Shown here: piece after piece, positions 1 through 33,446 of the stretch
Layout of the letters: each line of letters starts with the position of its first letter
Position numbering within the stretch: the stretch's first letter is position 1
Assembly: GCA_947586625.1 (NCBI GenBank)
Contig: CANPXS010000013.1
Coordinates: 1-33,446, forward strand
DNA: 33,446 nucleotides
DNA from: an uncultured Clostridia bacterium
Lineage (GTDB): Bacteria; Bacillota; Clostridia; Oscillospirales; CAG-272
Direction of reading: 5' to 3'
Notes under the pieces: model-generated
What the model saw: the letters and a program-made list of their open reading frames with translations, nothing else
What the model was told of the DNA's origin: nothing
Databases searched by the model: none
Position numbers and translations under genes: made by a program

Positions 1-1188
1 CGCGGGCTTCGGCGAAAGGTCTGCGTTAAACAGCAGCGGATACTCGCCCGCTCTCCACGTGTTGCCGTCCGATATGCCCCATACTGTGACGCTCGTGATG
101 TTGGCGCCCTTCTTTATCAGCTTTATAAGTCCCGACATCAGATCGCCGTAGAACTTGCCCTGCGTCTTGAATTCGGACTCGGAATCCGACTTGACGCCGA
201 CGTCGAGCTCGGTCAGCTGAAGCTCATACCCCGCGCCGCAGAACTTCTCCGCCGCGCGCAAAAACTGTGTTACGGAATCGGTGGCGGCGAGATGGCTCTG
301 CATTCCGATGCCGTCGATGAGACCCTCTTCCTTGATCTGTGAGAGGTTGTTTATCATCAGATCCGTCTTCCACATGCAGGCGTAGTCGTTGTAGAACAGC
401 TTCATATCCTCCGCCGCGTACTCGCGCGCATACTTGAACGCGTAGTAGACGTAGTCGGGACCGACCGTGTCGTACCAGCGGTTGTCCTGCATGCGTATGC
501 CGTTCGCGTCTCCTACGCCGGTGTCGAACGCCTCGTTCACGACGTCGACGGCGTAGATGAGGCCGGGATAGTTGTCCTTGAAGTATTCGAGCACCGTCTT
601 TATGTAGCTCTCCATTCTGGCGAGCATGACGTCACGGCTGACGAGAGCGCCGCCGTCTGTGTAATCCTCGGTGAAGAACCACGCCGGCGTCTGCGCGTGC
701 CAGACGAGCGGGTGCAGACGCATCTTCATGTTGTTTTTGACGGCGTAGTCGGCGGCCTTCTTCGCCTGAGCGAAGTTGAAGCGCGGCGACGTGTACGTGT
801 CGGGCAGTCCCGCACGCGACGCGGCAGCGTCGAGGACGAAGTCGGGTTTCGTCTCGTTCTCGCACGTTATGCTGTTGAAGTTGTCGGTTATGACGCCGTT
901 AAACTTCGCGTTGCCGATGAGGGAGCCGGGCAGCGCGACGCCGATGTAGAATATGCCGTCGTAGGCATCGCGCAGCGTCGTGGGGGACGACGATGCGGGC
1001 GGCTCCGTGACAGCGTCGGTCACGGGAGCAGTCTCGACGGGCGCTGTGGTAGTAACGGCGGCGGTATCGTTTTTGCTTTCCGTGTCGGTCCCGTCAGACG
1101 GTTTATTCGACGACGATGTGGACGGAGAGCATCCTGCGAGCAGCGACAGCGCGAGCGCCGCCGCGATTATGGACGTAAACTTTTTCAT
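1..1188 (-). CDS. Endo-1,4-beta-xylanase, GH10, lipoprotein (C-terminus truncated by window edge)
   Basis: Reverse-strand translation starts MKKFTSIIAAALALSLLAGCSPS (lipobox LAGC) and contains GH10 signatures MRLHPLVWHAQTPAWFF, YAVDVVNEAFDTG (acid/base Glu) and LQLTELDVGV (nucleophile Glu). Open to the window edge, so absent from the ORF track. Confidence 0.93.
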   Translation of the reverse strand, partial: MKKFTSIIAAALALSLLAGCSPSTSSSNKPSDGTDTESKNDTAAVTTTAPVETAPVTDAVTEPPASSSPTTLRDAYDGIFYIGVALPGSLIGNAKFNGVITDNFNSITCENETKPDFVLDAAASRAGLPDTYTSPRFNFAQAKKAADYAVKNNMKMRLHPLVWHAQTPAWFFTEDYTDGGALVSRDVMLARMESYIKTVLEYFKDNYPGLIYAVDVVNEAFDTGVGDANGIRMQDNRWYDTVGPDYVYYAFKYAREYAAEDMKLFYNDYACMWKTDLMINNLSQIKEEGLIDGIGMQSHLAATDSVTQFLRAAEKFCGAGYELQLTELDVGVKSDSESEFKTQGKFYGDLMSGLIKLIKKGANITSVTVWGISDGNTWRAGEYPLLFNADLSPKPA

Positions 1189-1225
1189 TTGCAGTCTCCT
1201 GTGAAGTGTCGTTTGCTGTAATCTA

Positions 1226-1254
1226 ATTATACGACTTGCTGGGCGATTTGTCAA
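1226..1254 (-). promoter_or_regulatory. Sigma-A promoter for the GH10 xylanase (TTGACA-N17-TATAAT)
   Basis: Reverse complement reads TTGACA aatcgcccagcaagtcg TATAAT, about 40 bp upstream of the GH10 start. Confidence 0.8.
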
Positions 1255-1316
1255 TATTAAACAGCGTCGGCACTGTCGAAAATACGTATACCGTCGGCGA
1301 TTTTTACAAAAAAGCA

Positions 1317-1345
1317 TTGAATCGCCGCTTGAAATATGGTATTAT
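1317..1345 (+). promoter_or_regulatory. Sigma-A promoter for HAD hydrolase (TTGAAT-N17-TATTAT, TGG extended -10)
   Basis: ttgaat cgccgcttgaaatatgg tattat, about 40 bp upstream of the ATG at 1386. Confidence 0.65.
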
Positions 1346-1385
1346 ATACTCACAGCATAAAAAGTACAAAACGGAGGTGACGCGC

Positions 1386-2033
1386 ATGTTTGACGCCGTC
1401 ATATTCGATCTCGACGGCACGCTCTGCGATACGCTGCCCGACATACACGCGTCCGTGTCGCGTATGCTCGAGCGTCTCTCGTATCCGCCGCGCACCGTTA
1501 CGAACACTATCTGGGGCATGAACCACGGCTCACGCAATCTCATACGCCACGCGCTGCCGGACGGTGCGGGCGAGGACGAGGTCGACACGGCGCTCGCCGT
1601 GTATACGGAGATATACGGCGCTCACGTCTGCGAGCTGACGACGCCGTACCGAGGCATACGCGAGCTCGTCGAGAGGCTGTCGCGCGACGGGGTGATGCTG
1701 GCGGTGCTGTCCAACAAGCCGGACGCGCTCGTGGCGAAGATAATATCGAAGCTGTTCCCCGGCTCGTTCGCGATGACGGTCGGTCAGGGACCGTACGAGC
1801 TCAAGCCGTCGAAAGAGGCTCCGCTTACGATCGCGTCGATGTTCGGCGTGCCGCCGGAGGCGGTGCTCGTCGTCGGCGACTCCGACGTGGACGTGGAGAC
1901 CGCGCACAACGCGGGGATGAAGGCGGCGGGCGTTACATGGGGCTACCGCAGCCGCGACGTGATAGAGAAGGCGGGCGCCGATTTCATCGTCGACACGGCG
2001 GAGGAGCTTTACAGGACGGTGCGCGCCGACTGA
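1386..2033 (+). CDS. HAD-superfamily hydrolase, phosphoglycolate phosphatase-like
   Basis: MFDAVIFDLDGTLCDTLPD (motif I), VLSNKPD (motif II), KPSKEAP (motif III), VLVVGDSDVDVETAHNAGM (motif IV). RBS cggaggtga precedes ATG 1386; the track start at 1236 is too far upstream. Confidence 0.9.
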   Translation: MFDAVIFDLDGTLCDTLPDIHASVSRMLERLSYPPRTVTNTIWGMNHGSRNLIRHALPDGAGEDEVDTALAVYTEIYGAHVCELTTPYRGIRELVERLSRDGVMLAVLSNKPDALVAKIISKLFPGSFAMTVGQGPYELKPSKEAPLTIASMFGVPPEAVLVVGDSDVDVETAHNAGMKAAGVTWGYRSRDVIEKAGADFIVDTAEELYRTVRAD

Positions 2034-2060
2034 AATTTGTTTAAATTAAAGGAGATTATC

Positions 2061-2435
2061 ATGAAACCGTACGGAAAAAAAGTTTGGCTCATACCTGACG
2101 CGTTCCTCGGCTCGGAATCGGCGAATGATTTGACGACGCACGAGGCCGTCTGCGTTATTAATACGTCGGACGAGGACGCCGACATCGCGCTGACGCTGCT
2201 GTTCGAGGACAGGGAGCCGATGACGTGCTTTTCGGCAAAGTGCGGTGCGATGCGGACGCATCACATACGCCTTGACAAGATACGCGGTGAGAACGGCGAG
2301 CGCATCCCGTTTGACACGCCGTACGCGATACTGCTCGAATCGACCGCACCCGTCGTGGCGCAGTACTCGCGCCTTGACGCGAGCCGCGCCGAGCTTGCGC
2401 TGATGACCACCATCGCGTGGTCCCCGGAGGAGTAG
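2061..2435 (+). CDS. Sensory rhodopsin transducer (ASRT) family protein
   Basis: THEAVCVINTSDEDADIALTLLFEDREPM, RTHHIRLDKI, VVAQYSRLDASRAELALMTTIAW aligns from memory with Anabaena ASRT (SHETVCILNAGDEDAHVEITIYYSDKEPV, RTKHVRFNDL, VVQHTRLDSRQAENALLSTIAY). RBS aaaggag at 2048-2054. Confidence 0.82.
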   Translation: MKPYGKKVWLIPDAFLGSESANDLTTHEAVCVINTSDEDADIALTLLFEDREPMTCFSAKCGAMRTHHIRLDKIRGENGERIPFDTPYAILLESTAPVVAQYSRLDASRAELALMTTIAWSPEE

Positions 2436-2450
2436 GTTTGAAATGATTTT

Positions 2451-2490
2451 TGCGGGGGAGGGACTTCTTGAAATAAGTCCCTCCCCCGCA
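2451..2490 (+). terminator. Strong stem-loop with C-rich tail (terminator or repeat hairpin)
   Basis: TGCGGGGGAGGGACTT cttgaaat AAGTCCCTCCCCCGCA, then ccccttcttcaagaacttttattac. Confidence 0.75.
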
Positions 2491-2671
2491 CCCCTTCTTC
2501 AAGAACTTTTATTACAAATGGCGCAGTATTGCACCAACACTTTTTTGAAGGGAAAATGCTGCTGCAAAAAATTCAAAAAAATTTCGCTTTCCTGTAACGA
2601 ACCTCCGAAAAAAACGTCATATAAGATATATAAGATAAAAATAAAATCGTATAAAACACACGGAGGAAACC

Positions 2672-4057
2672 ATGAAAAAACTGCTGTCCATCATCCTTAT
2701 CGCATGCACGCTTTTGAGCGTGTGCGCATGCTCCCATACGTCCGTCGACGAGTATCTCGACCCGTATGAAACGCATGAATTTACCGAAAAGGAAAAAGAA
2801 GAACCGAAGGAGCCGAAAATATACGACACATCGGTCGTGATACGCTCGTCCATATTCGCGCTCGAACAGGACGGCATTATTTATCATTTCGGCTTTTGCC
2901 CGTGTGACGTCCGTCCGAACAGACTTTATGACAACGCCCCCGTAACATTGTGTACGACGCTTCTCGACGAGCCGAACAGTTGGACGTACCTCTGCCCCGA
3001 CCCGACTTGTCGACACAGAGATTATCAATGCGAGCTGTACGTGCATATGCAGAAGGAAGAGGTCAGCGATGACTCTCACATACTCGTCGTCAAGGAGGAA
3101 GGGCGGACGATGCCGATGGTGTATGCGTTCGGCTCGGCACAAAATCAGACTATCTTTCTTCGCAAATACGACCCTGAGACGGGAAAGAGCAGCAAGCGGA
3201 CGTTCAAACGCCAGATCCTCGCCGAGGCCGTATACTGTGCCGGAAAGATATATATGGAAGTCTCCGACAGGGGATTCATTGACGCCGTTGCGATGTACGA
3301 CCTTGACACATTCGCATATGAGGAGCTTTACCTCAACGGCGACGACGCCGGACTGCTCGGCGTATGGAACGACCGCGTATGGTCCATAACGAGCAAATTC
3401 AAGATCGGCAGTTGCGCGCTCGATTTTACCGATGTGCGCGAGGAATACGACTGCGGCGTGTCGCCGCTTTCAAGATACGCTACGCATCTGCGCGGATGCG
3501 TTGACGACGGCGTCCTTTATCTTGAGCGCAACCGCCGGGACGCATTCTTTCAGGGAATGTATTACGGCGATATATACGCGATAAATCTTAACGATATCGG
3601 CGCGGGCGAGACGCTCGTCGCGGAAAAGGTCACAGCGTTCATACCGCATAACGGCGACCTTTACTATACCGTATGGGATTACAGCGAGTCGGAGCCGGTC
3701 GACGAATTCCGCACGCCGGTGTCGACGGACGGCGGCAACATATACGTCTTTGACGCTGACGAAAAGACATCGACAACCGTTATCGAAAACAGCAATATCT
3801 CGGTGTTCAATTTCTATCAGGTCACGGACGATGTAATACGTTTCAGAGGCGTCGACGCAAAAGAGCCGCGCGGTCTTAAAGATGCAGTAACTCCGAGATA
3901 CACATACCCTATCTGCGTATACAGACTTGCGGACAAGACGTGGGAGAAGATGTATTGGGTCCCCTACTCGTTCGATGCAAACGAAAATCTGCGTTATTAC
4001 GGCGACGATGAATTTTTCCCGGAAGAAATGCTGCCGCTGTTCAAGAAGCAAGGATAA
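2672..4057 (+). CDS. Secreted lipoprotein, putative beta-propeller-like, with CPDPTCRH...C motif
   Basis: MKKLLSIILIACTLLSVCACSH signal peptide/lipobox; RBS cggaggaaacc. Paralogous to 29772..31175 (shared ...LLDxPxxxxYLxxDPTCxHxxxxC...). Confidence 0.85.
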   Translation: MKKLLSIILIACTLLSVCACSHTSVDEYLDPYETHEFTEKEKEEPKEPKIYDTSVVIRSSIFALEQDGIIYHFGFCPCDVRPNRLYDNAPVTLCTTLLDEPNSWTYLCPDPTCRHRDYQCELYVHMQKEEVSDDSHILVVKEEGRTMPMVYAFGSAQNQTIFLRKYDPETGKSSKRTFKRQILAEAVYCAGKIYMEVSDRGFIDAVAMYDLDTFAYEELYLNGDDAGLLGVWNDRVWSITSKFKIGSCALDFTDVREEYDCGVSPLSRYATHLRGCVDDGVLYLERNRRDAFFQGMYYGDIYAINLNDIGAGETLVAEKVTAFIPHNGDLYYTVWDYSESEPVDEFRTPVSTDGGNIYVFDADEKTSTTVIENSNISVFNFYQVTDDVIRFRGVDAKEPRGLKDAVTPRYTYPICVYRLADKTWEKMYWVPYSFDANENLRYYGDDEFFPEEMLPLFKKQG

Positions 4058-4124
4058 CGGACGCCGCCTGCGGCAAGCCTGCCGCACAACATATTTCCAA
4101 AATGGTTGACGCTCCTATTTTCGG

Positions 4125-4310
4125 GCATCGCGCCGTAGGCTTCGCAGCTTCACCTACGCGCACCGTGCTCGTGCGTTGATGGCGTGCCCAGCGTTGGACG
4201 CAGACACGACGTCTTGACGGCGATATCGCCCCGTCGCGAGGGAGCTGTTCGCAGGCTTCCCGCCTCACCTGCGTATGCTGCCTCTTGCTGTAACTGCTTC
4301 ACCTCATCTG
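4125..4310 (-). ncRNA. Candidate structured ncRNA, copy A
   Basis: Starts just downstream of a TTGATA-N17-TATAAT promoter. Contains 5' hairpin gcaggtgaggcgggaagcctgc, conserved core aacagctccctcgcgacgg...gtcgtgtctgcg...gcacgagcacggtgcgc and 3' hairpin cgtaggtgaagctgcgaagcctacg. Repeats at 7431..7558, 26566..26728 and 27117..27235. Confidence 0.5.
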
Positions 4311-4315
4311 CCTAT

Positions 4316-4344
4316 ATTATACCACAATTTTAGTGATTTATCAA
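4316..4344 (-). promoter_or_regulatory. Promoter of ncRNA copy A (TTGATA-N17-TATAAT)
   Basis: Reverse complement: ttgata aatcactaaaattgtgg tataat ataggcag; conserved with 7895..7923 and 26733..26760. Confidence 0.75.
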
Positions 4345-4420
4345 GTACTTTTCACGAATTTATGTATTTTTCACTTCACGCATAATCGTTCAACTGCATC
4401 CTTCACTGGTATTTCCGTTC

Positions 4421-4541
4421 ACCACGGTTCAATGTACAGTCTGTACCGACCGGCAACTATCTTTGCACATTTTACGTGGTGACGTCTTTCACACCAACAA
4501 ATAGGTTTTTGACAAGGGGGACTTTCTCGCAAGAAAGAGAA
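4421..4541 (+). repeat. Dispersed repeat block Y, copy A
   Basis: accacggttcaatgtacagtctgtaccgaccggcaactatctttgcacat...cgtggtgacgtctttcacacc...aggtttttgacaagggggactttctcgcaagaaag; matches 7643..7759 (inverted) and 26895..27024. Confidence 0.85.
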
Positions 4542-4551
4542 AGTGCGGGAT

Positions 4552-4582
4552 GAGGACCCTTTCTTAAAAAGAAAGGGTCCTC
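4552..4582 (+). terminator. 14-bp perfect stem-loop with cccccgaaccccct tail
   Basis: GAGGACCCTTTCTT aaa AAGAAAGGGTCCTC then cccccgaaccccctctccaaaagaac. Confidence 0.6.
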
Positions 4583-4735
4583 CCCCGAACCCCCTCTCCA
4601 AAAGAACACCGCGCCATAGCTGTGTGCGAGCAGCTCCGCGCGGCGTTTTATTATTGCGAAAAGTTTGGGGATGCCGGTTCTGCGCCGCGCGTATGCGACT
4701 ATAAAAAACTTTCGCGGAAATTTTCAAAAAATTTC

Positions 4736-4775
4736 TTGACAAACGGTATTTTTGATGATATCATATTGATATCAT
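4736..4775 (+). promoter_or_regulatory. Promoter TTGACA-N17-TATCAT with overlapping palindromic operator
   Basis: ttgaca 4736-4741, tatcat 4759-4764. Palindrome ATGATATCA-tat-TGATATCAT at 4755-4775 overlaps the -10 and lies just upstream of the ABC genes. Confidence 0.65.
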
Positions 4776-4796
4776 AATAATAGAGGTGATGCAAGG

Positions 4797-5666
4797 TTGA
4801 AACTTGAATTTTCCCATATACAAAAGTCGTTCGGTGCAAAGCATGTTCTCGATGACATATGTTTCTCCGCCGAGTCCGGCGACGCGTTCGGACTTCTCGG
4901 ACGAAACGGAGCGGGTAAAACGACGTCGATACGCATACTCATGGATGTTTTCCCCGCCGACGGCGGCGAGATACTCGTCGACGGCAGACCCATCGACCGC
5001 TCGCGCATCCGCTTCGGCTATCTGCCCGAGGAGCGCGGTCTTTACCCGAAAAAGAAGATATTCCCCCAGCTCGTCTACTTCTGCGAGCTGTTCGGCGTGG
5101 AACATTCTGACGCAACAGCGTCCGTGGACAAATGGCTGCGCAGGCTGTCGATGTACGAGTACCGCGACAAGCGTCTCGACACGCTCTCAAAGGGCAATCA
5201 GCAGAAAATACAGCTAATAACGGCGCTCGCCCACGATCCCGACGTGATAATTCTCGACGAGCCGTTCTCGGGGCTCGATCCCGTCAACGCGAGACTGCTC
5301 AAGGATGTCGTCAAAGAGCAGATCGAGCGCGGGAAGATAGTGCTGTTTTCGAGCCATCAGATGAGCTATATCGAGGAATTCTGCGACTCGATAGCGATTC
5401 TGGCGTCGGGTAAAATCGGAATAACCGGCAGACTGCACGACATCAAGCGCTCGTATCCGCGCGATACGCTGATCGTGTCCTCGCCGGACGCCGCCGCGAT
5501 AGCAAACGAATACGGCGTCGAGGCAGGGGAGGACGGGATAGTGGAGGTGCGCATGAACGGCGATAAACGCGCCGTGATAAAGTCGCTCGCCGAGCGCTAC
5601 GATATAGACGAGGTGCGCGTCAAGGAGCCGACGCTGTCCGATATCTTCGTCGAGTACGCGAAGTAA
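4797..5666 (+). CDS. ABC transporter ATP-binding protein (ABC-2 exporter type)
   Basis: Walker A GLLGRNGAGKTTS, signature LSKGNQQKIQ, Walker B DVIILDEPFSGLDP, H-loop SSHQM. Likely TTG start with RBS gaggtg. Confidence 0.92.
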   Translation: MKLEFSHIQKSFGAKHVLDDICFSAESGDAFGLLGRNGAGKTTSIRILMDVFPADGGEILVDGRPIDRSRIRFGYLPEERGLYPKKKIFPQLVYFCELFGVEHSDATASVDKWLRRLSMYEYRDKRLDTLSKGNQQKIQLITALAHDPDVIILDEPFSGLDPVNARLLKDVVKEQIERGKIVLFSSHQMSYIEEFCDSIAILASGKIGITGRLHDIKRSYPRDTLIVSSPDAAAIANEYGVEAGEDGIVEVRMNGDKRAVIKSLAERYDIDEVRVKEPTLSDIFVEYAK

Positions 5667-5728
5667 AAATCCGTCAGATATAAAAAAACATAAAACGTAA
5701 TAAAAATTTTTGAAAAAAGAGGGGGTGC

Positions 5729-5819
5729 AGGGGGGAGAGAAGAACTTTTTATAGAAAAGTGGCGTTTCCTTTGGAAACGCACGAGTTTTCTTCGAAAACT
5801 CTGGTTCTTTCCTCCCCCT
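5729..5819 (+). other. Predicted three-stem intergenic RNA structure between ATPase and permease genes
   Basis: Closing arms agggggg-agagaagaac (5729-5745) and gttctttcctccccct (5804-5819) enclose hairpins GCGTTTCC-ttt-GGAAACGC (5762-5780) and GAGTTTTC-ttc-GAAAACTC (5783-5801). Confidence 0.6.
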
Positions 5820-5830
5820 GAAAGGTTAAA

Positions 5831-7084
5831 ATGAAACAATTTCTAAAAATCCTGCGCTTCGAGCTCGGGGGATATTTTACAAACAAGGTGTTCGTCGGGG
5901 TGACGGTCGCGCTCGTTGTTGTGATAGTGGGCGTGATGTTCTTCCCCGTCGTCAGCGACGCAGTGGGCGAGTTTTTCACGTCTGAGCCGACGCAGGAACC
6001 GGGAGACGGTGACGTAAGCGGCAACGACGGTGCGCAAGTCATGCTCGTGTCCGGCGACGGCGCCGATACTGTTGCCGCCGCGTTCGCGGAAGTATTCGAC
6101 GGCTACCGCGTAGACGTCGCCGACGAAGATGACGCGCGCGAGCGCGTCACAAACGGCGAGGCTGAGTGCGCGTTCGTGCTTGAGTCGCCGCTGTCGTACA
6201 CATATCTCGTGCGCGACCTTGGGCTCTACGACTTCAATTCCGATATCGCCGACAGCACGCTCGTGTCGTTGTATCAGGCGAACGTCATGGCGTCGCACGG
6301 CATGGACGAGGCCTCGATAGGCGAGGTCATGTCCGCCGCCGTCACGCACGAGACGGAGGCGCTCGGCGTCGACCAGTCGCAGAACTACTTCTACACCTAC
6401 ATCATGATAATGGCGCTCTACATGGTCATCATGATATACGGGCAGATGGTGGCGTCCAACGTCGCGTCCGAGAAGAGCTCGCGCGCGATGGAGCTGCTCA
6501 TCACGAGCGCGTCTCCGACGTCGATGATGTTCGGCAAGGTCATAGCGTCGTGCACGGCGGGACTGTTCCAGCTTGTCGTCGTGTTCGGAACCGCGATAGT
6601 TTCGTATACGGTGACGCGCAGTCACTGGGACAATCCGATAGTCGAGTCGATATTTGGTATGCCGCCCGCGCTGTTCGGGTATATGATACTGTTCTTCCTA
6701 CTCGGTTTTCTGCTGTTCGCGTTCATGTACGGCGTCGTCGGCTCGATGGCGTCGAAGCTTGAGGACCTGAACACGCTCGTGATGCCCGTGACGCTGATAT
6801 TTGTCGCCGCGTTCATCGTCGTGATGATCTCGCTCAGTTCCGGCAACGTTGACACGATGCTGATGCGCGTATGCTCGTTCGTGCCGCTGACGTCGCCGAT
6901 GTCGATGTTTACGCGTATCGCGATGAGCGAGGTGCCCGTCTACGAGATAATAATATCGGTGTCGCTGCTCGCCGCGTCCGTCGTCGGCGTGGGATTCGCC
7001 GCCGCGAAGATATACCGCCTCGGCGTGCTGCTCTACGGCACCCCGCCGAAGTTCTCCGCGATAGTGAAGGCGCTGAAGAAGTGA
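5831..7084 (+). CDS. ABC-2 type transporter permease (NatB-like)
   Basis: N-terminal TM, large extracellular domain, then multiple C-terminal TM segments (YIMIMALYMVIMIYGQMVASNVASEKSSRAMELLITSASPTSMMFGKV). Confidence 0.9.
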   Translation: MKQFLKILRFELGGYFTNKVFVGVTVALVVVIVGVMFFPVVSDAVGEFFTSEPTQEPGDGDVSGNDGAQVMLVSGDGADTVAAAFAEVFDGYRVDVADEDDARERVTNGEAECAFVLESPLSYTYLVRDLGLYDFNSDIADSTLVSLYQANVMASHGMDEASIGEVMSAAVTHETEALGVDQSQNYFYTYIMIMALYMVIMIYGQMVASNVASEKSSRAMELLITSASPTSMMFGKVIASCTAGLFQLVVVFGTAIVSYTVTRSHWDNPIVESIFGMPPALFGYMILFFLLGFLLFAFMYGVVGSMASKLEDLNTLVMPVTLIFVAAFIVVMISLSSGNVDTMLMRVCSFVPLTSPMSMFTRIAMSEVPVYEIIISVSLLAASVVGVGFAAAKIYRLGVLLYGTPPKFSAIVKALKK

Positions 7085-7092
7085 TTAAAGCC

Positions 7093-7132
7093 GGGGGAAG
7101 GAAAAATTCTTGAAAGAATTTTTCCTTCCCCC
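7093..7132 (+). terminator. 19-bp perfect stem-loop downstream of the ABC permease
   Basis: GGGGGAAGGAAAAATTCTT ga AAGAATTTTTCCTTCCCCC then gaacccccttgttttcaagaatttttat. Confidence 0.75.
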
Positions 7133-7244
7133 GAACCCCCTTGTTTTCAAGAATTTTTATGGACTTTTTTACAAAGTAAACGAAAATGCTTGTTTCGGAG
7201 ATAGCTTAAGATAAACACTAATCGGTCCGCTTTTGGCGAAGGCA

Positions 7245-7300
7245 GCATTTCCTCACTGCGTGCGGAGCTCACACTTTCCGCTTTACGGAAAGTGTCGGAG
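7245..7300 (+). repeat. Dispersed double-hairpin repeat H, copy 1
   Basis: cctcactgcgtgcggagctcacactttccgctttacggaaagtgtcggag; related to 7767..7825, 26512..26568, 26832..26893. Confidence 0.7.
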
Positions 7301-7430
7301 GTTTGGAGCGTAAGCGACAAAACTCCTACCTTTCTACAAAAAGGGGTCCCTGAGTAAAGAAGTTTTCCTCGTTTATCACTTTTCAAGAATTTTTATTACA
7401 AGGGTTATTGTATGCTGTCACAAACGGGCA

Positions 7431-7558
7431 CCGTGCCGTAGGCTTCGCAGTTTCACCTACGCGCTCCCTACTCGTGCGCTGACGGCGCGTCAAGTTTCAA
7501 ACGCAGACACGACGTTTGGACGGCGCAATCGACATGCCGCGAGGGAGCTGTTCGCAGG
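7431..7558 (-). ncRNA. Candidate ncRNA core, copy B1 (no adjacent promoter)
   Basis: Reverse complement ctgcgaacagctccctcgcggcatgtcgattgcgccgtccaaacgtcgtgtctgcgtttgaaacttgacgcgccgtcagcgcacgagtagggagcgcgtaggtgaaactgcgaagcctacggc aligns with copy A. Confidence 0.45.
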
Positions 7559-7642
7559 AAGTGTTGGCGCGGTGTTCTTTTGGAGAGGGGGTTCGGGGGA
7601 GGACTTTTTCTTATGAAGAAAAGGTCCTCATCCCGTCCTATC

Positions 7643-7759
7643 TCTTTCTTGCGAGAAAGTCCCCCTTGTCAAAAATCTGTTCAAAGGTGTGAAAGACGTC
7701 ACCACGTCAGGTGTGCAAAGGTAGCTGCCGGTGGGTACAGACTGTACATTGAACCGCGT
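7643..7759 (-). repeat. Dispersed repeat block Y, copy B (inverted relative to copy A)
   Basis: ctttcttgcgagaaagtcccccttgtcaaaaatctgttcaaaggtgtgaaagacgtcaccacgt...gtgcaaaggtagctgccggtgggtacagactgtacattgaaccg. Confidence 0.85.
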
Positions 7760-7766
7760 GTGAGCA

Positions 7767-7825
7767 GTATCTCCTCACTTCGTTCGGAGCTACGACACGT
7801 TTCCGCTTCGCGGAAAGTGTGGGAG
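7767..7825 (+). repeat. Dispersed double-hairpin repeat H, copy 2
   Basis: agtatctcctcacttcgttcggagctacgacacgtttccgcttcgcggaaagtgtgggag. Confidence 0.75.
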
Positions 7826-7894
7826 AAGTCAGTTATGGATACAGGTGAGCGTTTACGCAAAAAGTAAAAAAATACATAAATTTGTGAAAATCAC

Positions 7895-7923
7895 TTGACA
7901 AATCACAGGTTTTGTGGTATAAT
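7895..7923 (+). promoter_or_regulatory. Perfect consensus sigma-A promoter inside the dispersed element (TTGACA-N17-TATAAT)
   Basis: ttgaca aatcacaggttttgtgg tataat ataggcag; the A/T-rich upstream block aaatacataaatttgtgaaaa is shared with the other copies. Confidence 0.8.
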
Positions 7924-7925
7924 AT

Positions 7926-8000
7926 AGGCAGTCAAGGGAGATAAGGCGATTGCGGCGAGCCACTGTGCGCGTAGGTGAGGCTGGGAAGCCTTACGGCGGC
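7926..8000 (+). ncRNA. Truncated candidate ncRNA, copy B2 (5' leader fused to 3' hairpin, central core missing)
   Basis: aggcagtcaagggagataag...ccactgtgcgcgtaggtgaggctgggaagccttacggcg keeps the first and last segments of copies A and C. Confidence 0.35.
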
Positions 8001-8054
8001 AGTTCGCAGCTGACGCGACAAGTATAAAAACACGCAAAGTATGCCTGCGCCGGC

Positions 8055-8083
8055 TTGACACGAGATGTAAAATATGGTACTAT
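8055..8083 (+). promoter_or_regulatory. Sigma-A promoter of the GH43-rhodanese-GH3 operon (TTGACA-N17-TACTAT)
   Basis: ttgaca cgagatgtaaaatatgg tactat; 92 bp upstream of the GH43 ATG. Confidence 0.7.
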
Positions 8084-8174
8084 CGTTCTTAGATGAGATG
8101 TATAAAATAAAGCTTGAAAAGAACTGATGCGCCGTGACGACCGCGCGCAAAACAGCCGAAACGGAGGAAAAGTT

Positions 8175-9764
8175 ATGAACAGATCCGACATGCACGCAGC
8201 TGTGAATTATAACGCGGAACATCAGGGCAATCCGTATCTTCCGCTGTGGGAATATATCCCCGACGGCGAGCCGTATGTATTTGAGGACCCCGACAACTCC
8301 GGCAAGTACCGCGCCTATATCTACGGCTCGCACGATATGCTCAAAACCGAATACTGCGGCAAAGACCTTGTCGTGTGGTCGGCGCCTGTCGAGGACCTTT
8401 CGGACTGGCGGCGGGACGGCGTCATATTCGAGTCGATAGTGAACGGTTCGGCGGACACGCTATACGCCCCCGACGTCGCCCTTGTCGAGAAGGACGGCAA
8501 AAAAACATACTATCTCTACCCGAACACTCAGGCGTGGGGACGCAACTCGATGGTGTGCAGGTCCGACCGCCCCGACGGACGGTTCGAGGTCGTGAATTGG
8601 AAAGAGGGCAGCACGACCGAGACTGTGGGCGTGTTCGGCTTTGACCCCGCCGTCCTCGTCGACGACGACGGCGCTGTTTACGGGTACTGGGGCTTCACAG
8701 ATTCGTACTGGGGAATGCTCGACGAGGGCAATATGTCGACGCTAAAGCCGGGCACGAACGCGCACAGGAATATCCCGAGCTATAATCAGATGAAAGCGCC
8801 GGATTATGATCCTGCGGATTTCAATATCTGTCAGGACGAAAACGTCGGCAAGTGGGGCTTTTTCGAGGCTTCATCGATAAGGAAAGTCGGCAACAAATAT
8901 GTATTCATTTACAGTCGAAACGGACTTGAAAGCGAGCCGACGGGCAAGAATTACAGTCAGCTCGCATACGGCTACAGTGACAGTCCGATGGGGCCGTGGA
9001 AATGGGGCGGCATTATCGTCGATGCGGCGGGCGAGGTGATCCCGAACGGACGCGGCGGCTATGACCGCACGTTTTTCGGCGGCAACACGCACGGGAGCAT
9101 CTGCGAGATAAACGGTCAGTGGTACATATTTTATCACAGAAATCTTCACACGTTCGCGCGTCAGTCGGTGGTCGAGCCGATATCGGTCGAGTGGGACGAG
9201 AAGCCGGTTTCGGACGGCGGCGAGGTGAGGATATCGACGGCGGAGGTCACCTCGGAGGGGTTCTTTATCGACGGGCTGAACCCGTACAAAAAGCACTCGG
9301 CGGGGATAGCGTGCTATCTGACTGGCGGCGCGAGGATCGCGCCCGCATACGAAGAAACGGTCAGGACTCTTCCGATAGTAAACGTCAAAAACGGCGTTGT
9401 CGCGGGGATAAAATATTTCAACTTCGACCTTGATGCGCCGTCCGACGGCAAAAAATCGCTCGAAGTGGAGATAAAGCCGCTCGGGGTGGACGCTTCCGTC
9501 GATGTATATCTGCGTCCTGCGTCTGCCGTCAACACGCCCGTCGAGCGCGACGGCGGCGGGAACATCGTTTCGGTCGGGGCAGGTAGCATAAAGCTCGGGA
9601 CGATCACGCTGACCGAGAACATGAAGCAGGAGGCGACTGTGTTCAGACTGCCTGCGGACGAGATAAACAATCTCAGCGGACGGTGGGGCGTTTTCCTCGT
9701 CTTTAACGCAAAAAGCGACTGCGACATCTGCGAGTTTTACAGTGTCGGTTTTGTCTTCGGTTGA
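8175..9764 (+). CDS. Glycoside hydrolase family 43 (beta-xylosidase / arabinofuranosidase type) with C-terminal CBM6-like domain
   Basis: DGEPYVFEDPDNSGKYRAYIYGSHD, YLYPN, GFDPAVLVDDDGAVYGYWG, FFEASSIRKVGNKYVFIYS, NTHGSICEINGQWYIFYHR. RBS cggaggaaa; no signal peptide seen. Confidence 0.9.
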   Translation: MNRSDMHAAVNYNAEHQGNPYLPLWEYIPDGEPYVFEDPDNSGKYRAYIYGSHDMLKTEYCGKDLVVWSAPVEDLSDWRRDGVIFESIVNGSADTLYAPDVALVEKDGKKTYYLYPNTQAWGRNSMVCRSDRPDGRFEVVNWKEGSTTETVGVFGFDPAVLVDDDGAVYGYWGFTDSYWGMLDEGNMSTLKPGTNAHRNIPSYNQMKAPDYDPADFNICQDENVGKWGFFEASSIRKVGNKYVFIYSRNGLESEPTGKNYSQLAYGYSDSPMGPWKWGGIIVDAAGEVIPNGRGGYDRTFFGGNTHGSICEINGQWYIFYHRNLHTFARQSVVEPISVEWDEKPVSDGGEVRISTAEVTSEGFFIDGLNPYKKHSAGIACYLTGGARIAPAYEETVRTLPIVNVKNGVVAGIKYFNFDLDAPSDGKKSLEVEIKPLGVDASVDVYLRPASAVNTPVERDGGGNIVSVGAGSIKLGTITLTENMKQEATVFRLPADEINNLSGRWGVFLVFNAKSDCDICEFYSVGFVFG

Positions 9765-9784
9765 ACCGATGCGAGCGGGATATA

Positions 9785-10966
9785 ATGGCGAGCGGCAGTT
9801 TTCAAAAGCATAACGTCCGCGATTCGTATTTGTCCGCGTGTGCGTATAAGGACGGCTTTCTGCTCTCCGGCGACGGCGGCAGACTCGATTTTGTGAACGC
9901 GTCGGGAGAGTCGACGACGGTAAATACCGGCACGGATCGACCGCTTTACGCAGTATGCAAATGCTCGGACGGAGCGGTCGCGGCGGGAGAAGACGGCACA
10001 TTGATATTTGTCGGCGGCAGCGGCGCGGTGCCGGTAAAAACGGGAATTACCGCAGATTTAATCTGCGCGTGCGAATTTCGCGGCAGTATTATTGTCGGCG
10101 GCGCGGACGGCAAAATATTCGCCGTCACGCGCGGCGGTGACGTGAAAGAGGTTTACTCGGGACCATGCAGCGTCACGGGCGTCGCGTCAAACGGCGAGCG
10201 GTGCATCGGCGTGACATCGGACGGCAAAGCGGTCATAAGCGAAAACGCCGATGCTTGGACGGAGTTCCCTTACGGCGAATATTACGGCGTCGCCGCCGAA
10301 TTTGACGGCATAGCGTCGATCGGTGCCGGATTTTTCGCATACGGCATAGAAAACGGGAATACATTCGCCGTCACGACGCAGCTCGGCGGAGTATGGACAA
10401 AGCGCGACCTGAACGTCTACGACTACGGGCGCACGGTCGGTATAGGCGAAGCACCGATAACATGCGCTGCGTCATGCGGCATGCAGACAGTCGCGGGACT
10501 TTCGGACGGACGCGCGCTCGTTATGCCGGAGTGTCCGAAGTGCAATATTTTGCGAAATATTTCAAAGCATAAAATATACGCCGCCGCGTCAAACGGCGGA
10601 AGCGTCATCTTTGCGGGAGATGAGTACTTTTATAAAACCGTCGACTTCGATATTTTAAGACAGCAAAAAATAAGGCTTGAAAAAGCGCTTGAGATGGCGG
10701 ACGCGGGAGCGGTAATAATCGACGTCAGGGACGAATACGATTACGCGATGTCCCGAATCGAGCAAAGCATAAATATCCCGCTTTACGGACTTGAGGACGC
10801 GCTCCGTGAGTTTTTCCCCGACAAAACGTCGCCGATAATATTCTGCTGTCGGAGCGGCGCGAAGAGCAGGGCGGCGTGCAGTATTTCAAAAGCCATGGGC
10901 TACACGGAAATATATGACCTCGGCGGCATCGCCGAAATCACAGAAAACGGAGGCAACCGAAAATGA
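9785..10966 (+). CDS. Beta-propeller-like N-terminal repeats fused to a C-terminal rhodanese domain
   Basis: C-terminus VIIDVRDEYDYAMSRIEQSINIPL...PIIFCCRSGAKSRAACSISKAMGYTEIYDLGGI is rhodanese. N-terminal ~270 aa has repeating GxDGxxxxV blades. In-frame TTG at 9761 is an alternative start. Confidence 0.8.
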   Translation: MASGSFQKHNVRDSYLSACAYKDGFLLSGDGGRLDFVNASGESTTVNTGTDRPLYAVCKCSDGAVAAGEDGTLIFVGGSGAVPVKTGITADLICACEFRGSIIVGGADGKIFAVTRGGDVKEVYSGPCSVTGVASNGERCIGVTSDGKAVISENADAWTEFPYGEYYGVAAEFDGIASIGAGFFAYGIENGNTFAVTTQLGGVWTKRDLNVYDYGRTVGIGEAPITCAASCGMQTVAGLSDGRALVMPECPKCNILRNISKHKIYAAASNGGSVIFAGDEYFYKTVDFDILRQQKIRLEKALEMADAGAVIIDVRDEYDYAMSRIEQSINIPLYGLEDALREFFPDKTSPIIFCCRSGAKSRAACSISKAMGYTEIYDLGGIAEITENGGNRK

Positions 10967-13794
10967 ACGAATCTACCGAAAAATGCGCTTACCTTGACGT
11001 TAAACTGACCGATAAGGAGCGCGCCGTCGACCTTGTGTCGCGGATGACAAGGGAGGAAAAATATTCCCAGCTCACAGCGATGACGGCGCCCGCTATCCCG
11101 CGTCTCGGGGTGAACGCGTACAACTGGTGGAGCGAAGCGCTCCACGGCGTCGCCCGCGACGGCGAGGCGACGAGCTTCCCGACAGGCCTCGGTATCGCGG
11201 CGACATGGAATCCGGAGCTTGTAAAAACGGCTGCGTCCGCGATGTCGGACGAGGCGCGCGAGAAATTCAACAGCCGTAGAAACGACCACGGGCTCAACTA
11301 CTGGTCGCCGACGATAAACATGGACCGCGACCCGCGCTGGGGACGCGCCGAGGAGACGTACGGCGAGGACCCGTACCTCTGCGGCAGCATCGCGGAAGCG
11401 TTCGTGGGCGGATTTCAGGGTTACAACGCCGACGAGGGGAGATACAAGGCGCTCTCGACGGTCAAACATTTTCTCGCCAACAACAGCGAGCAAAACCGTC
11501 ACAACGGCTCATCGAACGTAGACGAGCGCGACCTGCACGAATACTATATCGAGGCGTTCCGCCGTGCAATCGAGCGTGCGGGCGCGTCGTCGGTCATGAC
11601 GTCGTACAACGCGGTGAACGGCGTTCCGATGTCGGTGAATAAGCCGATACTTGATGGACTGCTTCGCCGCACATGGGGCTTTGGCGGATTTGTCGTCACC
11701 GACTGCTCGGCGCTTTACGACGTCAGCTTCCATCACACATGGCGTCCCGACGGCTGGGGAGATAAGGTGTGGGGAGAAAAGGAGACGGCGGCGTATGCGA
11801 TACTTGCAGGCATCGACCTCAACTGCGGCGTCATACTTGCGCCGCACACCGGCCGCGCCGTCGACGCGGGACTTCTCAGTGACCGTGACGTAGACAAAGC
11901 GCTCGTCAGGCTGTTTACGGCGAGAATGTCGACGGGCGAGTTCGACCCCGACGGCGGCATTTTCGGCGGCGGGCAGTACGCGGGCATGATACATTCGGAA
12001 GCGCATAAAAAGCTCGCAGAGGATATGGCGGACGAGGCTGTCGTCATGCTCGAAAACGACGGTATGCTGCCGCTTTCGGGAAATGTCAAAAATCTCGTTG
12101 TCATCGGCAGGCTCGCGGGCGAGGTGACGCTCGGCGACTACTCGACTGACGCGCCTATAAACGTCAGCACGCCCGTCGGCGGCATCACAGCCGCGCTTTT
12201 GCGTGCAAACCCCGACGCGAAGATAACGTATATCCCCGGCTCGGACAGCGGTTCGGGGCGGTTCCTCATGAATCTGAAAAATATTTCGCTTCTTGACGCT
12301 GCGGGCGATAAGATCGGCGAGATCGACCTCACGAAGTGCGCCGAGACGAGCGCGTGCCGCGTGGAGCGTGACGGCAATATCGGCTTCGCCTCTGCGGGCG
12401 GATGCCGGGTAAAGTTCAGCGCAGGCAGCATCGACTTCGGCAAAGCTGCAAAATTCTCGGCTCAGATGTCGGGAGACGGCGGCGTTCCGCCGACGCGTAT
12501 CGAGATAAGAGCCGGCGACCCCGTCAACGGTCCGCTTCTCGGGACCGTTGACGGTGAGGGCAGCACGGGCGGCTGGAAAAACTACAAGAGATACGATTTC
12601 AACGCCGCGATTGGAGGCGGCTATACGTCCGAGGACATCTACATCGTCATGACAAAGGTCCCGACGTCGGTGGAATTCTCCGAGCAGGAAAAAGAGCAGA
12701 TACGCTCCGCCGACGCAGTCATGTTCTTTGCTGGAACGAGACCCGGCGAAAACGGGTACTTCGAGGAGACGGACGGCTACACGCTCGATCTGCCGAACAG
12801 GCAGTCTGAGATGATAAACAGAGCGGCGGAGCTGAACAAAAACATCGCGGTCTACATCCAGGCTGTCAGCGAGGTCAACGTCGAAAAATTCCGCGACAGC
12901 GTGCGCGCGATACTGTGGTCGACGTACAACGGCCAGGCGCAGGGAAATGCCGCCGGAAGGATACTCTTCGGCGAGGCGAACCCGAGCGGCAAACTGCCGT
13001 TCACGTGGTACAGGTCGGTGGACGATCTTGCCGACATCAAGGACTACACGATACGTCCGAACGCGGAAACCAAGGGCAGGTCGTACCAATATTTCACCGG
13101 AGACGTCGCATACCCGTTCGGATACGGTCTGTCGTATGCGAAGTTTGAGTATTCGAACCTGAAGATCAGCCGCGGCTCCGTCACGCCGAACGACAGGATA
13201 ATGGTCACGTTCGACGTCGAAAACGTCGGCAAAACGTGCGGCGGCGAGGTCGCGCAGATGTATGTCGTATCTCCGAACGCGGAGGAAAACGAACGACCGA
13301 GAAAACGTCTCAAAGGATTCACAAAGATCTTTATCGAGGCGGGCGAAAAAGCGAGCGTAACACTTGAGCTTGACTGTGCCGATCTTTGGTACTGGGACAG
13401 CGAAAACGCATGCGAGACGTTCGACGAGGGAAAATATGTGATCGAGATCGGCGCGGACAGCAGAGCGTGCGAAGCTATGAAAGCAGAGTTTGAGCTGAAA
13501 GGCACGCTCAAAAAGCAGATTTACGCAGTCACGGCGATACCGAACGGTCACGTCATGAGTCTGTCGAAAAACGAGCGGCTCAAAACGGAACTGACGGCAA
13601 GCTGTAACGACCAGAGCTTTGTCGATTTGAAAACAGTAGCGGTCGGATTCTCCGTCACGGACGAGTCGGTGGCGACGGTAGATGAGACCGGCGTCGTCAC
13701 GCCTGTCGGCGAGGGCATCGCGACGGTGACCGCGTCCGTTACATTTGACGGCAGGACCAAGACCGACAGTTTCGCCGTCAAAGTTACGGAGTGA
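10963..13794 (+). CDS. Glycoside hydrolase family 3 (beta-xylosidase/beta-glucosidase) with inserted CBM6-like domain, Fn3-like domain and C-terminal BIG2-like domain
   Basis: YNWWSEALHGVARDGEATSFPTGLGIAATWN, NYWSPTINMDRDPRWGRAEETYGEDPYL, VMTSYNAVNGVPMSVNKPIL, GFVVTDCSAL; C-terminal VATVDETGVVTPVGEGIATVTASVTFDGRTKTDSFAVKV. ATGA overlap with upstream CDS. Confidence 0.93.
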   Translation: MNESTEKCAYLDVKLTDKERAVDLVSRMTREEKYSQLTAMTAPAIPRLGVNAYNWWSEALHGVARDGEATSFPTGLGIAATWNPELVKTAASAMSDEAREKFNSRRNDHGLNYWSPTINMDRDPRWGRAEETYGEDPYLCGSIAEAFVGGFQGYNADEGRYKALSTVKHFLANNSEQNRHNGSSNVDERDLHEYYIEAFRRAIERAGASSVMTSYNAVNGVPMSVNKPILDGLLRRTWGFGGFVVTDCSALYDVSFHHTWRPDGWGDKVWGEKETAAYAILAGIDLNCGVILAPHTGRAVDAGLLSDRDVDKALVRLFTARMSTGEFDPDGGIFGGGQYAGMIHSEAHKKLAEDMADEAVVMLENDGMLPLSGNVKNLVVIGRLAGEVTLGDYSTDAPINVSTPVGGITAALLRANPDAKITYIPGSDSGSGRFLMNLKNISLLDAAGDKIGEIDLTKCAETSACRVERDGNIGFASAGGCRVKFSAGSIDFGKAAKFSAQMSGDGGVPPTRIEIRAGDPVNGPLLGTVDGEGSTGGWKNYKRYDFNAAIGGGYTSEDIYIVMTKVPTSVEFSEQEKEQIRSADAVMFFAGTRPGENGYFEETDGYTLDLPNRQSEMINRAAELNKNIAVYIQAVSEVNVEKFRDSVRAILWSTYNGQAQGNAAGRILFGEANPSGKLPFTWYRSVDDLADIKDYTIRPNAETKGRSYQYFTGDVAYPFGYGLSYAKFEYSNLKISRGSVTPNDRIMVTFDVENVGKTCGGEVAQMYVVSPNAEENERPRKRLKGFTKIFIEAGEKASVTLELDCADLWYWDSENACETFDEGKYVIEIGADSRACEAMKAEFELKGTLKKQIYAVTAIPNGHVMSLSKNERLKTELTASCNDQSFVDLKTVAVGFSVTDESVATVDETGVVTPVGEGIATVTASVTFDGRTKTDSFAVKVTE

Positions 13795-13865
13795 GCGACG
13801 GAGAGGTGCGAGTGCCCGCAGTACCGTAGTTCGGCGACATCGTAGAGTGCAAATCAAAAGTTAAA

Positions 13866-13893
13866 GAGGGAGCCTCCTAAAAGAGGCTCCCTC
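13866..13893 (+). terminator. Terminator of the GH43-GH3 operon
   Basis: GAGGGAGCCTC ctaaaa GAGGCTCCCTC, 11-bp perfect stem about 70 bp after the GH3 stop. Confidence 0.75.
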
Positions 13894-13935
13894 CCGACTT
13901 TTGCACACGCGCTGTCGAGGACTTGCACGTGCCGT

Positions 13936-14727
13936 TTATCTGCTCACGCTTCGCACGAGCGCGGCAGCGTCGTCATGATCGAGGAAGTACGGCGATATGC
14001 CGACGTAGACTTCGCCGTTCACGTTTATGATGAACGTGCTGCCGTCGAGACGCTCGTAGAGCGCCTCGTCAAACTCGTCGGGCGAATATATGCGGTCGCT
14101 CTTCGGCTCGTAGTCCATGACGAACACGACGAATTCGCTGCATACCGGGGCCGGCACCTCGTATTCTTCCGTTAACGGCGCCGTCGGCATCTGTATGTCT
14201 TCATTCGCGTAGCAGACGCGCAGCATGTGGTACTTCGTGCCGTCTTTCATCTCTGTTTCGTATAAAGACGCTTTTTCAAACATGTATCCGTCCGGCAGCT
14301 CGTCGGGCAAATACCTGCCGAGCTCGTGCGCGTACGCATCGTCCTTGCTTATGCCGTCCAACGTCGCGCATGCGACGTTGTCGAAGCTCTCATATCCCGG
14401 GTACACGGCGATGCTTTTCATCACGTCGACCTCCCCGTCCACGCCTGCCGGACGCTCGGGTGCAGCGTTGCCGCCGCCTCCGTCGACTTTATCCGTGCCG
14501 TAGAGGATTGCGTCGCTGCCCGTGTCGCCGGCGTCATCTCCGCCGCGTTCGCCGACCGTCATCGCTGCGACGCCGACGACCGTCGCAATGCACAGGCACG
14601 CTGCCGCAGTCGCCGTCCATAAAAGGTGCGCAGAGCCTTTCTTTACGCTGTATTCCGCCGCGTCCTCGATGTATCGGTCCCCGATATTTCCCATCGCGTC
14701 CGAAAATTTCTTTGTTTTCTCCGTCAT
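13936..14727 (-). CDS. Putative anti-sigma factor, single TM, extracytoplasmic C-terminal domain
   Basis: MTEKTKKFSDAMGNIGDRYIEDAAEYSVKK + TM (LLWTATAAACLCIATVVGVAAMTV). ATGA overlap with the ECF sigma gene. Confidence 0.78.
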   Translation of the reverse strand: MTEKTKKFSDAMGNIGDRYIEDAAEYSVKKGSAHLLWTATAAACLCIATVVGVAAMTVGERGGDDAGDTGSDAILYGTDKVDGGGGNAAPERPAGVDGEVDVMKSIAVYPGYESFDNVACATLDGISKDDAYAHELGRYLPDELPDGYMFEKASLYETEMKDGTKYHMLRVCYANEDIQMPTAPLTEEYEVPAPVCSEFVVFVMDYEPKSDRIYSPDEFDEALYERLDGSTFIINVNGEVYVGISPYFLDHDDAAALVRSVSR

Positions 14728-15338
14728 ATGTTGACTCCTTTCTCCGTCAAAAATTCCCTCATGCGTTCGCGCAGCCTCACGAGCCGCACGGACACGTTTT
14801 TCACCGTCAATCCCGTCCGTTTCGCGATGTCGCGGTACGAATCCGAGAACCAGTAACGGCGCATGAATACGGTTCTGTTCTCCCTGTCGAGCGAGTCGAG
14901 AAATTCCTCTATCAGCCGTGCGAGCTCGCATCTCTCGACTTCGTCCTCGACAGTGTCCGCCGACGGCAGAAACGGCTCTATCTCCTCCATCGCGTCCGCG
15001 TATTCGCATGCGCGTTTTCCCGCCGTGTTTTTCTCGTACCGCTTGAGCGCGAGATTGCGCGTTATCCTGCACACGTATGCGCGCAGCGGGTCGGGACGCT
15101 CGGGCGGGACCGTGTTCCAAACGGCGAGATATGCGTCGTTGACGCATTCCTCCGCGTCCTCGCGGCTGTGTGTGACGTTGTAGGCGACGCTTCTGCACAG
15201 TGCGCCGTATTTGTCGTCGAGCGCGCGTATCGCGTCCTCGGACCGCGACAAGAACATCTCGACGATCTGCCCGTCGTCGGGTCGACGGCCGCTTTCATTT
15301 GCTTTATTGTTGTTTTTGTTCCGCATCGATGCTTTCAC
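14724..15338 (-). CDS. ECF-subfamily RNA polymerase sigma factor
   Basis: Sigma2-like DKYGALCRSVAYNVTHSREDAEECVNDAYLAVWNTVPPERPDPLRAYVCRITRNLALKRYEKN; sigma4-like LDRENRTVFMRRYWFSDSYRDIAKRTGLTVKNVSVRLVRLRERMREFL. Confidence 0.93.
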   Translation of the reverse strand: MKASMRNKNNNKANESGRRPDDGQIVEMFLSRSEDAIRALDDKYGALCRSVAYNVTHSREDAEECVNDAYLAVWNTVPPERPDPLRAYVCRITRNLALKRYEKNTAGKRACEYADAMEEIEPFLPSADTVEDEVERCELARLIEEFLDSLDRENRTVFMRRYWFSDSYRDIAKRTGLTVKNVSVRLVRLRERMREFLTEKGVNI

Positions 15339-15438
15339 GTTGACTGACCGCCTCCTTTCACCTTATAACTACGGTTTTTCGCGCGAAAACTACGGCGCGG
15401 GTGAAGTTTTTTTCGGAAAATGAGCAAAAACGCAAAAT

Positions 15439-15465
15439 GCGGGACGGAGTTAATATCCGTCCCGC
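15439..15465 (-). terminator. Stem-loop downstream of the 15490..16107 gene
   Basis: GCGGGACGGA gttaata TCCGTCCCGC; the minus-strand continuation ends in a T-rich tract (gcattttgcgtttttgctcattttcc). Confidence 0.7.
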
Positions 15466-15489
15466 ACAGTCGCGTAAGATCTTGAAATG

Positions 15490-16107
15490 TCACTTTGATT
15501 CGGGTGTGAACAGTTTTTTTATGTTTTTGACGAGCGAAAACTCGCGCGTGCCGAGTATATATGCGACGGTGCTTATCGCTATCGCCGGCAGCGGGATAAG
15601 AATGAACGCGAACGGCGTGACCTCTCCTATCGTCGCCGCCCCCGACCAGCCGAGCATGACGCCCCAGTACATGGCCTGTATTATCGCCGCTATCATCTTG
15701 GCGGAGCCCGATATGCCGCCCGCCCATTCGAGCGCAGGTCCGTTTTCCGCGCCGAGCAGTCCGAACACGAATATAAATACGGCAAGGAGTATATTCAGCG
15801 CGCCCGCGCAGAGCGCGATCTTGGCGCCGCGCCATATGTCGAGCTTGATGCGTCCCGCGTCGGCGCGTATCTTGTCGCGCTGCCCCTCTTCCTTTATCGC
15901 CATGTAGTCGATGTACATATAAAACAGTATCGAGAACACGCTGACCCATATCATGCATGTGCGGCGCACGACGCCGTCGCCGTTCGCCATCGAGACGTCG
16001 AGCGCCGACGCCGCCATCGACGTCATCAGTCCGAACACGGTGAGCCCGATCTGATTGAGCACAAGACGCCATATGAGCCGTCCGTTTTTATCCATAAATT
16101 CGCGCAT
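15490..16107 (-). CDS. Hypothetical multi-TM membrane protein
   Basis: MREFMDKNGRLIWRLVLNQIGLTVFGLM... with at least four hydrophobic segments; RBS ggagg upstream. Confidence 0.75.
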   Translation of the reverse strand: MREFMDKNGRLIWRLVLNQIGLTVFGLMTSMAASALDVSMANGDGVVRRTCMIWVSVFSILFYMYIDYMAIKEEGQRDKIRADAGRIKLDIWRGAKIALCAGALNILLAVFIFVFGLLGAENGPALEWAGGISGSAKMIAAIIQAMYWGVMLGWSGAATIGEVTPFAFILIPLPAIAISTVAYILGTREFSLVKNIKKLFTPESK

Positions 16108-16216
16108 TAAAAACGCCTCCGCAGCTTATTATCCTTTTCTATGGTAATTCTATACGATTTCACGCAAAATATCAAGTCCAAAGACGTAAAAAATGCCGCA
16201 GGCGGCAAATTTGTTG

Positions 16217-16245
16217 TTTACATTTGCGCAGAAATTTTGTATAAT
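16217..16245 (+). promoter_or_regulatory. Sigma-A promoter of recombinase gene (TTTACA-N17-TATAAT)
   Basis: tttaca tttgcgcagaaattttg tataat. Confidence 0.65.
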
Positions 16246-16297
16246 ACCATATATGGCAAACGATGCCGCTGAAAAGTACGGAACGGAGGTGACTGAT

Positions 16298-17410
16298 GTG
16301 GCGCTCGATATGCGAGATCTGCCCGCGCAGGTGCGCGAGTTCGCTTCATATAAAAGCATAACGCAGGGATGCTCTCCTAAGACGGTCGAGGAATACTGTC
16401 TCGATCTGCGCACGTTCTTCCGCTACATAGTCGCCGACCGCGAGCGCATGAGTCTCGACGACGAGACGATGGAGAATATCGACATCAGCGGCGTCGGCAT
16501 GGACGTGATAAGCGAGATCACGACGGCGGATATATACGAGTTTTTCAACTACGTCAACGGCACGCGCAAAAACGGCGCGTCTGCGCGGGCGCGCAAGCTG
16601 TCGGCGATAAAGGCTTTTTTCAAGTACATGACGGCCAAAACGCACAGGCTCGAGGTCAATCCCGCCGCCGACATAGAGTCGCCGAAAAAGAAAAAGTCGC
16701 TGCCGAAGCATCTGACGCTCGACGAGAGCATCGACCTGCTCGACGCGGTGAAAAACGATCCGCTCTGTAAGACGAAGGAGCGCGACTACGCCATAATAAC
16801 GCTGTTTCTGAACACGGGCATGCGCCTCTCCGAGCTTGTGGGCATATCGTTCGCCGACATCGACCGCGAGCTTCGCTCGCTGCGCGTCGTCGGGAAAGGC
16901 AATAAGGAGCGCATCATATACCTGAACGACGCGTGCCGCGACGCGCTCGGCGCGTATCTGCCTGTTCGTCAGGCGCAGCAGCCGAAGCCGGGGCACGAGG
17001 GCGCGCTGTTTCTGTCGTCGCAGAACAGACGAATAAGCAATAAGACGGTGCAGTGGCTCGTGGGCAAATATCTCGGCGAGGCGGGACTCGAATATAAGCA
17101 GTTTTCGACGCATAAGCTGCGCCATACGGCGGCGACGCTGATGTATCAGTCGGGACACGTCGACGTGAGAGTGCTCAAGGAGATACTCGGTCACGAGCAG
17201 CTCAACACGACGCAGATATATACGCACGTCTCAAACGAGGGCATGGAGGAGGCGGTCGCGGCGAACCCGCTCGCGAATGTTCCGGCGCCCGTAAGACATG
17301 CGCTGCCCGCCGTGCCGCGCGACGATAATGAAGCAAGCGGCGGCGAGTCCGCGCCGAATGTAAAAAAGAGAAGAAAAGCAAAATCGAGCATCGAGGAGAA
17401 CGGTAAATGA
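16298..17410 (+). CDS. Tyrosine recombinase, XerC/XerD family
   Basis: GMRLSELVGISFADID (Arg I), THKLRHTAATLMYQSG (HxLRHT), ILGHEQLNTTQIYTHVS (Tyr nucleophile). GTG start after RBS ggaggtga. Confidence 0.92.
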   Translation: MALDMRDLPAQVREFASYKSITQGCSPKTVEEYCLDLRTFFRYIVADRERMSLDDETMENIDISGVGMDVISEITTADIYEFFNYVNGTRKNGASARARKLSAIKAFFKYMTAKTHRLEVNPAADIESPKKKKSLPKHLTLDESIDLLDAVKNDPLCKTKERDYAIITLFLNTGMRLSELVGISFADIDRELRSLRVVGKGNKERIIYLNDACRDALGAYLPVRQAQQPKPGHEGALFLSSQNRRISNKTVQWLVGKYLGEAGLEYKQFSTHKLRHTAATLMYQSGHVDVRVLKEILGHEQLNTTQIYTHVSNEGMEEAVAANPLANVPAPVRHALPAVPRDDNEASGGESAPNVKKRRKAKSSIEENGK

Positions 17411-17994
17411 AACATAAGCAAGTCGAAAAGCATCCGGTCATAGGTCATCCGAAGTCGAAGGACGTCATAACTGTCCCGAACCTTTTGAGTCTCGTGCGAA
17501 TAATACTTATCCCGTTCATGATATATATTTATCTCTTTCAGAAGGACTACATACTCGCCGCGTGCGTGCTCGCGGTGTCGTATGCGTCCGACCTCGCCGA
17601 CGGCATAATCGCGCGGAAATTCGACATGGTGTCCGACCTCGGAAAGATACTCGACCCGCTCGCCGACAAGCTGACGCAGGCGTCGATGCTCGTGTGCATC
17701 TCGATTGGGCACAAGTACGGCTGGGCGCTGTTCGCGCTTTTGTTCGTGAAGGAGATAATGACGGCGCTGGCGGGATATTTCGCCGTCCGCAGAACGGGCG
17801 TCGTATCGGGGGCGAAGTGGTACGGCAAGGTCTGCACCGTCGCGCTCAACGCGATGTTCGCGCTGCTCTTGTTCATACCGATACCGGCGGAGGCGGAGCT
17901 GACGGTGATGATAGCGTGCGGAGCGTTCATGATAGGCTCGATGGTGGCGTACGTGCTGTTCTTCACGAAGCATTACACGAAGAACGACAAATAA
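17407..17994 (+). CDS. pgsA: CDP-diacylglycerol--glycerol-3-phosphate 3-phosphatidyltransferase
   Basis: VPNLLSLVRIILIPF and CDP-alcohol phosphotransferase motif SDLADGIIARKFDMVSDLGKILDPLADK. Confidence 0.92.
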   Translation: MKHKQVEKHPVIGHPKSKDVITVPNLLSLVRIILIPFMIYIYLFQKDYILAACVLAVSYASDLADGIIARKFDMVSDLGKILDPLADKLTQASMLVCISIGHKYGWALFALLFVKEIMTALAGYFAVRRTGVVSGAKWYGKVCTVALNAMFALLLFIPIPAEAELTVMIACGAFMIGSMVAYVLFFTKHYTKNDK

Positions 17995-18015
17995 CGGCGT
18001 AATGATACATAAAGC

Positions 18016-18039
18016 AAAAAAGGGCAAAAGCCCTTTTTT
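18016..18039 (+). terminator. Rho-independent terminator after pgsA
   Basis: AAAAAAGGGC aaaa GCCCTTTTTT. Confidence 0.85.
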
Positions 18040-18169
18040 GTTTATGTATCGCGGTCACGGCGACGCGTCAGCATCGGGGGTGCGGCGTTCTGCTGTCAGA
18101 GGGGAAGTCGTGCGCATTTATGTGACATTTGCTTCTAATGGGTTTTGCATCATCTCGGCAAATGAGGAT

Positions 18170-18589
18170 TTACCCCTCGAACGCATACAGATTGCCAAGT
18201 GGGATAGAAAAACCTAATGACTGATACATTTTGATGTCGCAATCCGCACATCCGACTGTGAGAGAACCCACGCCGCTTTCTTGATAAGCAAATCTGACTA
18301 ATTGTCTTGCGATTCCCCTGTGCCGATATTCCGGAACAATGTAGAAATCTTCAAACACGCCTCCCGTTTGGTAGTTAAATGTGGAATAGGCTTTTGTGAT
18401 GGAGCAGCAGGCAATCAATCTACCCTCATCAATACACCCGTAAAAGATTATTTGCCTCTTTCTAATAGCCTCAGATATGCTGTCAAAATCCTCATCCGTA
18501 GGCGGCTCTTCTCCAATTTCCTGTTTGTAACCTGTGTGAAGCACTTTAAGTCCGTCCATATTGTCATTCGTTATACGAATATATTCCAT
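18170..18589 (-). CDS. GNAT-family N-acetyltransferase
   Basis: MEYIRITNDNMDGLKVLHTGY...FEDFYIVPEYRHRGIARQLVRFAYQESG (acetyl-CoA motif RxxGxA). Start at 18589 preferred over the 18634 track start. Confidence 0.8.
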   Translation of the reverse strand: MEYIRITNDNMDGLKVLHTGYKQEIGEEPPTDEDFDSISEAIRKRQIIFYGCIDEGRLIACCSITKAYSTFNYQTGGVFEDFYIVPEYRHRGIARQLVRFAYQESGVGSLTVGCADCDIKMYQSLGFSIPLGNLYAFEG

Positions 18590-18825
18590 TTGTTCTCTCC
18601 ATTTCAAGTGTCGATTTGTCGAACAGTCGCCCACTCGGCATTTCCCATTATACCACCCAAATGTGAAGAAATCTACTGCTCGTTAAACGGTTGATCGAAT
18701 TTATTCCGAAGTTTCTGCCTGCCTCGAACAGAAAACGCTCCGGCGAATTTACTCACCCGGAGCGGTTCCTATCCGATGTCACGGCTCGCAAAATAGCGCG
18801 AGTCTTTTTTATTTGCATATCACGT

Positions 18826-20271
18826 TCACTCCGCCGCGTCAACCTCGGGTGTGAATCGACCGTTCATGCGCAGAAACAGCGCCTCCCCCTCCATTTTCGG
18901 GCGCAGCTGCGTCATGTGCGTCGCGAGGATATAGAAAACGCCGCGCCGCGACAGATAGCGGAGTATATGCGACAGTCCGTCCGCGCCCTCCTCGTACGAC
19001 GTCGACTGGAACGTCTCGTTCAGAATGACGAGCGCGCCGGACGCGGCGCCGTTCACGAGCGTCGACATCTCGCGCACCTCCTGCTCGAATCTGCCCGCGT
19101 CGTTAAACTCCTTTTCGCCCTCCGCGAACTGCTCGGAAAACGATGTGTATATCCGCAGCGCCGCATCGCTTGCGGGGATAGGCAGTCCCGCCTGCGCGAG
19201 AAGCTGCGAGGTCGTAAGCGAGCGCAGAAACGACGTCTTGCCGCTGCCGTTTTCGCCGTAAATTATGATGCCGTTTGTGCGCTCGGGCACCGTGAACGTG
19301 TGAGGCACGATGTCGGCCGCGTCGTGCTCTGTGAGCAGCGCGACGTCGTAGAGCCCCGTGAACAAATGTGTGCTGCCGAACTCAGGGAAAACGAACGGGA
19401 CTTCCTTCCGCGTTAGGAACGCGGCGTACTCGACCGCCGCCTCGTAAAACAGCAGCTCGTGCCCGATGTCGGAGTAGCGGTCGACGATCTCCTTTATGAT
19501 GCTGTCGGTCACGTTGGCGAGCTCGGCGAACGGCGTCGGCATGAGTTCTCCCGTCTCCGTCTCGGTCGGGGAAACGCTCTCGCATCTGTACGACTCGACG
19601 GGTTTTGAAAACAGTCGGCGGCGCGTCCGCGTCTCCGGGTCCGTTATCTTCACATATCCGCCGTCGATGAGTTCGGCGGCGCATATTTTGCCCGTGCCGT
19701 CGAGCGTCACGCGCATGTTGGCGGGACCCGATTCCGCGCATCGCTCGATATCGCCGCATACGGTGACGAGCTTTTCAAAGCTGTCGCCGGCGGTGCACAG
19801 CTTCAACTCTGACAAAAGCGCGCGCAGCGCCTCGGATGTCGGACGGTACGATTCGAGCGTGTCCTTCATGTCGCGCACGACGTAAAGGAGCCTGCCGAGC
19901 GTCGACGCGCTGAACGAGCACCGTTCGCGCGCGTCGCGCACCGCCGATCTTTTCGCGTGCGCGCCGCCGAGCTTCGAGCGCTTGAACGCGTTCCACGACG
20001 AACGTATGTCGTCGAGCTGGCTCGACAGCGTTTTCATCGACGACAAAAGTCCCGGATGCGATATGAAATCGCGCGCCGCCGCTTGCCTGTACGCGATGTC
20101 CTCGACGTTTATGAGCGGATGCGATATCGCCTCAACGAGCGCGGCGCACGCGCCCGGCGAGCGCACTATCTGCGGCAGCGACAGATCGAGCGAGAGGTGG
20201 TAGAGCGTGCGCTCGCCGACTGTGCCTGTCGGCGCGGACGCGCCTTTTTTTGCGAGCAGATACTGTCCCAT
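18826..20271 (-). CDS. MutS-like ATPase without mismatch-recognition domain (second of pair)
   Basis: IIIYGENGSGKTSFLRSLTTSQLLAQAGLPIPAS (Walker A and MutS-type context), GALVILNETFQSTSYEEGADGL (Walker B, NE instead of DE). TGATG overlap with upstream CDS. Confidence 0.82.
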   Translation of the reverse strand: MGQYLLAKKGASAPTGTVGERTLYHLSLDLSLPQIVRSPGACAALVEAISHPLINVEDIAYRQAAARDFISHPGLLSSMKTLSSQLDDIRSSWNAFKRSKLGGAHAKRSAVRDARERCSFSASTLGRLLYVVRDMKDTLESYRPTSEALRALLSELKLCTAGDSFEKLVTVCGDIERCAESGPANMRVTLDGTGKICAAELIDGGYVKITDPETRTRRRLFSKPVESYRCESVSPTETETGELMPTPFAELANVTDSIIKEIVDRYSDIGHELLFYEAAVEYAAFLTRKEVPFVFPEFGSTHLFTGLYDVALLTEHDAADIVPHTFTVPERTNGIIIYGENGSGKTSFLRSLTTSQLLAQAGLPIPASDAALRIYTSFSEQFAEGEKEFNDAGRFEQEVREMSTLVNGAASGALVILNETFQSTSYEEGADGLSHILRYLSRRGVFYILATHMTQLRPKMEGEALFLRMNGRFTPEVDAAE

Positions 20272-21722
20272 CACACATCTCCCCCTTCGAGCGACTCGCG
20301 GTCAAGTCCGTATTTTTTGAGTATATCGCGTGCGAACGAGCTTTTGTTCGTGCGCCTGCGCTCGATTTTGAACGTGCGTGCGTTGTCCTCTCCCGCAACG
20401 ACGGCTTCGAGAAAGTCGAAGTGCTCCGCCGACTCCGTGAGCTCGTGAAAATGCGTGACGAATATGCCGAAGAACCCGCGCTCCTTCATGCGCCGCCCCG
20501 TGTCCTCGGTCAGCGAACAGCCGTATTTGTCGTTCGTGCCGCTGTAAGTCTCGTTATAGAGCAGGAAGCTGTCGCTGTCGGCGGAGTCGAGCATGGACGC
20601 GACGCGTCGTGCCTCGTCCTCGAGCCTGCCGCCCGAAAGAAGCCTTTCGTCGGCGGGGAAGTGCGTGCGGACGTCGCGAAACGGGTAAATCTCCGCGTCG
20701 GAGGCGAATATGGGCGCGCCGGCGAGGAATAGTATAAGATTCGCGCCGACGCATCGCAGATACGTCGTCTTGCCGCCGCCGTTTGCGCCGACGAGAAACG
20801 AGAATGCGCATTCCTCGGTGAAGTCGATGTCGTTCGGCACGATGCGCGGCGCGTTTTTATAAAGAAGCGTGACGTCGCAGGCGCCGCGCGCCGTATATTT
20901 TCTCGTCGCAGACACGCGCGGAAAGCACACGGGAAGTCCCGCTTCACGCGCGCGCGATAAAAGTCCGCATATATCGAGGCAGAACGACACCTGCGGCAAA
21001 AGCTGCAATATGTCGTCGAGCGGCAGCTCGTCATACGGGACGAACGCGGTGCGCGCCTCGCCGACCGTATCGGCGAAAAGCGCGCAAAACGGCGCGTCGA
21101 CGGCGGGACTGACCTCGATGCCGTTCGGATGCGTGCGCATACGCGCCTCCGTCTTGCCGACCGCAAATCCGAGCGCGTCCGCGCACTCGCGCACCGTTTC
21201 TTCAAACGGCACGCTGCCGTAGTCGGGCGCGAGCCACGACTTCTCGAAAAACGACATATCGAACACATTGACGCGCGAGAGCGCGTCCTTCGCCTTTTGC
21301 GCGGCGTCGTCGATGCGTGACATCGCCTCTGTGCGCTCGCCGCCGCACCAATAGTCCGCGAGCGCGTCTGTGAGCGTGCAGCCGCGAAGCGTCGGTATCG
21401 CGCGCCATGCGTCGACGAGGCGCTCCTCGAGCGCGGCGAGCAAAAACAGCTTTTCACTGCCGACCGACGCGTGCTTATACTGCGAGCGCAGCTTTGACAG
21501 CGCGCGCAGCCTGTCGGCGAAGTCGGACATTTTGTCTCGCACACATTCGTCGCCGAGAAGGCGGAACAGCTCCTGACGCAAAAGTATCACATCTGCGCCG
21601 CACGGATGCGTCAGCATGTGACACGTGTCGTCGGACAAGAGCTTCGTGAGCTGCATATCGGCGACGGTGGCGAATGGGATCGAGTGCTGCAAATCGCCGC
21701 GAAGTAAAGTCGGCGCGTTCAT
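20271..21722 (-). CDS. MutS-like ATPase without mismatch-recognition domain (first of pair)
   Basis: FSFLVGANGGGKTTYLRCVGANLILFLAGAPIFAS, SFLLYNETYSGTNDKYG, GIFVTHFHEL. RBS gggagg upstream of ATG 21722. Confidence 0.82.
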   Translation of the reverse strand: MNAPTLLRGDLQHSIPFATVADMQLTKLLSDDTCHMLTHPCGADVILLRQELFRLLGDECVRDKMSDFADRLRALSKLRSQYKHASVGSEKLFLLAALEERLVDAWRAIPTLRGCTLTDALADYWCGGERTEAMSRIDDAAQKAKDALSRVNVFDMSFFEKSWLAPDYGSVPFEETVRECADALGFAVGKTEARMRTHPNGIEVSPAVDAPFCALFADTVGEARTAFVPYDELPLDDILQLLPQVSFCLDICGLLSRAREAGLPVCFPRVSATRKYTARGACDVTLLYKNAPRIVPNDIDFTEECAFSFLVGANGGGKTTYLRCVGANLILFLAGAPIFASDAEIYPFRDVRTHFPADERLLSGGRLEDEARRVASMLDSADSDSFLLYNETYSGTNDKYGCSLTEDTGRRMKERGFFGIFVTHFHELTESAEHFDFLEAVVAGEDNARTFKIERRRTNKSSFARDILKKYGLDRESLEGGDV

Positions 21723-21802
21723 GACGTCCTCCCGTTTTGCTTGATACATACTCTAACTATACCATTTTCGCCGCGCGATTGCAAGCGCCGATTATGCAAA
21801 AA

Positions 21803-21829
21803 AGCGGAGAGACAGAACGTCTCTCCGCT
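21803..21829 (-). terminator. Rho-independent terminator of the sortase/LCP operon
   Basis: Minus strand: AGCGGAGAGAC gttct GTCTCTCCGCT TTTTTTGCATAA. Confidence 0.85.
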
Positions 21830-21877
21830 GAAAAGTCAAAGATCAAATTGTATATTTAAGAAACGACCCGCCGCGTC

Positions 21878-22954
21878 TCACTCGGCCGTCTGTGAGGCGT
21901 CTTCGCCGCCCTCCTTCGGCTCATAGAAGATATCTATGATCTGCCGTTGCAGCGCGTCCTCGTCGGCGTAGAACTCCATGTGCTCGCTGTCGCCTACCAT
22001 CGACTCGCCCTTGATGGTATCGATGCCGATGAACTCGTATTCGTCTATGGCGTTCAGCAGATCGGAGAGCTGCGTCGCAGTACAGTCGGAGAGCATTTGA
22101 TCGGACAGACTCGTTATAAGATCGAACCCGAACATCGGATCCGACGCTATCGCACTCTTCGCCTGCGTGTAGAATCCGTTCAGATACTGGCGTTGACGCT
22201 CCATGCGGTGACTGTTCGTGCTGTTGTCAAGACCCTTGCGCGCGCGGACATATGTGAGCGCATGCTGACCGAACAGCGTTACTTCTTCTCCGAGCACGAG
22301 CGTGTCGTCGATGCCGGAAAAATCGTCGAGGACTTTAACTGTCACGCCGCCGACCTTGTCGTTTATTTTCTGAACCGCGTCCATAGTCAGCGAAACGTAG
22401 TGGTCGATTTCCGTACCGTACAGGTACGTCGATACGGCTCGCACCGTGTTCTCGCAGCTGTCGGTCTTGCCGCTGCCGTACGCGTACGCGACGGCAAGCT
22501 GCGCAACGGTGCTGCCGACGATCTCGCCGTTGAAGCCGAGAATGTCGACGGAAGACATCGAATCGCGGTCGACATGGATCGCGCGGATAGTTTCGTTTTT
22601 ATCGTCGATAACGAGCAGAGCAAGAAAGTCCGCCCGCGCATAGTTATTGAATGAGCCCTCCGCGGACCCGTCATTGTCGCTCGTCGTGTCTATGCCCATA
22701 ACGAGGAGCGTTCGAATGTTATTCTTCAGGTAGTACCATTTGCCGTCAAATCGAACCTTATAGCGGTCGTCATATGAATCGGTACCGTCGGCGATGTTGC
22801 CGGTGCCTTCACCGTGGGACGGGTAACCATCCTGCCGGTCCTCCCAAAAGTGAAGGACCAGCAGGAGACCCGCGAGCACGAGCGCAACTATCGCCGCTGC
22901 CGCGATCATGCGCGGCAGCATCTTCTTAGTTTGCTTTTGCTCTAATGTAGACAT
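21878..22954 (-). CDS. LytR-CpsA-Psr (LCP) family cell-wall ligase
   Basis: N-terminal TM; LLVMGIDTT, ARADFLALLVIDDKNETIRAIHVDRDS, HYVSLTMDAVQKINDKVGGVTV, LTYVRARKGLDNSTNSHRMERQRQYL. Confidence 0.92.
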   Translation of the reverse strand: MSTLEQKQTKKMLPRMIAAAAIVALVLAGLLLVLHFWEDRQDGYPSHGEGTGNIADGTDSYDDRYKVRFDGKWYYLKNNIRTLLVMGIDTTSDNDGSAEGSFNNYARADFLALLVIDDKNETIRAIHVDRDSMSSVDILGFNGEIVGSTVAQLAVAYAYGSGKTDSCENTVRAVSTYLYGTEIDHYVSLTMDAVQKINDKVGGVTVKVLDDFSGIDDTLVLGEEVTLFGQHALTYVRARKGLDNSTNSHRMERQRQYLNGFYTQAKSAIASDPMFGFDLITSLSDQMLSDCTATQLSDLLNAIDEYEFIGIDTIKGESMVGDSEHMEFYADEDALQRQIIDIFYEPKEGGEDASQTAE

Positions 22955-23619
22955 TAGTCCTCGTCAGCCTTCTTACGGCCATAGCAGAGCACGACGATGC
23001 CGGCGATGCCTGCTGCAACTGCTGCAGCTGCGAGAGCTACGGGAGCGGACTCACCCGTTGTCGGGGAATCCGGAACCTGCGTGGTCTCGGTGCTTACAAC
23101 AACTGCGAAAGGTGAGAAGTTGCTTGCGGAGAAGGTAAGAACACCGTTCTCAACCTTTGCATCCTTAACTACTTCCCATGCGCTACCGGTGTAATGCAGC
23201 AGAGCTACGAAATTCTCGAACGAGTCAGACTTGAGCGAGATCGTGAGCGTGCCGTAGTTGTCGCCCTCAACAGAAATGTCGAAGAGATCGCTGATAGCGA
23301 GATCAGCAGTCTTGACACCCTGCTCAGCAGCAACCGTAGCGATGTCGGCGCTGAGAGCGGCTACGTCAGCAGCGGTTTCGATGCTTTCGTAAGCGGCCTT
23401 CATCTCAGCCTGAGCGGCCTCGGAGAGAGTGCTCTGCTCGCCGCTTGCAACAACCGTTACAGAACCTTTCCACTCGGGATTCGAGCTTGTGGGGGTTTCT
23501 GCAACTGCGGGAGCTTCAACAGCGGAAATGCTTCCGACGAAGTTGTCAGCGAAGACTGACGTCATCATCGAGAAGACGAGCATCACCGATAATGCGATTG
23601 CGAAAAAGCCTTTTTTCAT
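22954..23619 (-). CDS. Secreted, sortase-anchored surface protein with SPTTG sorting signal
   Basis: Signal peptide MKKGFFAIALSVMLVFSMMTSVFA; C-terminal PDSPTTGESAPVALAAAAVAAGIAGIVVLCYGRKKADED. RBS gaaaggag. Confidence 0.88.
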   Translation of the reverse strand: MKKGFFAIALSVMLVFSMMTSVFADNFVGSISAVEAPAVAETPTSSNPEWKGSVTVVASGEQSTLSEAAQAEMKAAYESIETAADVAALSADIATVAAEQGVKTADLAISDLFDISVEGDNYGTLTISLKSDSFENFVALLHYTGSAWEVVKDAKVENGVLTFSASNFSPFAVVVSTETTQVPDSPTTGESAPVALAAAAVAAGIAGIVVLCYGRKKADED

Positions 23620-23702
23620 ACGTATTAACTCCTTTCTGAAAGATTTTAATTAAACGGATCGCTCCGAATAATTAACAAAAAGTAAGTATGACGGGAATGT
23701 CC

Positions 23703-24533
23703 CTACGAAACGATTTCGATGAGCTTTGCAAGAACGATATAGCGCTGTTTGTTCGTGCCCTGCAGGCACGTAGACAAAACAAGTATGTTGTCGTCTTCGC
23801 CCACCTCAACGGATCTGTCGATCTTTGTGCCTAAACTCTTTGTCGCATATATCACCTTCAGGAACTTGTCGATCTGACTCTTATCCTTGAAGTCCTTGTA
23901 TTTGTACATTATGTGCTCGGTGCCGTACGGGACGGCGGCAAACACGATATAGTGGAGCTCGCGGTCGGGAAGATAAATTATGAGTTCCTGATATTTTTCA
24001 AACGTCTCGTCGTCGGAGTAATACTCCTGGAGCCTTCCGAACATGCCGCCGGAACGCAGCCTGTGACCGTATATTATCGTGACCGGATCAGTATAGTCGA
24101 GACCGTTGTGCGTATGCTGGGTAAAAAGCGTGCCGTCGGTGTCATGCTCGCCGTCGATATTGAGCCTCAGATAATGCTCGTCCTCGGTCGGATGCTGCAC
24201 GACGGGATACGAAATGTCCGTGCCCGGTATCTGGAACCACGAATATATGTCCTCGCATCTTTCCTTCAGCGTGACAAAATCAACGGGCGACACATATTCC
24301 TCTTTACTAGCCGTCGTCTCGCCGCCGGACGTTACAGCATCGGTATCAGCGATCGTGTCCGTGCCGCCTGTCGGATCGGTCCCGACATCGGGGACGATGC
24401 TTTTGTCGGCATTCCTTGTGTCCGTCGGCCCGCCAACGATATTAAGATCATGCTTGCGGGGGATCAGCATGACAACGAACACGACGCAGAGCAAAAGACA
24501 TAAAACGCCCGCGATCAAGTATTTCTTGTTCAT
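23703..24533 (-). CDS. Class B sortase
   Basis: YSWFQIPGTDISYPVVQHPTEDEHYL, GTLFTQHTHNGLDYTDPVTIIYGHRLRSGGMFGRL (catalytic His), ILVLSTCLQGTNKQRYIVLAKL (TLxTC-like Cys and Arg). Confidence 0.93.
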   Translation of the reverse strand: MNKKYLIAGVLCLLLCVVFVVMLIPRKHDLNIVGGPTDTRNADKSIVPDVGTDPTGGTDTIADTDAVTSGGETTASKEEYVSPVDFVTLKERCEDIYSWFQIPGTDISYPVVQHPTEDEHYLRLNIDGEHDTDGTLFTQHTHNGLDYTDPVTIIYGHRLRSGGMFGRLQEYYSDDETFEKYQELIIYLPDRELHYIVFAAVPYGTEHIMYKYKDFKDKSQIDKFLKVIYATKSLGTKIDRSVEVGEDDNILVLSTCLQGTNKQRYIVLAKLIEIVS

Positions 24534-24593
24534 CTCATGACCTCCCGAACGGACGGGGAAACGATGTGCGCCGAATCAAAACCGATATGCGCG

Positions 24594-25361
24594 TCACTCC
24601 GCGTCCGTGTCGGACTGATAATATTTGTAGTATTTGCCGTACTTTCCGTATCTGCCGTACTTTCCGTACCTGCCGTACCGCTTGTGTTCTTCCTTAACGT
24701 CGTTCATCTGTATGCCGAGTATCTTTGCGTCGGCGAGCGTCAGCGACCTTATGCAGGAGCGAAGCTCTTTGCGCTCCGTGTAGTTCTCGCGCACGACGAC
24801 TATGATGCCGTCGAGCACGGGCGACAGTACGAGCGCGTCGGAGACGATGTTGACGGGCGGAAGGTCGACGATGATGAAGTCAAACTTTGTCGACAACACA
24901 CGAAGAACGACCTGCATCTGCTTAGATGCGAGCAGTTCGCTCGGATTCGGCGGCAGATCGCCGGCGGTGATTATCCGCCAGTTTTCATTTACGCCGGACG
25001 ATTTGACGAACATGCCGAGGTCGCCGCTCGGCGACACGAGTATGTTCGAGAGTCCCGGCGATCCGGGCATCTCCATTTTGCTCGCCACGGACGGCAGTCT
25101 CATGTCGCCGTCTATGAGGAGCACGCGCTTGCCCATCTCGGCGAGCGTGTACGAGAGGTTTATGGAAGTTGTGCTCTTTCCTTCGCCGCGTATCGAGCTC
25201 GTCACGCCGATTATGCGGCACCTGCTGCCCTCGCTCGGCAGCGCGAACATTATATTCGTGCGGAGCAGCTTATATGCCTCCGACGCGGTAAAATTCAGAT
25301 TCTTATGCAGCGTCCTGCGCTGCTGTTCTATACTCTGTATCTTTTCGTTCTTCTTCGCCAT
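24594..25361 (-). CDS. Bacterial tyrosine kinase (CpsD/CapB-type) with Tyr-rich C-terminal tail
   Basis: VTSSIRGEGKSTTSINLSYTLAEMGKRVLLIDGDMRLPS (Walker A/A'), FDFIIVDLPP (Walker B); C-terminus RYGRYGKYGRYGKYGKYYKYYQSDTDAE. Confidence 0.93.
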   Translation of the reverse strand: MAKKNEKIQSIEQQRRTLHKNLNFTASEAYKLLRTNIMFALPSEGSRCRIIGVTSSIRGEGKSTTSINLSYTLAEMGKRVLLIDGDMRLPSVASKMEMPGSPGLSNILVSPSGDLGMFVKSSGVNENWRIITAGDLPPNPSELLASKQMQVVLRVLSTKFDFIIVDLPPVNIVSDALVLSPVLDGIIVVVRENYTERKELRSCIRSLTLADAKILGIQMNDVKEEHKRYGRYGKYGRYGKYGKYYKYYQSDTDAE

Positions 25362-25381
25362 TACCCGATTCTCCGTCTCTG

Positions 25382-26182
25382 TTATGCGTCAAGATCAGTG
25401 GTAGTAGTAGATCTGCGCCCGCCGTATCTGCTGTAATACCCGTATCGCGACGATTCTTCGTCAAGCAGCTCCGGCACCTTCGCGAGTATCGGTATATCGT
25501 AATTCTGCAAAATATAGCTGTCGTCGCGGATGACGTCGTCGAGCATGTCAGATACGATTATGACAGCGCACGCGAGCACGACGCCGATCACAAGACCTAT
25601 AGCCGTATACTTCGTGATGCTCGGCGAGACCTTCTTAAGGTTGACGACAGCATCGTCCACTATCTTCATCGACGTGCCGTCGATGATATCTTTGACTCTT
25701 TCGGGCAGGACTTCTGATATCGTTTTTGCGATCTTTTGCGACAGATAAGGGTCGTCGGTCGTTACCGTAACCGAGAAGACCTCGGTGTTGTCGACGGCGC
25801 CCGCGTCGATCATCTTTATGAGTTCTTCATATGTAAGGTCGAGATCGGCCTTCTCTATGACCTCGGACATCGTTTTTCTGTTCATCAGAATGACGATGTA
25901 CGTTTTGACGAGGCTCTGCGCCGCGCTGATCTCCGCCTGGCTGATGCTTATGCTCGCGCTGCCGAGCGAGATCGAGCTGGTGTTGACGTACACCATGATC
26001 GACGAAGAATACTGCGGTGTGATGAAGAACGCCGCTATACTGAAGCCGACGGCGCCGACAAGAATGCCCGCCAAAACGATTATCCAGCATTTTCGCCACA
26101 AAAGCGAGGCGATATGCAAAAGATCTATTTCTTCCGATTCTTCCGTGTTGTCCGTCTGTTTTAAGACTTTTTCCTCACTCAT
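25382..26182 (-). CDS. Polysaccharide chain-length determinant / BY-kinase activator (Wzz/CapA family)
   Basis: EIDLLHIASLLWRKCWIIVLAGILVGAVGFSIAAFFITPQYSSS...TDDPYLSQKIAKTISEVLPERV...TAIGLVIGVVLACAVIIVSDMLDDVIRDDSYI. Confidence 0.92.
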   Translation of the reverse strand: MSEEKVLKQTDNTEESEEIDLLHIASLLWRKCWIIVLAGILVGAVGFSIAAFFITPQYSSSIMVYVNTSSISLGSASISISQAEISAAQSLVKTYIVILMNRKTMSEVIEKADLDLTYEELIKMIDAGAVDNTEVFSVTVTTDDPYLSQKIAKTISEVLPERVKDIIDGTSMKIVDDAVVNLKKVSPSITKYTAIGLVIGVVLACAVIIVSDMLDDVIRDDSYILQNYDIPILAKVPELLDEESSRYGYYSRYGGRRSTTTTDLDA

Positions 26183-26511
26183 TACCCTTTGAGTTCCTTT
26201 TCAAATTTGAAATCCTGCTTATCGGGGGGTACTCGACAATGCCCGCGGTGTAACGCACGCCGCATTAAAAAAATTGAAAATCAACATACCCGATTTCAGT
26301 AATTATATCATGATTAGTCGTAAAAAGCAATAGTTAAAGCAAACAATTTTTAAGTACTTTAATGCAGCGTCGGTCGTATGATCCAACTATGGAAACAGTC
26401 AGAAAAAACAGTCTGTACGCGCTGTCGGCGGTTTTTTCGATATAGCCGATATATGCAAAAGAACCGCGCCGCGTATGCAATATGAATATGACCGCCGTTG
26501 CTTCGGCATTA

Positions 26512-26568
26512 CCACACTTTTCGCGTAAGCGAAAACGTGTAGTAGCTCCGAACGAAGTGAGGAGATAC
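26512..26568 (-). repeat. Dispersed double-hairpin repeat H, copy 3 (directly 3' of ncRNA copy C)
   Basis: Reverse complement ggtatctcctcacttcgttcggagctactacacgttttcgcttacgcgaaaagtgtggt. Confidence 0.75.
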
Positions 26569-26728
26569 CGGCTTCCCAGCCTCACCAATACGCACTGTGC
26601 TCGTGCGTTGACGGCGCGTCCAGCTTTAAATGCAGACACGACGCTTGGACGGCGATATCGACCCGTCGCGAGGGAGCTGTTCGCAGACTCTCCCGCTCAA
26701 CCTACGAACATCTCTTTCCCTTAACTGC
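26566..26728 (-). ncRNA. Candidate structured ncRNA, copy C
   Basis: Reverse complement aggcagttaagggaaagagatgttcgtaggttgagcgggagagtctgcgaacagctccctcgcgacgggtcgatatcgccgtccaagcgtcgtgtctgc...gcacgagcacagtgcgtattggtgaggctgggaagccggtat; aligned with A, B1 and D. Confidence 0.5.
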
Positions 26729-26732
26729 CTAT

Positions 26733-26760
26733 ATTATACCACAAAATCTGTGATAGTCAA
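26733..26760 (-). promoter_or_regulatory. Promoter of ncRNA copy C (TTGACT-N16-TATAAT)
   Basis: Reverse complement ttgact atcacagattttgtgg tataat ataggcag. Confidence 0.75.
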
Positions 26761-26831
26761 GTACTTTTCACAAATTTATGTATTATTTTTTCGTTTTCGC
26801 GTAATCGCTCGTCCGTTGCCATAGCTGGGTG

Positions 26832-26893
26832 CTCCCACGCTTTTCGCGAAGCGAAAACGTGTCGTAGCTCCGAACGAAGTGAGGAGATACTGC
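26832..26893 (-). repeat. Dispersed double-hairpin repeat H, copy 4
   Basis: ctcccacgcttttcgcgaagcgaaaacgtgtcgtagctccgaacgaagtgaggagatactgc. Confidence 0.75.
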
Positions 26894-26894
26894 T

Positions 26895-27024
26895 CACACG
26901 CGGTTCATTGTGCGATGCGCTCCCACCGGCAACTATCTTTGACTATCAGACGTGGTGACGTCTTTCACACTTTTGAATAGGTTTTTGACAAGGGGGACTT
27001 TCTCGCAAGAAAGTCCCCCTTGTC
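26895..27024 (+). repeat. Dispersed repeat block Y, copy C, ending in a 17-bp perfect hairpin
   Basis: cacacgcggttcattgtgcgatgcgctcccaccggcaactatctttg...cgtggtgacgtctttcacac...tttttGACAAGGGGGACTTTCTcgcaAGAAAGTCCCCCTTGTC. Confidence 0.85.
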
Positions 27025-27116
27025 GAACCCGAAAGAGGCTCCCGTGTGTTCGTCGATGTTATCCAGTCGGCGGCAAAAAAGGCGACGGGGCGTAGACCGC
27101 GTCAACATATCGGCAT

Positions 27117-27235
27117 AACAGCTCCCTCGCGACGTGTCGACTGCGCCGTCTAAGCGTCGTGTCTTCGTCGAACGATGGGAGCGTCGAGCATCGCACGAGC
27201 GCGGTGCGTGAACGTGAAGCTGGGAAGCCTACAGC
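27117..27235 (+). ncRNA. Candidate ncRNA core, copy D (no adjacent promoter)
   Basis: aacagctccctcgcgacgtgtcgactgcgccgtctaagcgtcgtgtcttcg...gcacgagcgcggtgcgtgaacgtgaagctgggaagcctacagc. Confidence 0.42.
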
Positions 27236-27291
27236 GAGTTTCTATATTTGGACGGCGGCACGGTCACTTCGCGAAAAGCGTATGCCATGCA

Positions 27292-29775
27292 TTATTTCCC
27301 CACCTTCGCTCTCACCGCGAGCGACGCGGCGGCAGCGACTGCACCATAGACGAATAAAAGCATCACACCGAACGTATACACACCGCCAATGGCGAGCTCC
27401 GCCGAACGCGTCCACAGCTCTCCTCCGGCGAGCGCGGCTGTGAAGTCCGTGTACCGCAGCGCGTCAAGCCCCATGTACACAAGCGCGTACGGCAAAAACG
27501 TCACGGCGGCGGAAATTATGAGCGCGGCTGGCAGCTTCTTTGTCAGATATGACGCCGCGCACGAAATATACGCGAGCGTGACTGCGGCGAGAATCCGTGT
27601 CGCGATAACGAGCGCGTGATACGCGCCGACAGAGACGGCGCCGAACGATGAATACCGCGATATCGACATGAGCGGCGCGGACAAAATGTCGAAATATCCG
27701 TCCGTGTGCGCGATGCCGAACGCGAGATCTACTACCTCGAACAGTACCGACAGCGACAGCGCTATGGCGACCGCCGCCAGCATCTTCGCACGGTACGCGA
27801 TGCGCCTGCCGCGCTTAGTCGTGCGCATGACGGCGGCGAAATTGCCCTCCGAGCTTTTGCCCGAATAATCGGGAGTATGCATGCGGCAGAATATGAATAT
27901 TATCGCGGCGGCGAGCCATATGTCGACGCCGCGACCGAGCAGACGCGCGATATCGCCCGTCTTCATTATCCACCCTTCAATGCCTGTCGCGCGCTTTTGC
28001 TCCGCAAGATACTGAACCGTTCCCTCGAGCCTGTCTATCAGATTCGACTCTGTTTTCAGGCTTCTGTATTCGTCGACAAATGCCTCGTACTCCTCCCCGG
28101 TCATATCCCCGGACTGCAGCTGCGTCACCGCATTGTTTGCATTGTCTACCGAAACGATATCGGCAATATAACCGTATCTTTCATAAAACCTCTGCTCTTT
28201 CCCGTCAGTGAGCGGGCCGAACCAATTTTCCGTTATATAGTCGTCGTACTTCTTTGATGCGGTGATATCAGCCTTTGTATAATATCGGTACGACGTATAC
28301 GCGTGTAAAAGCAGCAGCACGGCGGTGAGAAGGACTGTCGGCATCGTCAGCAGCTTGCGGCACTCCCAAAGGAAAAGCGACGTCGTCATACATCCGCTGC
28401 GCGTCGATGTGCGGCTTTTGTCTGCCCGCATCTTTTCGGATTTGTGCGTGAAGCGGGGGATCAATACCTTACCGAATCCTTTGCCAGTGACGTGTCCCGC
28501 GCCGCGAACAGTCGACAGTATCGCCGTCGCCGCAGCAGCTGCGACGAGGACGACGGCAAACAGCACAAGACCGGTCAAAAGCGTCGAGCGGTAGTGACCG
28601 AGCGTCAAAATCTCGCTGTACTGCCCTATCGCCGACGAGGACGCAAGTCCGATATAATTGAGCCGCACCGCCGCGTCGAACGTGACAAAGTAGTTGACGA
28701 TGAGGCTCAGAAGCAGCGCCGCGCCTGCGACGGCATATGTCACTATCGGCGAATATGCGATAACGGTCGCAAATGCGGCGATAAACGAAAACGATATCGC
28801 CAAAAGGCACCGAACCGCGAACAGCGCGAGCATGAATTCGCCGATAGTCATGATATACGGGCAATTCCAGTATGTTTCGATGCCGACAGACTGTATCGGC
28901 ATCGACGGGGTCGAAAAGCCGAACATCGCCGTGCCGACGGCGAACGTAGCAAGCGTGAATACGGCCACGGCAAAAACATCGAGTATCATGAGAGCGGCGA
29001 GCTTTGAAAGCGATGTCTTGAGCCTGCCGCTTTTCGTCGAGCGCAGTATAGTCAAGGTGCCGCACGAGCGTTCGTGCAGGAATACGGCGCCCGACGCGAG
29101 CGTCAGGTAAACGTAGACGAACACCGACATCATGTCGAACGCGAAGAACCGCTCCCAGCACTCGCTCGGACGTATGCCCGAAATGTCTATATTCGCATGC
29201 GCTCGCTCAAAAAGATCGCGGAAGCGGTACTGATATTCGGCGGCGGGCGTGTCACCGCCGTCCCTCACCTCGATGCGGTGCAGATTCTGTTCGATCCTCA
29301 AAAGCACCCCGTCGAGGTACGCTTCATATCCCGCGCTGTCGGTCCATGAACCGTAATACCCGGCGAGCAGGTCGTAATCCGACATCGGCTCGCCGTCCGA
29401 ATAGTAATATCCGAGCTTGTTCTCATACTCCGGCAGCGTCGACGCGTACTGCTCCGCACGCTCGTATGCGTCTTTCTCATCCGCGCCGCCGTCGACGAGT
29501 GCGTCATAGAAGCGCTTTTGCTCGTCGCGTATCATTTCGCTGTGCGCGATATATCCGTCCCATACGATATCGAGACTCGCCCTGTCGTCCCCGTATGTAT
29601 CTATGATATCGCGCACCGCCGCGTCGACCTCATCGTCGCCGGATGAAGAAAGCGCCGCCGCGTCTTTGTTCGCAACGTAAAATACAGCCGAGCATATTAT
29701 TACTGCCAACAGAAGCGATAACCAAAGATACCGCACGCCGAAGAGCTTTTTCAGTTCAAACAGTAAGAGCTTCAT
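27292..29775 (-). CDS. Large (827 aa) ABC-2-type permease-like membrane protein, two TM halves
   Basis: MKLLLFELKKLFGVRYLWLSLLLAVIICSAVFYV... with repeated TM clusters and an internal second half beginning MTTSLFLWECRKLLTMPTVLLTAVLLLL. Confidence 0.82.
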   Translation of the reverse strand: MKLLLFELKKLFGVRYLWLSLLLAVIICSAVFYVANKDAAALSSSGDDEVDAAVRDIIDTYGDDRASLDIVWDGYIAHSEMIRDEQKRFYDALVDGGADEKDAYERAEQYASTLPEYENKLGYYYSDGEPMSDYDLLAGYYGSWTDSAGYEAYLDGVLLRIEQNLHRIEVRDGGDTPAAEYQYRFRDLFERAHANIDISGIRPSECWERFFAFDMMSVFVYVYLTLASGAVFLHERSCGTLTILRSTKSGRLKTSLSKLAALMILDVFAVAVFTLATFAVGTAMFGFSTPSMPIQSVGIETYWNCPYIMTIGEFMLALFAVRCLLAISFSFIAAFATVIAYSPIVTYAVAGAALLLSLIVNYFVTFDAAVRLNYIGLASSSAIGQYSEILTLGHYRSTLLTGLVLFAVVLVAAAAATAILSTVRGAGHVTGKGFGKVLIPRFTHKSEKMRADKSRTSTRSGCMTTSLFLWECRKLLTMPTVLLTAVLLLLHAYTSYRYYTKADITASKKYDDYITENWFGPLTDGKEQRFYERYGYIADIVSVDNANNAVTQLQSGDMTGEEYEAFVDEYRSLKTESNLIDRLEGTVQYLAEQKRATGIEGWIMKTGDIARLLGRGVDIWLAAAIIFIFCRMHTPDYSGKSSEGNFAAVMRTTKRGRRIAYRAKMLAAVAIALSLSVLFEVVDLAFGIAHTDGYFDILSAPLMSISRYSSFGAVSVGAYHALVIATRILAAVTLAYISCAASYLTKKLPAALIISAAVTFLPYALVYMGLDALRYTDFTAALAGGELWTRSAELAIGGVYTFGVMLLFVYGAVAAAASLAVRAKVGK

Positions 29776-31175
29776 TCGGCTATATGCTTATATGGGTAAA
29801 GCGCCCGCCACTCGCCCGTCTCTATGTCGGCTAAGCATATGTACTCGGAGATCCTGCCCGCTTCTTCGATGTCCCGATACCGCTTGCCGCTGAATATCGC
29901 ATATCCGTCGACGACCTCGAAATAATCTCCCTCACCGAGAATGCTTATGTCGACGCCAATATCCGAGTAGCATGTTGTGACCTCGCCGCTTTCGGGGTCG
30001 TATTTGTAGAGCGTTCCGCCGTCGCAGGTGCAGATGTCGAAAACATTTCCTCCCGTCGTACCGTCAGTGAAGGATACGCCCATATCCCTGAAATTCGTCT
30101 TTGTATAGTAGAGGTCGCCGTCATACGAATCGAACGCGATCACGTTTTCGTCGACGAGCCTCTCGCCGGAGGCGATGTCGGCGGCGTCAAGCATGTACAC
30201 ATCGGAAATAATACAGTCGCTGCTGTAATTTTTGCCGTCCGTTTCGTCGAACGCGCGGCATGCGCGCTCAAAATAAATGACTCCGTTATCGGCGCGCGCA
30301 CGCAGTACAAATTCGGCATCATTCCTGAGCGTCGTCGGTCCGATATCGTATTCGTCCCGCATGTCGTCGAGCCCGAGCGAGCAGCTTCCTATCATATTTT
30401 CTTCCGTGATGTACCATACGCGTCCGTTCGTTATTCCTATCATGCGCGCTCCGAATCCCGGGTCGATTATCGTATATTCCCCCGTACCGATATCGACGAC
30501 GCCGATATTGTTCCAGTAAGGCAAAAACCCGCTCCACTTTGATGTGAAATAAAGCTTTCCGCGGTACAGCCACGCGTTTGTTATCACGTTGACCGGGACG
30601 GTCGCGAGCTCTCTGACCTCTCCCGTACCGACGTCGTACTCCCTGATGTCCGTGACATAGCCGTGTGTTTCTTTGTCGTTTTCTTCGTCGTAATATGAGT
30701 CCGTGTGCCTTGCGAAATAGTATATGAGCGGCTGATCCCTGTACTCCGCGTCGACGACGAGTATTATGGAGTCCGACATCGACTCCGACGCCATCGGACA
30801 GCGGATGCTCTCGTGGTCGCACGTCGGGTCCTCGTGCAGGTAAAGAGCTTCGCCCGGACTGTCGAGGAGCACCTCGCCGAGCGTGCAGTTCGTCGTATGT
30901 ATCGACGCAAAGATCACGCTGTAGCCCGTGTACATGTTCGTATTGTAGACGGTGTCATCCTCGTAGAACCGTTTGTATTTAGCGTTATTGACCTTTGGCG
31001 GGCCGTTTTCCGCCGTTTCCGCGCCGCCGCTCATGTAAACGTTGCTTCCGTTTGAATCGTCTGAATTGTCTGTTTCATCGGATCCCGGCACCGACGCCGT
31101 TTCGCACGACGATATGCATGACAGTACGATACCGCACAGAAGTGCCACTGCCGCACACAATATTATCTTTTTCAT
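29772..31175 (-). CDS. Secreted lipoprotein with DPTCDH...C motif, paralogue of 2672..4057
   Basis: MKKIILCAAVALLCGIVLSCISSC signal peptide; LLDSPGEALYLHEDPTCDHESIRC; ATGA overlap with the downstream permease. Confidence 0.85.
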   Translation of the reverse strand: MKKIILCAAVALLCGIVLSCISSCETASVPGSDETDNSDDSNGSNVYMSGGAETAENGPPKVNNAKYKRFYEDDTVYNTNMYTGYSVIFASIHTTNCTLGEVLLDSPGEALYLHEDPTCDHESIRCPMASESMSDSIILVVDAEYRDQPLIYYFARHTDSYYDEENDKETHGYVTDIREYDVGTGEVRELATVPVNVITNAWLYRGKLYFTSKWSGFLPYWNNIGVVDIGTGEYTIIDPGFGARMIGITNGRVWYITEENMIGSCSLGLDDMRDEYDIGPTTLRNDAEFVLRARADNGVIYFERACRAFDETDGKNYSSDCIISDVYMLDAADIASGERLVDENVIAFDSYDGDLYYTKTNFRDMGVSFTDGTTGGNVFDICTCDGGTLYKYDPESGEVTTCYSDIGVDISILGEGDYFEVVDGYAIFSGKRYRDIEEAGRISEYICLADIETGEWRALYPYKHIAE

Positions 31176-31346
31176 TTGTTCTCACTTCCTCGCTCGACGT
31201 TTATTTCTTTACACAAATATTGTATCATAAAAAGTTTTAAGAAGGGCGGAACAAACGCTTAAATTTTGTTTAACATTTGCATATCGCGTGAATATATGCA
31301 TAAAATTCGATCCTGCGTGATGCTGCGTCGCCTGCACAGCGGCTTC

Positions 31347-31435
31347 ACCACACTTTTCGCGAAGCGAAAAGTGTAAGACGGCTTCGAGTGTAACGAGAAG
31401 ACGTTACACACACGTTTTCGCGAAGCGAAAAGCGC
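31347..31435 (+). repeat. Tandem TTTTCGCgaaGCGAAAA hairpins (repeat H-related), copy 5
   Basis: cacttttcgcgaagcgaaaagtgt and acgttttcgcgaagcgaaaagcg separated by aagacggcttcgagtgtaacgagaagacgtt. Confidence 0.7.
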
Positions 31436-31457
31436 GCGTCCGCGCGGCGCTGCGCAC

Positions 31458-31486
31458 TTGCGCGATGCGGCGATATGTGATATACT
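31458..31486 (+). promoter_or_regulatory. Promoter of dihydrouridine synthase gene (TTGCGC-N17-TATACT, extended -10 TGA)
   Basis: ttgcgc gatgcggcgatatgtga tatact, about 35 bp upstream of ATG 31522. Confidence 0.6.
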
Positions 31487-31521
31487 TGTCGCATAAGCGA
31501 AACGGACGGGGCGAGGCGGAA

Positions 31522-32517
31522 ATGAAGGACATAATACTCGGCGGCACGAGGATAAAAAACGGCGTGATGCTCGCACCGATGGCGGGCGCCGCCGACTACG
31601 CGATGCGATTTGTCTGCCGCAGTCACGGATTGTCGTATGCGGTCACTGAGATGGTGTCGGCGAAGGCGATGATGTACGGCGACAAAAAGACGCGCCGTCT
31701 CGCCGCCATACGTCCTGACGATGTACCGCTCGCGGTGCAGATATTCGGCTCCGACCCGGACGCGATGGCGAATGCGGCGATCGCGATCGTGCGCGGCGCG
31801 GACGAGGACGGCGAACCGATGCCGGCGGCGATAGATATAAACATGGGATGCCCTGTGCCGAAGATAGTGAAAAACGGCGACGGGAGCGCACTGATGAAAG
31901 ATCCCGCGCTCGCGCACGATATCGTCGCCGCATGTGCGCGCGCGCTCGACGGGACGGGAGTGCCTGTCACGGTCAAGATACGCGCCGGATGGGAAGCGAA
32001 CAAGAACGCGGTCGAGATCGCAAAAACTGTCGAGGACGCGGGCGCGTCGCTCATCGTCGTCCACGGACGGACGCGCGAGCAGATGTATTCGCCGCCCGTG
32101 GATATGGAAATAATCGCGGACGTGAAGCGCGCGGTCGGTGTCCCCGTCGTCGGAAACGGAGATGTGCGTTCATACGATGACGCGGAGGCGATGATATCGG
32201 CGACAGACTGCGACGGGGTAGCGATAGGACGCGGCGCGCTCGGGAACCCGTGGATATTCGAGGAAATAAACGCGCACGCGGACGGACTCGCTATATCCCC
32301 GCCGACGACGGAGGAGAGGATAGCGGAAGCGGAGCGTCACGTCCGCATACTCGTCGGCGACAAGGGCATGCACATCGGACTGTTTGAGGCGCGCAAGCAT
32401 CTCGGCTGGTACATACACGGCATGCGCGGCGCGCCGGCTGCCCGCGACCGCATAATGCGCGCTGTGACGCTCGACGAAATGCTTTCCGCGCTGCGGGAGC
32501 TTATCACCGACCGATGA
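31522..32517 (+). CDS. dusB: tRNA-dihydrouridine synthase, DusB family
   Basis: MKDIILGGTRIKNGVMLAPMAGAADYAMR, DINMGCPVPKIVKNGDGSALMKDP, VTVKIRAGW, LIVVHGRTREQMYSPPVD, VVGNGDVRSYDDAEAM, GVAIGRGALGNPWIF. Confidence 0.93.
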   Translation: MKDIILGGTRIKNGVMLAPMAGAADYAMRFVCRSHGLSYAVTEMVSAKAMMYGDKKTRRLAAIRPDDVPLAVQIFGSDPDAMANAAIAIVRGADEDGEPMPAAIDINMGCPVPKIVKNGDGSALMKDPALAHDIVAACARALDGTGVPVTVKIRAGWEANKNAVEIAKTVEDAGASLIVVHGRTREQMYSPPVDMEIIADVKRAVGVPVVGNGDVRSYDDAEAMISATDCDGVAIGRGALGNPWIFEEINAHADGLAISPPTTEERIAEAERHVRILVGDKGMHIGLFEARKHLGWYIHGMRGAPAARDRIMRAVTLDEMLSALRELITDR

Positions 32518-32523
32518 AATTTT

Positions 32524-32549
32524 GAGGGGAGCTTTCAGAAGCTCCCCTC
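32524..32549 (+). terminator. Terminator between convergent dusB and glycosyltransferase genes
   Basis: GAGGGGAGCTT tcag AAGCTCCCCTC ttttacg; overlaps the last codons of the minus-strand CDS. Confidence 0.8.
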
Positions 32550-33257
32550 TTTTACGTATTTCTTTATCTTGCGCAGGTCGCGCAGCATCCGCACTGCGTC
32601 GCGGAGCGGATTTATCTTTGACTGCGACTCGCAGTGATTTATTATCTTCACCGGAAATTCGCGCATCTTGTACCCGATCTTTTCTGCGATAAGGAGCGCC
32701 TCGATGTCGAACGCCCAGCCGTTCGTTTTGCATCCGGCGAAGACTCTGCGCGCCGCGTCCCCGCGCCATGCCTTGAAGCCGCACTGCGAGTCGCTGTGAC
32801 GGAACCCCGCCGCCAGCTTCAGGACGAGTATATATGTGCGCGACATGAGCTTGCGCAGGAACGTGTAGCCCGCATATCCCTCCGGGTCGAGGACGCGCGA
32901 GCCGATGACGACGTCAGCATCATGCTCCGCGTCGAGTATGCGGACCGCCTCCGCGATCTTGTCGGTGCCGTACGCGTTGTCGCAGTCGGTGACGATGACG
33001 ATATCGCCGTGCGACGCGGCAACGGCGGTCCGCACCGCGGACCCCTTGCCCCTGTTGTCGGGATAGCCGACAACGGAGACGCCGCCGATACCGCATCCGC
33101 GGACGATGTCGCCGCAGCCGTCGCGGCTGCCGTCGTCGCAGAATATGACCTCCCAGTCGCCGGGCAGTATTTTTTCGCATGCGTCCGAAAACGTCGCGGC
33201 TGCCTCCGCCGCGATCGCGCTTTCGTTATACATCGGTATACAGACTGACAGTTTCAA
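32535..33257 (-). CDS. Glycosyltransferase family 2 (dolichyl-phosphate glucosyltransferase/DPM1-like)
   Basis: LSVCIPMYNESAIAAEAAATF, WEVIFCDDGSRDGCGDIVR, GKGSAVRTAVAASHGDIVIVTDCDNAYGTDKI, SQCGFKAWRGDAARRVF. Probable TTG start. Confidence 0.9.
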   Translation of the reverse strand: MKLSVCIPMYNESAIAAEAAATFSDACEKILPGDWEVIFCDDGSRDGCGDIVRGCGIGGVSVVGYPDNRGKGSAVRTAVAASHGDIVIVTDCDNAYGTDKIAEAVRILDAEHDADVVIGSRVLDPEGYAGYTFLRKLMSRTYILVLKLAAGFRHSDSQCGFKAWRGDAARRVFAGCKTNGWAFDIEALLIAEKIGYKMREFPVKIINHCESQSKINPLRDAVRMLRDLRKIKKYVKEGSF

Positions 33258-33286
33258 TTTATTTTTTCCTCTTTGTTAAAGAGTCT

Positions 33287-33446
33287 TTATTTTTTCAGCT
33301 TCATAACGGTCACGTCGACGTCGACCGTGACAGTGAGCGCCTCGAGCGAGAGCAGCCGCTCTGCCCCCTCGCGCGGCGTGCGCCAGCGGTACGGCGTCAT
33401 TGAAAACAGCGCCGCGATGTGCTCGCGCCCGGCGACCTCCGCCGTG
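33287..33446 (-). CDS. RlmA-like 23S rRNA guanine-N1 methyltransferase, C-terminal fragment (truncated by window edge)
   Basis: Reverse-frame ...TAEVAGREHIAALFSMTPYRWRTPREGAERLLSLEALTVTVDVDVTVMKLKK*; the xMTPYxWR...L.L.VTVDV pattern is typical of RlmA C-termini. Confidence 0.65.
   Translation of the reverse strand, partial: TAEVAGREHIAALFSMTPYRWRTPREGAERLLSLEALTVTVDVDVTVMKLKK

Follow-up and report, generated by a model that had tools for sequence, protein, structure and literature searches.

Repeated, foldable blocks behind a promoter and RNA genes look alike in raw sequence, and we asked which of the two is present in a 33,446-nt stretch of DNA from an uncultured Clostridia bacterium (hereafter the window). 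The original prediction was an undescribed structured noncoding RNA in four copies, possibly trans-acting or part of a mobile element. Our analysis separates these look-alikes: the blocks are arms of an interspersed repeat, which is likely a MITE-like, Correia-type element that carries a promoter.

The Blocks Are Arms of a Multicopy Repeat

Searching the parent genome (G000; 2,387,497 bases in 164 contigs, of which the window is number 13; copy counts are lower bounds) with positions 4125-4344 by blastn yielded at least 42 matches instead of the four copies that had been counted. Three copies are located in the window (Table 1): copy A (4125-4640), which is without a distal arm; copy B (7428-7998), which retains one arm in full and the other as a remnant; and copy C (26570-27240), which is complete. 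As had been noticed, the blocks are repeats of each other, with the proximal arms of copies A and C and the distal arm of copy B matching directly at 77-82% and the distal arm of copy C matching in inverted orientation at about 80%. The near-consensus promoter described for copy A was also confirmed (11 of 12 bases), as was that of copy C. Blocks 7431-7558 and 27117-27235 lack promoters of their own; both are distal inverted arms from which the promoter of the element points away. The perfect promoter of copy B had been overlooked.

Table 1. Positions of the parts of the three repeat copies in the window
Feature	Position	Strand	Basis
Copy A, proximal arm, downstream of promoter	4125-4256	-	42 blastn matches in parent genome; alignment
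Copy A, 5' hairpin of predicted transcript, CGCAGG...CCTGCG	4250-4273	-	counted over 31 copies
Copy A, promoter TTGATA-17-TATAAT (11/12 bases)	4316-4344	-	conserved block among copies
Copy A, interior, distal arm missing	4345-4640	-	repeats D2, I2; blastn
Copy B, distal arm, inverted, promoter pointing away	7428-7558	-	arm matches, inverted pairing
Copy B, interior	7559-7894	+	repeats I1, I2
Copy B, promoter TTGACA-17-TATAAT, perfect	7895-7923	+	pattern search; arm-pair set
Copy B, proximal arm remnant	7956-7998	+	arm-pair comparison
Copy C, proximal arm	26570-26687	-	own-genome arm matches
Copy C, promoter TTGACT-16-TATAAT	26733-26760	-	sequence
Copy C, interior, nested hairpin repeat at 26836-26890	26761-27111	-	repeat comparison; blastn
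Copy C, distal arm (copy D of the original prediction)	27112-27240	+	inverted arm pairing
Copy C, outer end motif TTGGACGGCGG	27248-27258	+	end motif GCCGTCCAA / TTGGACGGC common to many copies

To define the complete unit, 17 inverted arm pairs were extracted from the parent genome by arm similarity, disregarding the promoter. A full copy spans 546-843 bp, with arms of about 115-125 nt that are about 80% complementary and lie 295-588 bp apart, and a single outward TTGACA-N17-TATAAT promoter is located in its interior. The inverted terminal arms of the 17 pairs are as expected for a MITE, as are the short length, the high copy number (at least 42 matches) and the noncoding character. No conserved reading frame was found: the longest stop-free stretches (75-141 codons) change frame between copies and resemble those of shuffled sequences. 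Outside the arms, many copies carry GCCGTCCAA at one end and TTGGACGGC at the opposite end, and other end types exist. The family is a mosaic of interchangeable parts, and because the ends are mosaic, too, the mobile unit lacks a sharp definition.

A second interspersed hairpin repeat (CGCGAAGCGAAAACGTGT...; CACACTTTTCGCGAAGCGAAAACGTGT[CA]GYAG...) is often nested in the promoter element or abuts it. It occurs in 38 places in the parent genome, in 50 in the sister species (G007) and in a few in a third species (G004), and in the window at 26512-26568, 26836-26890, and 7767-7812.

The Promoter Is the Most Conserved Part of the Element

In 14 of the 17 inverted arm pairs, the TTGACA-17-TATAAT promoter is complete (12 of 12 bases) and its -10 hexamer is preceded by TG; one pair is entered twice in this set. 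Two of the remaining pairs have a promoter with 11 of 12 bases and one has none, while shuffled interiors score about 9. When 39 copies were aligned by their promoter region, mean pairwise identity reached 99.1% in the -35 and 98.3% in the -10 hexamer, compared to 58% over nine spacer positions, 73% over 40 positions upstream and 58% over about 20 positions downstream. The letters of the spacer drift, and its length is 17 in nearly all copies. The exact pattern was found 48 times in the parent genome and 51 times in the sister species, equally on both strands, and the reversed control pattern was not found at all. Since the hexamers are 98-99% identical compared to 58% for the spacer core and the downstream region, and since spacer length is held, the pattern is a signature of selection on promoter activity. 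The promoter is the part of the element that selection maintains.

The Repeat Family Is Shared by a Few Related Species

All genomes compared are fragmented metagenome assemblies. Arm copies are as numerous in the sister species (at least 40) as in the parent genome, and a divergent version of the arm occurs at least 40 times in the third species. Among 61 genomes sampled from the genus, its family and its order, no other substantial carrier was found. The repeat family is confined to part of one genus. Searches of GTDB genomes and viral contigs with the promoter pattern mainly returned generic sigma-A promoters; matches with long stretches of the element came mainly from one rabbit-gut metagenome genome, which is probably G007 itself. 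The arm core pattern was absent from the viral contigs searched.

The arms of the third species are not accompanied by the TTGACA-17-TATAAT promoter and adjoin other interior modules, which repeat AGCTGTTCGCA (L048-L066, L089-L118). Because the arm occurs there without the promoter, the two are presumably able to spread separately. Also present in this species is a further type of intergenic repeat with long hairpins (AAGGGGGACTTTCTCGCAAGAAAGTCCCCCTT and GGGTCCTC...GAGGACCC beside GGGGGTTCGGGGGAGG), which is found in the window at 4530-4610, 5720-5825, 7100-7145, 7575-7675, and 26985-27030.

The Arm Body Is Mostly Unconstrained as RNA

In agreement with the original prediction, Rfam returned no match at gathering thresholds and nothing of substance at relaxed thresholds. 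The compensatory stems on which the structured-RNA reading was based were followed in larger alignments. For the 3' hairpin, P2 and the CGCAC/GTGCG stem, pairing over 83 arms equaled the expectation for independent columns, pair by pair, and G-U was no more common than A-C (7 vs. 11, 28 vs. 32 and 10 vs. 12, respectively). Mutual information over the same arms was dominated by nearby columns. With 48 arms, 42 to 115 of 500 shuffles equaled or exceeded the observed stem counts, and none of the 23 base pairs that RNAalifold predicted in the arm had changed on both sides.

The 5' hairpin just after the promoter behaved differently. Over 31 copies, 80.6% of cells pair, compared to 78.8% after shuffling (1 of 500 shuffles as high), and eight double changes were counted compared to 3.9 in shuffles (5 of 500 as high), nearly all of them at one pair (GC, AU, GU). 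At its seven inner pairs G-U outnumbers A-C (48 vs. 9), a count biased towards G-U by the choice of register by pairing. The compensatory change originally described was hence at chance level in the 3' hairpin and P2 and modestly upheld in the 5' hairpin, which could plausibly protect a leader.

Additionally, the arm is not a regular companion of the promoter. Homology among promoter copies extends about 500 bp upstream and mostly stops within 20 nt downstream, and an arm is present downstream of 28 of 61 promoters and absent in the other 33. Mutual identity among arms downstream of a promoter does not exceed that among distal arms (78.2% vs. 80.3%), and no terminator was found at the outer ends of copies A and C. 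From these comparisons, constraint on the arm body as RNA is mostly unsupported, with modest covariation limited to the 5' hairpin. The observation behind the original prediction was good; its structured-RNA reading is mostly not borne out.

All Placed Copies Are Intergenic

We placed 41 promoters relative to gene calls from a simple codon model, for which the window served as training sequence. All 41 lie between genes and none inside a called gene. The next downstream gene is co-oriented with the promoter in 19 of 40 cases and opposed in 21; two corrections after visual inspection, for an S21-like frame that had been missed in L174 and for a gene start close to a contig end in L180, keep this balance even. 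Because the orientation of the next gene is unbiased, the promoter is not generally kept to drive its neighbor. At L174 (own genome, C19:2404-2436), a promoter copy precedes the frame MAEIRVKENESLDSALRRF... by about 50 bp; by eye, we take this frame to resemble ribosomal protein S21.

Promoter Orientation Often Differs in the Sister Species

Shared sites were defined by a promoter in both the parent genome and the sister species together with a flank at high identity (n = 13). The promoter has the same orientation at 6 of these sites and the opposite orientation at 7, including the site of copy A in the window. Three of the seven (C30, C53, and C60) combine collinear flanks on both sides with a promoter that is reversed between the species. 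At C30, the two species agree letter for letter through the flank and over 83 bp of the outer arm and then diverge within the arm, a pattern that recombination of inverted arms would be expected to leave. For most of the oppositely oriented sites, similarity between the two copies does not exceed that of unrelated copies, which makes replacement or re-insertion just as likely an explanation as inversion.

Probing 12 further sites in the sister species revealed no clean empty site; most of the flanks that were located adjoin a copy there, too, and several contigs end inside the repeat. Two sites (L187 and L199) hint at rearrangement at the elements. Flanks lying on different contigs of the sister species were dismissed as a general sign of such rearrangement, since many of these contigs merely end inside the repeat. 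Breakpoints are scattered, and we therefore rejected a constant crossover position in the arm core, the trace that a site-specific recombinase would leave. At one locus (L180:1590-1625 compared to L069), the sister species differ in a block of about 14 nt that is bordered by a conserved CCGTCCAA and by an arm that is identical, as if this patch had been exchanged by itself.

Weighing the Possible Functions

What has to be explained is a multicopy, intergenic, ORF-less repeat with a constrained promoter, arms that are unconstrained as RNA, and an orientation that, at shared sites, often differs between the parent genome and the sister species. A structured, possibly trans-acting noncoding RNA family, in which the arm has its own promoter and, once transcribed, acts as RNA through conserved stems, would account for the strongly kept promoter, for the covariation and tolerated G-U pairs of the 5' hairpin and for some invariant potential arm pairs, e.g. 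CGCGAC/GTCGTG. We nevertheless consider it quite improbable: compensatory pairs are lacking throughout the arm, transcribed arms are not better conserved than others, more than half of the promoters (33 of 61) have no arm behind them, the third species has arms without this promoter, and the outer ends of copies A and C have no terminator. The strength of promoter constraint would also fit a mobile promoter retained for activating neighboring host genes, and a few copies have a start codon shortly behind the promoter, with the S21-like frame at L174 as an example. With next genes co-oriented in only 19 of 40 cases, this explanation is very unlikely.

The reversed sites bear on another reading, in which the roughly 50 dispersed elements per genome are invertible strong promoters comparable to invertons, and the transcribed side changes whenever the inverted arms recombine and turn the promoter around. 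The promoter does sit between inverted arms, 7 of 13 shared sites are opposite, three of them with both flanks collinear, and the C30 breakpoint falls within an otherwise identical arm. We regard this reading as unlikely, given that the arms are only about 80% identical, crossover points are not shared, no recombinase is tied to the copies, the promoter is not biased towards facing genes, and copies at most reversed sites differ as much as unrelated ones. If it held true, the lineage would keep reshuffling the transcribed side of about 50 intergenic regions, and flips within populations would constitute a large multilocus switch, directly testable with long-read metagenomes.

We therefore favor the MITE-like, promoter-carrying repeat, and the mobile-element option of the original prediction is supported. 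In this model, two inverted arms of about 125 nt bracket an interior of about 300-590 bp with one putative strong sigma-A promoter, which lies near one arm and would read outward through it into the flanking DNA. Copies may spread with the help of a putative transposase or recombinase and may swap pieces by recombination, and occasional recombination of the inverted arms may turn the promoter around. The transcript would start with a short leader that contains the 5' hairpin, and its remainder would be whatever adjoins the element. A weak point of the MITE-like reading is that many promoter copies have only one arm or none. Target-site duplications were not evident by eye in the flanks of 17 copies, whose ends are mosaic, and no arm pair had a gene-sized interior that could represent the autonomous partner; the only transposase family searched was Y1. 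Because neither target-site duplication nor autonomous partner was found, we do not classify the element as a proven MITE. A helper of the REP/RAYT kind was rejected, as PF01797 (Y1, TnpA-REP) had no match in the parent genome or the sister species.

Comparison with Known Repeat Families

The closest functional counterparts are the Correia (NEMIS) elements of Neisseria, which are likewise small, intergenic, many-copy repeats that have inverted repeats at their termini and sigma-70-type promoters inside; Correia elements carry such promoters and can invert (PMC10969869; PMC2229807). The likeness is functional, and sequence similarity is not expected. Correia units measure 105-155 bp, have inverted ends of 24 bp and show target duplications, whereas the element described here measures about 550-840 bp, with arms of about 125 nt, one promoter near one arm and no target duplication seen. 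BOX elements of Streptococcus pneumoniae form a foldable, modular mosaic whose mobility is inferred and for which no transposase is known (PMC3049150). The present family is also a foldable modular mosaic, but consists of other modules, with the near-invariant promoter as the constant part. It shares with invertons a promoter between inverted repeats and an orientation that varies among related genomes, and differs from them in its long and divergent arms, its roughly 50 copies, and the lack of an identified adjacent recombinase and of a target-gene class. REP/RAYT systems also comprise palindromic intergenic repeats in high copy number; here, the units are much longer and promoter-bearing, and neither the parent genome nor the sister species has a Y1 transposase. 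Repeats with a promoter as payload have so far been best known from the Correia elements of Neisseria, and the family described here is apparently an example from Clostridia in which the conserved payload is a consensus promoter.

Follow-up and report, generated by a model that had tools for sequence, protein, structure and literature searches.

A high-copy mosaic repeat with inverted core ends is a candidate recombination hot spot in a gut Clostridia lineage

The window analyzed here is a stretch of 33,446 nucleotides that constitutes contig C13 of an uncultured Clostridia genome (G000, a draft assembly of 2.39 Mb in 164 contigs). It carries three copies of a repeat of about 600 bases that is restricted to this gut Clostridia lineage. 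The explanation that we consider reasonably probable is that this repeat is a mosaic of the Correia or BIME kind, whose inverted cores serve as homology arms for ectopic exchange and in this way shuffle promoter orientation and chromosome order. We regard it as an apparent hot spot of recombination, and neither as a demonstrated jumping gene nor as an RNA pair.

Results and Discussion

Copy number and distribution of the repeat

The three copies in the window are A (4122-4640), which is absent from the initial annotation of this DNA, B (7431-8000), and C/D (26512-27235). As that annotation had recommended, the genome was searched with the element itself. BLAST returned dozens of matches, and examination of their flanks yielded at least 54 distinct composite copies with their parts in a fixed order, a number that far exceeds chance in 2.39 Mb. 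In the congener G007, 39 copies were catalogued from the retrieved part of its genome. Copy totals vary with BLAST thresholds and with which stretches were retrieved.

The full composite was seen only in G000 and G007. Another congener, G004, carries many copies of a related half-unit composed of hairpin, leader, and core, in which the hairpin stem has a different sequence and perfect pairing is kept. At four loci of that genome (L048, L050, L054, and L056), approximately 230 bp separates the leader from the core, and this insert begins with a diverged version of the first bases of the core, which suggests a tandem duplicate. A core query gave matches in 3 of the 39 genomes searched, the source genome included. 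An exact core word occurs in G007 and, among other GTDB species, elsewhere only in unrelated genomes in a chance-like manner. Among 248 genomes of the family, matches that extend beyond short hairpin or leader fragments are confined to G000 and G004; G007 is missing from that listing, and its copies were established by other searches. A match to the core pattern in RUG299 (L192) spans only about 20 bp and was taken as chance.

Anatomy of the composite

Nearly all copies present their parts in one order: a core (R1), a sigma-70 promoter directed outward, an optional H module, block Y, a perfect hairpin, a leader of one of two alternative types (I or II), and a second, inverted core (R2). A minority of copies have a promoter directed inward or an R1 core that is absent or truncated. 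The elements sit in intergenic DNA and have no coding capacity, which bears out the initial observation that no transposase is present within them. Coding by the core was excluded, since single-base gaps shift the reading frame between copies.

Each core is about 115 bp long, and the distance from core to core is 471-849 bp in the 29 copies that have both. The initial annotation had described the cores as long imperfect terminal inverted repeats, and this description holds. The two cores within an element are 80.6% identical, compared with 80.4% for cores from different elements. One core is often truncated or absent, and the tails outside the cores are of at least three types, the H repeat among them, so that the outer boundaries are inconstant. 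H is itself a palindromic repeat, independent of the composite, whose short ends are inverted (GTATCTC...GAGATAC) and whose presence inside the larger elements varies. At locus C49, for example, it lies within the element in G000 and is absent from the G007 orthologue. H also occurs on its own, and it is found in other members of the genus, such as G006; an additional H repeat lies at 31350-31374 of the window.

For copy C/D, the composite order that had been described from the letters alone was recovered, with the parts at or near the positions first assigned to them. An outer H (26514..26568, plus strand), which contains two small hairpins and is 98% identical to the inner H, abuts core R1 at the promoter end (26570..26686, minus strand; initially called ncRNA C). 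The sigma-70 promoter region (26713..26800, minus strand) is directed leftwards into R1, with its -10 hexamer at 26733-26738 and its -35 hexamer at 26755-26760 on the same strand, separated by a 16-nt spacer. Then follow, on the plus strand, the inner H (26837..26890), which is the optional module, and block Y (26891..26978), a conserved interior module. Next is the perfect hairpin (26984..27027), a part whose stem sequence varies, with pairing kept, in G004 and in some other copies. The right-hand portion, again on the plus strand, consists of the type II leader of R2 (27028..27116), core R2 (27117..27229; initially called core D), which has no promoter, and the variable tail of R2 (27230..27272).

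The region at 7431-8000 had been read as a mirror image of this arrangement with one core at each end. The mirrored order is correct, but a full core is present at one end only. Copy B comprises core R2 (7441..7557, minus strand; B1), a hairpin arm beside a type I leader (7644..7678), block Y (7680..7766, minus strand), and H (7767..7820, minus strand). Its promoter (7859..7939, plus strand), with TTGACA at 7896-7901, a spacer of 17 nt, and TATAAT at 7919-7924, is directed toward a gene starting at about 8127. The R1 remnant (7956..7990, plus strand; B2) retains only the outer 35 nt or so of the core. An H-type repeat (7247..7295, minus strand) lies to the left of this copy. Copy A has core R1 (4138..4255, minus strand), a promoter (4302..4371, minus strand) directed away from an ABC-transporter gene at 4797, and block Y, hairpin, and type I leader (4425..4637, plus strand); its second core is absent.

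A conserved promoter

Conservation of the promoter is the clearest sign of a maintained function. Across 71 promoter copies, the -35 hexamer is 98.6% conserved and the -10 hexamer 99.1%, compared with 79% for the spacer outside the extended -10, and the pattern TTGACN-16/17-TATAAT fits 64 of the 71. The promoters have no clear bias toward gene starts (40/70 promoter-side genes versus 30/59 on the other side), and many of them run directly into flanking DNA without an intervening core.

The copy C promoter aims at the starts of neighboring genes (window 26182-25382) that by sequence form a Wzz-like/CpsD-like operon, and the copy B promoter (window 7859-8127) aims at the start of a glycosidase-like gene. 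These two promoters may drive those genes.

Reversal and replacement at orthologous sites

Site-by-site comparison was made with G007, the one sufficiently close congener. Both assemblies are fragmented drafts, and the comparison covers approximately 1.36 Mb of one genome and 0.9 Mb of its counterpart. The sequences that flank G000 elements were mapped onto 1.36 Mb of G007, and the junctions were then annotated. The initial annotation had proposed a search for empty sites; none of a simple kind turned up among the loci in this partial coverage whose two flanks are contiguous in both genomes. Several other flanks in G007 have no element, but neither did the partner flank turn up next to them there. 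What the comparison showed instead was reversal, replacement, and re-pairing of flanks at the elements. Contiguous flanks with an element in both species were seen at C28, C30, C53, C60, C49, and C75 with C64 joined. Largely, then, sites are occupied and boundaries differ between copies, which is the outcome that had been named in advance as contrary to a mobile element.

Twenty-two junctions with interior sequence in both species were scored by eye from the annotated comparison. The same end of the element touches the flank at 12 of these (C28, C41_L, C22_L, C51_R, C57_R, C77_R, C49, C13C_L, C60_L, C75, C38b_L, and C11c_R), and the other 10 are reversed (C10_L, C57_L, C55_L, C13A_R, C53, C30, C27b_R, C101_L, C113_R, and C6_R). 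At C30 and C53, reversal has occurred between flanks that are contiguous in both genomes. The copy A junction is among the 10 reversed ones: its promoter faces away from the ABC-transporter gene in G000, and the promoter at this flank in G007 faces toward that gene.

The interiors that occupy orthologous sites are usually not the closest matches of one another. Of some 15 loci that could be tested, only about 3 (C49, C60 as a tie, and C101) have an interior whose best match is its orthologue. Simple in-place inversion of one copy is weakened as an explanation because the interiors at reversed loci are mostly not mutual best matches. Cores at orthologous junctions are anywhere from 100% identical down to the level of paralogues (~80%), and their identity switches abruptly, either within a core or at the outer margin, which points to conversion as a putative cause. 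Ectopic conversion and crossover between dispersed copies fit the mismatch of interiors, the switches in the cores, and the fact that partner cores are no more alike than other cores.

Elements at synteny breakpoints

We compared 25 synteny-block ends that are internal in both assemblies. Ten of them have an element within 800 bp in at least one of the genomes, where about 2.4 would be expected for either; random positions fall this close to an element in 4.3% (G007) and 5.4% (G000) of cases. At many breakpoints, just one of the two genomes has the element. On contig C2 of G007, an element joins sequences that are located on contigs C11 and C26 of G000, and at locus C101 an inversion of 8.4 kb ends at an element. 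Some breakpoints could be assembly joins; false joins are less likely because the copies differ by approximately 20%.

How exchange through the cores might proceed

Because the ends of an element are inverted copies of one sequence, exchange in either orientation is possible, and any two elements might recombine or convert through their cores. Conversion would exchange interiors and flip the promoter relative to its neighbors, and crossover would re-pair flanks and invert chromosome segments. By using both inverted cores, a donor interior could be inserted either way around, and the near-even split of orientations would follow because the interior fits either way. Transcription from the promoter would give a short RNA that runs through R1, and a neighboring gene may incidentally be driven as well.

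Besides the draft state of the assemblies and the breakpoints with an element in one genome only, two considerations weigh against this scheme. RecA-type recombination should work poorly on sequences of 115 bp that are 80% identical, and replacement and reversal could be explained equally well by a dedicated recombinase or by repeated insertion at one site. A repeat present in so many copies, with its strong promoter conserved and its ends quasi-palindromic, would offer a simple route to rewiring transcription and gene order in this gut lineage. Concerted evolution through inverted repeats could be tested on it, and it carries a warning that draft genomes of this lineage break or rejoin at these repeats.

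Alternative explanations

It is possible, if rather doubtful, that the element is a non-autonomous transposon (MITE), in which the cores would serve as terminal inverted repeats for a transposase encoded elsewhere and now lost or in an unassembled region. Inverted ends, small size, lack of coding capacity, high copy number, intergenic location, and the presence of a promoter and hairpins are usual MITE traits (PMC10969869), and repeated insertion could account for replacement of copies at one site. The initial annotation had proposed a non-autonomous mobile element as one of its two readings. The likeness to MITEs and BIMEs stands, but the evidence looked for does not favor transposition. Target-site duplications, which had also been suggested as a check, were not found in 29 elements by a test that is blind below about 9 nt, as the tail ends vary; the longest word shared by the two flanks is 7.79 nt for real pairs versus 7.89 nt for mismatched pairs. 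Simple empty sites are likewise missing, end sequences vary among copies, and the search for Y1 (IS200/REP-type) transposases detected none in G000 or G007. Inverted terminal repeats and noncoding character are shared with MITEs, with frequent truncation or loss of one core. We do not claim membership among MITEs, since neither target duplications nor empty sites were found within the limits of the tests.

A second alternative, which we judge unlikely, is that the element exists as the carrier of R1, which would be a functional small RNA or leader from a family of structured regulatory RNAs. The near-consensus promoter is kept in almost all copies, and the 5′ arms of R1 form longer stems than do shuffled sequences (mean 9.7 versus 6.7 bp), with some compensating changes. 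The loop of the R1 5′ hairpin can moreover pair with the conserved sequence CTCCCTCGC just downstream; these stems and this pairing are suggestive only. However, among the 15 pairs predicted by RNAalifold on 41 cores, a double change occurs in just one, such that covarying base pairs do not characterize the core. The folding energies of the copies in the window are not clearly better than those of shuffles (z of -0.14, 0.27, and -1.48), and those promoters that enter the flank directly have no core to transcribe. Rfam, at gathering and relaxed thresholds, gave no RNA family match inside the element; the sole match near one is an adjoining tRNA (L041 1672-1745). The divergent RNA pair once proposed for the two cores is not supported, because R2 lacks a promoter and lies behind the hairpin leader and because the cores are without covariation. 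Transcription is predicted from one core only.

We find it quite improbable that the element is an inverton-like phase switch, in which a recombinase acting in the cores flips the promoter reversibly within cells. The single outward promoter does lie between inverted repeats, orientation differs at 10/22 orthologous junctions, including that beside the ABC-transporter gene, and matches to tyrosine recombinases number 11-12 in G000, G007, and G004 versus 1-7 in nine congeners. Nevertheless, the reversed loci mostly contain different copies rather than one copy flipped, the promoters are not biased toward gene starts, the crossover point is not constant, and the prominent tyrosine recombinases adjoin a different repeat of 21-24 bp.

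G000, G007, and G004 also carry the repeat family. One recombinase family of 316 amino acids adjoins a segment of approximately 290 bp with inverted repeats of 21-30 bp (ACATTATCTGCATAATGTGGT), found at L313 1107-1440, L316 1105-1443, and L319 2057-2392 (G000 contigs C132 and C134, and G007 contig C133). The inverted repeats are perfect in L313 and L316. Segment and recombinase lie next to a helicase-like gene in what looks like an invertible promoter cassette present in several congeners. These enzymes were set aside as candidates for the cognate invertase, their own inverted repeats being unrelated to the core.

Least probable, in our estimation, is that a dedicated recombinase uses the cores as its attachment sites and that the promoter-bearing interiors are cassettes exchanged and flipped among more than 50 sites, in which case strong promoters would be shuffled genome-wide.

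Comparison with known systems

Several known systems resemble the mosaic repeat that we propose to recombine through its cores. The Correia repeat enclosed elements (CREE) of Neisseria are short noncoding intergenic sequences with inverted ends, of which more than 120 copies have been reported, and they have sigma-70-like promoters and reported inversion (PMC10969869). The repeat described here is likewise noncoding and intergenic, with inverted ends and a sigma-70 promoter, a likeness drawn from description. It differs from CREE (size 204) in its length of about 600 bp and in its ends, which are cores of about 115 bp at 80% identity, and also in that no target-site duplication was found for it. 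Its restriction at the level of the genus argues against homology to Correia repeats.

Invertons have inverted repeats of 10-40 nt and an invertase that acts upon them (PMC11892184). The element shares with them a promoter between inverted repeats and an orientation that varies between genomes. In contrast to the short repeats with a recombinase that are expected of an inverton, its repeats are long and imperfect, and its content is replaced rather than merely flipped.

BIMEs, which are built of REP sequences, are modular mosaics with palindromic units arranged in inverted intergenic pairs. Inverted pairs of palindromic units, modularity, and intergenic location are all found here, but the units are much longer and come with a promoter and a defined order, and the REP-associated Y1 (RAYT) transposase was not found in the source genome. 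The closest system by behavior is the Correia element, and the closest by construction is the BIME.
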